A stretch of 64,000 nt of DNA, taken from contig NZ_PQIA01000021.1 of assembly GCF_003385235.1 (NCBI RefSeq), positions 1 through 64,000 on the forward strand, given 5' to 3'. The translations under genes and the position numbers were made by a program. The notes under the pieces are model-generated. The model searched no databases. It worked only from the letters and a program-made list of their open reading frames with translations, and had not been told where the DNA came from. Below are positions 1-64,000 of the stretch, piece after piece; positions within the stretch are counted from its first letter, which is position 1, and the number at the start of each line of letters is the position of its first letter. This DNA is from Amycolatopsis circi (GTDB taxonomy: Bacteria; Actinomycetota; Actinomycetes; Mycobacteriales; Pseudonocardiaceae).

Positions 1-284
1 CCGCCCAACCACGCCACCACCACTGCGCCCGCCACCACGCACCGAGCCGCCCGTACTTCCTCCGCCCACCAAGCACCGCAGTGCTGGCCCCGCGCCCTAC
101 GCGGGCACCCGTCGAGCCCAATCGCACCGTCACCGTCTTCCCCTCTCCCCCAGCGGACCACTTGCCCCCGCGGTCCGCATCCCTTTGCGCGGAACCGTTG
201 CGCCGCAAGGGTGAACTCGTGAATCCGAATTCCGGCATACCCCCCGAACCGGCCGCCCGCCGGACAAGAGCAGCCGACCGCACC
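1..284. other. no gene recognised upstream of the chitinase
   Basis: This is C-rich sequence. A 71-codon open frame at 81-296 has no recognisable domain, no convincing ribosome binding site and arginine/proline-rich shadow composition. I see no RNA gene here. The last bases lead into the chitinase promoter. Confidence 0.5.
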
Positions 285-313
285 TTGACTTCATAATGGT
301 CTAGTCCAATGCT
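285..313 (+). promoter_or_regulatory. chitinase promoter with DasR-like (dre) operator
   Basis: A -35-like TTGACT lies at 285-290. The near-palindrome AATGGTCTAGTCCAAT follows at 295-310. The published DasR-responsive element of streptomycetes centres on TGGTCTAGACCA, and this site differs mainly by one base in the right half. It sits where a repressor would block RNA polymerase, about 40 bases before the chitinase start. DasR is the GntR-family repressor that links aminosugar status to chitinase expression, so the position fits. Binding itself is inferred. Confidence 0.7.
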
Positions 314-350
314 TACCGCATCAATTTTCCGCATGTTCGCCGGAGGACAG

Positions 351-1580
351 ATGCAGCGAAGCAGACTGGCCGCCACACTCGTCGCCGCCGCCACCGTGGC
401 CGGGGCAGCTGCCGTCGTGGCCGCGACCGCCCACGCGCAGACCGGATCGTCGACCGGCCTCGACAACAACTGGTACGCGGCCGCGCCGTACCTCATGCCG
501 CAGAGCAACAACCCGCCCGACCCGGTGACCGTCATGAACGCGACCGGGCAGAAGGCGTTCCAGCTGGCCTTCATCCTCGCGCCCAAGAGCGGCGGATGCA
601 GTCCCACCTGGGACGGCACCACGCCGGTTTCCTCGGACACGACCGTCGGCGACGCGATCAACCGCATCCGCGGCAACGGCGGCGACGTGTCGGTTTCGGT
701 CGGCGGCTACGGCGGGACGAAGCTGGGCCAGACCTGCGGCACCGTCGACGCGACCGCTGCCGCCTACCAGCAGGTCGTGGCGAAATACAACCTGAAGGCC
801 ATCGACTTCGACCTCGAAGAACCCGAGTACGAGGACACCGCGGCCATCGCGAACGAACTCGGCGCCGCGAAGAAACTGCAGGCGGACAACCCCGGCCTGT
901 TCGTCTCGGTGACCATGCCGGGCACCGCGGCGGGCACCGGCTGGTTCGGCACCCAGTTGCTGGACCAGGCGAAGTCGATCGGCTTCTCTCCCAACGACTT
1001 CTCGATCATGCCGTTCGACGGCGGCTTCACCGGCGGCGGCGCGTCGCAGGTGTCGGCGCTCGAGGCGTTCCACGGCCTGCTCCAAAGCCATCTCGGCTGG
1101 GACAGCGACACCGCGTATTCGCACGAGGGTTTCTCGGGAATGAACGGGAAATCCGATTCGGCGGAAATCTTCAACGTTTCCGATTTCCAGACCGTGTACG
1201 ACTACGCGACGAGCCACCACCTCGGCCGGTTCACTTTCTGGGCCGTGAACCGCGACCGGCAGTGCACGACGACGACCGACAACAGCGTGTGCTCGAATGT
1301 CCAGCAAAACGACTGGGACTTCACGAAGTTCACCACCCGGTTCGCCGGCGCGACCCCGCCGCAGACCACCCCGCCGACGAGCCCGACGAGTCCGACCAGC
1401 CCGACGAGCAATCCCCCAGGCACCTGCTCGGCTCCGGAATGGCAGAAAACGCAGGTCTACACCGGCGGCACCGCGGTTTCGCACAACAGCCACAAATGGA
1501 CCGCCAAATGGTGGACCCAGGGCGAGGAACCCGGCACAACCGGCCAGTGGGGCGTCTGGACCGACAACGGAGGCTGCTGA
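351..1580 (+). CDS. secreted GH18 chitinase with C-terminal chitin-binding module
   Basis: Extracellular chitinase that should cleave beta-1,4-GlcNAc polymers. I chose the ATG at 351 because GGAGGA lies just before it and the Sec signal peptide then starts cleanly (about residues 1-29, ending AHA). The GH18 barrel follows. The DxDxE-type active-site strand is visible as AIDFDLEEPE, with the likely catalytic acid near Glu156. A Thr/Pro/Ser linker (about 340-357) leads to a CBM5/12-type module (about 359-409) with the signature AKWWTQGEEPG and flanking Trp and Cys residues. A dre-like operator lies upstream. The reading frame is intact and the protein is 409 aa. Confidence 0.92.
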   Translation: MQRSRLAATLVAAATVAGAAAVVAATAHAQTGSSTGLDNNWYAAAPYLMPQSNNPPDPVTVMNATGQKAFQLAFILAPKSGGCSPTWDGTTPVSSDTTVGDAINRIRGNGGDVSVSVGGYGGTKLGQTCGTVDATAAAYQQVVAKYNLKAIDFDLEEPEYEDTAAIANELGAAKKLQADNPGLFVSVTMPGTAAGTGWFGTQLLDQAKSIGFSPNDFSIMPFDGGFTGGGASQVSALEAFHGLLQSHLGWDSDTAYSHEGFSGMNGKSDSAEIFNVSDFQTVYDYATSHHLGRFTFWAVNRDRQCTTTTDNSVCSNVQQNDWDFTKFTTRFAGATPPQTTPPTSPTSPTSPTSNPPGTCSAPEWQKTQVYTGGTAVSHNSHKWTAKWWTQGEEPGTTGQWGVWTDNGGC

Positions 1581-1657
1581 CCGGCTGGTTTTCCCGGTCG
1601 GGCGCTGTGTCGCGGATTCCGCGCCGCAGCGCCCGATCCGTCAGTCGCGTTGACGAA

Positions 1658-2764
1658 TCAGGGCCGGACGCCAGGCAGGTGCGTATTCGCCCGGCGGACC
1701 TCCGAAGCCAGCGCGGGGACCTCGATCACCCGCCGCCCGGCCGCGACCAGCCGCTCGACCCCTTCGGCCTCGACGAACAACGACGGTTCCCGCCAGGCCA
1801 TCACCACCCGCGGAATGGCCGTTTCGAGGATCAGCTGCGTGCAGCTTTTGGGGTGGGACGCGCGATCGCTGCACGGTTCGAGCGAGCTGTACATGGTCGC
1901 GTCGGCGAGCCGCGGGTCGTGCGGATCGAGCTTCGCCAGCGCGGCTTCCTCCGCGTGGTTGTGCGGATCACCCTCGCCAGAATGCCCGGTGGCGAGCACA
2001 GTCCCGTCGGGCAGCCCGACGACCGCGCCGACCCGGAACGTCGAACTCGGCGGGCATTCGTCGGCAAGCTCGATGGCTTGGCGCAACCGCAGCACATCGA
2101 GCGAGGACGGTTCAGTCGCGGCGCGATATCGCAGCACCGCGACGTCCCCAAGCCGCCGCACTTCCGTGAGTTCCAACGGCCGGGGGAACGTACCCGGCCC
2201 GAGAAACCGCGGCGCTCGCGGGTCGCCGACCATGATCGGCGCGACCGCGAGCCGGAGTTCGTCGGCGAGGCCGGCGTCGAGGAACTGCGTGTGCACCGCC
2301 CCGCCGCCCTCGACAAGCAAAGTCCGGATCCCGCGCGCGCCAAGGTCGTCCAAGACGCGCTCGAGCTGTGGAGGACTGCCGACATCCACCACAGTCGCGA
2401 CCGCGCTGAGGCTGTCCGCGCTGCCTCGCGGCGCGTAGACGAGCTTCTCGGTGTCGCCGACGGTGAAGAACCGCGACGCGGGATCCAGTTTGCCGCTGCT
2501 CGTCACCGTCACTTTGACCGGTTGTTCCGGCCGCCCCGACGCGATCCGCTCGCGGCGCAGTTCCGCCGAGCGCACGAGGAGCCGCGGATTGTCGGCCCGG
2601 ACCGTGCCCGCGCCGACGAGGACCGCGTCGGCCTCGGCACGGAGCCGGTCGACCTCCGCGAAGTCGTCCTCGTTGGACAGGAGCAGACGGGTGCTGCCGG
2701 CGTCGTCGAGATAGCCGTCCAGCGATTGCGCCGCGGACAGCAGGACGTGCGGCCGCCCGGTCAT
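1658..2764 (-). CDS. RibD-like reductase-deaminase fusion (reductase first)
   Basis: A 368-residue protein with two riboflavin-pathway domains. The N-terminal half is a RibD_C/dihydrofolate-reductase-like domain (MTGRPHVLLSAAQSLDGY, later LLVEGGGAVHTQFL and VAPIMVGD). The C-terminal third is a zinc cytidine/deoxycytidylate-type deaminase with His270-Ala-Glu272 and PC298-x9-C308. Classical RibD has the deaminase first, so the order here is reversed. It could catalyse the pyrimidine deaminase and reductase steps of riboflavin synthesis, or serve a secondary pathway; the sequence does not decide. It lies 32 bases downstream of proA and is probably co-transcribed. An ATG at 2773 is an alternative start. 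Confidence 0.85.
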   Translation of the reverse strand: MTGRPHVLLSAAQSLDGYLDDAGSTRLLLSNEDDFAEVDRLRAEADAVLVGAGTVRADNPRLLVRSAELRRERIASGRPEQPVKVTVTSSGKLDPASRFFTVGDTEKLVYAPRGSADSLSAVATVVDVGSPPQLERVLDDLGARGIRTLLVEGGGAVHTQFLDAGLADELRLAVAPIMVGDPRAPRFLGPGTFPRPLELTEVRRLGDVAVLRYRAATEPSSLDVLRLRQAIELADECPPSSTFRVGAVVGLPDGTVLATGHSGEGDPHNHAEEAALAKLDPHDPRLADATMYSSLEPCSDRASHPKSCTQLILETAIPRVVMAWREPSLFVEAEGVERLVAAGRRVIEVPALASEVRRANTHLPGVRP

Positions 2765-2796
2765 CGTGCCCATCCGCTCATCGTGCTCCGGCCAGG

Positions 2797-4029
2797 TCAG
2801 GCGGGCACCACGGCGTACTGGCGGACGTACAGGTCGGTGTAGGTCACCGGTCCGCGCGGACCCGGCACCCGGTCGAGGTTGATGCCGGTTTCGGGCACCG
2901 CGAGCAGCTTGAAGCCGTCCAGCAGCCGGGTCGGCGCGTTCCAGAACACGCCGGTGCCGGTGTAGCCGTCGAAGAACTGCTCCGCGGCCGCCGGGTTCTC
3001 GGTCGCGATCCCCGCGGCGAGCCCGGACGTGCGCTCGTTCGCGATCTCGACCGCGTCGACGAGCCCGCCGACCTTCTCCACGGTGACGGTCGCCTCCCGC
3101 TCGGAGTCCAACGCCCACTCGTAGCCGATCGGATGCTCGTGCGGCGCGAGCGAAGGCGTGACGCCCCGCTCGGCCAGCGCCGACTCGATCTGCGGCCACA
3201 CCGTGTCGTGCACGTCCTCGTGGATCAGCAGCAGGTTCAGCCGGTTGCAGACGCCAAGCCGGTCAAGACTCGAGAACACGAGGTCGCGGACCTTGCCCGC
3301 GTCCGCCGCGGCGTCGACGTACAGCACCCCGCCACCGTCGGCGTGCGCCAACGTGCGCACCCCGTGCACCGCGGCCTCGGTCGCCAGCTCGCGCGTGCTG
3401 TCGCCGCTGCCGCGCAGGATGACGAGCGGCACGAGCCCCGGCAGCCGAACCAGCGCCGACGCCGCTTCCCGCTCAACGCGCGGCACCAACTGCACGACGT
3501 CCGGGTTGATCCCGGCAGCCTCGAGCGCGGGCGCGATCACGACGTCCCGCAACCGCTGCGCCGAACCCAACGCGGCCGATCCGGTCCGCAGCACGCCGCC
3601 GTTACGCGACTTCACCAACTGCGACGCCACATCGACGGTCACGTTCGGCCGAGCCTCGTAGTTCGCGCCGATGACGCCCACCGGACGCCGCCGCTCGACC
3701 AGCCGCAGCCCACCGTCCAACGTGGACACCTCGACGGACCGCTCCTGGTGCGGCGCGCTGGCCAGCAGCCGCAGCTGCGAAGCCATCCCGTCGAGCCGCT
3801 CGGGCGTGATGGTGAGCCGATCGAGCAGACCGGCGCTCATCCCGTCGGCCGTAGCCTTGGCGACGTCGGCCCGGTTGGCCTCAAGCACCTCGTCCCGGTG
3901 CTCGACGAGCCGCTCCGCCATCCCGACGAGCGCCGCGTCCACCGCGTCGTCCCCGGCGGCGGCCAACGACGGCGCAGCCGCCTTCGCCGCCCGCGCACAC
4001 TCCTCGACGGCCTTCGCGACCTCGTCCAT
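2797..4029 (-). CDS. proA: glutamate-5-semialdehyde dehydrogenase
   Basis: Cytoplasmic NADPH-dependent enzyme that reduces gamma-glutamyl phosphate to glutamate semialdehyde in proline biosynthesis. Its 410 residues match the usual ProA length. Family features are visible: RRPVGVIGANYEARPNVTVD near the middle of the N-terminal half, the LILLIHEDVH-type region around the catalytic Cys (SLDRLGVCNRLN), and a terminus ending GPRGPVTYTDLYV. The gene is followed closely by the reductase-deaminase gene on the same strand. The upstream side is a long repeat-rich intergenic region. Confidence 0.95.
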   Translation of the reverse strand: MDEVAKAVEECARAAKAAAPSLAAAGDDAVDAALVGMAERLVEHRDEVLEANRADVAKATADGMSAGLLDRLTITPERLDGMASQLRLLASAPHQERSVEVSTLDGGLRLVERRRPVGVIGANYEARPNVTVDVASQLVKSRNGGVLRTGSAALGSAQRLRDVVIAPALEAAGINPDVVQLVPRVEREAASALVRLPGLVPLVILRGSGDSTRELATEAAVHGVRTLAHADGGGVLYVDAAADAGKVRDLVFSSLDRLGVCNRLNLLLIHEDVHDTVWPQIESALAERGVTPSLAPHEHPIGYEWALDSEREATVTVEKVGGLVDAVEIANERTSGLAAGIATENPAAAEQFFDGYTGTGVFWNAPTRLLDGFKLLAVPETGINLDRVPGPRGPVTYTDLYVRQYAVVPA

Positions 4030-4679
4030 CGCCTGTCTCCCTCCGGCGGCTCAGCAGACGTCCAGTCTGCCGTACCGCCCACATGGGGAGACGACGGGCT
4101 CAGCCCTCGGGACACTCGCGGCATCAGTTTCCTGGTGGACAACGTGGTCGACAACGCCGCCGCTCACCGGCCGCTGTGTCCTGGCCCACGCCTCCTCAGC
4201 CCACAGCCGGGACACCAACCCGACGCGGCCGAGCCACGGCACGCTCCACAGTGCTTCGACGTCCACAGCGTCGCCCGCTCACGATCGAGCGTGAGCCAGC
4301 ATCACGCGTCAGCCCGCACGGCCCGCAGACGCCCGCTCTCGCGCACCTCGACGCCCCAAGGCGTCCACCTCGCCCAGCCCAGCCCAGCGCCCAGCCACGG
4401 CATGGCATGGCATGGCATGGCACGGCACGGCACGGCACGGCAGCTCATCACGCATGAGGTCATCCCCGCGCGGCCCAGCAACCGTCCGCCCAGCAGCAAC
4501 CGTTGGCTAAGCAGCGCCCCGCCCCCAAGCAGTGCCCCGCTCCGCAGCAGCGCAACGTCCACAAGCCTCGCGCCGAAACACCGCCCACGCCACAGCCCAA
4601 CGGCCCCGCGCAGTCACACCACGCGACCAAGCCACCAGCCCGCGTCAGCCCGCCGTACGCCAGAACCCCAACGGCCGCA
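4030..4679. other. 650-bp intergenic region, repetitive, no gene seen
   Basis: The region between proA and the M50 peptidase gene is unusually rich in CAGC, CCGC and CCCAG words. It contains the CATGG/CACGG pentamer run at 4396-4443. Open frames on both strands (for example 4302-4562 minus) are low-complexity and lack domains. The proA promoter should lie at the left side of this stretch, but I could not pick it out. Confidence 0.5.
4396..4443. repeat. pentanucleotide repeat CATGG/CACGG (about 9 copies)
   Basis: Four CATGG-type units run directly into four or five CACGG-type units. The same CACGG unit forms the much longer array at 8952-9080, 4.5 kb away. The T/C switch halfway through suggests expansion from two variant units. 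Confidence 0.9.
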
Positions 4680-5471
4680 TCACAACGCCAACGGCTGCAG
4701 CAACCACAAGCCGCCCGCGATAACGCAGCTCACCGTGAGCACGCCGAACACCAGCACCCACAACACCGCGGGCACGGCGGTCAACCGGCTGAGCTGATCG
4801 GCGTCGGAGTCCCGCGCCTGGCCACGTCGCCGCTTGAGCTGAAGCTCCACCACCGGCCGGACGCCGCCGAACAACAGGAACCAGGTCAGCAGATACACGA
4901 ACGGCGCCTGCACCACCTTCGGCGCGACCAGAGCCACGAGCCCGAGCACGACCGCACTCGCCACCACCGTGAACACGCCGTAGGCATTGCGCACCATGAT
5001 CAGCACACCCAGCAGCAGCAACGCGACCAGCACGAGAACCGCGGTGATCAGGTCAGCCCCGGCCAGGCTCGCGAACAGCAGTCCCAAGACCGACGGTGCG
5101 ACGTACCCGGCCAAGGCCGTGAACGCCATTCCCGGTCCCTCGGGCTTGCCGCGCGACACAGTGACCCCGGAGGTGTCCGAGTGCAGCCGGATCGACCGCA
5201 GCCGCCTGCCGACCGTCACGGCAGCCAACGCGTGGCCAGCCTCGTGCACGATCGTGATGACGTTGCGCGCGAACCGCCACGGCGTTCCGCCGACGAGCAC
5301 CACCAGCAACGCGATACCGCCGGTGACCAACGTGATGACGCTCGGCGTGTTCGCCTGTTCCAGCGCCGCACCGATTGTCCCCGTGCCCGCGGCCATGACC
5401 GCACCAGAGATTTCTCCGGTGCCCGGACGAGCACTGAGCACAGTCGAGACGGCGAGTGCAGGCGTAATCAC
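4680..5471 (-). CDS. M50-type membrane metallopeptidase
   Basis: A 263-residue polytopic membrane protein. The zinc motif HEAGH (His76, Glu77, His80) lies in a hydrophobic segment near the N-terminus, as in site-2/FtsH-like M50B peptidases. Further membrane segments follow (about 45-62, 110-130, 135-160, 165-185, 195-210, 235-260). This resembles the small actinobacterial M50 proteins, some of which have lost activity. Here the HExxH motif is intact, but I did not see a clear third ligand. The GTG start at 5471 has GAGGTG upstream. Substrate unknown. Confidence 0.8.
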   Translation of the reverse strand: MITPALAVSTVLSARPGTGEISGAVMAAGTGTIGAALEQANTPSVITLVTGGIALLVVLVGGTPWRFARNVITIVHEAGHALAAVTVGRRLRSIRLHSDTSGVTVSRGKPEGPGMAFTALAGYVAPSVLGLLFASLAGADLITAVLVLVALLLLGVLIMVRNAYGVFTVVASAVVLGLVALVAPKVVQAPFVYLLTWFLLFGGVRPVVELQLKRRRGQARDSDADQLSRLTAVPAVLWVLVFGVLTVSCVIAGGLWLLQPLAL

Positions 5472-5604
5472 GCGGACACCTCACCACAGGCCCTATTTGG
5501 CCGCTGTGAGTGCCCAGGCGACAACCGTCGACCGCGATTCGGTATGGGGCGCGGCCTCACTTCATAACGTCTCCTTCCCGTCGATCCGCGACTTCAGCCA
5601 CCGC

Positions 5605-6531
5605 TCAGTCCGCCACCTCCCCGGATGCCGTCGTCCGCAGCCGGTCGAGGCGGAAAAGATGCGCGACCCAGGACCGATACGGACGCCAATCCTCAGCCAG
5701 CGGTTCAAGCTCGTCCGCCGGCGTGTCGGGAGGCAACGCGTACTCCGCGCACAGGATTTGGTGAAGCTGGGTGTCCAGCCGAGGGAAGAGATCGGGATGG
5801 CCCGCGCCGTGCAGCAGAATCTGCTCGGCGGAGAACGCTCCGATGCCCGGAATCGCGCACAGCCGCGTCATCGCGTCGGAGATCGGCATCGCCAGAAGCT
5901 CTTCGGTGTCCAGGCGGCCATCGGCGGCCGCCCGCGCGACAGCTCGGAGCCGCGCGAGCCGGAACGGTCCCACCGACGGTTCGTCACCCAACTCGGCCAG
6001 AATCTGCGGTGCGGGAAAAGAAAACGGCCCATCGTCACCCACTTGACGGCCGTGCCGCGCCGCGAGCTGTTCCCGAAATCGCATCGCCTGCCGTACCCGC
6101 ATTCCTTGCGTGAGCACGGCCCAGCAGGCCGCTTCGTACGGCGACGAATGCAGCACCGGGCGCGCTCCGCTGTGGCGAGCCTGAAGCCGCCGGACCACCG
6201 AGTCGCGGCTCGCGACCTCAGCGAAACCGGATTCGTCGACATCGAGCGAGAGCATCCGGCTCACCTGCGCGACCACTCGCGCGGCGATCTCCACCGGCGC
6301 CGCCACGCCGACTTCGACCGTGCCCGGGGATCTCTGCCGGATCGCGGCTCCGGCATGAGTCCAGGTCCCGTCCACCGGGAACGCCAACCGCAGCACGCCC
6401 GGTTCGGCGGCGAAGGATCCCGCCGGGCCCGCACCGGCGAGCCACTGCGACGCGGCACTCAGGTCGAAGGCCCCGTGCACGGCGATCTCGCCGGTCGGAA
6501 GGTCGATCGGACGCAGGATCGGTGCGGTCAT
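5605..6531 (-). CDS. AlkA-type DNA glycosylase
   Basis: HhH-GPD superfamily base-excision glycosylase, probably acting on alkylated purines. The 308 residues include an N-terminal AlkA-like beta domain, then the helix-hairpin-helix in CAIPGIGAFSAEQILLHG. The catalytic Asp region follows (HPDLFPRLD). No Lys precedes the Asp in the bifunctional-glycosylase position, which fits a monofunctional enzyme. The start at 6531 is supported by GAGGAGG nine bases upstream. It is divergent from the methyltransferase gene. Confidence 0.85.
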   Translation of the reverse strand: MTAPILRPIDLPTGEIAVHGAFDLSAASQWLAGAGPAGSFAAEPGVLRLAFPVDGTWTHAGAAIRQRSPGTVEVGVAAPVEIAARVVAQVSRMLSLDVDESGFAEVASRDSVVRRLQARHSGARPVLHSSPYEAACWAVLTQGMRVRQAMRFREQLAARHGRQVGDDGPFSFPAPQILAELGDEPSVGPFRLARLRAVARAAADGRLDTEELLAMPISDAMTRLCAIPGIGAFSAEQILLHGAGHPDLFPRLDTQLHQILCAEYALPPDTPADELEPLAEDWRPYRSWVAHLFRLDRLRTTASGEVAD

Positions 6532-6696
6532 CAGTCAGTCCTCCTCGCTGGTCTCCGCGAGTCGGAGACCGTGCGGACGACGTTAGGAACAGGCACCGAC
6601 AATGCGGACACTCGAACGCTTGGTCGGACAGATCTTCACTCGAACGAGTGAGCGGTTGATGCCGCATACTGCCGGTATCCCACCGAGAGGACCCCC

Positions 6697-7458
6697 GTGC
6701 CCCACCCCAGCACCCAGCAACGGCTCACCGATCTGCTCAGCGAGCCCGCCACGACGGTCGACGGCTTCCTCGACACGCTCGGCGACGCTGCCCAAGCCGG
6801 ACCGCCCACCGGCCTCACTCAGCGGCTCATGCGCACCACGCTGCTGCCGCAGGTCTACGAACGTTACTGGCGGCCAGTGCTCGGCCGGGTCCTCAAAGGC
6901 CCCAGCGGTCCGAGCATGACCGACGAAGTCGCGCTGGCCTCCGCGCGGCTCGCGCTGGAGCCTGGCCAAGTCGCGCTCGACGTCGCGTGTGGAACTGGCC
7001 GGTTCACGCGCGCGTTCGGGGACGCAGTGGGACCGGGCGGGCTCGCGATCGGCTTGGACGGCGCACGCAGCATGCTGACGCGAGCGGTCGAAGAAACTGA
7101 TTCGCCTGCCGTGACTTACCTTCGCGCCGACGCGGTAAAGCCGCCATTGCTTTCGTCCACTGTGGACGCCATCTGCTGTTTCGCCGCCCTGCACATGTTC
7201 GCCGAGCCGGAACGCGCGCTTGATTCGTTCACCCGGATCCTGCGTCCCGGCGGCCGGATCGTCCTGCTCACGAGCGCTCGCCGCGACTGCCAGGCAGCCC
7301 GGATCGCTGACACCGCAGGAGGAATCGTCAGCGGACAACGCATGTTCGACCGCGGAGAGATCGCCGCCGGCTTGCGCGCGCGTGGTTTCGACGAGGTGCG
7401 CGAGCAGTACTTCGGGGTCGCCCAACTCGTCTCCGGTCGACTGTCTGACGTGCAGTGA
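6697..7458 (+). CDS. class I SAM-dependent methyltransferase
   Basis: A 253-residue protein with a UbiE/Methyltransf_11-like Rossmann domain. Motif I is VALDVACGTGRF (residues about 94-105), motif II contains IGLDGARSML, and LRADAVKPPL and FTRILRPGGRIVL are the later motifs. The first 80 residues form a separate helical segment. The start is GTG at 6697 with GAGAGG six bases upstream. Substrate cannot be read from the sequence. The next gene follows after 37 bases on the same strand, so they may be co-transcribed. Confidence 0.85.
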   Translation: MPHPSTQQRLTDLLSEPATTVDGFLDTLGDAAQAGPPTGLTQRLMRTTLLPQVYERYWRPVLGRVLKGPSGPSMTDEVALASARLALEPGQVALDVACGTGRFTRAFGDAVGPGGLAIGLDGARSMLTRAVEETDSPAVTYLRADAVKPPLLSSTVDAICCFAALHMFAEPERALDSFTRILRPGGRIVLLTSARRDCQAARIADTAGGIVSGQRMFDRGEIAAGLRARGFDEVREQYFGVAQLVSGRLSDVQ

Positions 7459-7495
7459 TCCATTTCTGTCGGGGTTCGGCGCTAGCATTCCCCGC

Positions 7496-8818
7496 ATGAC
7501 CCACGCCGCACCTGTCCCGCCCGACGACAGCCACCTCCGTTCCCTCGTCGAAGCCACCGCCGATGCCGTGGCCGCCGCCGAACCGCTCGCCTCCGATCAC
7601 GCCGGAGCTGACGCGGAAACCCGTGCTGCGGTTGAAGAAGAAGTGCGCTCCCGAGCCGGCGAACTTGTCGCGCTCAGCCAGGACTTGCACGCGCATCCGG
7701 AAGAAGGGTTCGCCGAGCACCGGTCAGTCGGCGCGCTCGCCGACTTGCTGCGTGCTCACGGACACGAAGTCACCGTCGGGCTCGGCGGGCTGGATACCGC
7801 GTTGCGCACCGGAACTCCAGACAATGACGGGCCGCACATCGCAGTCTTGTCCGAGTACGACGCGCTGCCCGGATTGGGCCATGGATGTGGACACAACGTC
7901 ATTTGCACTGCCGGAGCCGGCGGTTTCCTCGGTGCGGCAGCAGTGGCCGAACGACTCGGCGGACGCGTGTCGCTGGTGGGCACTCCCGCGGAGGAAGGCG
8001 GTGGCGGCAAGGAAACGCTTGCGCGTGCTGGGATCTTCGACGATGTCGACGCGGTGATCATGCTGCATCCGTTCAGCCACGACATCGCCCTGCACCCGTT
8101 CCTCGGCAGGCGACAGCTGGAGATGGTGTTCCACGGCGTCGGCGCGCATGCTTCGGCGCAGCCGTTCATGGGGCGCAATGCGCTCGACGCGGCGGTGGCG
8201 GCCTATCAAGGGGTGTCCGCGCTGCGGCAACAGTTGCCGTCGAGCGACCGCGTGCACGGCATCTTCACCGATGGCGGCGCACGGCCGAATGTGATCCCCG
8301 CCCGGGCAGCTCTTCTGTTCTATCTCCGGTCGGCGAATCCGGAGACGCTGCGCGATCTGGCCAACCGGATGACCGCGACCGCCCACGGCGCAGCAGAAAT
8401 GACTGGCTGCGGGGTGGAATTGCACTGGGACGAGCAGCCGGCGTACCTGCCGATCCGGTTCAACACGACGCTGGCCGGCCGGTGGTCGGTCAATCAACAG
8501 GGCACCGGGCGGAAACCGCTGCCGCCGGGCATCGTGCCGGAGTTCCTGACCGGGAGCACGGATCTCGGGAACTTGTCATTCCGGATGCCCGCCCTGCATC
8601 CGATGATCGCGGTGTCCGGACCGACGGTCGCCTTGCACACCAAGGAATTCGCCGAGGCTGCCGGGTCGCCGACGGGTGATCAAGCGGTCGTCGACGGTGC
8701 GCTGGGCCTGGCTCTGACCGCCGCCGACTATCTCGCCGACGCTGGCCTGCGCAAAGCCGTGCACGACGAGTTCGAGGCATCGGGAGGGGCGCTGGACGTG
8801 CCTAGTTTCTTCGACTGA
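7496..8818 (+). CDS. M20 family amidohydrolase/peptidase
   Basis: A 440-residue dinuclear metal amidohydrolase of the M20D/AbgB type, which cleaves amides such as p-aminobenzoyl-glutamate or N-acyl amino acids. Visible features: DLHAHPEEGFAEHRS (first metal/lid region), LSEYDALPGLGHGCGHN (metal ligands), GTPAEEGGGGKE (catalytic Glu), and the dimerisation domain HGVGAHASAQPFMGRNALDA. The C-terminal metal His is in VALHTKEFA. I chose ATG 7496 because the open frame upstream of it overlaps the preceding methyltransferase gene. Confidence 0.9.
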   Translation: MTHAAPVPPDDSHLRSLVEATADAVAAAEPLASDHAGADAETRAAVEEEVRSRAGELVALSQDLHAHPEEGFAEHRSVGALADLLRAHGHEVTVGLGGLDTALRTGTPDNDGPHIAVLSEYDALPGLGHGCGHNVICTAGAGGFLGAAAVAERLGGRVSLVGTPAEEGGGGKETLARAGIFDDVDAVIMLHPFSHDIALHPFLGRRQLEMVFHGVGAHASAQPFMGRNALDAAVAAYQGVSALRQQLPSSDRVHGIFTDGGARPNVIPARAALLFYLRSANPETLRDLANRMTATAHGAAEMTGCGVELHWDEQPAYLPIRFNTTLAGRWSVNQQGTGRKPLPPGIVPEFLTGSTDLGNLSFRMPALHPMIAVSGPTVALHTKEFAEAAGSPTGDQAVVDGALGLALTAADYLADAGLRKAVHDEFEASGGALDVPSFFD

Positions 8819-8951
8819 CCCAGTGTTGGGATAGGCATGGATGACGGTGGGTCGCGAAGGTGGAGAGGAGGTGCGTCGACCGGTTTGACGAGTTGGCTTA
8901 GGCCGACGGTCGTGACGATTGCGGTGGCGAGCACGGTGGGCTCGTGTCCTG

Positions 8952-9080
8952 ACGGCACGGCACGGCACGGCACGGCACGGCACGGCACGGCACGGCACGG
9001 CACGGCACGGCACGGCACGGCACGGCACGGCACGGCACGGCACGGCACGGCACGGCACGGCACGGCACGGCACGGCACGG
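8952..9080. repeat. ACGGC pentanucleotide tandem array (about 26 perfect copies)
   Basis: 129 bases made only of perfect 5-bp units (ACGGC, equivalently CACGG/GGCAC). It ends 109 bases before the htrA-like start codon. A shorter, partly variant version of the same unit occurs at 4396-4443. Perfect pentamer arrays of this length mutate by slippage, so copy number is likely to vary between isolates. Confidence 0.97.
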
Positions 9081-9094
9081 ACGAGGATGCACTT

Positions 9095-9134
9095 CCTGAG
9101 AACGGCTGAGAATTCTCAGCTGATTCTTCTCAGG
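9095..9134. promoter_or_regulatory. nested palindrome upstream of the HtrA-type protease gene
   Basis: A perfect 16-bp palindrome GCTGAGAATTCTCAGC (9105-9120) is flanked by an outer inverted pair, CCTGAGAA (9095-9102) and TTCTCAGG (9127-9134). The TTCTCAG half-site therefore also recurs as a direct repeat, as often seen for OmpR-type response regulators. It lies 56 bases before the htrA start. An operator role is inferred from symmetry and position. Confidence 0.6.
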
Positions 9135-9189
9135 AAAGCCTGAGGGTTTTCCACAGGCTGCTCATAAGCGCGGGCGCGAGGCTTGTGTC

Positions 9190-10470
9190 ATGACCGAGAA
9201 CGAGAGCCGGCCCGGCCCCGCTATCCCCGGTGGGCACCAGCCGCACCAGAGCAGTGAGCAGTATGGCCAGTACCGGGCCGGGTCGAGTCCTTTCGTCGCC
9301 AACCAGGGCCACCCGCGTGGTGTCGAAGGCGGTCCGGCCGGGCAAGCCGGAGCGTATGGCGTGCCGCCGATCGCCGCGAGCGCTCACCAGGCGAGGCTGA
9401 GCAACGCGCAGCCACCTAGCGCGTCCGGACCGAGCGTTGCCCGGCCAGTCCAGCCAGGCACCGCTCCGCAGCCGAGGCCGAACACCGCGCCCGTGCCGAA
9501 CCCGAACGCCGCACACCACCAGCCTGGCACCCAGCAGCACCACCAACCCGGTACCCAGCAGCACCAACCCGGCACCCCGCACTACGGACCGATGCCGCAG
9601 CCCGCGCAACCACCAGCGGCGCTGGCCGGCCCGCGGAAGCGGCCTGGCCGCCTGACCGCCCTCGTCGGAGCCACCGCGCTCGCCGCGGCCCTTCTCGGCG
9701 GGGGTGCCGGCGCGGCGATCGTCGGGCTGACCGGCGGTTCCAGCGCGTCCTCGACCACCGCGTCGTCCGCCACGACCGGGCAGACCATCAGCAACACCAC
9801 CGCATCCGGAGACGTCAGCACGGTCGCCGCGAAGGTGGTGCCCAGTGTCGTTCAGGTGAACGTCACGACCGGGCGAGGCACGGCGATCGGATCGGGCGTC
9901 ATCCTTACCGCTGACGGACGGATCCTCACCAACGCGCACGTCGTCCAGGGTGCACAAACCGTCACGGTCGCCACCTCGGACGGCAAGAAGTACCAGGCCA
10001 AGGTCGTCGGCTCGGACACCAAGAGCGACATCGCGGTGCTGCAGGCGCAGGGCGCGAGCGGACTCACCGCCGCGACGCTCGGCGATTCGAGCAAGCTCGC
10101 CGTCGGGCAGCAGGTCATCGCGATCGGGTCGCCGGGCGGGCTGCAGAACACCGTCACCACCGGCATCGTCAGCGCGCTCAACCGGCCGCTTTCCGACGTC
10201 GGAGGCGGCGACGGCGGCGATCAGCAGAACTCGCCCTTCGGCAGGCAGACCTCGAACGCCACGTCCGGCCCCAGCTACACCGCGATCCAGACCGACGCCT
10301 CGATCAACCAGGGCAACTCGGGCGGCGCGCTCGTCGACAGCCAGGGCCGGGTGATCGGCATCAACTCCGCGCTCTACAGCCCGAACTCCTCGGCGGGCAG
10401 CGTCGGGATCGGGTTCGCCATCCCGATCAACGACGCCAAGAAGATCGTCGACCAGATCGGCAACGGCTGA
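9190..10470 (+). CDS. HtrA/DegP-like membrane-anchored serine protease
   Basis: Trypsin-like envelope protease. Residues 1-150 are a Pro/Gln/His-rich cytoplasmic region with GTQQHHQP-type repeats. One membrane segment follows (about 155-180). The protease domain then shows His250 (NAHVV), Asp280 (KSDIAVL) and Ser377 (GNSGGA). At 426 residues the protein stops after the protease domain, so the PDZ domain of classical HtrA is absent or was never present. Such proteins cope with secretion or envelope stress. The palindrome 56 bases upstream suggests response-regulator control. A bidirectional terminator follows. Confidence 0.9.
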   Translation: MTENESRPGPAIPGGHQPHQSSEQYGQYRAGSSPFVANQGHPRGVEGGPAGQAGAYGVPPIAASAHQARLSNAQPPSASGPSVARPVQPGTAPQPRPNTAPVPNPNAAHHQPGTQQHHQPGTQQHQPGTPHYGPMPQPAQPPAALAGPRKRPGRLTALVGATALAAALLGGGAGAAIVGLTGGSSASSTTASSATTGQTISNTTASGDVSTVAAKVVPSVVQVNVTTGRGTAIGSGVILTADGRILTNAHVVQGAQTVTVATSDGKKYQAKVVGSDTKSDIAVLQAQGASGLTAATLGDSSKLAVGQQVIAIGSPGGLQNTVTTGIVSALNRPLSDVGGGDGGDQQNSPFGRQTSNATSGPSYTAIQTDASINQGNSGGALVDSQGRVIGINSALYSPNSSAGSVGIGFAIPINDAKKIVDQIGNG

Positions 10471-10543
10471 CCGGAACTCCGGAGGCGGACCGCGGTCGGG
10501 GCGGCCCGCCTTCGCTCCTCACTCGGGACGGTGAGGAAACCTG

Positions 10544-10587
10544 GCCGCTCTCTCCGGGAATTCGGGGCCTGGAGAGAGCGGCTTCTT
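10544..10587. terminator. bidirectional Rho-independent terminator
   Basis: A 12-bp perfect stem (GCCGCTCTCTCC at 10544-10555 with its complement at 10571-10582) and a 15-base loop, followed by TTCTT. It lies between two convergent genes. Confidence 0.85.
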
Positions 10588-10973
10588 CACGCCCCCGGCA
10601 GCTCGTAGACCAGCGTGAACGCGTGTTTGCCCGCCTCGTCCACGTCAATCTCGGCCGTTCCGGAGATGCCCGCCAGCTCGTCCGTTCCCGAGCCGGGGAG
10701 CAGGACCAGCGACAACCCCTCGTCCCCCGCCGTGTGCCGGAGGACGAAGCTCCCCTTCCGCCCGTCGACAGAACCGGTAAAACGTTCGAAAGCGACGTAC
10801 GCACGCGAGGTCTCGTTCGACGCCGTCAGCATCTCGACCCGGCTGGTCCCCTCGACCGCTCCGGTGAACGTCTTCTCGATCAGCACCTGCGCGAACGCCG
10901 TGCCACCGGCTTCGTCCTGCGCCTGCGGCTCCCATTTGTCCAGCTCGAACGCGGCGACGGCGGTACTGGTCAT
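10587..10973 (-). CDS. DUF3224 domain protein
   Basis: A 128-residue soluble protein matching the DUF3224 pattern: an N-terminal strand (AFELDKWEP), the FTGAVEG and YVAFERFTGSVDGRKGSFVLRH stretches, and a terminal GTAEIDVDEAGKHAFTLVYELP. The family has a small beta-barrel (allene oxide cyclase-like) fold and no settled biochemical role. It is transcribed towards the HtrA gene and shares its terminator. Confidence 0.88.
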   Translation of the reverse strand: MTSTAVAAFELDKWEPQAQDEAGGTAFAQVLIEKTFTGAVEGTSRVEMLTASNETSRAYVAFERFTGSVDGRKGSFVLRHTAGDEGLSLVLLPGSGTDELAGISGTAEIDVDEAGKHAFTLVYELPGA

Positions 10974-11046
10974 GCTGCTGCTCCTCTGCCGGAAACTCGG
11001 TCCCGGACAGTCAACCGCCGATACCTGCCATCTCCTGTCAGGTATC

Positions 11047-12594
11047 TCAACGCCGCCGGTTGCCGAACAGCCCGCGCGAGAACTCCCGCCCGAGCGAACT
11101 CGCCGCCGAGCGCATGAACGACTTCACCGCCGGGTTGCTCAGCACCTGCGAGATCATCCCCGGCTCCTCCTTCTCAGGCTTCGGAGCGGCTGGCACCTCA
11201 GCTTCGGCAGCGGGCGTGGAGGGCTCGGCAGGCGTGGCCTTCGCCGTCAACTTCTCGTACGCCGACTCCCGGTCGATCGTCTCCCCGTACTTCGCGTTCA
11301 GCTCCGACGACGCGACCGCCGCACGGATCGCGTCCGCCCCGGTCGACCCCATCTTCGACCGCGGCGCACGCACCCGCGTCCACGCGACCGGCGTCGGCGC
11401 CCCGCGTTCGGACAGCACGGTGACGATCGCCTCGCCGATCCCCAGCGACGTCAACGCCGTCTCGAGGTCGTAGTGCGGTGACTTCGGATACGTCTTCACC
11501 GTGCGCGCCAACGCCTTCTGGTCGTCCGGCGTGAACGCGCGCAACGCGTGCTGTACCCGGGCACCGAGCTGGGACAGCACGTTGTTCGGGATGTCCGTCG
11601 GCAGCTGCGTGCAGAAGAACACGCCGACGCCCTTCGACCGGATGAGCTTCACCGTCTGCTCGATCCGCTCCAGGAACGCCTTCGACGCGTCGGAGAACAG
11701 GAGATGCGCCTCGTCGAAAAAGAACACCAGCTTCGGCTGGTCGAGGTCGCCCTCCTCGGGCAGCTCCTCGAACAGTTCGGCCAGCAGCCACATCAGGAAC
11801 GTCGAGAACAACGCCGGTTTGGACTGCAGGTTGTCCAGCTCCAGCAGGGTGATGACGCCCTTGCCGTCCTCCTGGCGCATCAGATCGTGGACGTCCAGCT
11901 CGGGCTCGCCGAAGAACTCCTCGCCGCCCTGAGCCTCCAGATTGGACAGTGCGCGCAGGATCACGCCCGCCGTCGCCGCGGACACCCCGCCGATGCCCTT
12001 GAGGTCTTCCTTGCCTTCGTCGCTCGTCAGATGCGTGATGACCGACCGCAGGTCCTTGGTGTCCAGCAAGGCGAGACCGCGCTGGTCAGCCCAGTGGAAA
12101 ATCAGGCCGAGCGTCGACTCCTGCGTCTCGTTCAGCCCCAGCACCTTCGACAGCAGCACCGGCCCGAAGCTGGTGATCGTCGCGCGCACCGGGATCCCGG
12201 TTCCGCTGGTGCCGAGCGACAAGAACTGCACCGGACCGGCCGCGGGAGCCCAGTCGTCGCCCAGTTCCGCGGACCGTTTCGCGGTGCGATCACTCGACTC
12301 GCCGGGCGCGGACAGCCCGGAGAGGTCGCCTTTGACGTCCGCCAGCACCACCGGAACCCCGGCCGCGGACAGCTGTTCGGAGATCAGCTGGAGGGTCTTG
12401 GTCTTGCCGGTGCCGGTCGCGCCCGCGACCAGGCCGTGCCGGTTCAACGTCGCCAACGGCAGCCGGACCGCGGCCGACGCTTCCGTCTTCCCGTCGATCA
12501 CCACCGCGCCCAGCTCGACCGCCGCCCCGTCGCTCGCATATCCCCGCGCGATCTCCGCCGCTGGTCCCGACGCTTGCTCGGCCACTGGCCGCAC
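11047..12594 (-). CDS. HerA-like/DUF853 P-loop ATPase
   Basis: A 515-residue ATPase of the HerA-FtsK superfamily with the DUF853 arrangement. Walker A is GATGTGKT (residues 58-65) and Walker B is [19 protein letters not shown] after Walker A and [22 protein letters not shown] are family hallmarks. The C-terminal 60 residues are Ala/Pro/Glu-rich and then basic (GLFGNRRR). The physiological role of these bacterial proteins is unclear; DNA translocation is inferred. The GTG start at 12594 has only a modest GGAACGGG upstream, so an internal GTG at 12585 is possible. Confidence 0.88.
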
Positions 12595-12703
12595 CCCGTT
12601 CCGAGTCCGAAATCACCCTTCGCTGCACTGGCTGACCGAGCGTAACGCGCCGGAAGCCCAGGTGACGCCGCTGATATCCCCGTGTCGGGTTAGGGTGGTG
12701 CGG

Positions 12704-13312
12704 GTGAACGACCATCTTGTCTGGATCGACTGCGAGATGACGGGGCTGGACCTCGGCAAGGACGCGTTGATCGAAATAGCCGCTCTGGTGACCGACGCCG
12801 ACCTGAACGTGCTGGGCGAGGGCGTCGACATCGTCATCCACGCCGACGACGCCACGCTCGACGGCATGCCGCAGGTCGTCCACGACATGCACGCCAAGTC
12901 CGGCCTCACCGAAGAAGTCCGCGCCTCGACGACCACGCTGGCCGAAGCCGAGCAGCGCGTGCTGGAGTACATCCGCGAATGGGTCCCGGACCCGGCCAGC
13001 GCACCGCTCGCCGGCAACTCGATCGCCACCGACCGCGGCTTCATCGCCCGCGACATGCCTGCGCTCGACAGCCACCTGCACTACCGGATGGTCGACGTGT
13101 CGTCGGTCAAGGAGCTCGTGCGCCGCTGGTACCCGCGGATCTACTACGCCAAGCCGGAGAAAGGCCTGGCGCACCGCGCGCTCGCGGACATCAAGGAGTC
13201 CGTCGGCGAACTCGAGTACTACCGCGCGATCGCCTTCGTCCCCCAGCCCGGCCCGACGAGCGACGAGGCCAAGGCCGCCGCCGCCGAAGTGCTGGAACGC
13301 CACCGAGGGTGA
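12704..13312 (+). CDS. orn: oligoribonuclease
   Basis: 3'-5' exoribonuclease of the DEDDh family that degrades 2-5-nt RNA and pGpG in the cytoplasm. At 202 residues it matches the family length. The signature [11 protein letters not shown] (Asp9, Glu11) opens the protein. [23 protein letters not shown] and the terminal [18 protein letters not shown] follow. The GTG at 12704 gives the usual N-terminus (VNDHLVWID). tRNA-His follows 74 bases downstream. Confidence 0.95.
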
Positions 13313-13386
13313 CCCCCTGAAAAGCGCTCGCGGGCACCCGCTAGGATTGCTTCCAGCAAGGCGATCGCGAGATCTTTTTGCCAGAT

Positions 13387-13460
13387 GGTGGCTATAGCTC
13401 AGCTGGTAGAGCACCTGGTTGTGGTCCAGGAGGTCGCGGGTTCGAGCCCCGTTAGCCACC
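13387..13460 (+). tRNA. tRNA-His (GTG)
   Basis: Cloverleaf with 7-bp acceptor pairing (GTGGCTA with TAGCCAC), a D-arm AGCTCAGCTGGTAGAGC and a T-arm GCGGGTTCGAGCCCCG. The anticodon loop in CTGGTTGTGGTCCAG gives anticodon GTG. The extra G at 13387 pairs with discriminator C13460, the special -1 base of tRNA-His. CCA is not encoded. Confidence 0.96.
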
Positions 13461-13466
13461 CTTGCA

Positions 13467-13499
13467 CCCCGGCTTCTTCTTCGGAGAAGCCGGGGTTTT
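13467..13499 (+). terminator. Rho-independent terminator after tRNA-His
   Basis: An 11-bp perfect stem (CCCCGGCTTCT at 13467-13477, complement at 13485-13495) and a short loop, followed by TTTT. Confidence 0.92.
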
Positions 13500-13733
13500 G
13501 TCATTTCCGGAGTACACTTGCCGACAGCGGTGTCGCGCAGGTCACTGCGGCTTCTCTGCTGCCTAACCTCCGCCGCACGGGTCGCCGCTTGTCGGGTTCA
13601 CGGTGGGTTACTGCCGCTGACCAGGGCTGTTGCTCCGGCGGACCGAAAAGGGGACCCCCCTGGAACGGGGCCTGAACGCCCTGCTAATCTTTTCCACGTC
13701 GCCGAGGGAAACCACAGCGACGGGAAGCACCAA

Positions 13734-13806
13734 GCGCCATTAGCTCAATTGGCAGAGCAGCTGGCTCTTAACCAGCGGGTTCGGGGTTCGAGTCCCTGAT
13801 GGCGCA
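13734..13806 (+). tRNA. tRNA-Lys (CTT), integration target
   Basis: Complete cloverleaf: acceptor GCGCCAT with ATGGCGC, D-arm AGCTCAATTGGCAGAGC, and a T-arm with GGTTCGAGTCCC. The anticodon loop CTCTTAA gives anticodon CTT, and the discriminator is A13806. CCA is not encoded. The 3' part from 13765 onward is repeated at 32520-32567, and an integrase gene remnant ends inside the tRNA, so this gene is the attachment site of the island. Confidence 0.96.
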
Positions 13807-13812
13807 CCCTCA
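13765..13812 (+). repeat. attachment-site copy 1 (tRNA-Lys 3' end)
   Basis: 48 bases identical to 32520-32567, covering the anticodon stem-loop through the tRNA 3' end and six bases beyond. Similarity continues for about 35 more bases with two changes and covers the hairpin after the tRNA. Direct orientation and the adjacent integrase remnant identify it as an att core. Confidence 0.9.
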
Positions 13813-13856
13813 ATCCCCAGGCTCGAGAAGTTTTCGGCCTGGGGATTTCGGTTTTC
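13812..13856 (+). terminator. tRNA-Lys terminator inside the att region
   Basis: AATCCCCAGG (13812-13821) pairs with CCTGGGGATT (13838-13847), followed by a T-rich tail ending GGTTTT. The element carries the same hairpin at its second att copy, so integration preserves a terminator for the tRNA. Confidence 0.8.
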
Positions 13857-14266
13857 TGGAAGGGTTTCTTCCGTTTCCGGACTGTCCACTGTGGTCGTTG
13901 GCGAGCCCGAGGCGAGCCCGAGACTTCGCGCCGACTGCCGAGGGATGATCGCCGCCGTCGCCTCCGCCGCCGCGAACGCTACTTGTGGCAGGACGGTGGT
14001 GTAGGTGTTGGCGGTGACGGTGATCGAGGAGTGCCGCAGCATCCGCTGCACGACCTTCATCTCCACCCCCGCCGCGAGAGCCAGCGTCGCCGCGCCGTGG
14101 CGCAGATCGTGCAGACGGATCGGCGGAAGCCCGGCCTGGCGGATCAGCTCATAGAACACGTCGGTGACATGCGCCGGGTGCAACGGGCTCCCGTCCCACT
14201 GGGTGAAGGCCAGGTCGTGTTCCTTCCACTGCGACCCGAGACGCGCCCGGTCCGCGTCCTGCACCT

Positions 14267-15476
14267 GCGAGTGCCGAAAATTACGTCCAAGCAGGTCAAG
14301 CCGCGTGTTGGTACTCGTGGATGAGTCCGCCGAGTCGGTCTTCTCGGCGTACGGCGAGGTGTTCGATGCGGTCGAGCTGAAGGGGCTGAGGCCGGGTTCG
14401 CAGCGGTGCCGCAGCAGCCAGTGATCGGTGGGTTCGGTGCCGGTTGTAATGCTGCTCGTACTCGTTAAGCACGCGCCGGAGGTGGGTCTCGTTCCAGATC
14501 AGCGTGCGGTCCAGCAGCTCGGCGCGCAGTGTCTTCACCCACCGTTCGGTGATTGCGTTCATCCGGGGCATCCGGACACCGGTCAGCACCGTGGTGATCC
14601 CGGCGCTACCCAGGATCTCGTCGATCAAGGCGGGATACTTGGCATCGCGGTCGCGGATGAGGAACCTGAACCGTGCGAGGCTTCCGGCGTCCTCGAGATC
14701 CATGAGCAGGTTGCGGACGGCCTGCGTCACCCAGGCATGCGTGGGGTGCGCGGTGGTGCCGAGAATGCGGACGCGCCTGCCAGTGTGGTGAATGGCGACG
14801 AGGATGTACTGCCGGGCTCCGGTGAGGGTGATGGTTTCGATGAAGTCCATCGCCAGGATCGCCTCGGCTTGGGCACGGAGGAAATTTGCCCAGGTGACAG
14901 TCGCGCGTTGCGGTGCCGGGTCGATGCCATTGGCCTTGAGGATCTCCCAAACACTGGAGGGAGCGATCACGATGCCGAGGAGGGCAAGTTCGCCGTGGAT
15001 GCGCCGGTAGCCCCAGGAGGCGTTCTCGGCTGCCATGCGGAGGACGAGACGGCGGATCGACGCGACGGTACGCGGACGCCCAGGCCCGCGGTCGGCGCTC
15101 GCGCGGGCATGGCGGCGTTTGGCTAGGTCGCGATGCCAGCGCAGCACGGTGTCCGGGCCGACCAGCAGGCGGAGCCGACGCAGTGTCGCACGGGCCAGCG
15201 GCACGAGCAGCACCGCCAACAGCGCCCGGTCCTCGGGTCGTAGCCGTGGGCGTTGGTCGCCAAGTTGTCGTTGCAGGATGGCGAGTTGGTGGCGTAGAGC
15301 GAGGATTTCGATGTCCTTCTCGCGGTTGGTCATCGGCAGTAGTCGCAATGCGGCGAAGGCGTGGGTGACGGCGAGATAGGCGAAGCGAACGAGCACGAGC
15401 CGCGATCATGCCCGACGGCGATCAGTCACACGCCGATGGCCCCTGACCTGCATGGACGGATTATTCGGCACGCACA
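14267..15476 (-). mobile_element. insertion sequence with rve-type transposase (IS copy A, intact)
   Basis: Roughly 1.2 kb bounded by related inverted ends. The left end reads TGCGAGTGCCGAAAATTACG and the right end, on the opposite strand, TGTGCGTGCCGAATAATCCG; both continue into TCCAxGCAGGTCA. One full transposase gene fills the element. No clear target duplication is visible, and each flanking gene (integrase, Shedu) is truncated exactly at an IS end. This suggests a deletion between two insertions or IS-mediated rearrangement. Ends are accurate to a few bases. Confidence 0.82.
14296..15396 (-). CDS. IS transposase, integrase-core (DDE) type
   Basis: A 366-residue transposase related to the IS481/IS3 group. 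An N-terminal HTH region begins REKDIEILALRHQLAILQRQ. The DDE catalytic core shows AMDFIET (first Asp), LIRDRDAKYP with MPRMNAITERWVKTLR (second Asp region and Glu), and the C-terminus is RLGGLIHEYQHAA. The frame is intact, so it may be active. Related but broken copies occur at 32926-33960 and 43232-44320. Confidence 0.88.
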   Translation of the reverse strand: MLVRFAYLAVTHAFAALRLLPMTNREKDIEILALRHQLAILQRQLGDQRPRLRPEDRALLAVLLVPLARATLRRLRLLVGPDTVLRWHRDLAKRRHARASADRGPGRPRTVASIRRLVLRMAAENASWGYRRIHGELALLGIVIAPSSVWEILKANGIDPAPQRATVTWANFLRAQAEAILAMDFIETITLTGARQYILVAIHHTGRRVRILGTTAHPTHAWVTQAVRNLLMDLEDAGSLARFRFLIRDRDAKYPALIDEILGSAGITTVLTGVRMPRMNAITERWVKTLRAELLDRTLIWNETHLRRVLNEYEQHYNRHRTHRSLAAAAPLRTRPQPLQLDRIEHLAVRREDRLGGLIHEYQHAA

Positions 15477-16286
15477 GCATCCAGAGGATCCAAGGAATCG
15501 CGCAAACCGTACATCGTCCCTGCGCGGAAAATCAGGACGCCGCCCTCAGCGCTGTTCTCCCTCGCGGTCACCGCCAAGGAGAAACCCAGAGGCGACGCGT
15601 ACTCTCTCGAAACTACCGATTCTAAGAAAGCCGCAGAATCGCTCGTCGATCAGCGCGTTATCGATGCGTTAAGCAGGGATCAGGAAGGGCGAGAACTTCT
15701 TCAAGCCATTCAGCTGTCAGCCAGATTGACCACTTTGCGACGCGCGATAAAAGAATTCGAGACAGCCCTCGCCGCAGGGAACGAGAATGAAATATTTTTT
15801 CAGAAATGGCTAGAATCTCAGAGCTGGGCATTCGGAAACGCCTACACATTTCGCGACGAGGTACGAGCGATCGCCCTCGGCGATCAGGTTGACCATCTGG
15901 TCAAGCATACGGCGCACGGACTCCGAGACATATTCGAACTCAAACGGCCGGACAGCAGGCTCCTCCTGTGGGACAACGACCACCGCAGCTACTACTGGTC
16001 GGCCGAGACATCACACGCCATCGGACAGTGCCATCGCTACCTCGACGCTCTGCACGACGAAGCACGCAATGGCCTCCGCGACAATCCGGACATCGTCGCC
16101 TACCATCCACGAGCGTTCATCATCCAGGGCCGGTCCGCCGGCTGGAGTCAAGCGCAGCTCAACGCCCTGCACGGCCTCAATTCCAGGCTCCACGGGATCC
16201 AGATCATGACCTACGATCAGCTCCTCGCCCAGGCCAATCGACTACTGGACACACTGAGCACGGAGACGCATGCTCATGCCGATTGA
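15477..16286 (+). pseudogene. Shedu (DUF4263) anti-phage nuclease, 5' end removed by IS
   Basis: An open frame runs without a stop from the IS edge at 15477 to 16286. Its C-terminal 180 residues are a DUF4263/SduA nuclease domain: the PD-(D/E)xK core VDHLVKHTAHGLRDIFELKRPD, then YYWSAETSHAIGQCHRYLD, a segment RAFIIQGRSAGWS, and a terminal LHGIQIMTYDQLLAQANRLLD. Shedu proteins cut DNA to block phages and normally carry an extra N-terminal sensing region of 100-200 residues; most of that is lost here. A TTG at 15726 could still start a 186-residue domain-only protein. Product identity is strong; function is doubtful. Confidence 0.82.
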
Positions 16287-17064
16287 GTGGCAAAGCTTCG
16301 ATGAGCCGCACGAACGCATTCTTCCTGCTCCAGGTTCGCATACAACGACGACCGTACTGCCGAACTCGGCGACGCCACCGCAGCACAAGGTCGCTGGCGT
16401 GTGGCGGTCATAGGCCTCGGCGACAGAACCTAACGCCGGGACTTCGCCAGCCGCGCCAGCCTGGTCGTCGGCTTCACTCAGTTCTTAGTCGGGTAGCGGT
16501 ACCGTCTGGTCGACCGCCGCAGTTTTGATGACCCTAGTAGCATGTACAAGAGCCAACTGCCCCTATTGTCCCCGGTCAGCCTAGGTAGGCCGCTCGATGA
16601 TGGGCACCACAGTCCAGAGGCGAAGGACCATGGCTGCGGATCCTCGATGTTGGCTGAACGGCTGGACCTGGTCGGGCGAGGTGGGCACGCCCCCAGACGG
16701 GCATAGCAGTTCCAATTTCGGCCTGTTCTTCCTCGCAGTGTTGGCGTGCTCCTCGCGGAGATTCCTGCACACATCGTGGCCGATCCTGCGCGTGCACCGC
16801 CGCACGCAAGTCGCTGAAGCAATGAAGCAGCTCCTCACACGGCCGAACGCTAGAAACCGCTGAAAACCCAGCGTTGGAAGCTTCTCGATGGCCGCCTCCG
16901 AAATTGTTGCCACTGTGATCGGATCGGACAAACGGTCCTTCGTCGTCACCGCGACCGAAGATGTTGCCCGTGCCTGCCGGAAAGATCCCCGGTATCGCCT
17001 GACCTCTGGAAACGGCGAACCTGCTTCCGCCCTGCGACCCTCTCATGGGAGCTTCGATGTCCAC
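16287..17064. other. 778-bp stretch without a convincing gene
   Basis: Open frames exist on both strands (for example 16576-17064 minus, 16888-17097 plus), but none shows a recognisable domain, a ribosome site or normal codon use for this genome. Base composition is less GC-biased than in the core. It may be decayed cargo that followed the Shedu gene. Confidence 0.45.
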
Positions 17065-17508
17065 CTAGCCCAAGCGGTCAGGAAACCGCCGATCTAGGCG
17101 CTTTTCAATATCGCGCATCTGTTTCGAAACGATCGCAAGCCTCTCCAACGCGTCTGCGCCTTCTACTTTATGAATGAATTCCCGCTCACGGTCCATACCC
17201 TGCGACCACACTTGGGATATGAAACTCCCGATGCCGAACAAGGATCCTACCGTCAGCGCTATTCCCAGCTCGGCACCACTTTTCAATGCAATCAGAGTGA
17301 TTCCCGCACACAACGCAAGAGTATGCCAAACGACAAAAATGCCGAAAATCTGGACCGTTCCAACGGAGCGACTCAAGCTAATTCGACCCACACTAAAGTT
17401 CCAGGCTGTCAGCTCTCTACGCAGGCTCTCGTAGCGCTCGATGACGTTAATGGCTTCCGCCAGGAGCGTTTCGTCTCGCTCCGGCGAGCTATCGTGCGAT
17501 GAATCCAT
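17065..17508 (-). CDS. small membrane protein with two transmembrane helices
   Basis: A 147-residue protein of unknown family. A charged N-terminal helix (DETLLAEAINVIERYESLRRELTAW) precedes two membrane segments (about 52-74 and 82-103). A C-terminal charged helix (DREREFIHKVEGADALERLAIVSKQMRDIEKR) looks coiled-coil prone. Codon use is less GC-extreme than in core genes, as expected for island cargo. It lies next to an unidentified possible nuclease gene on the same strand. A membrane effector or partner role would be speculation. Confidence 0.6.
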   Translation of the reverse strand: MDSSHDSSPERDETLLAEAINVIERYESLRRELTAWNFSVGRISLSRSVGTVQIFGIFVVWHTLALCAGITLIALKSGAELGIALTVGSLFGIGSFISQVWSQGMDREREFIHKVEGADALERLAIVSKQMRDIEKRLDRRFPDRLG

Positions 17509-17766
17509 GCGAGGTATGTCGCGACCGGCGACTCCGCGTTACGCGGGCATTCAGCGGCAGCCAGGGCACCGACCGGCCACGACGCCACCTACGGCCCGCT
17601 CCCCCAGCAGGTCTGCAGCGGTGGCTGAGCACGGCGCTCCCCGCCGACACCACGTCGCCGGTGACGGCGAGTGCCGCGACATGCGGTCAGGCGCTTCAGC
17701 GTTCGCCCGGTGCCTATGTTTCCGGCGCTGCGGGTGCGATCCGTCGGGTGGGCCCGACGTTTCTAC

Positions 17767-19203
17767 CTATGCCCATACCTTCCACTCCTCGCTGAACGAC
17801 TGCCAAGGGTGCTGTCCGGAATCGTGTTGGTCCGCCAGCTGTGCGACGCCTTCTGCCCACATTGGAAGGTCTGCCATCTCCAGGAGTAGCCGCCGTTGCA
17901 TTTCACCCCAGCGAAGCTCGATGGTTCGAGCGCCTCGGTGCGCGCGGAGCACCACCTCGTCCGGCTTGACGGTCTCCTGATCGCGAGGGAGTACCCACTC
18001 CGCAGCGAGACCTGCATCGTCCAATGCGGCCGTCAGCGCCTCGCTAGACATCGTCACGAAGTACATGGCGTAGTCGGTGATCAGCCGCGCGCACAGCGCG
18101 GACGGCAGCGGATAGATCGACCACGGAGGCATCGTCGGCGAACGCGCAACCAGGTCATCGCTGCGCGCATAGACCAGGTGCTTCGCATCCAGGATATGCG
18201 CCCGTTTGACGGCCTGGAGGTGCTCCGCGGCCGTCCGGTCGATAAATTCGCGTTCGGACCACAGGTCATACCCACGCACGATGTCGACTGCAACCAGAGC
18301 CCGGCCACCGGGAACCTTCATCCCCTGCATGCCACGCTGGCAGGCGAGGCCGAATGCCGCGCCCAGCAGGTCGAGGTGCGTCTTGTACTGGATGTCGAGC
18401 GGCACCAGCCGACCGTGCAGGCCGCCGGGCAACGGTCCACCGGAGCGAATCGCTTCCTCGGCCATCCGCTTTCGCCGCGCTTGCTGCGACACGGTGCGCT
18501 TGGGATCGGACTTGATCTCGTGCAAGTACGCCTCATACTCGTTGCCGATCTCCTTGAACGAGGTGGCGTCGCCGATGGTCAGGCACGAGGTGAGATCATG
18601 CAACAGGACGAACCGGGCCTCGTCGCGCCACCACTTGGTCGCAAACTCGCGTTCGGTCGCCAAGCCCTTTTTGCCGGTCATCGGGCCAGGGTGCTGATTC
18701 CGAGAGAGCGCGATGATGACGCGCCGGTCGTAGCTGAACACCCGCCAGGCCAGACCATCAGCGACCGACCGCAGTTGACGGTCTACTCGCTCGCAGATAT
18801 CCGCTTCCAGCTCCCAGGTCTCCGGACTCGTCACCGGCTCTGCGGACCTCAACTCGGGGGCGTTTGCCGGCACTGACTTGCCCTGCCGGAGCAGCTTCGC
18901 CACACGCCGGCACGCTGCCCGACGTTCCTGGACCTCAAGCACTCGCCCGAGCAGGTCCTGCTGGAACTCGTAGAAGTCTCCGGCAGTCCGACATTTCCGC
19001 AACGCAGTGATCAGCTGCACCAGCGTGCCGACCGCGTCCTGGTGGATCGGGTGTCGGAAGATCTGGTTCGTTCGCTCGACAGGCATGTCGTTGAGCAGCG
19101 GCATCAACCCAGCCTCCCACGAAATCGCCGAGTACCACATCGAAAGGTGCGCGGACTGCTTGAGGACGCGTGGTTCGAGCACGGGGCTCGACCAGAGGAC
19201 CAC
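17767..19203 (-). CDS. unidentified 478-residue protein with possible PD-(D/E)xK-like motif
   Basis: I do not recognise the family. The protein is soluble and intact. A segment near the middle (DATSFKEIGNEYEAYLHEIKSDPKR) has the spacing of a PD-(D/E)xK nuclease core, with ExK in a hydrophobic strand. It is followed by LVPLDIQYKTHLDLLGAAFGLA and later ALVAVDIVRGYDLW, which look like a second alpha/beta unit. The end is Trp-rich. It is in the defence-rich part of the island and is flanked by a two-helix membrane protein gene. The GTG start at 19203 is tentative. A nuclease role is an inference from one motif. Confidence 0.55.
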   Translation of the reverse strand: MVLWSSPVLEPRVLKQSAHLSMWYSAISWEAGLMPLLNDMPVERTNQIFRHPIHQDAVGTLVQLITALRKCRTAGDFYEFQQDLLGRVLEVQERRAACRRVAKLLRQGKSVPANAPELRSAEPVTSPETWELEADICERVDRQLRSVADGLAWRVFSYDRRVIIALSRNQHPGPMTGKKGLATEREFATKWWRDEARFVLLHDLTSCLTIGDATSFKEIGNEYEAYLHEIKSDPKRTVSQQARRKRMAEEAIRSGGPLPGGLHGRLVPLDIQYKTHLDLLGAAFGLACQRGMQGMKVPGGRALVAVDIVRGYDLWSEREFIDRTAAEHLQAVKRAHILDAKHLVYARSDDLVARSPTMPPWSIYPLPSALCARLITDYAMYFVTMSSEALTAALDDAGLAAEWVLPRDQETVKPDEVVLRAHRGARTIELRWGEMQRRLLLEMADLPMWAEGVAQLADQHDSGQHPWQSFSEEWKVWA

Positions 19204-19620
19204 ACGAAGGAGATCCTCACTGTGGCCTCGGTCTTCGGTGATGGTGTCGACACCGCTGGGCTACGCGCGGGCGGTGTAGTCGCCCGCCGGGACGGCGGCG
19301 CGAGGAATTCAACCTCGGCATCGGCGGCCCTAGAGGCGGGTGAGACCCGCCGAGACTCGAGTTCCCGGACTCGAATCGGACCTTGTCGATGCTGACCGCT
19401 GGACTGGCCGACGACACATTCCAGCGAAACCGTTCCGGCCGCAGGATGCACACGGCGGATTTGTGCCCTTTCGGGACGGATCGTCGTGGTGATCTTGCCG
19501 TCGGCAACGTGCATGCCACATGCGCACCGGTGCCGAGACGGGCATACGGATCGAGCGCCGCGGCCCGCGTTGGTCGCCGTTGTTTGCGTCTGCAGACCGG
19601 GAACGCGCTGTAACCTCTGA
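19204..19620. other. 417-bp intergenic stretch, no gene seen
   Basis: It contains a small hairpin (GGCGGGT and ACCCGCC around 19337-19353) but no T-tract and no convincing open frame. It separates two minus-strand genes and may hold the promoter of the downstream one. Confidence 0.4.
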
Positions 19621-21305
19621 TTATCTCTTGGTTCGTCCGCGTACTGAAAGAATCGCCAGACCCAGCAGCACAGGACCGCTAAGGCGTACGAGAATCTGAA
19701 TGGCTACGCCCCATCCAGTGAGCCGGTCGGAGGTGCTTCCGCCGATGAGTTTGGTGGCCGCGTCAGCGACATGGACCAGGGATGCCGACCACGTGTGCGG
19801 ATCCGCGAAGCCATACCGGTTCATCAGCGTTGCGCAGGCCAGCATGAGCACGGCCAGACAGCCCACCGCTCGCCAGCCGCGCAAGCCGTAGCCGGACGTC
19901 AGCCAGTACAGCCGCAAGACAAGCCCCTCCGCGCTCCGTCGAGGAGTTGCACGGCGCCGCATTTCCATCTCGCCGAAGTAGAAGTCGGCGGCGTTGGGCT
20001 CGTCCTTCGCGTCTTCACGGGCTTTGCGTAGCTGCCGATACACCCGTGCCGCATCCTTGGCGTCGATCGGTCCCACCGATGCTGTGAGGTCCTGCAGCAG
20101 CGGCGCCCAGTCGGCTCCGGACGCCGAGTCGGTGCGCACCGCTGCCTCTTCCGCGACGATGCGGCGCTTTGCGCGCTTCAGTACCCAAGGCCACCGCCGG
20201 GAGATCCGGAAGCGGTGCGGAGTCCACGGAAAGGAACCCGCTTCGAAGCGAAGCTTGTCGAGGTTGTAGACGTCGCTGAGCAAACAGGTGCCCAAGCTGA
20301 CCGCGGCGAGCGTGAGATTAGTGACGTCCGTGCCGCTGAGCGATCGCACCCGGCAAATGGACCTGCTGTCAATCGTGGCTGGCGCTGCGAACCGGGCCTT
20401 CTCCAAGATCAGGTCAGCATGTTCGAGCACTAGCGAGGATTGGACAGCGAAGGTGGTGTTCACCAACTCCATCCGGCCTACCTCGATGTCGAGGTCTACC
20501 GCTCCATCGAACCGGACGTGCTCGAACCGCAAACGATCTCTGAACACGCGCCGCGGAAGCTGACCGGCCCGAGGAACCGAACATCGCGAAACACGACCGG
20601 GGAGTGAAACTGGGCCGAGTCGAAGATGACCGGGCCCTGGAACTCCACGTTGCGGAACGCGACCTCGCCACAATAGGTCCCAGAGTGGAAACTCACCGAG
20701 CCTGCGAAGGTGACATCGCAAATCTCGAGCGGCGCACTGGATTGCATCCGGTCGAGGCTCAGCGCACTCCGGAAAGTCGAGCTCTCAACCATGAACCGCC
20801 CTGAGGCGGCTGCATCCTGAAGGCGGACGTCGGCCTTTGCGTCGAGTCTGCTCAGTTCGAGGCCTGCGGCATAGCTCCCGGCATTGAGCGACAACTCGCT
20901 CCCGGTCTCCGACCGTTCGATCAGGACAGGATCGGCCGCACTCACTGCGTCGAGGGAGAGCTTTCCGTCGAAGACGCAGTCAGTCAGCATCAGCGGCGTG
21001 AGCAGGGCGGCGGCCACCAAAGTAAAGTCGTCTCGGAACACGCAGTCGACGAAGCACAGCGGTCCTTGGGCAGTGCTCCGGTCGAGCGTGACGGGACCGA
21101 TGGACTCGACGTTGTCGAACCGCATGGCACGCTGGAGAGTCCCACCGCGAAAGTCGATCCCTTCGGTGATCGAAACCCGGGTGAAGTTGGCCGCGCCGAC
21201 GACGGCGGCGACCATTTCGATACTCGCGACAGCAGCGTCGGAAACCGACAACGATTCGACCGTCGTCAGGCTGATCCTGTGCTGCACATCCTCACGGCGG
21301 CCCAC
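19621..21305 (-). pseudogene. pentapeptide/beta-helix membrane protein broken by one frameshift
   Basis: Two overlapping frames join into one protein of about 560 residues. The 5' frame (from 21305) holds quasi-repeats such as VTLDRSTAQG, LCFVDCVFRD and VAFRNVEFQGPVIFDS, typical of right-handed beta-helix pentapeptide-like proteins. Around 20547 the frame is lost by one base; the repeats resume in the next frame (LRFEHVRFDGAVDLD). The C-terminal part has ARVYRQLRKAREDAKDEPNAADFYFGEMEMRRRA and three membrane segments, as in actinobacterial pentapeptide-repeat membrane proteins. A single missing base is the only visible lesion, so sequencing error cannot be excluded. Confidence 0.75.
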
Positions 21306-21700
21306 TCAACCGATCTTACTGCGGCAGCCGGTGGGTCGGCTGCATGTCACGATCAGCAGGTGGCCGAGACCCGCTACCGGACGCCGATCCGACTAACGCT
21401 GACCGGTCGGCACCTGAGCCTCGACACCGACACCCTCGAGGTCACCCTCAAGGGTGGCCGCCGTTGTGATCCCGTTCGGAGTCTGGACATCCGACGCGCT
21501 GCGCCGCTACGGAAGGGCCCGCGAGTAGTCCCCGGACCCGCAAAGCTGCAGCCCAGTCCTCACAGATCTACCTTGACCAGGCACCCGGTCCTCATCATGC
21601 CGACCATCCCTCGACCGCACTCAGATCCGCGTCGCGCCAGTGCATCAGCCCGGCATGACCAACGCTTGACGTTAGTTCACGCATCGGAGGGGACGCCACC
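21306..21700. other. 395-bp stretch, no gene recognised
   Basis: No convincing frame is seen on either strand. The plus-strand frame across it is arginine/proline-rich and looks non-coding. Confidence 0.4.
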
Positions 21701-22471
21701 TCATTCACCGATACCTCTGCGCGGATCAGCAGCGGCACGATCCTCAAACTCGGAGCGAACTGCCTTGACGAGCCGCCGAGCCCGTGCGGCACCAATGCCG
21801 AGTCGGGCGCGCAGCGTGTCAGCGGATATCGGCTTCTGGTGCACTGCGCGATGAGCCGCATCTTCTCTTCGCGCCTCGATCAACAATGCATCCATGCTAC
21901 GACCTGCTTGCTCGATGCCCGACTGCATGAAGTCCTCGTCGAGTCGAGTCCGCGTACCCAGTGCGCCGTCATCGAGGTCCGCGAGGGCTGCACACTCGGG
22001 CGGATCGACCTGGCATACGACCGGCTCGCCGGGGTACTGATTGCCAATCGCGGGCAACAAGCCAGGACCGACTTCTGACCAGCCGATCAAGAGAAGAGGG
22101 CCCACTGCGTCGAACGCCGCCTTACCAAACTGGCCTGCCAGGCGAGGCTCCGCCACATTCAGCGCAAGGGTGACCACGCTAGCAACGATCAGCAGGCAGC
22201 GAACAGGCCGGAGCACGCCGGGGGGAGCGCCCACGAGCGCGAGGTGCCGCGTCGCAAGCAGAAGCCCAAGGATAGAAAGATCAACTGCGGGAGCGGCCAA
22301 CGGCGCAACCCAGAGGGGCACGCCGAGACGAAGCGCCAAGGTGAGCACGTTGCCGAAACCGAATAGGAACGTTAATCCGACAACCGTACCCATGATCCCG
22401 GAGACAGCCCGAACGATCGCGTCACGATCGGTCTGGGGCCTGGTGCCCAAACCGAGCCCGTTGGCCGCCAT
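21701..22471 (-). CDS. DUF2637-like/Spd-type membrane protein of integrative elements (copy 1)
   Basis: A 256-residue protein with about four membrane helices in its first 145 residues. The segments FGNVLTLALRLGVPLWVAPL, LIVASVVTLALNVAEP and FDAVGPLLLIGWSEVGPGLL are shared almost word for word with the product of 31634-32326. A C-terminal soluble part ends in an HTH-like stretch (ISADTLRARLGIGAARARRLVKAV). Such proteins are common next to integrase and transfer genes of actinomycete conjugative elements, and a mating-pore or spread role has been proposed for relatives. Family name tentative. Confidence 0.65.
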   Translation of the reverse strand: MAANGLGLGTRPQTDRDAIVRAVSGIMGTVVGLTFLFGFGNVLTLALRLGVPLWVAPLAAPAVDLSILGLLLATRHLALVGAPPGVLRPVRCLLIVASVVTLALNVAEPRLAGQFGKAAFDAVGPLLLIGWSEVGPGLLPAIGNQYPGEPVVCQVDPPECAALADLDDGALGTRTRLDEDFMQSGIEQAGRSMDALLIEARREDAAHRAVHQKPISADTLRARLGIGAARARRLVKAVRSEFEDRAAADPRRGIGE

Positions 22472-22570
22472 CAGACGCCGCCGCGCTTGCGGACCTGAAA
22501 CTGCCCTCGATCACCAGCATCCCGCTCGAAACCCGCTGGTCAGAACTGGGACCGTCTGCATGTAGCCCTG

Positions 22571-22592
22571 CCCAGGGCTCGAACCTGCGACC
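22571..22592 (-). other. tRNA T-arm-like sequence, possible old att scar
   Basis: On the minus strand this reads GGTCGCAGGTTCGAGCCCTG, which matches the T-stem, T-loop and variable-loop edge of a tRNA 3' end. No complete tRNA surrounds it. It lies 100 bases beyond the DUF2637-like gene, just as the second att copy lies beyond the sister gene at 31634-32326. Confidence 0.4.
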
Positions 22593-22675
22593 GATTCACG
22601 GTGACGATGGCAGTACACTCGGCAACGCTCGCCTCCAGCAGAAAAGCGGCGGGTGAACCCCGAACCGATCGTTGT

Positions 22676-25600
22676 TCAAGGCTGCTCGTCGGCTAGCGGG
22701 GTGAGGTCGCGGATCATGGCCCGTGCTTCGTCTCTGCACAGCTCGCTCCATCGAGCGAGGTCACGGGCAGCGTGCCGCCGCACGTGCGACGGAGCCGTTT
22801 CGTCTCGGGCGACGGCTCGCGCGACCCCGGCAGCTGTTTCCCGCCAGTCGCGCCGCAATGCGACCAGCGCCTCTGCACACCGGACACGGACTACGCCGCC
22901 GAGTCCCTCGTCTCGAGCCATCGCGCTGAGAGCTGCCTCTGCCGTCACAGGATCAATGGTGGCGGTGGCGAGGAGAATCTTTCTGCGGCACAAGGGTGCC
23001 TCCGCCCTCATGCCGTGCAAGGCGCTCAAGACCTCGCGATGACCGCTGGGAAGGAGATCGGCGAGCGCTTGCGCTGCTTCGGCTCGCACGGCGGTCGCCA
23101 CAGTTGTGTCGTGCATGAGCCCGCGGAGCACAGTCACTGCTCGTTCGCGGCCCGGCACTCCGAGCGTGGCGAGCGTGCCTGCGACGAACCGGCGCAACGC
23201 GGGCCTCACCGCCGCGTCCGCGGCGATCCCGTGGAGAATCTGCAAGCCTGAGGCTCGGTCCTCGACGGTCCTGTCGAGGAGTTTCTCGGCTGCTCGCCAC
23301 CGGACGACAGGTGTCTGCCGCAGGTCGTCGCGCAATGCCCGGAGCCTGTCGAGACCGTCGATCTGCCCCAGCGCGAAGACCGCATCGACGCGGTCCCGGT
23401 CCGACGACCGCTCGTCCTGCGCGACCTGCCGCATCAAGTGGACCACAGAATCGGGCAAGTCCGTGGTGATGTCCATGGCGAGGCGGGCTGCGCGCAGCCG
23501 GTCCCGCAATGGCAGCGTTTCGTTACGGAGCTGGTTCTCCGCCCAGTCCTGCACCTCCCGCCGGACTGACGGGCCGAATGCGGCCAGTTCTTTCCGGGCC
23601 TGGTAGGCGGCGTGTTCCTGCTGGGCAAAGCGGTTGAGCAGGCGGATCCCTTCAGGCAGATGCCGCCGCGACAGGCGCGCGAGCGCCGCCGCGGCGCTGA
23701 CTCGTTCGGACGGCAGGGACTCGACTGCGGCAAGCACGTCGCGCACTTCCGTCTCTGCTTCTGCCGCCAGCGGCAAATCTCCCCACACGTCGCGTTGGGG
23801 CAGGCGATCCTCGATCGCGGCGGAGCGGTCGGCCAGCAAGGCCCGCTCGATCTCGGTGCGCACCTTTCTCGGGAGCCTCTCGGCGAGGCGACGTCGATCA
23901 TAGGGTTCGGTCCAGGGGTCTTGCACGACAGCGATCAACAGGGGGTTGAGCTCGTAACGCCAGGAGAGGAGGTTGTCCAGCCATGCGGCGCTTGCGCGCC
24001 GCGCGTTCGACGGCATTCGGGGGTCCTCGGCGTTCCGGCGGAGGAAGTCGATCGCCAGTCGTTTGCCGCCCCGGTTCAACTGCGCGAGGAGGTACGCGGC
24101 AGCGGCTCGGTTGGCAATGTTCTCCTGCGCGTCCTCGATCACCTGTTGGTGGTAGCGGGCCGCTGGTTCGCGGAGGGCGTGGTCGAGTTCGACGAGGACC
24201 TGCCAGATGTCGGAGCGCGTGTCGAAGGCGAGGTGGTCGTCGTCGACCCAGCGTTGCAGTTCCGCTCGCACCTTGTCGGCGGAATCAGGAGCCAGAGCCG
24301 CGAGCAGTGCCGCTGCGGCGCTGCGAGCGGTGATGTCGACGTCGCGATCCCCGGCGACGGCTTGAAGCTGGGGCACCACCTCGGCACCGAGTTCGGCGAG
24401 ATCGAGAACAGCGGCGCGCCACCCGGGCCGCCACGATTCGGAACGCATTTGAAAGACGGTTTCTCTGGCTTCCGCCAGGAAGCCGGGGTTCATTCTCGCC
24501 AGCGCGAGAGCTGCGTCGGTTCGCACCCGGAAATCCGCTGATTCGTCCCGGGCGATGCACCGCAGGACGGTCGCCGTCTCGTGCCTAGTTCGATCACCGA
24601 GCATAGCGAGAGCTTCGGTGGCGTCCCATTTTTCCTCGGACGACGAATGCGGATTGAGTATCAGGTCGCGTAGCGCTTCGCGGACCTCGGCGCGTATTCC
24701 AGTCCCCGTCGCGGTGAAGCTCTGCACAGCAGCGGTTAGGTTCACGTCAACGTTCGTCGGCGAGCGCAACAATTCGCAGAGGGCACCGGCAGCGCCGCGA
24801 TGAAACTTGCGTCCGAGTGCGACCAGTTCGCGGGTTGCGGAGATCCGGGCGCGCAGGCTGCGTTCTTCGCTGGCCTGGACGGCGTTCAGCGCTCGCGCTA
24901 CCTGCTCGACGTGCTTGCGATCCGTCGAGGCCACCGCAGAGGCAACGTGGAGCGAAAGGGCTCCGGCCGGCCCCTCGGACGACGCCAAGTCGAGCAGAGC
25001 TTCGCACGCCTGGTCGTGGACCGATGCATCGAGCATGAGGAGTTCCCGCCAGGCCCTCGAGACGATTTCGGAGTCGAGGCCGCTCGCGGCCAGGGCTCGC
25101 AGATGTGAACACGCTTCGGCGTGGAACTCGGGGCCGATGTCGGCTAGGAGTTGCGCTGCGCGGAAGCGTGCCCACGGATCCGCGGCGCAATCGGATGCGA
25201 TGGCGCGCAGCCGGTCCAACGCTTGTTGTCGGTGTGGATCGCTGGTCAGCCGGGCGAGTTCGCCGAGCGTTTGCGCGCGGTCATCGCCGTTAACAGCGGG
25301 GTCGTCGAGAAGTTTCCACATCGTGTCGGCCGCTTCGCTCTGCAATTCCGGGCTGATTTCCGCCAGGTAGCGAGCGGCGAACAGGATGTTGTTGGTGTTC
25401 GCCTCGGGGTCCGTGATCACCGAACGCAGCTCGGCAACGGAGCGGAGCTTGAACTCTGCGCCCAGTTGGGCCAGTTGGTACGCGCAAGTATGTCGCTCGA
25501 ACGGCATGATTCCTCGTTCTCCGAGGATTTCGATCAGCAGTTTGCCCGCGGCGATCCGGTGTTGCGGGCCGAGTTCGCTGAGTATGTTCGCAGCTGTTGC

Positions 25601-27970
25601 CCGGTCGAAGCGGTGGCGGCGGCGATCGGTGATCAGCGCGGTGATCTCGGTGGCGGCGTCGGCGAGGCACTGGGGTCCCAGGGACGCCAGCCCGAGCGCA
25701 GCGTCGCGCCGGCCGGCCATGCTGTCCCGCTCCACCGGGTCGCGCAATACAGCGCGGAAGACCTCGGCGCAACGTTCGTGGAACTCGGTGCCGATTTCGA
25801 CCAGGCCGGTGGCCGCTGCGACGAGGTCGTCGGTCGGCGTGTCGGGGTCTGCCAGCAGCTGCGACAAGGTCTTCACTGCGTCCGCTCGAGCGCGGGCGCC
25901 GAAGGCGGACAGGACGATCGCGGCTGTGCGGCAGTTCTTTCCCGACGCGAGCGGGTCGCGCAGAACCGAGCGGAGGCCTCGTTCTGCGGTGTCGCGTTCG
26001 GCGGTGCCGCTGTGGGCCAAGGCTTCGGCGGCGGCCAGGCGATGGTCGATCGGCACGCCGTCGTCGTCTGCGACGGTGCGCAGCAACGCCGTCGCCTCGG
26101 AGCTGTGGGTGCCGCGCACCCTGATCGCCAGCGCCGAGGCCGCCTCGACCCGGGACGGCCATGGAGCGTCGCTCGTTCTCATCAAGTCCAGCAGCCACTC
26201 GACAAGTCCCGGATGGTGTACGGCGCGGCAGGTTTGCCGCAGGATCTCCCCGGCGGCGTACTGGGTCGTCATGGCCCAGCCGCGGGCCGTCGCCATGAAC
26301 GCGTCGGTCGTGTCAGCGCCCGCCGGGATATGGCGTGCGAGGAGCCGGGCGGCGAGCAGATGCTGGTCAGAGCTTCCGGCGTGCAGGCGGCTCATCAGCG
26401 GGTCCGCCTGATCGGGGCGCAAGCGCGCGTAGTGGAGCAGCACGGCGCGGGCGTGGCGCCCGGCGTCCTTTGGCAGCGCGCTGTGCAGGAGGTTCGCGAA
26501 CCCGCCGTCGTCCGGGTCGAACTGCTCCGGCAGGGTGCGCGCGGTCGCCGTGGCGGCGAGATGTTCGGCGAAGCTGTGGTGCAGGAACGCCAGATCGCCG
26601 CCGCGGACGACCAAGGGCCCCGTCGACGCCAGGAACACGCGCAGCTGTGCTTCCCAGCCGTCCGCGAGCTCCGGTGCCGGGACGTTCCGCAGCGCCCAGT
26701 CGCGTGCCGCCTCGACGAGCGAGGTGTCGCGCTCCAAGCGCACCAGGCCCAGGTGTTCGAGCAGCGCCGCGCGTCGACGACCGAACGGTCTCGGTGCGCA
26801 GGTTCGCGCGGCCCCCAGGAAAGCGAGGTACGCGTCGTAGAGTTCGTACTGGTTGTCCGGCAGGGGTTGTCCGTCGGACTGCTCGTAGGTGATCGCCGCG
26901 ATCGTCGCGAGCAACGGCACCGAGACAAGTTCGTCCAGATGCGCGTCGCGGACGTCCCGCAGGAAATGCTGGGCGCGTTCAGGACCGACCTCGGCGAACC
27001 AGTTCTCCGCGAAGCGTCGCAACGCCTCGTCGTCGAAAGGCTGGAGCTCGTAACGCGCCGCCCCGATGCGCTGCAGCGGAGCCAGCGCGGCACCCTCGAT
27101 CGGCCGAGTCGTCACCACCACGCGGTAGGCCGAATCCGGCGAACTCGACGCCCACGCAGCCAGAACCGACACCAGCCGATCCCGTTCACCACTGCCGGCC
27201 ACCTCGTCGAGGCCGTCCACCAGCAGCAACCAGGGACAGCCGACGACCCGGTCGTTCAGCGCCGAACCGGTCAACGGAACACTCAGCAACGCGCCGTACT
27301 CGACGCGCGCGCTCGCCGCGAGCGCCTCCGCGAACGGAAGATCCAACCGCGCGGCCAGCTCCCGGGCGGTGAGCCGCAGCGGCACCACGGCGTCCGGCAG
27401 CGGAGCAGCGACGTCGCCCACCGCAGTCCACTGTTCTGCGATATCCGCTGCCAAACGCAGAGATAACGTCGATTTTCCTTGCCCCGGACCGCCGGTGATC
27501 ACGAGATGCCGGTCGGAGTCCAGCACCTCGCGGACCGCGCGCGCCGGCGGCCGCACCATTACACGGGCATTCCATGCGCGAGACACGTCCACGATCTGCC
27601 CGCGGTCGTCGAGCATCGGAGTCGGGCTCGGCTGCTCCGGTTGTGTCGTTTCCGCGCCGGCGCCGAGTTCCTGGCGCACGTAGACCGTGGCCAGCGACGG
27701 CCGACGAGCCCCGGGCAACCGGTACGGAAGCTCCGTAGCCGCCTGAACCTGGGCGCGCAGCAACGACCGGACCTCCGGCAGAAGACCGCCCAGGCGAGGG
27801 TTCCCGCATGAAGGCGCGGGATTCTCCTCCGCCGACGAGGAATTCCGATCGAATTCGTCAAGGTGCAGGTGGACATGCACTCCGCCCTGGATGGAGCCGG
27901 CCTGCACAGTAGGGCCGGAGACGGTCCCTTCGACACGGTTGGTGTTCTCCCAACGCTCGTCCCGGCCCAC
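22676..27970 (-). CDS. giant NACHT NTPase with HEAT-repeat sensor (NLR-like defence protein)
   Basis: A 1764-residue intact protein. An N-terminal strip VEGTVSGPTVQAGSIQGGVHVHLH (about 12-36) is a short motif frequent at the N-terminus of actinobacterial signalling/defence proteins. The NACHT NTPase follows: Walker A GGPGQGKST (160-168), Walker B LLLVDGLDEV (248-257), a sensor TTRPIEG and a winged-helix part with LHHSFAEHLAA (about 470). From about 560 to the end run HEAT/ARM-like helical repeats of 30-40 residues (LAxLGPxxxxEAxxxLRxLxxD pattern). Bacterial NACHT proteins of this design can act in anti-phage immunity. GTG 27970 has GGAGGGAG upstream; longer frames are unlikely. It stands alone in debris and needs no visible partner. 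Confidence 0.85.
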   Translation of the reverse strand: MGRDERWENTNRVEGTVSGPTVQAGSIQGGVHVHLHLDEFDRNSSSAEENPAPSCGNPRLGGLLPEVRSLLRAQVQAATELPYRLPGARRPSLATVYVRQELGAGAETTQPEQPSPTPMLDDRGQIVDVSRAWNARVMVRPPARAVREVLDSDRHLVITGGPGQGKSTLSLRLAADIAEQWTAVGDVAAPLPDAVVPLRLTARELAARLDLPFAEALAASARVEYGALLSVPLTGSALNDRVVGCPWLLLVDGLDEVAGSGERDRLVSVLAAWASSSPDSAYRVVVTTRPIEGAALAPLQRIGAARYELQPFDDEALRRFAENWFAEVGPERAQHFLRDVRDAHLDELVSVPLLATIAAITYEQSDGQPLPDNQYELYDAYLAFLGAARTCAPRPFGRRRAALLEHLGLVRLERDTSLVEAARDWALRNVPAPELADGWEAQLRVFLASTGPLVVRGGDLAFLHHSFAEHLAATATARTLPEQFDPDDGGFANLLHSALPKDAGRHARAVLLHYARLRPDQADPLMSRLHAGSSDQHLLAARLLARHIPAGADTTDAFMATARGWAMTTQYAAGEILRQTCRAVHHPGLVEWLLDLMRTSDAPWPSRVEAASALAIRVRGTHSSEATALLRTVADDDGVPIDHRLAAAEALAHSGTAERDTAERGLRSVLRDPLASGKNCRTAAIVLSAFGARARADAVKTLSQLLADPDTPTDDLVAAATGLVEIGTEFHERCAEVFRAVLRDPVERDSMAGRRDAALGLASLGPQCLADAATEITALITDRRRHRFDRATAANILSELGPQHRIAAGKLLIEILGERGIMPFERHTCAYQLAQLGAEFKLRSVAELRSVITDPEANTNNILFAARYLAEISPELQSEAADTMWKLLDDPAVNGDDRAQTLGELARLTSDPHRQQALDRLRAIASDCAADPWARFRAAQLLADIGPEFHAEACSHLRALAASGLDSEIVSRAWRELLMLDASVHDQACEALLDLASSEGPAGALSLHVASAVASTDRKHVEQVARALNAVQASEERSLRARISATRELVALGRKFHRGAAGALCELLRSPTNVDVNLTAAVQSFTATGTGIRAEVREALRDLILNPHSSSEEKWDATEALAMLGDRTRHETATVLRCIARDESADFRVRTDAALALARMNPGFLAEARETVFQMRSESWRPGWRAAVLDLAELGAEVVPQLQAVAGDRDVDITARSAAAALLAALAPDSADKVRAELQRWVDDDHLAFDTRSDIWQVLVELDHALREPAARYHQQVIEDAQENIANRAAAAYLLAQLNRGGKRLAIDFLRRNAEDPRMPSNARRASAAWLDNLLSWRYELNPLLIAVVQDPWTEPYDRRRLAERLPRKVRTEIERALLADRSAAIEDRLPQRDVWGDLPLAAEAETEVRDVLAAVESLPSERVSAAAALARLSRRHLPEGIRLLNRFAQQEHAAYQARKELAAFGPSVRREVQDWAENQLRNETLPLRDRLRAARLAMDITTDLPDSVVHLMRQVAQDERSSDRDRVDAVFALGQIDGLDRLRALRDDLRQTPVVRWRAAEKLLDRTVEDRASGLQILHGIAADAAVRPALRRFVAGTLATLGVPGRERAVTVLRGLMHDTTVATAVRAEAAQALADLLPSGHREVLSALHGMRAEAPLCRRKILLATATIDPVTAEAALSAMARDEGLGGVVRVRCAEALVALRRDWRETAAGVARAVARDETAPSHVRRHAARDLARWSELCRDEARAMIRDLTPLADEQP

Positions 27971-28181
27971 CCGTTCTCCCTCCGCCGCCACGACCGAATG
28001 TTCCCACGCGCACAGCGGCACGGAAGACTTCTGGCGTCTCGAAAATTCGCCGACATCGCCGTCAACCCGCGCACGCGACGCGGGGTTCTGTCGACGCTGT
28101 CCCCACGGCAGCCGGCCAATCCGGTCAGCCGAAATCGCGGTCTTCGCTGGAATTGTCGGTTGGTTCTGGTACCCAGTCCTC

Positions 28182-28430
28182 ATGTACGTCTACGGGGGAA
28201 CGGTCCGCGCGGCCGCCGAGGAGATGTCAGCGTCCGCGGCGGGGTTCGTCGGCGCGTGCGCGCGCCGGTTCCAGCAGATCCACGGGGATCCGGCGGGGGA
28301 CGCGGAGCGCCGGAGCTGGCACGCGAGCTGGCCGCCGATGCTCGACGCGCTGGTGAACGCGGGCCTGGGAGAGTTGTGGCTGTGCCTGGACCGGACGTAC
28401 GCGCGTCACAGCCGAACGCCCCAGCCGTCA
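28182..28430 (+). pseudogene. possible N-terminal fragment of a DUF2075-type ATPase/helicase
   Basis: About 80 residues starting MYVYGGTVRAAAEEM resemble the opening of DUF2075 (schlafen-related) proteins: a tyrosine-rich first strand, then FVGACARRFQQIHG, RRSWHASWPPMLDALVNAGL and a final GELWLCLDRTY. After that the frame dissolves into repeats and transposase debris, so the NTPase part is gone. It is divergent from the NACHT gene, 211 bases away. The assignment rests on pattern memory and is moderate. Confidence 0.4.
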
Positions 28431-28529
28431 TGTCGTGGGGTGGACGCTGGCGCGTCGCGTCCTCGCAAGCCTGCCGACGTACGAGTCCCGGGTCACGGGC
28501 CCTGTTGCGCAGCGCAGTTCAGCGATCGG

Positions 28530-28560
28530 CGGACAGGCGGACAGGCGGACAGGGGGACAG
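28530..28560. repeat. short 8-bp tandem repeat (GGACAGGC, about 4 copies)
   Basis: CGGACAGG units repeat directly with the last copy altered to GGACAGGG. It marks the end of the DUF2075-like fragment and may be the scar of a deletion. Confidence 0.8.
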
Positions 28561-28732
28561 CAAGGCGTTTGACTGCGCCCTGAGCCCGTGCGATCACGGC
28601 GTCGAGAGTCCTGCTTCCGCGGCAGCGAACTCCCCGTCCTTCAGCCCGTCCGCGACTGTCTTCAGATCGACACTGAGCCGGGTGTATCCCCGTCCTGGTC
28701 GAAAATGCCGTCATCGGCTGTGAGCTGGGGGT

Positions 28733-29000
28733 TCAGGCGGCTGGTGGATAGTCGTTGAGTAGTCCTGCAAGGCGTCGTGTGCGCTTGATCCGGTCCGGCG
28801 GGGTGGGCAATGGGGCCACGTTCGGGACGTCATCGGGCGCTCGTCATCCAACGCCGTGGCCTTGGTGGCTGCGGTCGGCGTCGTAGTGGTCGACGTACGC
28901 CTCAAGCACGTGGCCGAGGTGGGTTACGACCGGTGATAAACAGCCGGTCGGTGCATTTGCGGCGGAGCGAGCCCTCGGCGAACGGATCTCGTCCATCTTC
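28733..29000 (-). mobile_element. transposase C-terminal remnant
   Basis: Pieces in two or three frames read RRKCTDRLFITG, HLGHVLEAYVDHYDADRSHQGHG and RRLAGLLNDYPPAA followed by a stop at 28733-28735. Together they match the end of an rve-type IS transposase (catalytic Glu region onward). Frameshifts separate the pieces and no 5' part is found, so this is dead debris. It is a different subtype from the three longer IS copies. Confidence 0.75.
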
Positions 29001-29195
29001 ACTCCAAGGAGTGCAAAACGATCTGCAAAAGACAGAGAGAAGGACCGGTACCGCGCCCCGCCTGCTCGCGGGCACTGGACGTTGACCGCGCAACGCTCCT
29101 CGGCGATCGCGTGGACGACCCGCCATGTAGCGTCGGCGAAGCTCGGGTGGACGGGGAACGGAGGTTGTCCGCGCGCAGAAGAAGAGACGATGAAC

Positions 29196-29238
29196 GCGGC
29201 CGTCATCCTCGCCCATGCAGGCCGAGGATGACGGCCGC
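29196..29238. terminator. perfect 16-bp hairpin downstream of the pentapeptide gene
   Basis: GCGGCCGTCATCCTCG (29196-29211) and its exact complement (29223-29238) enclose an 11-base loop. On the minus strand it lies 70 bases after the stop at 29308 and is followed by a T-rich TTCATCGTCTCTTCTTC. It may be the terminator of that gene; the poor T-tract makes this uncertain. Confidence 0.5.
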
Positions 29239-29307
29239 ATCGGTTGCTCGCAAACTCCGGGCTATCTTCTGCGAGCGCGGAGATTCGGCGAGCTTCGCTG
29301 CCTGCCG

Positions 29308-30330
29308 CTACCACCATTGCCCTTCGGTGAAACCATCAAACATTGGCGTGCTGACAACCGCACCCGAATGAACCGCGTTCGTCAGTTGTGCGCGCGAAAA
29401 ATCCACCCTGCTCAAATTGACGTCGGACAAGTTTGCGCCGACGAGAAAAGCGCCGGCCAGAGATGCACCGCTCAGGTTCGACGAGCTGAGATCGGCACCA
29501 GCGGCATCGACCTGGCAAATTTGCGCTTCCGCAAGATTCGAAGCGACCAGATTAACGTTTCTCATCTCCGCTTCCATGAAGATCGCCCTCTTCAGCCGCG
29601 ACATACTGATTTGCGCATTCTGAAGATAAGCACCAGTGAAGTTCGCTCCTTCTGCGTCGACCATCGAAACATTTGCTCCGATCATTTTTGTGTATATCAT
29701 CGTCGCATTATTCAGGCACGCACCCGCCAGGTCTGCGTTGACAAGATCCGCAGAGTCCAGCTTTGCACTGCAAAGGTACGCGTGGTTCAAATCAGCGCCG
29801 TTGAGCTGCGCCGAGGACAGGTCGCTGCCAGCGAGGACCGCGTATTTCAGGACGGCGCCGTCCAAACGCAGGTTGCTGAGATCGATTCCATTCAAGCAGG
29901 TTCGGGACAGGTCGGTGCTGGTGCCGCCGTCCCGCGCATGATCGCGACGGCCCAAAACGATGAGCGCCGCCCACGCGTCCTGCCCGAGCGCGGCAGGTGC
30001 CGGGCAGCTAGGCCCCGACACCTCGGACCCTTTGCCGAAAACGGGGGCGGGGCGAGTAGCGCGCACGAACGCGGACAGCATCTCGACAACGCTGGGCTGA
30101 TTCTGGGGCGCGTCCCTGGCAAGACGCTCGAGGGCGTAGACGGCGCCTATTCTGCCATCCAGATGCTCCGGGCCCGATTGGTCCAACTGGGCAACGGCCC
30201 TGGTGTATCTGTCCGCAAGCTGGGCTTGCTCGTTCGCCTTGTTCTGCTCATGCGTGGCATTCAGTGCCAGACCAGAGAGAATCAACGCTCCGACAGCCGC
30301 GAGTGCCGTGATTGTCTCAGGCACTTTCAC
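29308..30330 (-). CDS. pentapeptide-repeat protein with N-terminal membrane anchor
   Basis: A 340-residue protein. A short N-terminal helix (ITALAAVGALILSGLAL) should anchor it in the membrane, followed by a charged helix (ATHEQNKANEQAQLADRYTRAVAQL). The stretch RIGAVYALERLARDAP is the helical element usually preceding such repeats. From about residue 160 to 335 are A(D/N)LXX pentapeptides (ADLNHAYLCSAKLDSADLVNADLAG and so on), which fold into a square beta-helix. I chose GTG 30330 because GAGGTGG lies just upstream and longer starts add only basic shadow sequence. GC content is visibly lower than in the core, consistent with transfer. Function unknown. Confidence 0.85.
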   Translation of the reverse strand: MKVPETITALAAVGALILSGLALNATHEQNKANEQAQLADRYTRAVAQLDQSGPEHLDGRIGAVYALERLARDAPQNQPSVVEMLSAFVRATRPAPVFGKGSEVSGPSCPAPAALGQDAWAALIVLGRRDHARDGGTSTDLSRTCLNGIDLSNLRLDGAVLKYAVLAGSDLSSAQLNGADLNHAYLCSAKLDSADLVNADLAGACLNNATMIYTKMIGANVSMVDAEGANFTGAYLQNAQISMSRLKRAIFMEAEMRNVNLVASNLAEAQICQVDAAGADLSSSNLSGASLAGAFLVGANLSDVNLSRVDFSRAQLTNAVHSGAVVSTPMFDGFTEGQWW

Positions 30331-30671
30331 GGTCCACCTCTTACTGCTGGGCGGAACATCCGCGCAGCCGGGTCGGATGATGCCACGTTTGTGCACGTTT
30401 GAGGGCGTGCGTCGGCGACGAGGATAAGTGCTGGCGGGCTGGCGCACTGAAACCGTCCAGAGAGGGTAGGGTGCAGAGACTCGGCTTAGGCTACCCATTG
30501 TCTCGGGCTACAAGGTATCTCGCTGTCAGTCAGCCAACCAGACTGATCACGACGTCATGGTCAAGTGCATGGGTCGCTTCTTCGAGCTTCACGCCCAAGC
30601 GAGTGCACGTCCGCGCCTTCCGGGGCGACCGCGCCGACATCCGCGAGATGCGAGCGAGGAGCGACCACCTC
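30331..30671. other. 341-bp stretch before the CRISPR repeats, no gene seen
   Basis: It contains the pentapeptide gene promoter region and leads into the first CRISPR repeat at 30672. No further repeat copy is clear at the expected 61-base spacing to the left, and no cas gene is present. Confidence 0.45.
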
Positions 30672-30943
30672 GTCTTCCCCTCGCGAGCAAGGGGTGGTCC
30701 ATGGCCTACACCGGGTTCACGGTGCAACACAACGTCTTCCCGCGCGAGCAGGGGTGGTCCGGCCCGGTCGCGATCCAGGTCATCACCGGCCAGGTCTTCC
30801 CCGCGCGAGCGGGGGTGGTCCTGGCACGGAGTTGTCCCGAAATCGTCCGGTGGCGTTCTCCCCGCGCGAGCGGGGTGGTCCGCCGGGCGCGCGCGGCGAA
30901 GCTGAAGCTGCGCCGTTCTCGCTGCGCGAGCGAGGAGGGGCTG
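30672..30943 (+). CRISPR. eroded type I-E-like CRISPR array without cas genes
   Basis: Repeats start at 30672, 30734, 30794, 30855 and 30915, i.e. every 60-62 bases. The best copy (30794-30821) is 28 bp and carries the inverted pair CCCCGCGCGAGCGGGG, the standard type I-E repeat of actinomycetes. The others differ by point changes or one-base deletions, and the fifth is badly decayed. All four spacers (30701-30733, 30761-30793, 30822-30854, 30882-30914) are exactly 33 bp. A sixth trace may sit at 30977. Worn repeats and no Cas proteins nearby suggest a relict. Open frames across it are artefacts. Confidence 0.85.
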
Positions 30944-30994
30944 GCTGGATGAACGTCCGCGCGTGACCTAGGGCGCGTTCTCCTCAGGCGAGCA

Positions 30995-31495
30995 GGGATA
31001 CGATCAGCTGGCCCGTGTTGCGAGCACGTCCTCGCCGTGCTCCTCGCCAACACTCAGGTTGACATCTTCGACCTCTTCGACCGACAACCGAGCACAGACC
31101 GTCCTGGCCACCCCGAGCTCTAGACAACATGTCCGCACTGCGAGACGATGCGGACGGACATGTATGCGCAAAACGCATTCATGCGAATTTCCCTGGAGCA
31201 AAACTGGAGCAGGACCACGGTTCCAACGACGCCGAACAGCGTTGAACCGCGCTCAGGTGCGGTCAACTGCGGCGGCGGGCCTGCGGGTTCTCGACAACCG
31301 CAGGTCAGGGACGCGCCCCGGCCATACTGGCAGTGAGGGGGTCAACAGTGCTGTTCACGCAGGTCAGGAACACCCGGCTAACACGATCCCGCGATACTGC
31401 ACTCACCACGCAGGACCTGCTCGAAGACCTCCTCGACGGATTACACGGCTGCACCTGCTCTACGGCTGTGCTCCGACGACGAAGACGGCGACGGC
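30995..31495. other. 501-bp stretch, no confident gene
   Basis: It contains a possible sixth or seventh degraded CRISPR repeat near its left edge and short frames without domains. A frame reading LLEDLLDGLHGCTC near 31410-31450 may belong to the small gene that follows, but a stop separates them. Confidence 0.4.
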
Positions 31496-31609
31496 ATGGA
31501 TAAGGACCTCGACGAAGCCGAGATCGAGGAGCTCAACGAACGACTCGACGCCCCATTCACGAACGCCGTCCGGACAGAAGCCGCAGCCAACCAGAACCGG
31601 CTGACCTGA
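31496..31609 (+). CDS. very small acidic protein (37 aa), tentative
   Basis: ATG at 31496 opens MDKDLDEAEIEELNERLDAPF and ends at 31609. Codon use and the amphipathic helix look real, but there is no strong ribosome site. It may be the tail of a larger decayed gene. It is convergent with the DUF2637-like gene 24 bases away. Confidence 0.3.
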   Translation: MDKDLDEAEIEELNERLDAPFTNAVRTEAAANQNRLT

Positions 31610-31633
31610 CCGGGCCCGGCGGCGGAAACCGGC

Positions 31634-32326
31634 TCAGCTCAGGCAACCACCGACGAAGCTGAGCCGGCCCCATCGCACCGCTCCGCACGCACCAACCGCG
31701 TCAACAAACGGGAACGTTCCGCCCCGACCCCCCAACGCCTTCCGCAGCACCTCCGCCGAAACCGGACGCTGATGCCGCGCACGATGCTCCGCATCAATCT
31801 GCCGAGCCCGCTCCACCAAGTCAGGATCAAGCTCAACTGTTCTCTCACCAGGGTTCTCCGCGGAGGGCCCAGGTTGGCCGGCCTCTGACTCGTCGGCACG
31901 CTGTTCGACTGAACCGCGCACGCCGACAAGAGCTTGCAGAAGCCCGGGACCGACCTCAGACCAGCCGATCAGCAACAGCGGCCCCACCGCGTCGAACAAC
32001 GCCTTGCCGACCTCTCCAGCAGCCAACGGCTCGGCCACGTTCAACGCCAACGTGACCACACTCGCCCCTACAAGCAACCACCGCGCAGACCGCAAAGTCG
32101 CAGGAGAGGCACCGCACGACGACAACCGCCGAACGGCGACCAGCAACGCCACAACCGTCAGATCAACCGCCGGGGCAACCAACGGCGCCACCCAGACCGG
32201 AACACCCAACCGAAGAGCAAGCGCCAGCACGTTCCCGAAACCGAACAGGAACGTCAGCCCAACCACCACACCCACCATGATGCTGACCGCCGAGACGACC
32301 GGATCACGCCGCACACCCGGCACCAT
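31634..32326 (-). CDS. DUF2637-like/Spd-type membrane protein of integrative elements (copy 2)
   Basis: A 230-residue sister of the product of 21701-22471. The four-helix core is nearly the same (FGNVLALALRLGVPVWVAPL, SVVTLALNVAEP, ALFDAVGPLLLIGWSEVGPGLL). The soluble tail diverges and its HTH end is degraded (VSAEVLRKALGGRGG, then unrelated residues), so the last 30 residues may be out of frame. I chose ATG 32326. The open frame actually continues upstream through the att copy into the integrase fragment, see findings. It is the last gene before the second att copy, as expected for the end of an integrative element. Confidence 0.65.
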   Translation of the reverse strand: MVPGVRRDPVVSAVSIMVGVVVGLTFLFGFGNVLALALRLGVPVWVAPLVAPAVDLTVVALLVAVRRLSSCGASPATLRSARWLLVGASVVTLALNVAEPLAAGEVGKALFDAVGPLLLIGWSEVGPGLLQALVGVRGSVEQRADESEAGQPGPSAENPGERTVELDPDLVERARQIDAEHRARHQRPVSAEVLRKALGGRGGTFPFVDAVGACGAVRWGRLSFVGGCLS

Positions 32327-32519
32327 CACGACAACCACCCCAGCACGCGTCGCAATACCCAGCCTGAACCACACAACACCAGCCGACATTTGCGAGCCCG
32401 AGGCGAGCCCGAGACCTCCACCACACGACAACACCGGCCGACACACCACAACACCACCGAAGCCCCGCGACCACACGAAAAGGTCTTGCCCGGCATCACT
32501 CGACACCACCCGACAGGTC

Positions 32520-32567
32520 CTCTTAACCAGCGGGTTCGGGGTTCGAGTCCCTGATGGCGCACCCTCA
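32520..32567 (+). repeat. attachment-site copy 2 (duplicate of tRNA-Lys 3' end)
   Basis: 48 bases identical to 13765-13812 in the same orientation. The 5' part of the tRNA is absent, so this is not a working tRNA gene. Similarity continues about 35 bases to the right over the terminator hairpin. It marks the junction between two elements or the right end of the first. Confidence 0.92.
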
Positions 32568-32898
32568 CTCCCCAGGTTCGAGAAGTTTTCGGCCTGGGGA
32601 TTTGTGCTGTCTGGACCAGATTCTTCCGAATGCTGACTGTCCATTGTGGTCTCCTGCGAGCCCGAGGGGAGCCCGAGAGCGCGGGCCGGGTGCAGCGCCG
32701 CCTTCCGCGGGATCGCGGCGGCGAGTTTGCGGGGTGCGTCGGCGGCGACTTCCTGGGCAACGTTGGTGTAGAGATCCATCGCCACCTTGATCGAGGAGTC
32801 GCGGAGCATGTGCTGGATCACCTTCATGTCCACCCCCGCCCCCAACGCCAGCGTCGCCGCGCCGTGCCGCAACCCGTGCAACGTGATCGGCGGAAGAC
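32520..32898 (-). pseudogene. tyrosine integrase, C-terminal part only (copy 2)
   Basis: The fragment begins at the IS boundary (about 32898) with LHGLRHGAATLALGAGVDMKVI and continues QHMLRDSSIKVAMDLYTNVAQEV. The catalytic HxLRH box and the Tyr are present; the H of the usual LGHSS/LRHSS box is replaced by Asp (MLRDSS). The tail SGTRTPNPLVK is encoded through the att core, as in copy 1. The N-terminal part is missing. Instead of stopping, the frame runs on through the att site. Confidence 0.85.
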
Positions 32899-32900
32899 CC

Positions 32901-34070
32901 TGTGGGTGCCGAAAACTGTGTCACATCATGCGACCTGCCGATATTCGTAGATCAGACCGCCAAGTCGACCGTGCCGACGTACCGATCTGGCATCACGCAT
33001 CCGGACCGGAACCTGCCGTTCGGGCGGTCGTTGGCCCAAGGAGCGATGAGGTCGACGGTAGTTGAAGTGATCGACGTACTCGGCCAGGACCTGTTCGAGA
33101 TGAGGCCGGTTGACGACAAGCATCCGATCCAGACACTCGCGGCGAACGCTGCCCACCCAGCGTTCAGCGATCGCGTTCGCCCGCGGCGCCCGAACAGGAC
33201 TGCGCAGGATGTCGATGCCGACCGAGGCGCATACCGCATCGAACGCAGTGGTGAACTTCGCGTCGCGGTCACGGATCAGAAACCGCAGACTGTCCACGCG
33301 ACCATCAAGTTCCATCAGCAAATTCCGGACCTGCTGAACCACCCACTCCGCAGTCGGATGAGCGGTCACCCCTGCAACATGGACACGACGACGGTCGTGT
33401 TCGACAAAGAACAACACGTGCAACCCGCGCAGCAACACCGTGTCGACGTGGAAGAAGTCGACCGCCAGGACGCCCTCAGCCTGGGCAGTGAGGAACTGCT
33501 TCCACATCGGTCCCGTTCGGCGCGGCACCGGGTCCAAGCCTGCACCCTTGAGGATCGTCCATACCGTCGATGCCGCGACTGTGTGCCCCAGCCCGACGAG
33601 TTCACCGTGGATTCGCCGGTAACCTCATCGTGGGTTGTCCCGGGCCATCTCCAGCACCCACCGGCGGATCGCTGCCGTGACCGCCGGGCGCCCCGGTCGG
33701 CGTCGACAGGTCCACCGACGTCGCACCAACGAGGCGTGCCATCGCAAGATCGTCCGTGGCGACACGATCAACGCCAACCGACGCCAGTTCGGCACCAGCC
33801 TCACCAGCGCCGACAGCACAGCGCGATCAGCGTCACCTGGCGCCGCAGCACAGCCAACTGATGACGCAGCACAAGGATCTCCACGTCCTTAGCGGCCGCG
33901 GGCCGCGCACACAGCACCAGCCACCCGAACACCCGCGCCACCAGCAGATACAGAAACCTCATGACCACAACTCGTGATCATCGGCCACCGAGCAGTCACC
34001 CCATCAACCACCCGCCCACACGCCACGAATCAGCTGGTCAGAACCTATGGCAGCGTTTCCGGCACCCACA
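32901..34070 (-). mobile_element. insertion sequence, degenerate (IS copy B)
   Basis: About 1.17 kb bounded by a perfect 13-bp inverted repeat, CCTGTGGGTGCCG at 32899-32911 and its complement at 34060-34072. The inner end TGCCGAAAAC resembles that of IS copy A. The single transposase gene inside is broken. The left flank is the integrase fragment and the right flank an unrelated phosphotransferase fragment, so no target duplication can be seen. Confidence 0.8.
32926..33960 (-). pseudogene. IS transposase with nonsense codon and frameshift
   Basis: The start is probably ATG 33960 (MRFLYLLVARVFGW, then DVEILVLRHQLAVLRRQ). A short deletion around 33815-33825 shifts the frame before LSALVRLVPNWRR. 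At 33624-33626 TGA replaces the expected Trp codon of the NPRWGYRRIHGEL motif. The DDE core beyond is intact (LAVDFFHVDT, LIRDRDAKFT, NAIAERWVGSVRRECLDR), ending LGGLIYEYRQVA. It cannot make a full-length protein. Confidence 0.88.
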
Positions 34071-34684
34071 GGCCAGGACTGTCCGAGCACCGCCACTCCA
34101 GCCCTGCCGAACTCGGTGCCGCACTCCATGCCCTGCACCGGCTGCCCTTGCCGGCTCAGCTTGCCCTGCCGAGCTACGACGCGTTCTCCGGGATCGGCGA
34201 ACGCATCGCACACGCACGCCACCTCGACCCCGACGACCGGCGCTGGCTCACCGACCGGCTCGCCCAGCTCCGCCGCGCAGTCGACGCACTCGACCTCCAC
34301 CGCACCACCCGCGTGCTGCACGGTGACGCCTGGCAAGGAAACCTCGTCGTCCCGCTCACCGGAGGCGACCCCGTCCTGCTCGACCTCGACCACGTCTCGC
34401 TCGGCCACCCGGCCTGGGACCTCGTCCCGCTGGCCGCCGACCACGCCCGACTTCGCCCGCATCACCGACACCGACTACCGCTCGTTCGTCGACGCCTACG
34501 ACGGCCACGACATCACCGCCACGCCGCTCTTCCGCACACTCGCAGACGTCGAGGAACTGCGCTGGGCCGCCTTCGTGCTCGGCAAAACACCAGTCCCGAA
34601 GCCCATCAGGAAGCCCAGCACCGGATCACGTGTCTGCGCGAGGTCGTTCCTCGTCCCTGGACCTGGACCTGGACCGCCTTCTGA
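34071..34684 (+). pseudogene. aminoglycoside-phosphotransferase-family fragment
   Basis: A kinase C-terminal lobe with the Brenner motif VLHGDAWQGNLV and the metal-binding VLLDLDHVSLGHPAWDL, both intact. The frame shifts near 34440 (to DFARITDTDYRSFVDAYDGHDI) and again near 34590 before EAQHRITCL. The N-terminal lobe is missing at the IS end. APH-family proteins phosphorylate drugs or small metabolites; the original substrate cannot be told. Confidence 0.75.
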
Positions 34685-34744
34685 CGAGTATGTGCCTGCA
34701 CCGGTGCGCCTTCCCGAACTCTCCGAGGCGCGACACAGTTTCAG

Positions 34745-35026
34745 TTGATCGCGAACCTGATCTTCCGCACGTGGCCGGACGATCTTCCAAGGGCGAGCAT
34801 CGCCCCTACCTCTGTTGGCCTGGCCGCAGTAGCTGCCGGTCACTCGCGCGGCGGAGTCGCCTGCCTCAAACTCATCGGCCACCCGGACCAGCTGAAAGCA
34901 ATCTTCGCGTTCGGCACCGTGGTTCTGCCGGAAGGCGGCCCAGACACCACGCTGAGCCTGGACGATCACGGTGTCCCGACGGCCGTGCAGGATTTCGCGC
35001 CCCTCGAAAAGTCGCAGCTGGTCTGA
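34745..35026 (+). pseudogene. alpha/beta-hydrolase-like fragment
   Basis: A 93-codon frame from a TTG contains a nucleophile-elbow motif AAGHSRGGVACLKLIG, followed by LKAIFAFGTVVLP. The lid, Asp and His parts of a hydrolase are missing, so I treat it as a remnant. Adjacent debris supports this. Confidence 0.4.
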
Positions 35027-35378
35027 CTGACGCTGCCTGCGACGCGGTCGCGTCCGCAGCGCTTCTCCCGCGCACGGTAGACCTCGATGCCACCCGACGC
35101 AGATTACTGAGCTGGATCATCGTGCCCACCGTCGGAACCTTCATCTGGCAAGAATTCGCCACACATGACTGATCCTGCTCCGGCCGTGATCCGAGCGTTT
35201 TCGCACAGCGACTGTGCCTGTCCGACGGACTGACGATGAACTGCAGCGCCTTGTCGAGCGATGAACCTCAGGCACCACCAGCCGGGCGGCGATACCTCGG
35301 CGACGTCGTTCCAGCCATCGACGTCGACCGAGCGGAGTTTCGGCCCCGTAGTAGGCGAGGTTGGGGAGGCCGTGTTGT
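35027..35378. other. 352-bp stretch, no gene seen
   Basis: It holds only short shadow frames. It lies downstream of the putative immunity gene, but I see no clear hairpin terminator. Confidence 0.4.
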
Positions 35379-36032
35379 TCAGGGGCCTTGCGATGCAGGA
35401 GGCTCGTCCTCGGGCGGCTGTGTCGCCTCCGCGGTCTCGTGCTCCTGGCCGCGCTGGGCTTCGTACGCCTCGCGGATGTCTTGCTCGGTGAGCGTGCAAG
35501 GGATGCCTTCGGAGTCCAGAGATCGGCTGATGAGGGCGGACTTGACTTCGTCGGGGATGTTCAAGCTCAGCAGCATGGGGTTGATCATCTTGCCGGGGGC
35601 GGGTACGTCGTCCCGGGTGTCGGTGGCGGTGCCTGGCCAGAACTGGACGAGATAGCGCTCGTCGTCGCTGGCCGACGCGCGCACGCGGTAGACGCCCTTG
35701 CCGGCGAGGTCGAACTCTCCGGCATCGCTTTCGCCCCAGGCTTGCCACGCGACAAGAGTTCCGGTGGCAAAGTATGCAAGAGACTCGCTCGTCGTGCTCG
35801 AGGGCGTCGCACTGGCGACTGGTTCGCTGTCCCAGAACTCCAGTCGTACGTCCCAGGGGCCAAGCCCTTGGGACGTACGACTGATCGTTACTTGATTTTC
35901 GGTTGCCAGCAGCCACTGGTCAGAATTGAAGTCCGGCATGATGTGGTCGACCAAGGACGTGTCCTCGATGACGAAGTAGCCGTCGACCATCATGACTTCG
36001 TACTCCAGGTGACGCAGCGGCTCGGGCATCAT
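35379..36032 (-). CDS. probable immunity protein for the adjacent NucA/NucB-type nuclease
   Basis: A 217-residue soluble protein of no family I can name. It is acidic, with beta-rich segments (HLEYEVMMVDGYFVIED, WDVRLEFWDSEP, GVYRVRASASDDERYLVQFWPG) and a helical, acidic tail (TEQDIREAYEAQRGQEHETAEATQ). It has no signal peptide. It starts only 6 bases after the secreted nuclease gene. A cytoplasmic acidic protein directly downstream of a secreted nuclease is the usual layout of an immunity gene, so this role is inferred from position. Confidence 0.6.
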   Translation of the reverse strand: MMPEPLRHLEYEVMMVDGYFVIEDTSLVDHIMPDFNSDQWLLATENQVTISRTSQGLGPWDVRLEFWDSEPVASATPSSTTSESLAYFATGTLVAWQAWGESDAGEFDLAGKGVYRVRASASDDERYLVQFWPGTATDTRDDVPAPGKMINPMLLSLNIPDEVKSALISRSLDSEGIPCTLTEQDIREAYEAQRGQEHETAEATQPPEDEPPASQGP

Positions 36033-36038
36033 ACCTCG

Positions 36039-37370
36039 TCAATCAATAATATTTGTGAAAAACCTGTCTTCGTCTTTATACAGAATTCGGTCGTTCGAGA
36101 GGAACCATCTAAGGTAGCTTCCCGCTCGCCGGTTCTGGTTCTTGTTCACGTATCTTACCGAAAAGTCGAAGTTGGGATTCGCTGCCCCCTCCAGGGTGAT
36201 CGCGAAGGCGTACTCGTCGCAATCCCGGTCCGAGCCTGGTCCGGGAAGGAGTTTGCAGTTTTGCGCGACCACTTCCCGGTTGGCCTGGGACTCGACCTCG
36301 GAAATGCGGTGCAAGCCGCCGCTTTGACTTCCGGGGATATATTTGCCGGGGATGTTTTTGTGGTGCGGCCTCGGAGGGAAGGTCGTGTCGGGCCGGTCCA
36401 GTGCGTCGCGAATATGGGCGGCGACTTCCGGGGATCCAATCTCTGGAGGCAAGCCGAGCTGGTAGGTGATATATGAGATCACGTCGGCGTTGATGCAGCC
36501 GCGTGGTTCATTCCTGAAATACTGCGCTGAATCGCAACGCAGCAGACTGTCTTCCCCCTTGGCATCGGACGGGGGGTAAGTGGGCACGCGCGCCCCGCCG
36601 AAGAAGTGCCAGAGGTGATAAAGGACCTTGTCGGGGAAAGACCCTTTGTTTTCATCGTCGCTTATCTGCCAGCCGTACCAGGCGCCTTGGCGCGCGTCCA
36701 GCTGCCAATTGGGCACGGTTCGCTCGACCCAGCCCGTGGGGAACACGGTGCAGCTGTGCCCGTCGCATTCAGGTCCGATGCCCATGGTGGACGACGGCAG
36801 GTCTTTGACCACGCCCCAGGAGTCCGCTTCGGTCGGCTGGAGCATGATGTCGACTCGGCGATTGCTGCGGTCATCAGCCAGCGCTACCGCTATGTACTTG
36901 AGCTTGGCACCGCCTACGGGTTTTCCGTCAACGGCGGCCGTTGTCTCCTGTGTCCAGCGCTGGCACCAGAACTCTCGATGAAAAACGTGCCCTCGGGGAT
37001 TTTCGGCCCTTGGGTCGATCTTGCACAGCGCCAGAAGAAAGGGCGGGATTTGGCTCGCGGTCAGCGGCTTGTCCCGAGGCCTGTTCTTGAGCGATTCGAT
37101 AGCCTGTTTAAATCTCGGGTCGGCGTCTTCCGAGTAGGAGAAGTTCTTCTGCTCCTCGGCAACCCGGTAGCCGTCCTCCTGCGTGGCTTTGCGAACCGGC
37201 GCCGCCCCTCTGGACTGCATGGGCTGCCCGGCCGGACCGGTGATCGACAGGGTTCGGCCCGCGCGGGCGGGTTGCGCGACGCTCACTTGCGATGACCCGA
37301 TGGTGAGCACTGCGGTGAATGCAGCGACCGCCGTGGCCAGACTCTTGCGTCTTAAATATGATGCTCGCAC
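36039..37370 (-). CDS. secreted NucA/NucB-domain deoxyribonuclease
   Basis: A 443-residue exported protein. GTG 37370 is preceded by GGGGAGGA; longer starts lack this. A basic stretch (RRK) and a hydrophobic core give a signal peptide ending near residue 35. A long N-terminal region of unknown fold follows. The C-terminal 150 residues fit the NucA/NucB nuclease family: LLRCDSAQYF, then the catalytic core SDRDCDEYAFAITLEGA (Cys about 384) and a C-terminal NKNQNRRAGSYLRWFLSNDRILYKDEDRFF. Such enzymes degrade DNA outside the cell or act as antibacterial toxins. The downstream small gene may be its immunity partner. Confidence 0.8.
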   Translation of the reverse strand: MRASYLRRKSLATAVAAFTAVLTIGSSQVSVAQPARAGRTLSITGPAGQPMQSRGAAPVRKATQEDGYRVAEEQKNFSYSEDADPRFKQAIESLKNRPRDKPLTASQIPPFLLALCKIDPRAENPRGHVFHREFWCQRWTQETTAAVDGKPVGGAKLKYIAVALADDRSNRRVDIMLQPTEADSWGVVKDLPSSTMGIGPECDGHSCTVFPTGWVERTVPNWQLDARQGAWYGWQISDDENKGSFPDKVLYHLWHFFGGARVPTYPPSDAKGEDSLLRCDSAQYFRNEPRGCINADVISYITYQLGLPPEIGSPEVAAHIRDALDRPDTTFPPRPHHKNIPGKYIPGSQSGGLHRISEVESQANREVVAQNCKLLPGPGSDRDCDEYAFAITLEGAANPNFDFSVRYVNKNQNRRAGSYLRWFLSNDRILYKDEDRFFTNIID

Positions 37371-37879
37371 AAAAATCCTCCCCAATTTGAAGATAGTGAC
37401 AGATCAAGAGTGATCAGGAATAGATGATCCGGCAAGTTGATAAAGTTCTTTTGTCCGTTGTCCACTTCGGGCGGATATGCGCACAGCGAACGCCGAGATG
37501 GTGCGCACGATCAATATCCTCCCCTGGCGCGGCCAAGCTATCGGAACGAACGGAGAGGAGAAAAGGCTCCAACGGCACGAATCTCGATGCCAGGTCGCGT
37601 CCAGGCGGCGGGGCCAAGGTTCCGACATTCGGTCCAACGTGCCCGCCTGGAGAATAAAACTGCAGAAATAGCAATCGCAAGGGCATTTGCGCGCGGAATA
37701 AGGAGTGCTGTTGTCCGGCCTCGCCTCTCGCGTGCCTGTACGTTCCCCGGGCGGTACGCCGGGAGCGGTTCACAGCTGGTCTCTCGCCTGGCACGATGTG
37801 GAGTCCATCGATCGCAGGGAGCCGGCGAGGGGCGATGGCAGTGGGAGACGCGGACTATCGGGTGGAGTTCTCGGTGTCG
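37371..37879. other. 509-bp stretch, no gene recognised
   Basis: It holds the promoter side of the nuclease gene (AT-richer near 37360-37450). Beyond that, short frames of shadow type only. Confidence 0.4.
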
Positions 37880-38030
37880 GGCCCAGGCGAGGCCGCCAGA
37901 CGCTCGGCAAGCCTCTCACCGGCCCGACGGCGGGGTGACCAGCGTGGCGTTCAGCCCCGACGGGCACACCCTGGCAACCGGCAGCGAGGACGGCGCCGCG
38001 CGGCTCTGGGACCTACCCAACCGCCGATGA
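37880..38030 (+). pseudogene. WD40-repeat fragment
   Basis: One clear WD40 blade, DGGVTSVAFSPDGHTLATGS followed by EDGAARLWDLPNRR and a stop. The preceding frame reads TLGKPLTG, the usual link between blades, one frame away, so there is a frameshift at about 37930. It looks like the tail of a large WD40 signalling or nSTAND-type protein. Confidence 0.75.
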
Positions 38031-38547
38031 GCGACGCCAAGTCGGGCGCGACCTGCAAGATTGTAGGGTGTCGTCGCCCATGACATGTCGATCTTGTGTG
38101 ACTTGGGCTTTCTCGGTCGCCTCAACGCGATGTCGCCGAAGATCGGTCTCAAGTTCGTGGCATTTCCTCGGCTCCTGTGAGTTTGGGGCAAGCCGCGCGT
38201 CGAGCACACGATTTGCTCTGTGGGCGCCCTGTTCGTCCAGTATTTGGCTGGCTATGTCGTCGGCCACGAAGTGTGCGTGGTCGCCTATCAGTGGCGTGCG
38301 GTGACGGCCCAGTTTCCGATCTGTCTTGGCCGTTGGTGAGGGCGTTGCCGAGCGGGGTGCGTGTGTAGAAACGCGCTCCCGTAGAGCGCCAGTACTCGCA
38401 GCGCGAAGAGTTACTTGCGACACCTGCACTCGGGCATGGGTTGTCCAAGGAACAATTCGCGAACTTCGTTGGGCATGAAATACGCAGGGTCGAGTGCGTT
38501 CACGTGGCAAGAAGCCATAGACTTCGCAAAAAAGTCCGAGGAAGTCG
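38031..38547. other. 517-bp stretch, no assigned gene
   Basis: A minus-strand frame (38013-38624) contains LIGDHAHFVADDIASQILDEQ and looks partly coding, but I recognise no domain and its left end runs into the WD40 debris. Base composition is mixed. Confidence 0.4.
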
Positions 38548-38850
38548 ATGGTATGCGACACCCTGGGAAGATTCCACGACAAATGCGTGCCGGGAGGGAA
38601 GTTCACCGGATTCCTGGGGCTCATTTACGATGTTTTTCTTGCTGATATACCTGAATGTGCGACCGGCCAGGCTGAAGCGTGTGCAGGGGCGACTGCTTCC
38701 GTGGCCCCAGGCGGCGGCATGGGAAAGCTGGGCAAGGCTGCCGAGGAAGCTGCGAAGGCCGCGAAAGCAGGCGAAGGCGCCGCAAAGGCCGAAGAGTCGG
38801 GCGGTCGGGCACTGTGGCAGTTGACAAAAGAAGGATCTACTGCCGGTTGC
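38548..38850 (+). pseudogene. polymorphic-toxin (RHS/PT-type) fragment
   Basis: About 95 codons read GLIYDVFLADIPECATGQ, AEACAGATASVAP and then an Ala/Lys/Gly-rich helix (GKLGKAAEEAAKAAKAGEG). This matches the linker before the toxin tip of actinobacterial polymorphic toxins. The toxin domain itself is absent; the frame runs into the TetR gene terminus. Likely a deletion scar. Confidence 0.5.
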
Positions 38851-38874
38851 GCAACGAGGCCTGTCGTGCATTTC

Positions 38875-39498
38875 TCAGCGGCGGTGCGGGCGAGGCAGCA
38901 ATGCGAACGCGCTTTCCGCCACCGAGGTCAGGCGGGCGGGACTGTGGCCGTAGGCGCCTACGACGTCGGTCCCGCGGATGATGGTCAGCAGAAGGTAGGC
39001 AAGGTCGTCGGGATCCGCGTCGGGGTCGATGTCGCCGTTGCGTTGCGCCGCTCGTAGGCACTCGGCCACCGCCGTCGCGAGCACGGAGAAGCAGTCGCGG
39101 GCCATGCGTTGCACCTCGGGGTCGGAGGTGCCGATCTCCAAGGCCATTTTGGCGGCGAAGCAGGCCGCCGCGGCCCGGTCGGCGGCGGGGGGTACGTCGT
39201 CGGCGAGTGGCACCCCGTTGACGGCGCGGAGCAGGTATCGGTGCAGTCGTTCCAGGGCGCCCTCGTCCGGTCCGGCGAGCGCCTGCGGCGCGAACTGTGC
39301 CAGCCGGGCGTAGTACCCGGTCATCGCCTGCAGCAGCACGCCGCGCTTGCCGTCGAACGTGGCATAGAGGCTGCCGCGGCCCAGGCCGGTGGCGGCGCTG
39401 ATGTCGTCGACGCTCGAGCCGTTGTAGCCCGAGGTGCGGAACTGCCGCTCGGCGGCATGGAGGACGTGGTCGCGGTCGAAGCTTCGTGGTCTTGCCAT
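38875..39498 (-). CDS. TetR-family transcriptional regulator
   Basis: A 207-residue TetR/AcrR repressor. The N-terminal HTH is clear: HVLHAAERQFRTSGYNGSSV, then DDISAATGLGRGSLYATFDGK. The C-terminal ligand domain resembles the TetR_C group with ADRAAAACFAAKMALEIG. ATG 39498. It is divergent from an SDR gene. Between them lies a 67-bp region that recurs before the flavoprotein gene at 41594, so it probably represses itself, the SDR and the flavoprotein. Ligand unknown; oxidoreductase targets suggest an electrophile or quinone-like signal. Confidence 0.9.
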   Translation of the reverse strand: MARPRSFDRDHVLHAAERQFRTSGYNGSSVDDISAATGLGRGSLYATFDGKRGVLLQAMTGYYARLAQFAPQALAGPDEGALERLHRYLLRAVNGVPLADDVPPAADRAAAACFAAKMALEIGTSDPEVQRMARDCFSVLATAVAECLRAAQRNGDIDPDADPDDLAYLLLTIIRGTDVVGAYGHSPARLTSVAESAFALLPRPHRR

Positions 39499-39512
39499 AC
39501 CCAGAAGGTAGC

Positions 39513-39579
39513 GCCGACCTGCCGTATTTGACAAGTCAGTACAGAACTCGCTAGATTTCTGACAGTTCAGTACACAACC
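39513..39579. promoter_or_regulatory. TetR operator/promoter region, copy 1
   Basis: Two related 20-mers, TTGACAAGTCAGTACAGAAC (from 39528) and CTGACAGTTCAGTACACAAC (from 39559), are spaced 31 bp apart, about three helical turns. TTGACA doubles as a -35 box. The whole block is repeated at 41450-41516 with only the 9-bp middle and one other base changed. Role as the operator of the divergent TetR gene is inferred. Confidence 0.75.
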
Positions 39580-39636
39580 ATGTCGGCGACCCGCACTGGG
39601 CACGACGACGTCATGCCCGCAACCGAAGGAACCACC

Positions 39637-40452
39637 ATGCAGACAGCTCGCCCAGTGGCCCTTGTGACGGGCGCCTCCTCCGGGATCGGGCGGGCGGCAG
39701 CGCTCGCCCTCGCGGACGCCGGCTTCGCGGTGGTCGGCACGAGCCGCAACGCGGCGAACGCCGGGCCGCTGGCTGGGGTGACGTTCCTCGATCTCGACGT
39801 GGCCGTCGACGAGTCGGTCCGCTCCCTGGTCGAGGAGGTGATCGAGCGGTTCGGCCGGATCGACGTCCTGGTCAACAACGCGGGCGTGGGCGCGGTCGGC
39901 GCCGGCGAGGAGAGCTCGATCACCCAGGCCATGGAGGTCTTCGACATCAACGTCTTCGGTGTGATGCGGATGACGAACGCGGTGCTGCCCCACATGCGCG
40001 CCCAGGGCAGTGGCCGCGTGGTCAACGTGTCTTCGGTACTCGGTCTGATCCCAGCCCCTTTCATGGCCGTCTACGCCGCCGCCAAGCATGCGGTCGAGGG
40101 CTACTCCGAGTCCGTCGACCACGAGCTTCGCGAGCACGGCGTCCGGGTGCTGCTGGTCGAGCCGGCCTACACGAGCACAAGTTTCGAGGCGAGCAGTCTG
40201 GCACCCGACTTGCCCCTGCCGGTCTACGCCGCACAGCGGGAGGTCGCCCGGGACGTGCTGGCGACGGCCGTGCGCAACGCCGACGACCCGGACGTTGTCG
40301 CGAAGGCGATCGTCGCGGCCGCCACCGATGCCAAGCCCAAGCTCCGGTACACCGCCGGCTCGGTGGCCGGACGCGTCAGCCTCCTGCGCCGGATGGCGCC
40401 TTCGCGCACTTTCGACAAGCAAATCCGCAAGCTCAACCGGCTGGCCGGCTGA
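39637..40452 (+). CDS. short-chain dehydrogenase/reductase
   Basis: A 271-residue classical SDR. Cofactor motif TGASSGIG (residues 10-17), LVNNAG, NVSSVLG with catalytic Ser, and YAAAKHAVEGY with the Tyr-x3-Lys pair are all intact. It resembles the group annotated as oxidoreductases on steroids or xenobiotic carbonyls. ATG 39637 has GAAGGA upstream; ATG 39613 is possible. It is under the copy-1 operator. Confidence 0.9.
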   Translation: MQTARPVALVTGASSGIGRAAALALADAGFAVVGTSRNAANAGPLAGVTFLDLDVAVDESVRSLVEEVIERFGRIDVLVNNAGVGAVGAGEESSITQAMEVFDINVFGVMRMTNAVLPHMRAQGSGRVVNVSSVLGLIPAPFMAVYAAAKHAVEGYSESVDHELREHGVRVLLVEPAYTSTSFEASSLAPDLPLPVYAAQREVARDVLATAVRNADDPDVVAKAIVAAATDAKPKLRYTAGSVAGRVSLLRRMAPSRTFDKQIRKLNRLAG

Positions 40453-40486
40453 CCCCGCCGTACCCGCGGAGCTTGAGGAGACGCGC

Positions 40487-40718
40487 ATGGAGTTCGAACA
40501 CGTCACCTTCGACCTGCCGCACGGCACCTTTCACGCGCTGCAGGGTGGTGACCCCGATGGTCGACCGACGCTCGTCTTGCACGGCTTCCCGGACCATCCG
40601 CCGACCGCGAAGCCCTTCCTCGCCGAGCTCGGCCGCCGCGGACGTCAAGTCGTCGCGCCCTGGCTTCGCGGTTACGCGCCGTCTCCGACCGCGGGGCCGT
40701 TCGACTTCGCATACCTGA
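40487..40718 (+). pseudogene. alpha/beta hydrolase, N-terminal fragment
   Basis: About 78 codons of an epoxide-hydrolase-like protein with the oxyanion motif LVLHGFPDHP and VVAPWLRGYAPS, ATG 40487, and a strong TGAGGAG site. It follows the SDR by 34 bases. The frame is cut where the next fragment, on the other strand, begins, so the catalytic elbow is missing. Confidence 0.8.
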
Positions 40719-41277
40719 TCACGCTGACGGGCTTGAGCGCAGCACCGTCCGGTAGGGAATCTGGTTGCGTTCAGCGAAGGCCTGGAGGCGGTGCAGGTCG
40801 CGGTCGTCGTCTCCGGCCAGTACCAGACCGCCCTCGCCCTTCCTGCCCAGGAAGCGCCGCCGGGCGTCCAAAGCGGACAGCAGGACATCGCTCAGCTCCC
40901 CCGAGATCTCCACCAGCCGGCGCAGTTCCTCCACCAGAACCCGCAGGATCGCACCGTCTTCCATGGCCACGCCCTGGAAGACGGTGCGTTGCCCCATCAA
41001 CATGCCCAGCTCGCCGACGAAGTCACCGGTCTCGATCACGAAAGACGACCCGGTCCTCCCGGCGGTCCACGAGGAGCACGCCACCGGTCAGCACGAGGTG
41101 CAAGTCGGTGGGATCACCGGCGTCCCACAGCAACTCGCCGGATGCGGTTCCTCACCGGATGACCGCAACAGGTCCAGGGCATGTTGGCTCAACACCGGCC
41201 ATGCCAGCTCATCGACCTCGCCCAGCCGACGGGACGAGTAATGGGTCAACTCGTCCGGCACGGGGATGATGCTCATG
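40719..41277 (-). pseudogene. cyclic-nucleotide-domain/flavoprotein fusion, N-terminal fragment
   Basis: From ATG 41277 (MSIIPVPDELTHYSSRRLGE) through a frame change near 41090, the pieces read as a Crp-like sensor: ETGDFVGELGMLMGQRTVFQ and AMEDGAILRVLVEELRRLVE. A short thioredoxin-like linker follows (GGLVLAGDDDRDLHRLQAFA). This is the N-terminal half of the fused cNMP-binding/thioredoxin-reductase-like proteins of actinobacteria; the flavin half is lost. Confidence 0.65.
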
Positions 41278-41449
41278 CTTCTCGCTTGCCTGGCATGCGA
41301 ACCACTCCGGTCACGATTCTTCTCCGCTCGTTTTCGCCTGCCTCGGCACGACTTCCGCTTCCTCAGGCTCAACTCTCGCCGCGGCCACCGCGGCCGTGCC
41401 CAACGCCACAGCGAGTGTCCTTCCTGGACCAGACCAGCCTGATCGTATG

Positions 41450-41516
41450 GCCGACCTGCCGTACTTGACAAGTCAGTACAGAACAACATATGTTTCTGAC
41501 AGTTCAGTACACAACC
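41450..41516. promoter_or_regulatory. TetR operator/promoter region, copy 2
   Basis: About 57 of 67 bases equal those at 39513-39579, again with two 20-mers 31 bp apart (TTGACA at 41465, CTGACA at 41496). It lies 78 bases before the flavoprotein start. Confidence 0.75.
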
Positions 41517-41593
41517 GTGCTGCGCTTGCCGGACCGGCTTGGTCCGGCCTTGCAGGACCGTGATGCCGCGAAGACGGCATGGAGGTTGAACTC

Positions 41594-42637
41594 ATGACAC
41601 AGGCGACCCAGCTACCGCCCTTCGACGAGGACTCCGCGAGCGATGCGCTGTCCGAGGGGACCGTCGATGTGGTGGTGATCGGCGGGGGTGCCGCGGGGCT
41701 GAACGGTGCACTGATCCTCGCCCGCTCCCGCCGCTCGGTCGTCGTGATCGACAGCGGCTCCCCGCGCAACGCGCCCGCGGAGGCCGTGCACGGCTTCATC
41801 GTCTTCGACGGCACTCCGCCGTCGGAGATCCTTCGACGGGGCCGGGAGCAGGTGCGCCAGTACGGCGGACGCGTTGTCCACGGCGAGGTGGTCTCGGCCG
41901 AGCCTGCCGCCCCGGCCGCGGACGGGGACCTGCGGTTCACCGTCACCCTGGCCGACGGCCGCAGCATCACCGCTCGCCGCGTCCTGGTGGCTACCGGCCT
42001 CACGGATGTGCTGCCGGAGGTGCCCGGGCTCGCCGAGCACTGGGGGCGCAGTGTGGTGCACTGCCCGTACTGCCACGGCTGGGAGGTGCGCGATGAACCC
42101 ATCGGTGTCCTCGCCACCGGCCCGGCCTCCATCGGCCACGCGCTGCTGTTCCGTCAGCTGACCGAAGACCTGATCTACTTCACCCACGGCACCGACCTGG
42201 ACGAGGACAGCCGTGCTCGGTTCGCCGCCCGCGGGATCCGCGTCGTTGACACTCCGGTCACCGAGGTCGTCGACGACACCGACGGTGCCCTCGCCGGGGT
42301 GCGCCTGGCCGATGGCCAGGTCGTGGCCCGCCGCATCCTCGCGGTCGGCCCGCAGATGCAGGCTCGCACCCAAGGCCTGGAAGGTCTGGGTCTGCCGGTG
42401 CGGGACCTGCCGAAGCCGAACGTGGGCCGTGGTTTCGTCTCCGGCCTGGCCGGCGCCACGGAGGTGCCGGGTGTGTGGGTGGCCGGCAACGCCACCGATC
42501 CGGTCGCCCAGGTCGGAGCCTCCGCGGCGGCCGGCGCACTGGCCGGCGCCGAAATCAACAAGATGCTGGCCATCGCGGACACCGACGCGGCCCCGCAGGG
42601 GATCGCCGAGGAAAGCCCGAAAGCGGCCGCACGATGA
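41594..42637 (+). CDS. thioredoxin-reductase-like FAD/NAD(P) oxidoreductase
   Basis: A 347-residue flavoprotein. FAD motif VVVIGGGAAGLNGAL near residue 27, then the redox CPYCHGWE (a CxxC like thioredoxin reductase but with Tyr between). The C-terminal FAD contact GVWVAGNATDP is intact. The usual NADPH motif GxGxxA is reduced to ATGPASIGHA, as in low-activity or non-NADPH relatives. ATG 41594 has GGAGG eight bases upstream. It is downstream of operator copy 2 and ends at a good terminator. Confidence 0.9.
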   Translation: MTQATQLPPFDEDSASDALSEGTVDVVVIGGGAAGLNGALILARSRRSVVVIDSGSPRNAPAEAVHGFIVFDGTPPSEILRRGREQVRQYGGRVVHGEVVSAEPAAPAADGDLRFTVTLADGRSITARRVLVATGLTDVLPEVPGLAEHWGRSVVHCPYCHGWEVRDEPIGVLATGPASIGHALLFRQLTEDLIYFTHGTDLDEDSRARFAARGIRVVDTPVTEVVDDTDGALAGVRLADGQVVARRILAVGPQMQARTQGLEGLGLPVRDLPKPNVGRGFVSGLAGATEVPGVWVAGNATDPVAQVGASAAAGALAGAEINKMLAIADTDAAPQGIAEESPKAAAR

Positions 42638-42710
42638 TCTCGAAGCCCTGAGATCTCAGCTCGTCACCCGCTCACCTCACTTTTATCGGTGAGAAAACCG
42701 ACCTGTTTTC

Positions 42711-42748
42711 CCGTCTGGAAACCGATGAGTTTTCCAGACGGTTTCAAC
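42711..42748 (+). terminator. Rho-independent terminator after the flavoprotein
   Basis: CCGTCTGGAAA (42711-42721) pairs with TTTCCAGACGG (42731-42741) around a 9-base loop, then TTTC. Confidence 0.82.
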
Positions 42749-43202
42749 CATGCTCAGCAGCAAGGGGAAAGACCAATCGAACGGCAAGTCCACTGCCGGG
42801 TAGCCGTCGTGTTTCAGGCCAGTCCCCCACCGTCTGGAGGCTCGGTGGCAGCGGGGCGTTGCGCAAAGCCGTGCACCACGCGATCGACAACGGCCCGGCA
42901 TCAGGTTCGCCGAGCCGGCGACTGATCTGTTCACGATCGTGGTCGTCCGTGGCTGTCGCGAGTGGGATCCCGCGTTCGCGGAGTTTGGTCAGCACGGTGG
43001 TGTGGTCGACGCCCAGGTGTCCGCCGACTCGTGCCAGGGACCAGCCGAGGTTGTAGAGGTGAATGGCGTCGTCGACCTGTTCGGAGGAGAGGCCACGGCG
43101 TCGCGTCGGCACGCCGTGCCGGTGCAGGATGTTGCTGACCGTCCGCCGTTCGATGCCGAACCGCGCCCCCAGTTCGTACACCGTCGCTCCGGCCTGGCAT
43201 CC
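42749..43202 (-). pseudogene. HTH C-terminal part of a recombinase-like protein
   Basis: Beyond the IS end the minus strand encodes two HTH units: [20 protein letters not shown] and [20 protein letters not shown] with [20 protein letters not shown]. This pair is typical of the C-terminus of actinobacterial serine-recombinase or transposase-accessory proteins. The catalytic N-terminal part is absent, cut at the IS end (43203). The frame runs on past the expected end and is probably not translated. Confidence 0.6.
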
Positions 43203-44399
43203 TGTAGGGCTCGAAAAGTCGTCGCTGCAGCTCAGGCGGCGTATGGGTACTCGTTGACCACTCCTGCGAGGACCGGGGTCCGCAAGAATCTGCGGGCCTC
43301 GAAGTCGTGAACGGCACAAGGGCTGATCCTGGACCTCGGGGGGGGGCGCTGGCCTCGGGACCGGTGTGGTCGATGTCTGTTGCAGTGCTCCTGGCACTCG
43401 GCGAGGGCCCGTCCGGCGTGGGCCTCGCTGACGACCAGGATGCGGTCGAGGCCTCGCGGCGAATGGTCCCGAGTGCTCTTTCGCAGTGAGCATTCATCCG
43501 CGGAGCCCGGGACGCAGCGAGGAGCACCTCCATCTCCTCGGCTTCGAAGACCGCGTCGAAGGAGCCGGTGTACTTGCTGTCGCGATCGCGCAGGACAAAG
43601 CGCAGCGACTCGGCCCGGCGGCCCAGATCATTGGCGAGGTTACGAGCCTTGCCGGGTCGCCTATTGCGCGGCGGAGTGCGCCGTGATGCCGGTGATGTGG
43701 AGCTTGCGGGTGCGATGCTCGAGGAACGCCAGTGCGTACAACCGCCAGCCGGTGATCGTGTCCACGTGGACGAAGTCCGCGGCGATGATCCCCTCGGCCT
43801 GGGCCGTGATGAACTCGCGCCAGCTTGGACCAGTACGGCGCGGAGCCGGGTCGGCACCGGCCGCACGCGAGATCTCCCAGACCGCGGACGGCGCGATCCG
43901 ATGCCCCAGCCGAGCCAACTCGCCCTGGACTCCGCGGTCGCCCCACCGCGGGTTCTCCCGCGCCAAGCGCAGCACCGCCATCCTCAACGCGGCCTCCGTC
44001 GGCGGACGCGCGGTGCCTGAACGTCGAGCGGCGCAGTCCCACTTCCCGGCGGCCAGTCTGCGACGCCAGCCCACCAATGCCCTCGGGGTGACCAGGAAGA
44101 CGCTGCACCAGCGGCGGCGCGGTAACAGCGACGACAGCGCGGCCAGCCAGAACCGGCCCGCAGGCTCACAGCGGACCGTGCCATTGACCTGTCGCCGCAG
44201 CACCGCGTGCCGATGCCGGAGAACCAGCAGCCCGGCACCCTCGCCCATGCCCCGGCGCAGCAGGATCGCCGACACCGACAGCAACGCACGAGTTGCTCGG
44301 TACAGCAACCAAATGATCACCCAAGAAACATCTCAGCCGCCCAAGAGGAGCTGGCGCACACAGTCCCCTGCCAACGGCAACGACTTCCCGAGCCCCGCA
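43203..44399 (-). mobile_element. insertion sequence, degenerate (IS copy C)
   Basis: About 1.2 kb with imperfect inverted ends: TGTAGGGCTCGAAAAGTCG at 43203 and TGCGGGGCTCGGGAAGTCG read from 44399 on the other strand. Its size and single-gene layout match IS copies A and B, though the ends differ, so it is a cousin. The transposase inside is frameshifted. Confidence 0.78.
43232..44320 (-). pseudogene. IS transposase with several frameshifts
   Basis: The N-terminal frame (44320 to 43661) reads AILLRRGMGEGAGLLVLRHRHAVLRRQV and later AADFVHVDTITGWRLYALAF. The next frame continues with NLANDLGRRAESLRFVLRDRDSKYTGSFDAVF and [18 protein letters not shown], then breaks again. The stop at 43232-43234 ends [12 protein letters not shown] residues are present but scattered in different frames, so the gene is dead. 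Confidence 0.85.
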
Positions 44400-44435
44400 C
44401 CTTTTCCCACCGGGTCTGGAGGCTTCGAAAAGGAC

Positions 44436-44705
44436 TTACTCGACGGCGGCGGTGTGGAAGTAGATCTCTTGGACTCTCTCCTCGATCACGTGGCCGAGGC
44501 GGAGCTTCTGCGCTCTCTGGGATGCCGTCGGCGACAAGCCAGGTCTTGTGGCTGTGGCGCAGGCGGTGGAACTTCACTGCCGTCTTGCTCGGCTGCAACG
44601 GCACCTCGGGATTGGCAACGCGGGGGTTCCCGTCCGCGGCGGCCCGGAATCCGCGGCGGGCGAAGTTGCTGCGCCGGTGCAGTTCTCCCTCACCGCACGG
44701 GTGCC
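44436..44705 (-). pseudogene. tyrosine integrase, C-terminal tail (copy 3, different family)
   Basis: Reads VKFHRLRHSHKTWLVADGIPE, then after a one-base shift RAQKLRLGHVIEERVQEIYF and HTAAVE with a stop at 44436. This holds the HRLRH box, LGHV (second His box) and a Tyr-containing end (IYFHTAAVE). It differs from copies 1 and 2. It lies between IS copy C and the first gene of the catabolic operon. Confidence 0.75.
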
Positions 44706-44719
44706 GCACCAGGTGGGCC

Positions 44720-45745
44720 TCAGTCGATGGCGTCGCGCACGGCGCGCAGAGTGCTGTGGTCTCCTCGAAGCAGCAGCGTAGTAACGACCGTCTCCTCCCA
44801 CCAGGCGAGTTCTGCGCGGATCTTCGCCGCCGGGCCGACGAGCGCGGTGTCTTCCACGAGGCTGGTCGGGATCGCGGCGATGGCCTCGGGTTTGCGGCCA
44901 GCGAGGTAGAGGTCTTGGACCTTGTCCACGACATCGTCATAGCCCAGCCGGGAGAACACGTCCTTGTGGAAGTTCGCCTCCTTCGCGCCCATGCCTCCGA
45001 TGTAGAGCGCGAGTGCGGGCCGGACCTGGTCGGCAGCGGCTTCGACATCGTCGTCGATGACTACCGGAACCGAGGCGGCTACTTCAAAGTCGGCGCGGGA
45101 ACGTCGTGCGTTCGGGCGGGCGAAGCCCTCGTCCAAAGCGGTGCGGTAGAACGCGTCGCTCTTCGGGGAGAAGAACAGCGGCAGCCAGCCGTCGCAGATT
45201 TCCGCGGACAGGGCTACGTTCTTGGGGCCTTCGGCGGCCAGGTAGATCGGGATTTCCCGGCGCAGCGGGTGGACGGTCGGCTTCAGTGCCTTGCCCAGTC
45301 CGGTTCCGCCGGGGGCAGGCAGGCGGAAGAATTCGCCGTCGTAGGTGACTGGATCGTCGCGTCGGACTACGCGGCGGATGATGTCCACGTATTCGCGGGT
45401 GCGGGCCAGGGGCCGCGGATAGGGTTGCCCGTACCAGCCTTCTACTACTTGCGGGCCGGAAGCGCCTAGGCCCAGCACGAACCGGCCGTTGGACAGGTGG
45501 TCCAGGGTCATTGCCGCCATCGCGGTGGCGGTGGGAGTGCGGGCGGACATTTGCAGGATGTTCGTGCCCAGCTTGATCCGTCGGGTCGCGGAACCCCACC
45601 AGGCCAAGGGAGTCAGTGCGTCCGAGCCGTAGCCTTCGGCGGTCCATACCGAGTCGAAGCCGAGGTTTTCGGCTTCGACGATCACCTCGGCGATGCCTTC
45701 CGGCGGTCCGGACGACCAGTACCCGATGTGGTAGCCCAGCTTCAT
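44720..45745 (-). CDS. luciferase-like F420/FMN-dependent oxidoreductase
   Basis: A 341-residue (beta/alpha)8 enzyme of the bacterial-luciferase/F420-dependent group. Features: KLGYHIGYWSSGPP, AENLGFDSVWTAEGYGSDALT, TNILQMSARTPTATAMAA, FVLGLGASGPQVVEGWYG and the terminal KIRAELAWWEETVV. This motif set is close to LLM-class F420-dependent mycobacterial enzymes. ATG 45745 has AAGGAG eight bases upstream. It is the last gene of the operon, 53 bases after the P450. Confidence 0.88.
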   Translation of the reverse strand: MKLGYHIGYWSSGPPEGIAEVIVEAENLGFDSVWTAEGYGSDALTPLAWWGSATRRIKLGTNILQMSARTPTATAMAAMTLDHLSNGRFVLGLGASGPQVVEGWYGQPYPRPLARTREYVDIIRRVVRRDDPVTYDGEFFRLPAPGGTGLGKALKPTVHPLRREIPIYLAAEGPKNVALSAEICDGWLPLFFSPKSDAFYRTALDEGFARPNARRSRADFEVAASVPVVIDDDVEAAADQVRPALALYIGGMGAKEANFHKDVFSRLGYDDVVDKVQDLYLAGRKPEAIAAIPTSLVEDTALVGPAAKIRAELAWWEETVVTTLLLRGDHSTLRAVRDAID

Positions 45746-45798
45746 GGCGCTCCTTAGCCTGAGGTGCCCGGGCGGAAGCCGCCCGGGCACCGTCCCGG

Positions 45799-47136
45799 TT
45801 ACTTTCCTTCAGGGGTGAAGCGCACCTTCATGCTTTTGACTCCGCGCATGAAGTTGGTGCCCAGCAGACGCGGCTCGCCGACCGCTTCGATGTCGGGGAT
45901 CCGGGTGAGCAGTTCGCGGAAAAGGGCCGTCAGGCTGGCTTTCGCGAGCTGGTTTCCCAGGCAGAAGTGCGCGCCTCCCCCGCCGAAGCCGACATGCGGG
46001 TTCGGGTCGCGGGACAGATCGAACGTTTCCGGGTCAGCGAAGACGTCGGTGTCCATGTTGCCGGACGGGTAGAACATGACGACCTTGTCGCCCGGGACGA
46101 TTTTCTTGCCGCCCAGCTCGGTTTCTTTCATCGCGGTGCGCCGGAAGGTCATGACCGGCGAGGCGAAGCGGACGAATTCCTCGACGGCGACCTTGATCCT
46201 CCCGTCGAAATCCTCCTTGAGGTACTCCTTTTCCGACGGGAACTGGGTCATCGCCCGCACGGTCAGGCTCGAGGTGTGCTTCGTCGTGTCGGTTCCGGCC
46301 ACCGACATCAGCACGAAGAACGCGCCGATCTCGAAGTCGTCCAGCTTCCGGCCGTCGACTTCGGCGTCCAGCAGACTGGAGAACAGGTCTTCGCCCGGTT
46401 CCTTGCGCCGCAGCGCGATCAGCTCCTCGGCGATCTCGTGCAGCGTGGCCGCGGCCTCGACCTGCACCTCGTCGGCGGGGCGGCCGGCCAGCGTGTCGGG
46501 GTCAGCCCACGCGACGATGTCGCCGGCTCCCTTGACGGTGGCTTCGCGAAGGTGTTCGGGGATGCCGAACATGTCGCAGAACAGCCGTGCGGGAAGCCGT
46601 TCGGCGCAGCGTTCGACGAAGTCGAGTTCGCCTTCGGCTCCGGCGGGGTCGGAAGCGAAGGAATCCACGATCTCGCGGGCGGCGGTCTTGATCTGCTGTT
46701 CCAGCCGCTTCACCTGCTTGGGGGTGAAGGCGGAGCTGACCAAACGGCGCAGGTCGTCGTGTTTGGGCGGGTCCATCGCCAGGAACGACTGGGTCATCTC
46801 CAGGAAGATGGTCGGCAGCAAGTCGAACAGCACGCCCTGACCGGAAATGAACGTCTCGTTGTCCCGGCTGACCCGGGCGATGTCGGCGTGCCTCGTCACG
46901 GCCCAGTAGCCGGGGTCGTCGGGGTCCGGGGTGACGGCGTCCTCGACCGGCCGCTGCCACGACACCGGGTCGGTTTCGCGGAGCAGCTTGAACTTCTGTT
47001 CCCGTTCCTCCGACGTCTGGGTCCAGAACGCCTTCGAGGAGATGTCGATCTCGCTGTGCGGCGGCTTGCCTTCCGAAGTCGCCGGGATGAACTCGGGTGC
47101 GTCGTCCTCGACGTCGCTAAGAGTCTCGGTGCTCAT
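45799..47136 (-). CDS. cytochrome P450
   Basis: A 445-residue soluble class I P450. The heme loop is VGFGGGGAHFCLG with Cys392 as thiolate; the I-helix oxygen motif is SVAGTDTT; the C-terminus ends TNFMRGVKSMKVRF, a pattern shared with sterol and fatty-chain hydroxylases of the CYP124/125/142 kind. SLDPP-type text is present as AMDPPKHDDLRRLVSSAFTP. It is served by the ferredoxin and reductase of the same operon. Substrate not determined; terpenoid, sterol side chain or methyl-branched lipid are candidates. Confidence 0.9.
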   Translation of the reverse strand: MSTETLSDVEDDAPEFIPATSEGKPPHSEIDISSKAFWTQTSEEREQKFKLLRETDPVSWQRPVEDAVTPDPDDPGYWAVTRHADIARVSRDNETFISGQGVLFDLLPTIFLEMTQSFLAMDPPKHDDLRRLVSSAFTPKQVKRLEQQIKTAAREIVDSFASDPAGAEGELDFVERCAERLPARLFCDMFGIPEHLREATVKGAGDIVAWADPDTLAGRPADEVQVEAAATLHEIAEELIALRRKEPGEDLFSSLLDAEVDGRKLDDFEIGAFFVLMSVAGTDTTKHTSSLTVRAMTQFPSEKEYLKEDFDGRIKVAVEEFVRFASPVMTFRRTAMKETELGGKKIVPGDKVVMFYPSGNMDTDVFADPETFDLSRDPNPHVGFGGGGAHFCLGNQLAKASLTALFRELLTRIPDIEAVGEPRLLGTNFMRGVKSMKVRFTPEGK

Positions 47137-47155
47137 GGTCGTCCTCCTGGGTGTG

Positions 47156-47920
47156 TCAGCGCGGGCCCATGCGCAGGGCGCCGTCGATGCGGATGACTTC
47201 GCCGTTGAGCACAGGGTTTTCGACGATGTGCTCGACGAGTGCCGCGTACTCGGCCGGCTGGCCCAAACGGCTGGGGTGCGGGATCTGGGCGCCGAGGGAA
47301 TCGCGGGCCTGCTGGGGCAGCGACGCGAGCATCGCCGTTTCGAAGATGCCGGGCGCGACGGTCACGACGCGGATCTGTTTGTCGGCCAGGTCGCGAGCGG
47401 CGCACAGCGTCAAGCCTGCGACGCCGGCCTTCGAAGCAGCGTAGGCAGCCTGCCCGATCTGGCCTTCGAAAGCGGCGACCGAAGCTGTGCAGACGATGAC
47501 GCCTCGTTCGCCGTCAACGGGTTCCTGGGCAGCCATCGCGGCGGCGGTGAGGCGCAGGACGTTAAAGGTCCCGATCAGGTTGATGTCGATCGCGGAGCGG
47601 AACTCGGCCAGCGGCATCGTCCCCGACTTGCCGATGATCCGTTGGAAGGGTGCGATGCCAGCACAATTGACGACTACGCGGAGAGAGCCGAGTCCGGCCG
47701 CGGCGTCTACCGCGGCGGTGACGTCGTCCTCGTCGGTGACGTCGGTCGGGACGAATACTGCCCGCTCGCCCAGTTCCTTCGCGACGGTTTCGCCGTCCGA
47801 ACGAGCGAGGTCGGCGACGACGACCGAGCCGCCCGCCCCGATGATCGTCTGTGCGGTGGCGAGACCGAGCCCCGAGGCCGCGCCGGTGACGACAGCGACC
47901 GTGTTGTGGTTGATGCGCAC
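47156..47920 (-). CDS. SDR, HSD10/3-hydroxyacyl-CoA dehydrogenase type
   Basis: A 254-residue SDR with [46 protein letters not shown] and [11 protein letters not shown]. The length and the insert [12 protein letters not shown] are like type-II HSD17B10, which oxidises 3-hydroxyacyl-CoA or branched alcohol groups. In this operon it may act after P450 hydroxylation or in beta-oxidation. It sits 20 bases before the P450 gene. Confidence 0.85.
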
Positions 47921-47930
47921 GGTTTTCTCC

Positions 47931-48758
47931 TCAGAGAAAGAGGTCGGTCTGGAGCTGGTCTTCGGTGGCGGTGCCGTAGCGGTACTCGGCGAAATCGGTC
48001 ACCCCGTGGGCTCGCAGCACGTCGTCGTCGAGGTAGCACTCGCCGGACGCTGAGCCGGTCAGGACGAGATGCGCGGCGTCGGACATGATCTCGGGCCGAC
48101 GTGCGGCACGCATCCCGTCGTCGCCGCCGACGATGTTCTGGACCGCGGCGGTCGCGATGAGAGTGCGTGGCCACAGGCAGTTCGCGGCCAGTCCGTGGTG
48201 CCGGTACTGCTCGGCGAGCCCGAGCGTGAGCATCGTCATCGCGTACTTGCTCACCGTGTACGGGGCGTGCGCACCGAACCACTTGCGATCCAGATTGATC
48301 GGCGGCGACAGGGTGAGCACGCGCGGCGCGGGCGATTCGAGCAGGTGCGGAAGCGCCGCTGAGGTCAGCAGGAACGTGCCTCGCGCGTTGATGTCGAGCA
48401 TCAGATCGTAGCGCTTGGGCGTGACCTTGCCGAACCCGTCCAGCGCGATCGCGGACGCGTTGTTGACCACGATGTCGATACCGCCGAACTGCTCGACGGT
48501 GCGGTTGACCGCCTCGATGACCGAGTCCGTCGAACGGATGTCGCCGAGAATCGGCAGAGCTTTCCCGCCCGCCTCTTCGATTTCGGCCGCGGCGGTGTGG
48601 ATGGTTCCCGGAAGCCGCGGATCCGGCTTGTCGGTCTTGGCGACGAACGCGACGTTCGCGCCGTCGCGGGCGGCGCGCAGCGCGATCGCGAGTCCGATTC
48701 CCCGGCTGCCGCCGGACATCAGGATGGTGCGACCAGCGAGCGGTCGAGGATCAGACAT
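47931..48758 (-). CDS. SDR, HSDL2-like
   Basis: A 275-residue [23 protein letters not shown] and [20 protein letters not shown] are hallmark segments of HSDL2-like proteins; [21 protein letters not shown] and the end [18 protein letters not shown] follow. HSDL2 relatives occur in sterol/terpenoid or lipid oxidation gene sets. The substrate cannot be fixed. It is separated by 10 bases from the next SDR, so translation may be coupled. Confidence 0.85.
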
Positions 48759-48782
48759 CAGTGTCCTTTCACAAACTGCGGC

Positions 48783-49991
48783 CTACGCCGAGGCCGTTTT
48801 CGCTCCCGCGAACTCCAGCGCCTCGCGCCAGGTCGCGCGCCGGGCGACGAGCCGGCGGAACTTCATGATCAACGTCGGCTGGTCGACGGTCAGCGCGCCG
48901 GCCAGTCGGTCGCCCTCGCGGTAGAGGGCGAGAAACTTCTCTCCCGGCAGAACCCGTGCTTCGTCCGCGCCCGGCACGCCGACGAACTGGATCCGGTGGC
49001 CATACCAGTCCGACCAGAAGTATGGGACTGTCCCGTACGGCTTCGCTGCCGCTGGATCGAGGGCATTGCGTGCGGCCGCCGCTCCCTGCTCGGCGGCGCT
49101 CGTCCAGTGCTCCAGCCGCATGCGCCGGTCGAACAACGGGTTGTGCCAGTGCGCGACGTCCCCGGCGCCGTAGACGCCCGGGTAGCCGGCGTTCAGCGTC
49201 TCGTCGCAGACCAAGCCGCCGTCCCGTTCGTCCAGCTGCAGCCCGGAGTCACGCAGCCAGTCGGTGGCAGGCGCAGCGCCCGCACCTACGACGACGAGGT
49301 CCGCGGCCAGTTCGGTGCCGTCGCTCAGCCGGACTCCGGAGGCCTTGTCGTCGCCGAGAACGCTCTCCACCCCGACGCCGAGGCGGAGGTCCGTGCCGTT
49401 CTGCCGGTGCAGGTCGGCGAAAACAGCGCCGACTTCGAGGCCGACCGAACGGGTCAACGGCGTGTGCGCGAGTTCGACGACGGTCACCGGCAAGCCCCGT
49501 TTTCGAGCCCCGGACGCGACCTCCGAGCCGATGAAGCCAGCGCCGACGACGACGGTGCGGGCCCCGCCGTCGAGCGCGGCTCGCACCGCAGCCGCGTCGT
49601 CTACGGTGCGCAATGTGTGCACTCCGGCGATCGCGGGCATGCCGGGCAGCGTCCGGGCTCGCGCACCCGTGGCGAGCACAAGCTCGGTGTAGGAGACCTC
49701 GCCGTCGTCCAGGCCGACCACGCGTTGTTCGAGATCCAGCGCGGTCGCTGCCACCCCGAGGCGCAGATCCAGATCGAGTTCCTGCCGCAGAACCGATTCG
49801 TCGCGATAGGCGGGCAAGGCTGGCGCTTCTGGTTCATCGAGGTACGCCTTCGACAGCGGCGGCCGGTCATACGGCAGGTGCGGCTCGGCGCCGACGAGCG
49901 TGATTTCACCGGCGAAGCCGGTGCGCCGAGCCGCCTCTGCCGCGCGGAGCCCGGCCAAGCAGGCTCCGACGATGACAAGTCGCCGTCGCAT
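48783..49991 (-). CDS. FAD-dependent ferredoxin reductase
   Basis: A 402-residue putidaredoxin-reductase-like flavoprotein. It begins RRLVIVGACLAGLRAAEAAR (FAD GxGxxG modified to GACLAG), has LVLATGARARTLPGM, NAD site VVVGAGFIGSEVASGARKRG, VYGAGDVAHW and the C-terminal Reductase_C domain. It should pass NADH electrons to the 3Fe-4S ferredoxin gene just upstream. ATG 49991. Between it and the ferredoxin gene there are 71 bases. Confidence 0.9.
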   Translation of the reverse strand: MRRRLVIVGACLAGLRAAEAARRTGFAGEITLVGAEPHLPYDRPPLSKAYLDEPEAPALPAYRDESVLRQELDLDLRLGVAATALDLEQRVVGLDDGEVSYTELVLATGARARTLPGMPAIAGVHTLRTVDDAAAVRAALDGGARTVVVGAGFIGSEVASGARKRGLPVTVVELAHTPLTRSVGLEVGAVFADLHRQNGTDLRLGVGVESVLGDDKASGVRLSDGTELAADLVVVGAGAAPATDWLRDSGLQLDERDGGLVCDETLNAGYPGVYGAGDVAHWHNPLFDRRMRLEHWTSAAEQGAAAARNALDPAAAKPYGTVPYFWSDWYGHRIQFVGVPGADEARVLPGEKFLALYREGDRLAGALTVDQPTLIMKFRRLVARRATWREALEFAGAKTASA

Positions 49992-50062
49992 GAGGACAGT
50001 CCTTCCTGACGCTCGTGAGTGGCTATCCCGGTTCTAACCGTGATCGCCGCTCACGAGACCCC

Positions 50063-50254
50063 TTAGTCGACGAGACGGAGCGCCTCGGTCGGGCACGAAT
50101 CGACCGCCTCCTGGATCTCCGCCCGACGGCTCGGGCAGATCTCCTGGACGAGCAGCCTCAAACTGCCGTCCTCCTGCACCTCGAAGACGTCCTCCGCGAC
50201 CGATTCGCAGAGCCCGAGCCCGGTGCACTTCGCGTGGTCGACGATGACCCGCAT
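50063..50254 (-). CDS. 3Fe-4S ferredoxin
   Basis: A 63-residue ferredoxin of the P450-partner type. DHAKCTGLGLCESVAEDVFEV shows the CxxxxxC (not CxxCxxC) spacing, meaning one Cys is replaced and a 3Fe-4S cluster is expected; the distal Cys is in SCPTEALRL. ATG 50254 has GAGGAGAGGTG upstream. It starts 5 bases after the aldehyde dehydrogenase stop. It should shuttle electrons from the reductase to the P450. Confidence 0.92.
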   Translation of the reverse strand: MRVIVDHAKCTGLGLCESVAEDVFEVQEDGSLRLLVQEICPSRRAEIQEAVDSCPTEALRLVD

Positions 50255-50259
50255 GCCGC

Positions 50260-51780
50260 TCACCTCTCCTCGGCGTCGTCGGCGTGGCTGAGCAGGACGT
50301 CGTAGGGACGGCGGTCCCGCCTGCCGGACAGATCCAGGTGGACGTTCTTCGTCTCGGTGTATTCGTCCAGCGCGTCCGGCCCGAGTTCGCGGCCGAGGCC
50401 GCTTTGCTTGTAGCCGCCGAACGGGACCTGGCAATTGATCTGGTGTGCGTCGTTGATCCACACCGAACCGGCTTCGATCGAGTTGGCCAGCGACAGCGCG
50501 CGATCGTTGTCGCCGCTCCAGATCGACGAGGCGAGCCCGTAGGTCGTGTCGTTCGCGATCTCGATCGCCTCGGACTCCGTGCGGTACTTGATGACCGACA
50601 GCACCGGGCCGAAGATCTCCTCGCGGGCGATCCGCATGTCGTTGCTGACGTCGGTGAAGATCGTCGGCTCGATCCAGTGGCCCCGCTCGAATTCCTCGCC
50701 GCGCGGAGTGCCGCCGCCGAGCACGAGCCGGGCGCCTTCCTCGGCTCCCGAGGCGAGGTAGCCGAGAATGCGCTCCTTTTGCCGGGCCGAGATGACGGGG
50801 CCCAGGTCGGTCTCCCAGTCGCGCGTGTCCCCTAGCTTGATCGTGCGGGCGCGCTCCACCAGCCGCTCGACGAACTCGTCGTGCAGCGATTCCGGCACCA
50901 GCAGCCGGGTGCCCGACTCGCAGATCTGGCCGGAGTACAGGAAACAGCCGTACAGGACTCCGTCGACCGCGACGTCGAGGTCCGCGTCGTCGAGCACGAT
51001 CGACGGCGACTTGCCGCCGAGTTCGAGGGTGACCTTCTTGACCGTGTCCGCGGCGAGCCGCATGATCTCGCGTCCGACGCCGGTCGACCCGGTGAAGCCG
51101 ATCTTGCCGACGTCCGGATGCGCGGCCAGTCGCGCACCCGCTTCGACGCCGACCCCGGGGACGACGTTGAGCACGCCGGGCGGAAGTCCGCATTCCTCGG
51201 CGATCCGCGCGAATTCCAAAGTGGACAGCGGAGTCTTCTCGTCCGGCTTCACCACGACGCTGTTGCCCGCGGCGAGCGCGGGCCCGATCTTCCACATGCC
51301 GAGCAGCAACGGGAAGTTCCACGGTGCGATCGCGCCGACCACCCCGATCGGCTCGCGGCGGACCGTGCTTTGGCCGAGCGTCGGGAAAGTCGCCCGCGGG
51401 GCGGCCTTTTCGAACTCGTACCGCTCGGCGAGATCGGCGAAGTACTCCAGATGCGGCGCGACGTAACCGATGTGGAACCCGGTGGCCTGCCGGATCGTGG
51501 CGCCGTTGGCCATGATCTCCAGCTCGACCAGTTCGTCCAGCTGTTCGCCCACCTTTTCCGCGGTCTTGCGAAGAACGGCGGCACGTTCGGCCGGAGTGGC
51601 GCGGGACCATTCGCCGCTGGCGAAGGAACGCTTGGCGGCATCGACGGCGGCATCGATGTGCTCTTCGCCGCCGCGCGAGGCCGTCGCCACGAGTTCTTCG
51701 TTCTGCGGATCGAAGATTTCGAGGACTTGCCCGGACTCGACGGGCTTTCCGTCGATGAGCATGGGGAAATTGCGCGTCAT
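50260..51780 (-). CDS. NAD(P)-dependent aldehyde dehydrogenase
   Basis: A 506-residue ALDH. Catalytic Cys287 in FLYSGQICESG, Glu253 in KKVTLELGGKSPS, cofactor segment GAIAPWNFPLLLGMWK and VKPDEKTPLS are intact. It would oxidise the aldehyde made by the adjacent alcohol dehydrogenase to an acid. It starts one base after the ADH stop, so the two are tightly coupled. Confidence 0.93.
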   Translation of the reverse strand: MTRNFPMLIDGKPVESGQVLEIFDPQNEELVATASRGGEEHIDAAVDAAKRSFASGEWSRATPAERAAVLRKTAEKVGEQLDELVELEIMANGATIRQATGFHIGYVAPHLEYFADLAERYEFEKAAPRATFPTLGQSTVRREPIGVVGAIAPWNFPLLLGMWKIGPALAAGNSVVVKPDEKTPLSTLEFARIAEECGLPPGVLNVVPGVGVEAGARLAAHPDVGKIGFTGSTGVGREIMRLAADTVKKVTLELGGKSPSIVLDDADLDVAVDGVLYGCFLYSGQICESGTRLLVPESLHDEFVERLVERARTIKLGDTRDWETDLGPVISARQKERILGYLASGAEEGARLVLGGGTPRGEEFERGHWIEPTIFTDVSNDMRIAREEIFGPVLSVIKYRTESEAIEIANDTTYGLASSIWSGDNDRALSLANSIEAGSVWINDAHQINCQVPFGGYKQSGLGRELGPDALDEYTETKNVHLDLSGRRDRRPYDVLLSHADDAEER

Positions 51781-51781
51781 G

Positions 51782-52837
51782 TCAGATCCTCGGATCCAGG
51801 ACGATCTTGGTGGCTTCGTGCGCTTCGAACATCCGGTACGCCTCGGCAGCCTCGGAAAGGCCCATCCGGTGGGAGATGATCGTGGCCGGGTTCAGCTTCC
51901 CGGCCTCGGTCAGCTCGATGACCTCGTCCATGTAGCTGACGATGTTGGCGACACCGGTGACGACCTTGATCCCCTTGAGCCAGAGGTCGCCGAAGGGCAG
52001 CGTGAGCTGTTCCTCCAGGTAGACGCCCGGGATCGACAGGGTGCCGCCGGCGGCCAGCAGACCGCAGGCGCTGGTCAGGGCCGATTCGTGGCCGACCGCG
52101 TCGATCACGACGTTGGCCCCGCGCCATTCGGTCAGTTCGAGGACCGCGTCGGCCGGATCGGTCTCGTCGGCGTTCACCGGGATCGCGCCGAGCCGTTCGG
52201 CTTCCTTCAGCCGCGCGGGGACCTTGTCGAGGACGATGGTCCGGGTCGCGCCGAGCGCGATCGCGGACATCGCGGCACAGAGACCGACCGGGCCCGCACC
52301 GACGACCGCGACCGTGTCGCCGGGCTGCATCGCACGCCGCACGGCCTCGTAGCCGGTGGTCATGATGTCGCCGGCGAACAGCAGGTCCTCGTCGCTGCTC
52401 CGGATGTCGTCGGGCAGCTTGCGCAGCGTCAGGTCCGCGTTCGGGACCACGACGTATTCCGCCTGCCCGCCGGCGAGGTCGCCCAGCGCGATGCCGAGGC
52501 CGAAGATCCGCGAGCCGACGCACCGGCCCGGGTCGCCGCGACGGCAGGTCCAGCAGTGCCCGCAGTTGACCACGCACGAGGCCACCGCGCGGTCTCCTGC
52601 CTCGACTTGGCCGACCGCGCTGCCCGCCTCGACAACGGTGCCGAGGAATTCGTGGCCGAGCGTCACGCCGCCTTCGATCTCGATGCGGCCTTCGTAAGGG
52701 TGGAGGTCGGTGCCGCAGATCGCGGTCTTCTCCACTTTCAGCAGAACGTCCCCGGCGTCGGCGATCGACGGGACATCGACCTCTTCGACGCTCAGCTCGT
52801 GCGGTGCGTGCAACACCGCGGCTTTCATGGTGCTCAT
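51782..52837 (-). CDS. zinc-containing alcohol dehydrogenase (MDR)
   Basis: A 351-residue MDR enzyme. Catalytic zinc ligands Cys41 (AICGTD) and His62-Glu63 (LGHEFLG), a structural zinc loop with four Cys (CVVNCGHCWTCRRGDPGRC), and the NAD site VAVVGAGPVGLCA. A relative of formaldehyde/threonine-DH-like ADHs. It probably oxidises the alcohol formed by the P450. ATG 52837 or 52828. It follows the SCP2 gene by 21 bases. Confidence 0.92.
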   Translation of the reverse strand: MSTMKAAVLHAPHELSVEEVDVPSIADAGDVLLKVEKTAICGTDLHPYEGRIEIEGGVTLGHEFLGTVVEAGSAVGQVEAGDRAVASCVVNCGHCWTCRRGDPGRCVGSRIFGLGIALGDLAGGQAEYVVVPNADLTLRKLPDDIRSSDEDLLFAGDIMTTGYEAVRRAMQPGDTVAVVGAGPVGLCAAMSAIALGATRTIVLDKVPARLKEAERLGAIPVNADETDPADAVLELTEWRGANVVIDAVGHESALTSACGLLAAGGTLSIPGVYLEEQLTLPFGDLWLKGIKVVTGVANIVSYMDEVIELTEAGKLNPATIISHRMGLSEAAEAYRMFEAHEATKIVLDPRI

Positions 52838-52858
52838 CAGCTCGTGTCCCTTTCCGGC

Positions 52859-53260
52859 TCAGGAAACCGCGGCGTCCTTGTCCTTGACCAGGTCGCGGTA
52901 GACGGGGAAGAGCGGTTTCGTCAGCGGGACGAGCTTGAGGATCTTGTTGACCGGTCCCTTGGCCTTCACCTGCCCCTTGGCGAGGCCGACCGCGAGGTTG
53001 TAGTCGCCGCGCCAGAACTTGTCCGCGGTGTCGGCGCGCATCACCAGCGTGATGTCCGGCTTCAGGTCGGTCTCGCCCGACTCGACGCGCATCGGGTCCT
53101 GGAAGCCGACGGTGACGACGCAGTCCGGGTCGGAGTATTCGACCCGCATGACGATGCCCGCGGCCTTCATCTTCTCGCCCACCTCGGGGTGGTCGCCTGC
53201 CATGCGGAACATTTCGCCGATGTACTGATCGACTTCGGCGGCATTGGCGAAGTAGGCCAT
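52859..53260 (-). CDS. SCP2 sterol-transfer-like protein
   Basis: A 133-residue SCP2-family protein. The visible pattern includes EVGEKMKAAGIVMRVEYSD, SGETDLKPDITLVMRADTAD and DYNLAVGLAKGQVKAKGPVNKILKLVPL. SCP2 folds bind hydrophobic lipids or CoA esters, so it may hold the substrate of the operon. ATG 53260 has AGGAG seven bases upstream. It is the first gene of the operon; the 190-bp gap to the divergent membrane protein gene should hold its promoter. Confidence 0.85.
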   Translation of the reverse strand: MAYFANAAEVDQYIGEMFRMAGDHPEVGEKMKAAGIVMRVEYSDPDCVVTVGFQDPMRVESGETDLKPDITLVMRADTADKFWRGDYNLAVGLAKGQVKAKGPVNKILKLVPLTKPLFPVYRDLVKDKDAAVS

Positions 53261-53450
53261 TTCGTTCTCCTGTCGCAGACGGTGAAGCGTGTTGAACGAA
53301 GCTAATCCCGGAACGCCTTGCGGTTCATCGCTCTCCGGAGGTGTTCCTCTCTCCCGAAAGGCGGGTTTCGCCTCCGCGACGGGCATTCACCGGCGTCGGA
53401 AGAGCTAGCGTCGCGGTGAACGTGCCCGCCTCGGAACCGAAAGGAATCTG

Positions 53451-53966
53451 ATGCCTCAGACCATCGGCGGCGGCTGGAAACCCTCGCCGTTTCCCCGCCG
53501 CGAGGCCGAGCCGGAACCGGAACGTCGCTGGCGCGCCGGGGCGAAAGCGCTCGCCTCCCGCTTCCGTCCCCGCTCAGTCCCACCCGCGCTCGTCGTGTCG
53601 GCCATCGCTTGGAGCGCAGTCGCCTTCCTGACGATCTGGGCCGGGTCCGACGCGTTCGGCGGCGACCCGGATCAGCGCGCCGCGCAGGAAGTCAGCGATC
53701 AGTTCGACAGCGGCAGCGTCGTCGGCTCGGCACCGGCCCATCCTCAGGATTTCCTGGCGCTGCTTGTCGGCGGGTGCCTGGTCGTGGCGATCGTTCTCGC
53801 GCTGGTCAAGAAGCGGTGGGCGCTTCCGGTGCTTTCGGTGCTGGCGGTCGCGGCGGTCATCGTGCTGGCGCTCGGCGGGCATGGGGAGGCGGCGATCGTC
53901 TTCTTCGCCTTCGTCGTCGGCGCGGTGACGCTGCTGGCCGAGTCGGTGCAGCAGTATCTCTCCTGA
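53451..53966 (+). CDS. integral membrane protein of unknown function
   Basis: A 171-residue protein. Residues 1-40 are basic and Pro/Arg-rich; membrane helices lie at about 45-66, 100-118, 122-140 and 143-160. I know no domain. It is divergent from the catabolic operon and ends at a strong bidirectional terminator. Confidence 0.7.
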   Translation: MPQTIGGGWKPSPFPRREAEPEPERRWRAGAKALASRFRPRSVPPALVVSAIAWSAVAFLTIWAGSDAFGGDPDQRAAQEVSDQFDSGSVVGSAPAHPQDFLALLVGGCLVVAIVLALVKKRWALPVLSVLAVAAVIVLALGGHGEAAIVFFAFVVGAVTLLAESVQQYLS

Positions 53967-53972
53967 ACGCAG

Positions 53973-54017
53973 AAACCGGGGCAGTCGTTGCACTGCAACA
54001 ACTGCCCCGGTTTTGCT
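53973..54017. terminator. bidirectional Rho-independent terminator
   Basis: AAACCGGGGCAGT (53973-53985) pairs exactly with ACTGCCCCGGTTT (54001-54013); the 15-base loop can pair further. T-runs lie on both sides, serving two convergent genes. Confidence 0.93.
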
Positions 54018-54021
54018 TGCC

Positions 54022-55563
54022 CTAGACGGATTCGCGCAGATACTGATCTCGCAGCACGCGTTTGACCAGTTTCCCGGTCTCGGTGCGCGGCAGCTCGGCG
54101 ACGAAGTCGATCACCTTGGGCGCTTTGTACCGCGCGATCCGCGCGCGGACGTACTCGTGCAGTTCGGCGGACAGCTCGTCGCTCGGCTCCACGCCGGGCG
54201 GCAGCTGGACCACCGCCCGCACCGCCTCCCCCATCTCGGGGTCCGGCACGCCGATGACCGCGACGTCGTACACCTTCGGATGCAGGGTCAGACAGTTCTC
54301 GATTTCCTGCGGGTAGATGTTCACGCCGCCGGAAATGATCGTGAACGCCTTCCGGTCGGTGAGGTACACGTAGCCGTCCTTGTCGACATGGCCGATGTCG
54401 CCGGTGGTCGACCAGTTCGGATGCTCGGGATGCTGCGCCGAACGGGTCTTCTCGGGATCCTTGTGGTACTCGAACGGCGGCGCGTCCCGTTCGAAGTAGA
54501 CGATGCCGTCCTCGCCGGTCGGGAGCAGCCGTCCTTCGTCGTCGCAGACCCGCGGAATGCCCAGACCGGCTTTGCCCACCGACCCGGGCTTGCGCAGCCA
54601 TTCGGCGCTGTCGATGAAGGTGATTCCGTTGCCCTCGGTCGAGGAGTAGTACTCGTGCAGGATTGGGCCCCACCACTCGATCATCGCCTGTTTCACCTCG
54701 ACCGGGCAGGGGGCGGCCGCGTGGACGGCCACGCGCAGGCTGGAGACGTCGAATCCGCAACGCACATTGTCGTCGAGTTTGAGCAGTCGGACGAACATCG
54801 TCGGCACCCACTGGCTGTGCGTGACCCGCGCTTGCTCGATCCGTTCGAGTGCCTTCACCGGGTCGAACTTCGCCATCACGTGCACGGTGCCGCCGAGCGC
54901 CTGCACGACGCCGCCGAACCGCAGCGGTGCCGCGTGATACAGCGGGGCCGGTGAGAGGTAGACAGTGTCGGCATCGAAACCGTATTTGGCACCGAAGACA
55001 GCGGTGTAGGAGTCGCCGGGCTCGTCGACCTGCCGATCGGGCAGCGGAGGTTTGATTCCCTTGGGGCGGCCGGTGGTTCCCGAGGAGTAGAGCATGTCCG
55101 CGCCGCGCGGCTGGTCCGGCAGCGGATCAGTCGGTTGTGCGGCGAGCGCGCTCTCGTAGTCGTCGTGTCCGGCGATCGGGCCGCCGAATGCCAGGCGCAG
55201 ACCGACTTCAGGAGTCAACGCGACTACAGATTCGGCGAGTTCGCGCTTGCCCGCCGATGCGACGACGGCTTTCGCGTCGCAGTCGTCGATGATGTAGGCC
55301 GCTTCCTCTGCCGCCAAGTGGTGGTTGACCGCGGTGAGGTACAGGCCCGAACGCAGCGCTGCCCAATACGCCTCGAACACCTCGGGCTGATTGTCGCTCA
55401 GCACGGCGACTGTGTCTCCGCGCCGAAGCCCGGCGTCGCGGAGAACCCGTGCCAGCTGAGCGGAACGCGCCTCCAACTCGAGGTAGGTCAGCGTCCGGCC
55501 GGACTCGACCATGACGACGGCGGGCTTGCCCGGGTCGGTTTTCGCGTGCGTGCCTGGGTACAT
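54022..55563 (-). CDS. acyl-CoA synthetase (FadD-like AMP-binding enzyme)
   Basis: A 513-residue adenylate-forming enzyme. The phosphate loop is LYSSGTTGRPKG; YYSSTEGNGITF, STTGDIGHVDKDGYVYLTDR and the C-terminal Lys region PRTETGKLVKR (catalytic Lys) are intact. It activates a carboxylic acid as acyl-AMP then CoA ester. It is last in the mce/MMPL cluster and next to a P450/ADH/ALDH operon that could make such acids. ATG 55563 is preceded by AGGGA. Confidence 0.92.
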   Translation of the reverse strand: MYPGTHAKTDPGKPAVVMVESGRTLTYLELEARSAQLARVLRDAGLRRGDTVAVLSDNQPEVFEAYWAALRSGLYLTAVNHHLAAEEAAYIIDDCDAKAVVASAGKRELAESVVALTPEVGLRLAFGGPIAGHDDYESALAAQPTDPLPDQPRGADMLYSSGTTGRPKGIKPPLPDRQVDEPGDSYTAVFGAKYGFDADTVYLSPAPLYHAAPLRFGGVVQALGGTVHVMAKFDPVKALERIEQARVTHSQWVPTMFVRLLKLDDNVRCGFDVSSLRVAVHAAAPCPVEVKQAMIEWWGPILHEYYSSTEGNGITFIDSAEWLRKPGSVGKAGLGIPRVCDDEGRLLPTGEDGIVYFERDAPPFEYHKDPEKTRSAQHPEHPNWSTTGDIGHVDKDGYVYLTDRKAFTIISGGVNIYPQEIENCLTLHPKVYDVAVIGVPDPEMGEAVRAVVQLPPGVEPSDELSAELHEYVRARIARYKAPKVIDFVAELPRTETGKLVKRVLRDQYLRESV

Positions 55564-55583
55564 GATGGGTTCCCTGTCGGTGT

Positions 55584-55796
55584 TCAGAAGAAGAGGATCA
55601 GGTTCATCGCGACGAAGAGCGCGCCCGCGATCCGGCAGGCGGTCGCGCCCCTGCCGACGACCCGGGCGCGGCGAACCCGGTCCGCGACGGGCAGGTGCGC
55701 CGGGACGAACGCGGTCGCGTGCCGGGCGGCCCACTGTCCAAAGAGGACCAGCGCGACTCCGAGCAGCGTTTGGACGACGATCGCGGCGATTCTCAC
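55584..55796 (-). CDS. small two-helix membrane protein
   Basis: A 70-residue protein from a GTG at 55796 that overlaps the preceding stop by two bases (GTGA). Two helices: IAAIVVQTLLGVALVLFGQW and CRIAGALFVAMNLILFF. Function unknown; its place between an mce cluster and the acyl-CoA synthetase suggests a subunit or accessory role. The longer frame upstream is shadow. Confidence 0.65.
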   Translation of the reverse strand: MRIAAIVVQTLLGVALVLFGQWAARHATAFVPAHLPVADRVRRARVVGRGATACRIAGALFVAMNLILFF

Positions 55797-56926
55797 TTCG
55801 CGCCGATCGCCGGCGCGCCGGGCTGCCCGGGCGGCGGTCCGTCGGGATCCGCGGGCCGGTAGGAGTCGGCGTACTCGACCGAAGCGTCCTTGATCGCCGA
55901 AGCCAGCCAGGCGCGCCACTTGGCGAGCTGGCCCTCGGTTTGCAGCTGCTGCTTCAGCTTGTCCTTGACTTGATCGAACACTGCCGGCACCGGTGCCATC
56001 ACCTGCACGACCTTGCCGACGTTCCAGCCGTACTGGGTTTGCACCGGGCCGAACACAGCGTTCACCGGCGCTGCGAAGGCGGCATCGGCGTAAGGCTTGT
56101 CGAGCTGGTTCGCCGCGACTGCACCCAGCGATCCGCCGTTGTTCTTGGTGCTGGCGTCCAAGCTGCGCTGTGCCGCAACGGTTTCGAAGCCCGCGCCGTT
56201 TTTCAGGGCTGTGACGACCTGGTCCGCTTCGGCCTTCGAGCTGACGACGATGTTGCGGAGGTCGCGTCGTTCCGGGGTGCCCAGCGCGTCTTTCCGCTGC
56301 GGGAACGCCTTCTGGACGTCGGCGTCCGAGACGGCCGTCCCGGCTGAGACCTTTTCGAAGAGCTGGTTCACCGCGAGCTGCCGTTTGATTTCGTCCAGGA
56401 CGGCCTTTTCCGTCGTACCGACCGTGCCGAGCGCCTGCACGAACTTGTCGTGCGCGTCGTTGCCGTTGCCGTACTGCTGGCCGATGAAGCGGGCCAGCGT
56501 GTCCTGTGCGGTTTTGTCGGCGATGACGATGTCGCGGTCTGCCGCGGCCTTGTCGAGGATCATGCCGACGGCTGTCGACTTGGCTACGTCCTTGCGGAAG
56601 CCGTCAAGCTTCGCTGGGTCGGTCGGGGCCTGCACGCCGTAGAGGGCGCGCAGAGTGTCGGTTTTGCGGTCGAGCTGGTCCACGGTGACGTCTTGGTCGC
56701 CGAGCCGGAAGGCGACATTGTCCGGCAGCACCGTCGACCGGTACCAGGCGTATCCCCCGCCTGCCGCGACCAGCAGCACCGCTAGCGCCAGGACCCACAC
56801 CCGCCGCCACCACGGTCGTCGGGATCCGGGTTCGTCCACTTCGGACTCCACCTCGTCGGGCTCGACGCTGGCGTCGTCCACTTCGGCAGCTTCGGCAGTG
56901 CGCTCTTCTTCGGTTCGGGTACTCAT
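55793..56926 (-). CDS. PpiC/SurA-like membrane-anchored chaperone or isomerase
   Basis: A 377-residue protein. An acidic N-terminal region, one membrane helix (VWVLALAVLLVAAGGGYAW) and then a SurA-N-like helical domain (DQLDRKTDTLRALYGV to LAVNQLFEKVSAG). A parvulin-type domain follows (DLRNIVVSSKAEADQVVTALKNGAGF with GGSLGAVAANQLDKPYADAAFA). It should fold exported proteins, perhaps the MCE subunits. Its start overlaps the MMPL stop (TGATG). Parvulins are unusual inside mce clusters. Confidence 0.82.
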   Translation of the reverse strand: MSTRTEEERTAEAAEVDDASVEPDEVESEVDEPGSRRPWWRRVWVLALAVLLVAAGGGYAWYRSTVLPDNVAFRLGDQDVTVDQLDRKTDTLRALYGVQAPTDPAKLDGFRKDVAKSTAVGMILDKAAADRDIVIADKTAQDTLARFIGQQYGNGNDAHDKFVQALGTVGTTEKAVLDEIKRQLAVNQLFEKVSAGTAVSDADVQKAFPQRKDALGTPERRDLRNIVVSSKAEADQVVTALKNGAGFETVAAQRSLDASTKNNGGSLGAVAANQLDKPYADAAFAAPVNAVFGPVQTQYGWNVGKVVQVMAPVPAVFDQVKDKLKQQLQTEGQLAKWRAWLASAIKDASVEYADSYRPADPDGPPPGQPGAPAIGAK

Positions 56927-59166
56927 CAGCTCACTCCAACCAGTTCTTCGCTTTCCTTGCCGGACCGCCGCGGCTCCCGGCCGGTGTCGCGCGGGCTCGC
57001 GACGAGGACCACGAGCGATGCCGCGGCGAACGCGAGCACGACCGCGGCTGCGAGCAACGCGCCGAACTGCCGGATCACCGCGAGCCCCGAACACACCAGA
57101 ACCAGGTAGCCGGTCGCCGAAGTGGCGGCGGCGAGCAGGACGGACACGCGCAGACTCCGATAACCGCGCCGGGCCGCTTCGCTCAGCAGCACGGTGAATT
57201 CGCAGCCGACCGCCGCCGTCAGCGAGCCGAGTGCGACGGTGACCGGGCTCAGCGCGATTCCCGCGAGCCACAACGCCAGCAGACCGAGACCGGTCGCGAG
57301 GACTGCCGCGGCGAACGCGCGCACGGCGTCACCCCGGCGACGCAGCCCGATCAGCAGGACCAGCGACGCCGCCGCGATGCCGAGAACGTTGCCCACGACG
57401 CGCTCCGCCGAGACCATCTCCTCGCTGCGGACGGCCACCATCGACAGCCCGCTCAGGTCGACCTGGTAGCCCGGCGGGGCGGCCAGTTCTCCGCGAATGT
57501 CGTCGCGCAGGTCGCGGAGTGCCGCGAGATCGTCCATCCGGACGCCGAAGACGAGGGTCGCGACCTGGTGGTCCGGCCGGATCACGGCTCCGGTCAGATA
57601 CGGCGGCAGCAGCTTCAACGCGGCGTCGATCTGCGCGGTTGTTCCGGTGTCGCCCAGGAAAGACAGCAGGGTCGGCGGCGATACGACCGGGCGGAGCTGG
57701 TCTCCGTGCTCAGTAATCAGCCGTTCTTGTGCGTCGTGCATCCACCGCAGGGCGGCGGGCGAGGTGACGTCGGGGCCGGTGAGCACGACCGACAGCTCGC
57801 CGGACGAACCGATGACGTTCTCGACGTGCCGCGCGTCGTCGAGCGTCGATGCCCCTCCGGCCAATGCCTCGAAGTCCGTCTGCAACGGCAGGGCGGGCAG
57901 CGCCGCCCAGCCCAGCCCCGCCAGCACAACCGAGGCGGCCACGAGGCCAGCAGCCGCGCGCTTGCCGATCCGGCGACGCACCACGGTTCCAGGCGGTTCC
58001 TCCTCCGCCGACCGCGTGCGGCCGAGGGCTCCGAGCCCGGCGGAGATCAGCACGCCGACGGACAACGTGAGACCGAGGTCCCGGACGAACGGCAATGGCG
58101 ACAACATCAACGTCGCGAAGCTCGCCGCTGTCGCCGCGGCGACGACCAGCACGGTGCGAGGGCGGGCGTTGCGCGTGAAGTAGGTCGGGTAGTAGCTGCC
58201 GATTCCCAGCAGCACAGGGAGGAATGCGAGCACGCCAAGGGACAGCGGCTTGCCGATCCAGCCGAACGCGGCCAAGGTCGTCGCGATCGCCAAGAGTGTC
58301 GACCCGAGTGGAACGAGCCTGCGTCGCCGTCGCGTCCACGGTGCGAAGAAGAAGCAGGCACCGATCGCAGCGATCGCGATGCCGCCGAGCAACACGGCTT
58401 CTCCGGACACTTGATGGCTGACATCAGCGGCGAGAACCGGGACGCCGGAGATAGTGGTGCGCTTGGTGTCGATATTCGCTTCCGCCACCGCGTCGCGTAC
58501 TGACGCGACCAGCCGTTCCGCGGTCGCCGCATCGACCCCCTGGCGAGGACGGATCAGGATGGCCGTCGAGTTCTCCGACGGCACGACGAACCGCCACTGC
58601 GCGCGCGGCTGCGCGCCTTGCCCGAACACCACGGACTGGACGAACCTGCCGTTGCCCAAAGTCGGCAGCCCGGCCGGGAGACCGCGCACGATCAGCGATC
58701 CGTACCGGATGTCGAACGCCTTGACCGCGTCGTTCGCGGCAGCGGCGGCTTCGGCGTCGCTCTTGCCCTGCGCCTTCGCCGCGGCCGCGGCCTGCTGCCG
58801 TACTCCGTCGCGACGGCCGACGAGTTCGGTCAGGAAGTTCTGCACCTGCCCGGTGATCTGGTTCAGCGTCGTCCCGGGGCCGTAGACCGCGGCGACGTCC
58901 GGCAACGAGGACAGCTTGCCCTCCAGCCGCAGCAGCGAATAGATGTGCTGCGCGTCCAGCAGCTCGCGAGGTTGCTTTCCTTCCAGCAGAACCACAATCG
59001 GGTCCCCGCCGAACGACCGCGCAAGATCGTCGAGCTGGTCGACCGACGCGTCATGGGCGGGCAGGAACGAGTCCACCCCGGTCTCGACCCGGCTTTGCGC
59101 GAGGCCGCCGGCCAGGAAGGCGACCGCGGCGACGACGCCGAGTGCGACGAGGACGCGGCGGATCAT
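56926..59166 (-). CDS. MMPL/RND-type lipid transporter
   Basis: A 746-residue transporter. An N-terminal helix, then a periplasmic loop with TGVDSFLPAHDASVDQLDDL, and two blocks of membrane helices (about 230-360 and 590-720), as in MMPL proteins. The signature AAVGCEFTVLLSEAARRGYRS (an MMPL GxxxDY-type region, here with EF) is in the second block. RND/MMPL proteins use the proton gradient to move lipids. The gene overlaps both neighbours by one to four bases. Confidence 0.88.
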   Translation of the reverse strand: MIRRVLVALGVVAAVAFLAGGLAQSRVETGVDSFLPAHDASVDQLDDLARSFGGDPIVVLLEGKQPRELLDAQHIYSLLRLEGKLSSLPDVAAVYGPGTTLNQITGQVQNFLTELVGRRDGVRQQAAAAAKAQGKSDAEAAAAANDAVKAFDIRYGSLIVRGLPAGLPTLGNGRFVQSVVFGQGAQPRAQWRFVVPSENSTAILIRPRQGVDAATAERLVASVRDAVAEANIDTKRTTISGVPVLAADVSHQVSGEAVLLGGIAIAAIGACFFFAPWTRRRRRLVPLGSTLLAIATTLAAFGWIGKPLSLGVLAFLPVLLGIGSYYPTYFTRNARPRTVLVVAAATAASFATLMLSPLPFVRDLGLTLSVGVLISAGLGALGRTRSAEEEPPGTVVRRRIGKRAAAGLVAASVVLAGLGWAALPALPLQTDFEALAGGASTLDDARHVENVIGSSGELSVVLTGPDVTSPAALRWMHDAQERLITEHGDQLRPVVSPPTLLSFLGDTGTTAQIDAALKLLPPYLTGAVIRPDHQVATLVFGVRMDDLAALRDLRDDIRGELAAPPGYQVDLSGLSMVAVRSEEMVSAERVVGNVLGIAAASLVLLIGLRRRGDAVRAFAAAVLATGLGLLALWLAGIALSPVTVALGSLTAAVGCEFTVLLSEAARRGYRSLRVSVLLAAATSATGYLVLVCSGLAVIRQFGALLAAAVVLAFAAASLVVLVASPRDTGREPRRSGKESEELVGVS

Positions 59167-60461
59167 TTCGGCGGTTCCGGTTGCACGTGCGGGTACGGGT
59201 TGTTCGCCGGTCCGGGATTGGTCGCCGAGCCTGGCAGCGGATAGGCGTTGAACTTGTTGAGCGGCCCGATGTTCGTGTTCAGCGGGTTGCCCTTCAACGT
59301 CTGCTCGTTGTTGATCGAGAACACCCGGAACGCGCGGCCGTTGGCGTCCCCGGTGGCGAGCGTCTGCGCGAAGTTCGTGAAGAACGCCGCGAGATCATGA
59401 CCGTAGGGACGCAAGAACCCGAGCATCGGATTGAGGTCGGACAGGTCGACCTGCAGTGCCGGGACGAGGTTCCGCACGTCCTGGGCAACCGCCGGGACTC
59501 GTTGCAGCGTGGCCGGAGCCTGGGCGAGCACGCCGTTCAGCGAAGGCAGCAGTGCGCGCAGATCCGCGCTGGTCTGCGGCAGCTCCTTCAGCGCCGCCGA
59601 AAGATCGGGTGCGGCGATGTTGAGATTGGCCGCGACGGGAGAAAGCGCCCCGGAGACCTTGTTCAGGCTTCCGGTGGCGGTGCGCGCGGTGTCCATGAGG
59701 CCGGGCAGTTTCCGCAGCACGTCTTCCAACTGCTTGCTGTTCCCGGAGGTCGCGGACACGAGCTGGTTGGCGTTGTCGACCAGCTGGCCGATTTCGCCCT
59801 GCCGGGTGTCCAGCGCGGCGAGCAGCGTGGTGGTGGATCCCATCAGGTGCTTGAGGTCCTCCGACTGCCCGGCGAGAGCGTCCAAAGTGGTCTTGCCCTC
59901 GCGGCCGAGGTCGCCGAGTCCTTGCAGGGCTTGGGAAATACTCGCTTTGCCGTCTTTGGTGGCGGCCCCGAGCGACCGGACGCTGCTCGCGAGCGCGTTG
60001 CGGGTGCCGGGATCGAGACTGGCGAGGACGTCGTTCAGCTCGGTGGCGGGCTTGCCCGCGCTGTCCGGGAGGACGGTGCCGGAAGCCAATTCTTGGCCCC
60101 TGCCGTCGGTGATCTCGAGGAAGGTCTCGTTGATCAACGTCTTCGCCCGCACCTGGACCGTGGCTCCCTGGTGCAGCGGAGCGGATTTTTCCAGTTGCAG
60201 CACGACGTCCGCCTTGCCGCCCTGGACCGAGAGCTGGTCGACCTTCCCGACCTTGACGCCCGCGACCATCACGTCGGAGTCCTTCACCAGGTTCGACGCC
60301 TTGTCCAGGTGGAGCACGACCTGGTACCCCGGCTGGGACACCACCGGCAGCTTTCCGCCCGAGCTGACCCAGAGATAACCGAAGACGAGCGCGCAGACGA
60401 GAACGAACGCGAGCAGCATCACGAGCCGCAGGACCGGCAGCACGGCATGGGGGATTCGCAT
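59163..60461 (-). CDS. MCE/MlaD family protein (4th visible)
   Basis: A 432-residue exported protein. An N-terminal helix (VMLLAFVLVCALVFGYLWVS) precedes the MCE/MlaD domain (YQVVLHLDKASNLVKDSDVMVAGVKVGKV). A long helical tail with Leu/Asp-rich coils follows (LNDVLASLDPGTRNALASSV and the like), ending in a Pro-rich tip (NNPYPHVQPEPPK). MCE proteins form hexameric periplasmic tubes for lipid import. Its stop overlaps the MMPL start (ATGA). Confidence 0.9.
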   Translation of the reverse strand: MRIPHAVLPVLRLVMLLAFVLVCALVFGYLWVSSGGKLPVVSQPGYQVVLHLDKASNLVKDSDVMVAGVKVGKVDQLSVQGGKADVVLQLEKSAPLHQGATVQVRAKTLINETFLEITDGRGQELASGTVLPDSAGKPATELNDVLASLDPGTRNALASSVRSLGAATKDGKASISQALQGLGDLGREGKTTLDALAGQSEDLKHLMGSTTTLLAALDTRQGEIGQLVDNANQLVSATSGNSKQLEDVLRKLPGLMDTARTATGSLNKVSGALSPVAANLNIAAPDLSAALKELPQTSADLRALLPSLNGVLAQAPATLQRVPAVAQDVRNLVPALQVDLSDLNPMLGFLRPYGHDLAAFFTNFAQTLATGDANGRAFRVFSINNEQTLKGNPLNTNIGPLNKFNAYPLPGSATNPGPANNPYPHVQPEPPK

Positions 60462-60470
60462 GGCGGGCGC

Positions 60471-61727
60471 CTACTTCCCGGTCAGGCTCGGCAGCGTTTT
60501 GCCGAGGTCGAGGGGCAGGGTGGTCGGCGTGATCTCGAGCATTCCGCGCAGGATCCCGCCGTTGGCGTCGGCCATGCTCGTCATGGAGTGGGTGTTGACC
60601 ACGAACGCGCCGAGGTCGGGCAGGTACTTCACCAGCGCCGAGGTGACCGGATCGAGCCGCGACGTCGTGGCGCGCAGGTCGGGCAGCGCGACGTTGAGGT
60701 CGTGCACGTAGGGCCGCAGGTCGGCGACAACCGGCGCGGCCTTGTCCACCACCGGTTGCAGCCGGTCGACCGTGCCGCCCAGCCGGTCGACGGTGCTGGT
60801 GACCTTCTCCAGCGAGTCCGGCAGCGTGCCGGAGGCGTTCTTGAGGTTGTCCAGGGTCGGGTCCAGCTGGCCGCTGAGCGACTGGACGGCGTCCATCGCC
60901 TGCTTGAGCTGCCCGGTGAGGTCGGGCAGCTGACCGAGCGCGCTGTCCAGCGAAGTGTGCTTCTGCCCGAGCGTCGCCAGCGTGGTCTGCAGCGAATCGG
61001 CGAGCGCGCCAAGCCGTCCGCCGTCGTCGCCGACCGCCTGCGACACCTGCCGCAGACACGTGACGAGCTTCTGGATGTTGTCGCGCCGGGCGTCCAGCGC
61101 GGTCAGGACGGGCTGCAGTTTCCGCACGACCGCGTCGGCCGCGTTCACGCCCTCCGGCAGATGCTGGGGCGCGGCCGCCAGCGCCACGTCCGACTCCTGG
61201 AGCAGAGTCGTCAGCGCGGCCCGGCTGTTGTCGTCCAGGTGCCCGAGCACCTCGTCGATCTGGACCGGCCGCTGCGACGCGGAAAGCGGCAGCACCCCGC
61301 CGGCGGCGAGCTGCGGGCTCTGCGCGGTGCCGGGATTCAGCTCGACGTACATTTCGTTGAGCGGGCTCTTCGGCCGCAACACCACGGTGGCGTTGTCGTG
61401 GATCTTGTACTGCGGATCGACGGCGAGCTCCAGGCGTGCCTTGCCGTGGTCGTCCACGTCGACCGAAGCGATCTCCCCGGCCGGAACCCCGGCGATGCGC
61501 ACTTCCTGGCCGTGGTTCGGGCTGACGCCGGGGCTGGCCGCGAAGGTGGCGTAGAAGCGGAACTTGTCGTCCCACGGCAGGTTCACGCGCTGGTTGGTGA
61601 GGATGATCCCGCCGGAGACCCCGGCGAGGGCGATCAGCACCACCAGCACCAGAACGTTCCGCTTGAGCCCGGGTTCGGTCCGGACCCGCTCGAGTACGCG
61701 GCGGAACCGGGCGATGCGCGCGCTCAT
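60471..61727 (-). CDS. MCE/MlaD family protein (3rd visible)
   Basis: A 418-residue exported MCE protein. Signal-anchor VLVLVVLIALAGVSGGIIL, MCE domain ATFAASPGVSPNHGQEVRIAGVPAGEIASV, and a coiled tail with ALGQLPDLTGQLKQAM repeats. It begins ATG 61727, overlapping the previous stop (ATGA). The minus-strand frame that continues upstream is shadow in another gene. Confidence 0.9.
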   Translation of the reverse strand: MSARIARFRRVLERVRTEPGLKRNVLVLVVLIALAGVSGGIILTNQRVNLPWDDKFRFYATFAASPGVSPNHGQEVRIAGVPAGEIASVDVDDHGKARLELAVDPQYKIHDNATVVLRPKSPLNEMYVELNPGTAQSPQLAAGGVLPLSASQRPVQIDEVLGHLDDNSRAALTTLLQESDVALAAAPQHLPEGVNAADAVVRKLQPVLTALDARRDNIQKLVTCLRQVSQAVGDDGGRLGALADSLQTTLATLGQKHTSLDSALGQLPDLTGQLKQAMDAVQSLSGQLDPTLDNLKNASGTLPDSLEKVTSTVDRLGGTVDRLQPVVDKAAPVVADLRPYVHDLNVALPDLRATTSRLDPVTSALVKYLPDLGAFVVNTHSMTSMADANGGILRGMLEITPTTLPLDLGKTLPSLTGK

Positions 61728-63052
61728 CGCGCGCCTCCCTTCTGCAGTGGAATCCCGAGCTGGCCGGAAAGTCCGGTGAACATCTGCTCCAGGCTCAGCG
61801 GCAGCCCGCCGACGGTTCCGGCGCCGATGCCGGGCTGGAACGAGACCGCGGGGCCGTTGCGGTCGCTCATCGACGACGCGCGGGTCAGCGTGGCGAACAT
61901 GTAGGCCAGGTCCTGGAACATCGGTTTGTCCGAAGTGGACGCCGCGTAGGGCCCGCTGCCCCGGTAGGGCGAGAGGACGAACGACTTGACCGGTCCGTTG
62001 ACCCGGTCGAGCACCGGGCCCCGGACGTCGCCGAGCAGCGCGCTCGCCTGCTGGCTGGCCGGCACCAGGTCCTGGACCAGCGGCCGGGCGTCGGCGACCA
62101 GGTTCCGGAGGTTCCCGACCACCGGCCGGGCTTTGGCGAGGACCGGATCGGCGTGTTCCAGAGCGGTGTTCAGCGCGGTGACGACCGGCTGGGCTGGTTC
62201 TGCGGTGTCCTTCAGCTTGGCGAGGGTGGTGCGGAGCCGGTCGAGCCCGGCGCTGGTCGAGTCCAGCGAGGCGGGAAGCTGCCCGATCGCCGAGGAGAGG
62301 TCCCCGGCCCGGTTGCCGAGAACCGAGCTGGTGGTGTGGAGATCGCCGACGACCGCGTCGAGCTGGCCTTCCTTGTCGATGAGCTGCCGGGACGCCGACT
62401 CCAGTCCGGAAACCAGCTTCGTCAGGTCCGTCTGATCGGTGCCTACCGCGGCGTCGAGGACGTTCGCGGCCGGGCCGAGCGCGGCGGGAGCATCGGCGAC
62501 GAGCTGGTCGATCGCCTCCTTGCCGCCGTCGCGCAAGGTGGTGTCGAGGTTGGCGACATCGTGCTGCAGGCCCCGCAGAGCGGACGGCTGCAACGCCGCG
62601 GCGACCTTGTCGAGTTCGACGGGCAGTTTCGTCCGGGCGACGGGGATGTCCCCGCTCGGCTCGCCGGGCTTGCCGCCGGGCACGAGGTCGACGAAATAGT
62701 TGCCGCCGAGCAAGGTAGTCGGGCGGATGACCGCGCTCGGCTCGGTGCCGAGTTTCGCTTTGGTGCCGTCGTCGACCTTGACCTCGACCCGGGCTCCGCC
62801 CGCCGCGTTCCGCTCGACGCCGGTCACGACTCCCACCGGGACGAACGACACCTTCACCTGGCTCAGGTAAGGCACGAGCCTGCTGTCCGCGGAGAACGCG
62901 ATGCCGAACGTCTCGCCCGGCTTGAGCGTGGTGACGATCCGGTTCTTGTTGAACAGCGCGGTACCCGCGAGCAACGCGACCACCAAGAACAGGATGCCGA
63001 GCCGCAGCGGGGTCAGCCGCGAACGGCGCGGTTTGGTCGTTGTGGCGGTCAT
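61724..63052 (-). CDS. MCE/MlaD family protein (2nd visible)
   Basis: A 442-residue MCE protein with helix LRLGILFLVVALLAGTALFN, MCE domain FGIAFSADSRLVPYLSQVKVSFVPVGVVTGV and LLGGNYFVDLVPGG, then the long coiled tail. The tail ends SLEQMFTGLSGQLGIPLQKGGAR. It overlaps both neighbours by ATGA. Confidence 0.9.
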   Translation of the reverse strand: MTATTTKPRRSRLTPLRLGILFLVVALLAGTALFNKNRIVTTLKPGETFGIAFSADSRLVPYLSQVKVSFVPVGVVTGVERNAAGGARVEVKVDDGTKAKLGTEPSAVIRPTTLLGGNYFVDLVPGGKPGEPSGDIPVARTKLPVELDKVAAALQPSALRGLQHDVANLDTTLRDGGKEAIDQLVADAPAALGPAANVLDAAVGTDQTDLTKLVSGLESASRQLIDKEGQLDAVVGDLHTTSSVLGNRAGDLSSAIGQLPASLDSTSAGLDRLRTTLAKLKDTAEPAQPVVTALNTALEHADPVLAKARPVVGNLRNLVADARPLVQDLVPASQQASALLGDVRGPVLDRVNGPVKSFVLSPYRGSGPYAASTSDKPMFQDLAYMFATLTRASSMSDRNGPAVSFQPGIGAGTVGGLPLSLEQMFTGLSGQLGIPLQKGGAR

Positions 63053-64000
63053 TTCCGGCCTCCCAGCAGACCGTTCTTCTTCTCCTTGGCAGCCTGGCCG
63101 GGCGCCGGGTACGCGTCCCTGGCCACCGTCGGGTCGGCGATCGGCAGGGTGCCGTCGGCCGATTCCAGGTTGAGGACCGGGTAGAAGCGCAGCCAGTGGC
63201 CCGCCGCGTCACCGAGGTGCAGCGCGTCGGCCGCGTAGGAGAAGAACATCGAGACTTCGGGGGCGTACGGCGCGAGCACCCCGACCGGGTCCTTGGCCGC
63301 ACCGATCGCCGCGGTGAGGCGCGGGGCAAGAGGTTTCGCGTCGGTCATGACGTGGGTCAAGTCCGTGACAGCGGGATCGGCTTGTGCGGCAACGCCGGGA
63401 ACCTTGTCCAGCGACGGAACTCCTTCGCGCAGGACGCCGCGCACGTCCGGCGTTGCTTGCCCGAGTGCCTCCGCCCCTGGCCGCAAGGTCCGCACCGCTT
63501 GCTCGGTCTGTCCGAGCGGGCCGTTGAGACCGCCGAGCGCGCCTTTCACGTCGGCGAGCGTCGAGGGAGCCTTGCTCAGCGAATCGGCCAGCGGCTTGCC
63601 CCGGTCGACGTTCAAGGACTGCAAGGTGGTGCCGAGCCGCTGGGTCAGCTGGGCGAGCTGCTGCTGGTGGCCTTGGAAGGAAACCGACAGCGAGTCGGCG
63701 GTTTTCAGCAGTCCAGCGAGATCCGCACCGTCCCGAGCGGACAGTGCACGGGACACGACGCCGAGATCAGGCAGCTCTTGCGGAAGCGCTGAAGCCGCGT
63801 CCTTGAGGTCCTGGGAATGGCCGCCGAGTCCGCCGCCTGCCTCGCGCAGGGTGGAACCGAGTGCCTGGCGGGTGGGCGCGTCGAGAACGCGCAGGACGTC
63901 GGCGAGTTCCTGGGACCCGACGGTCTTGCCGGCTGGGATGACCGAGTCCGCGGGCAACTGGCCCGCGGCCGGATTGCCGGGCTGCAGGTCGACGTACTTT
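63049..64000 (-). CDS. MCE/MlaD family protein (1st visible), cut by window edge
   Basis: At least 316 residues; the frame is still open at 64000 (KYVDLQPGNPAAGQ just inside the edge), so the start and MCE domain lie outside. The visible part is the coiled tail (PTRQALGSTLREAGGG, ALPQELPDLGVVSR), ending LAPYAPEVSMFFSYAADALH and KNGLLGGRK. It overlaps the next MCE gene by ATGA. Confidence 0.88.
   Translation of the reverse strand, partial: KYVDLQPGNPAAGQLPADSVIPAGKTVGSQELADVLRVLDAPTRQALGSTLREAGGGLGGHSQDLKDAASALPQELPDLGVVSRALSARDGADLAGLLKTADSLSVSFQGHQQQLAQLTQRLGTTLQSLNVDRGKPLADSLSKAPSTLADVKGALGGLNGPLGQTEQAVRTLRPGAEALGQATPDVRGVLREGVPSLDKVPGVAAQADPAVTDLTHVMTDAKPLAPRLTAAIGAAKDPVGVLAPYAPEVSMFFSYAADALHLGDAAGHWLRFYPVLNLESADGTLPIADPTVARDAYPAPGQAAKEKKNGLLGGRK

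Follow-up and report, generated by a model that had tools for sequence, protein, structure and literature searches.

Architecture of the NACHT-HEAT protein

The window analysed here is a stretch of 64,000 nucleotides from Amycolatopsis circi (contig NZ_PQIA01000021.1), whose genome comprises 9.8 Mb in 305 contigs. On its minus strand lies an intact open reading frame (22676-28183) encoding a large NLR-like protein, whose features are collected in Table 1. For the start codon we retained the choice of the original prediction, a GTG at 27970 preceded by a GGAGGG stretch. A Pfam search placed the NACHT domain (PF05729) at residues 155-327, with 31.2 bits against a cut-off of 26.7. The AlphaFold2 model covers residues 1-1180, and thus the solenoid as far as residue 1180; it shows a disordered region (residues 1-60) followed by the NACHT core, after which come a hairpin resembling a winged helix and many successive helix pairs. 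The solved structures nearest to it are NLRC4, NLRP3 and NOD2. The solenoid gave no HEAT match in the Pfam search. With a NACHT domain that holds both Walker motifs, and with a winged-helix part and a repeat sensor C-terminal to it, the protein has the composition of an NLR-type NACHT STAND NTPase. The original prediction of an intact NLR-like protein with NACHT and helical-repeat parts is confirmed.

No effector domain was found N-terminal to NACHT, as had been predicted, and no effector-associated domain (EAD) was among the Pfam matches of the protein at E ≤ 1. PADLOC gave three matches at E ≤ 1, all confined to the P-loop region. Animal NLRs such as NLRC4, NLRP3 and NOD2 have an LRR sensor and a CARD or PYD; here a HEAT-like solenoid takes the place of the LRR, and a short motif that of the CARD or PYD.

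Table 1. Features of the NACHT-HEAT gene and of a family found beside its relatives
Feature	Position	Strand	Remarks
NACHT-HEAT NLR-like protein, 1764 aa	22676..27970	minus	GTG start; GGAGGG upstream
N-terminal strip, residues 11-34, NRVEGTVSGPTVQAGSIQGGVHVH	27869..27940	minus	Also on C-terminal tails of Bell proteins
NACHT NTPase domain	26990..27508	minus	PF05729 above cut-off; structure matches NLRC4/NLRP3/NOD2
Walker A	27467-27490	minus	Within NACHT domain
Walker B	27203-27229	minus	Within NACHT domain
Winged-helix-like part, residues about 397-462	26585..26782	minus	Helices and beta hairpin (453-462) in AlphaFold2 model
HEAT-like helical solenoid, presumed sensor, residues 489-1764	22679..26506	minus	Helix pairs in model; 36-aa hydrophobic periodicity
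Segment common with Amycolatopsis nivea at 97.7% identity	22562..28390		Flanks differ; apparent single-gene cassette
~260-aa family, motif at C-terminus, beside NLR-type genes	L041:6051-6833, L043:13175-13957, L044:6062-6838, L053:10427-11215		Cyclase-like by eye (GTGDGYGVGF)

Distribution and apparent mobility

Close relatives of the protein, with 54-97% identity across most of the first 400 residues, were found in 11 other genomes when 80 genomes of the genus were searched, a patchy distribution (12 of 80). The search for related loci returned 31, one of them at 97% (A. nivea), 29 at 52-63%, from genera that we take to be Pseudonocardiaceae, and one at 39% in a Streptomyces. Outside the segment common to the A. 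nivea and window copies, the flanks are unrelated except for two short stretches (66-137 bases, 74-80%), which suggests that the NACHT-HEAT gene moves as a unit. Between these two copies dN/dS is 0.19; selection on the gene, which the original prediction had proposed, is therefore seen as purifying selection in one pairwise comparison.

Several further features of the window were noted. The downstream end of the common segment, at 22562-22585 (GGTTCGAGCCCTGGGCAGGGCTAC), resembles a tRNA T-arm by eye and occurs once in the window when up to 3 mismatches are allowed; it is a possible attachment or recombination edge. Part of a tyrosine integrase (13740-14264, minus strand; truncated) overlaps a tRNA-Lys gene (13734-13808), and an rve_3 transposase-like ORF (14296-15396, minus strand) comes next; as the truncated integrase lies over the tRNA gene, 13734-15396 suggests the remnant of an integrated element. 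Pentapeptide-repeat ORFs flank the NACHT-HEAT gene on both sides (20496-21305 and 29308-30498, both minus strand).

A motif shared with the tails of small proteins

The N-terminal strip sits in the disordered first 60 residues of the model and stands out as a conserved island from the variable residues on either side; its approximate consensus is N-x-[IV]-x-G-x-[VI]-x-G-x-x-[VL]-Q-[AV]-G-x-[IV]-x-G. It scores at least 9 bits within the large ORF in 25 of 31 relatives. The remaining six comprise two with a divergent strip (L129, L131), one that is strip-like by eye (L137), two with an XRE-like HTH by eye (L130, L132) and one with neither (L139).

A regular-expression scan of 20-kb neighbourhoods found the same pattern at the extreme C-terminus of small neighbouring proteins of two kinds, a ~115-aa protein starting with MPEP or MPDP and a ~260-aa protein. 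Two-gene systems of an NLR and a Bell protein, based on bacterial amyloid signalling (BASS), were reportedly described by Dyrka et al. in 2020. Bell, the partner of BASS-bearing NLRs, is characterized in the accessible text of PMC7889193 as a small protein folded into a helical bundle, with one hydrophobic helix and with the motif at its C-terminus. Our ~115-aa protein appears to fit this description, and 'Bell' is used here as a name by architecture. Its AlphaFold2 model, built from a three-sequence alignment, shows five helices and a short sixth, beyond which lies a disordered tail with the motif at about residues 91-115. In the three Bells that were measured, the best 19-residue hydropathy is 1.1-1.6 at residues 4-22, which is modest for a membrane helix. 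Comparison of the model with solved structures returned no convincing relative.

A model of 39 distinct Bell tails, with no NLR sequence among them, was scanned against 15,414 ORFs and recovered the strip of the window protein at 18.3 bits (E 0.02 for 200,000 ORFs). Above 8.6 bits there were 95 rows, of which 54 are C-terminal, 36 lie inside ORFs of at least 400 aa and 5 are short ORFs beside a Bell; these rows include duplicate loci, and the set is enriched since the scanned loci had been chosen by their matches to NACHT, Bell or the motif. Most of the 36 long ORFs are, as far as typed, NLR types. In a complementary direction, a Bell-domain model built without the tail, and hence free of the motif, found a Bell in 16 of the 21 genomes holding a NACHT-HEAT relative and no match in the other 5. 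The tails of 15 of these 16 Bells score at least 8 bits with the A2 model, a mix of NLR strips and partner tails, and the sixteenth, that of A. nivea, scores 23.6 bits with the Bell-tail model. With the families taken as a whole, sequence comparison thus places one common motif N-terminally in the NLR and C-terminally in Bell.

Across the genus, a Bell match (E ≤ 0.001) is present in 46 of 80 genomes, mostly one each. The A. circi genome has one clear Bell (G000:C242:41434-41763), on a different contig from the NACHT-HEAT gene. Its tail is a weak match to the combined motif model (E 0.96) and is absent from the A2-model listing at E ≤ 10, so that motif sharing is weak for the pair of this genome taken alone. 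The three-mer ARD, which BASS2 is said to carry in the part of the literature available to us, occurs in 20 of the 39 distinct Bell tails and is absent from the own-genome Bell and from the window strip; it gives a hint, and no more, that the motif may belong to BASS2.

Adjacency and co-occurrence

The NLR group holds 47 entries, six of them duplicates, leaving 41 distinct loci, four of which are shorter or distant relatives (L051-L053, L139). A neighbour with the motif in its last 15 residues is present at 7 of the 41 loci (a Bell at four, the ~260-aa type at four, both at one) and missing at 34. Bell adjoins or lies close to the NLR gene in L040, L048, L049 and L053, and in two genomes (G050, G077) it lies directly upstream on the same strand, within less than 60 nt. 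At the window locus the NLR and Bell genes are not adjacent: the window has no ORF of at least 60 aa with the motif (at least 10 bits) in its last 15 residues, and a motif-tailed partner is also missing beside the A. nivea sister copy (97.7% identical). The description of the protein as 'stand-alone' in the original prediction consequently holds locally, but not beyond the locus.

Among 297 genomes of the family, 35 have both NLR and Bell, 25 the NLR alone, 107 Bell alone and 130 neither, a weak co-occurrence (one-sided p = 0.046). One genus, g8, is conspicuous, with 16 of its 17 NLR genomes lacking a Bell match; excluding it gives p = 3e-5, an exclusion that is post hoc and was decided after seeing the data. 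The genus is probably Lentzea, because the genome of the Lentzea locus L133 and the g8 genome G284 have the same Bell match at the same place. One g8 genome with no Bell match encodes a divergent Bell-like protein with a motif tail (L173; 21.3 bits with the Bell model), so the gap in g8 may partly reflect a limit of that model. Genome-specific matching between NLR and Bell motifs was not found in 15 pairs (p = 0.12).

An XRE-like HTH (by eye) takes the place of the strip in three NACHT-HEAT relatives (L050, L130, L132). Two genomes with such relatives (G049 and that of L130) have no Bell match, while that of L132 also has strip-bearing relatives and a Bell. On contig C116 of A. circi we also noted a second, weakly Bell-like protein (L078:11429-11917, plus strand), which begins with a hydrophobic stretch and differs in its tail; it shares 35% identity over 82 residues with L173 and lies ~8 kb from a strip-bearing NB-ARC/TPR protein.

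Proposed mechanism and alternatives

The reading that we favour, and consider probable, is that the protein is an NLR-type sensor switch whose strip would template the motif of a Bell encoded in trans, with Bell doing the killing. The HEAT-like solenoid would sense a trigger, putatively phage, upon which the NACHT/winged-helix part would exchange nucleotide and oligomerise, bringing several disordered N-terminal strips close together. Once clustered, these strips would template the same motif at the Bell C-terminus; amyloid (cross-beta) assembly, the process that has been put forward for bacterial amyloid signalling sequences, is the most likely route. The Bell domain would then attack the membrane, so that the infected cell is killed or arrested. 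In A. circi the partner would be supplied by the Bell at G000:C242:41434-41763. The domain architecture, the conservation of the strip, the motif common to NLR N-termini and Bell tails, the adjacency of the genes in some relatives and the existence of a Bell elsewhere in the A. circi genome are shown by the data above; oligomerisation, templating as amyloid, killing, phage as the trigger and the choice of this Bell as partner are inferred from the published BASS model. The original prediction had held that the killing mechanism would be either new or supplied in trans. The second option gains support from the strip being common to the tail of a small helical partner family, and most likely the effector comes from a partner of a known kind encoded in trans; the first is not supported, as recruitment of a Bell-type partner by an NLR with a short N-terminal signalling motif is already published (PMC7889193, as far as its accessible text goes).

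It is unlikely, on balance, that the same motif logic acts through another partner, be it the ~260-aa class, a divergent Bell, or a kinase-like or EAD2 protein, with an output that could be a second messenger or another adaptor. Several observations favour it: in each of 13 genomes the combined motif model lists between 7 and 19 matches at E ≤ 1; the NACHT-HEAT gene of L041, L043 and L044 has as its neighbour the ~260-aa protein, whose tail reads, for example, NVITGMHGGTAIQIGRVHGNVNH; the strip is joined to EAD2 in L161 and to a weakly kinase-like part in L171; and the divergent Bell-like L173 comes from a genome with no Bell match. However, A. circi does have a Bell, whereas the ~260-aa protein has no clear homologue in this genome (best E 0.005, 26% identity). 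By eye, the motifs of that protein resemble those of a class III nucleotidyl cyclase, a tentative assignment for which neither Pfam nor NCBIfam (E ≤ 0.1 for each) nor the PDB sequences gave a match.

That the NACHT protein needs no effector, the solenoid or the NACHT ring itself being active, as could hold for clade 14 bNACHT proteins, and the strip a mere aid to oligomerisation, we regard as improbable. The 34 of 41 loci with no nearby motif-tailed partner would be expected under such a scheme, and protective effector-less bNACHT proteins are reported in the accessible text of PMC12169576. Yet the strip motif is common to the tail of an unrelated small protein family, and in some relatives another N-terminal module occupies its place, a position that is that of effectors and adaptors. 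Very improbable is a role in regulation rather than defence, in which this STAND protein of a filamentous actinomycete would serve development or secondary metabolism and the strip would be a general dimerisation tag: in the same genome, two NB-ARC/TPR proteins that bear the strip (L078:1260-3632 and L075:4587-6746, in the latter by eye) have partial AfsR-like matches, but far below the family cut-off, and against it stand the patchy distribution, the NLR fold, and an apparent cassette in unrelated contexts together with an integrase remnant in the window.

The favoured trans-acting Bell also allows a more tentative extension, which we would put somewhat short of probable. In a hub-and-spoke immune network, there would usually be one Bell executioner per genome, several NLR sensors (NACHT-HEAT, NB-ARC-TPR and others) would share one amyloid-type motif, and sensors would arrive as mobile, effector-less single-gene cassettes. 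Such a network would resemble plant sensor NLRs converging on helper NLRs.

Relation to known systems

Like the BASS systems in the accessible literature, the present one occurs in filamentous actinobacteria, and its NLR bears N-terminally a short motif that recurs at the C-terminal end of a small helical Bell. In the parts available to us, BASS systems are further covered in PMC8086366, PMC12261475 and PMC9815663; amyloid-like properties are described for the aggregates of a BASS3 peptide (PMC8086366), and foci for a GFP-BASS3 fusion (PMC9815663). In a Frankia protein, the effector-side BASS3 peptide spans residues 103-123, comparable to about 91-115 here. In contrast to the published families, which the available texts describe as motifs repeated in adjacent genes, NLR and Bell here are on separate contigs, with an NLR of NACHT-HEAT type that is 1764 aa long. 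Since those families were found via adjacent genes, an orphan NLR like this one could be missed; we infer that the window locus works like a BASS gene pair without being filed as one.

Anti-phage bNACHT proteins were reportedly described by Kibby et al. As in those proteins, a central NACHT module is combined here with a C-terminal sensor in a bacterial protein, and clade 14 members have no readily discernible effector and yet defend, according to the accessible text of the bNACHT25 paper (PMC12169576). The differences are a HEAT-like sensor of about 1200 residues and an N-terminal motif in place of a nuclease; phage protection by the window protein is putative.

Four things appear to be new, none of which turned up in a literature search that had the original BASS description outside its reach: the NACHT-HEAT sensor family with its motif, the fact that it is usually separate from Bell, its apparent mobility and a possible one-executioner network. 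The proposal gives a concrete, testable account of how an effector-less bacterial NLR could act, by recruiting through a short homotypic motif a partner whose gene lies elsewhere. If it is true, effector surveys limited to the same protein or operon overlook partners, mobile elements can carry a bare sensor that is functional wherever a Bell exists, and the parallel of amyloid signalling with fungal and animal (RHIM) systems extends to a large NACHT-HEAT receptor family across Pseudonocardiaceae.

A related logic is described for EADs (Kaur et al. 2020, 2021; accessible parts of PMC7159879 and PMC8195603): these small non-catalytic modules occur a second time as a fusion to an effector, either in a neighbouring gene or at another place of the same genome. 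The present system would likewise pair a small non-catalytic module with an effector-linked copy elsewhere, but the strip, a motif of ~24 aa, lies in a disordered stretch and is no folded EAD, and the window protein has no EAD match. Strip and EAD2 (PF19956, E 6.7e-22) are nonetheless fused in one strip protein (L161:1378-1890, plus strand), whose genome has no Bell match. This strip and EAD2 protein and the strip-bearing, weakly kinase-like protein are other motif carriers seen in genomes free of Bell matches.
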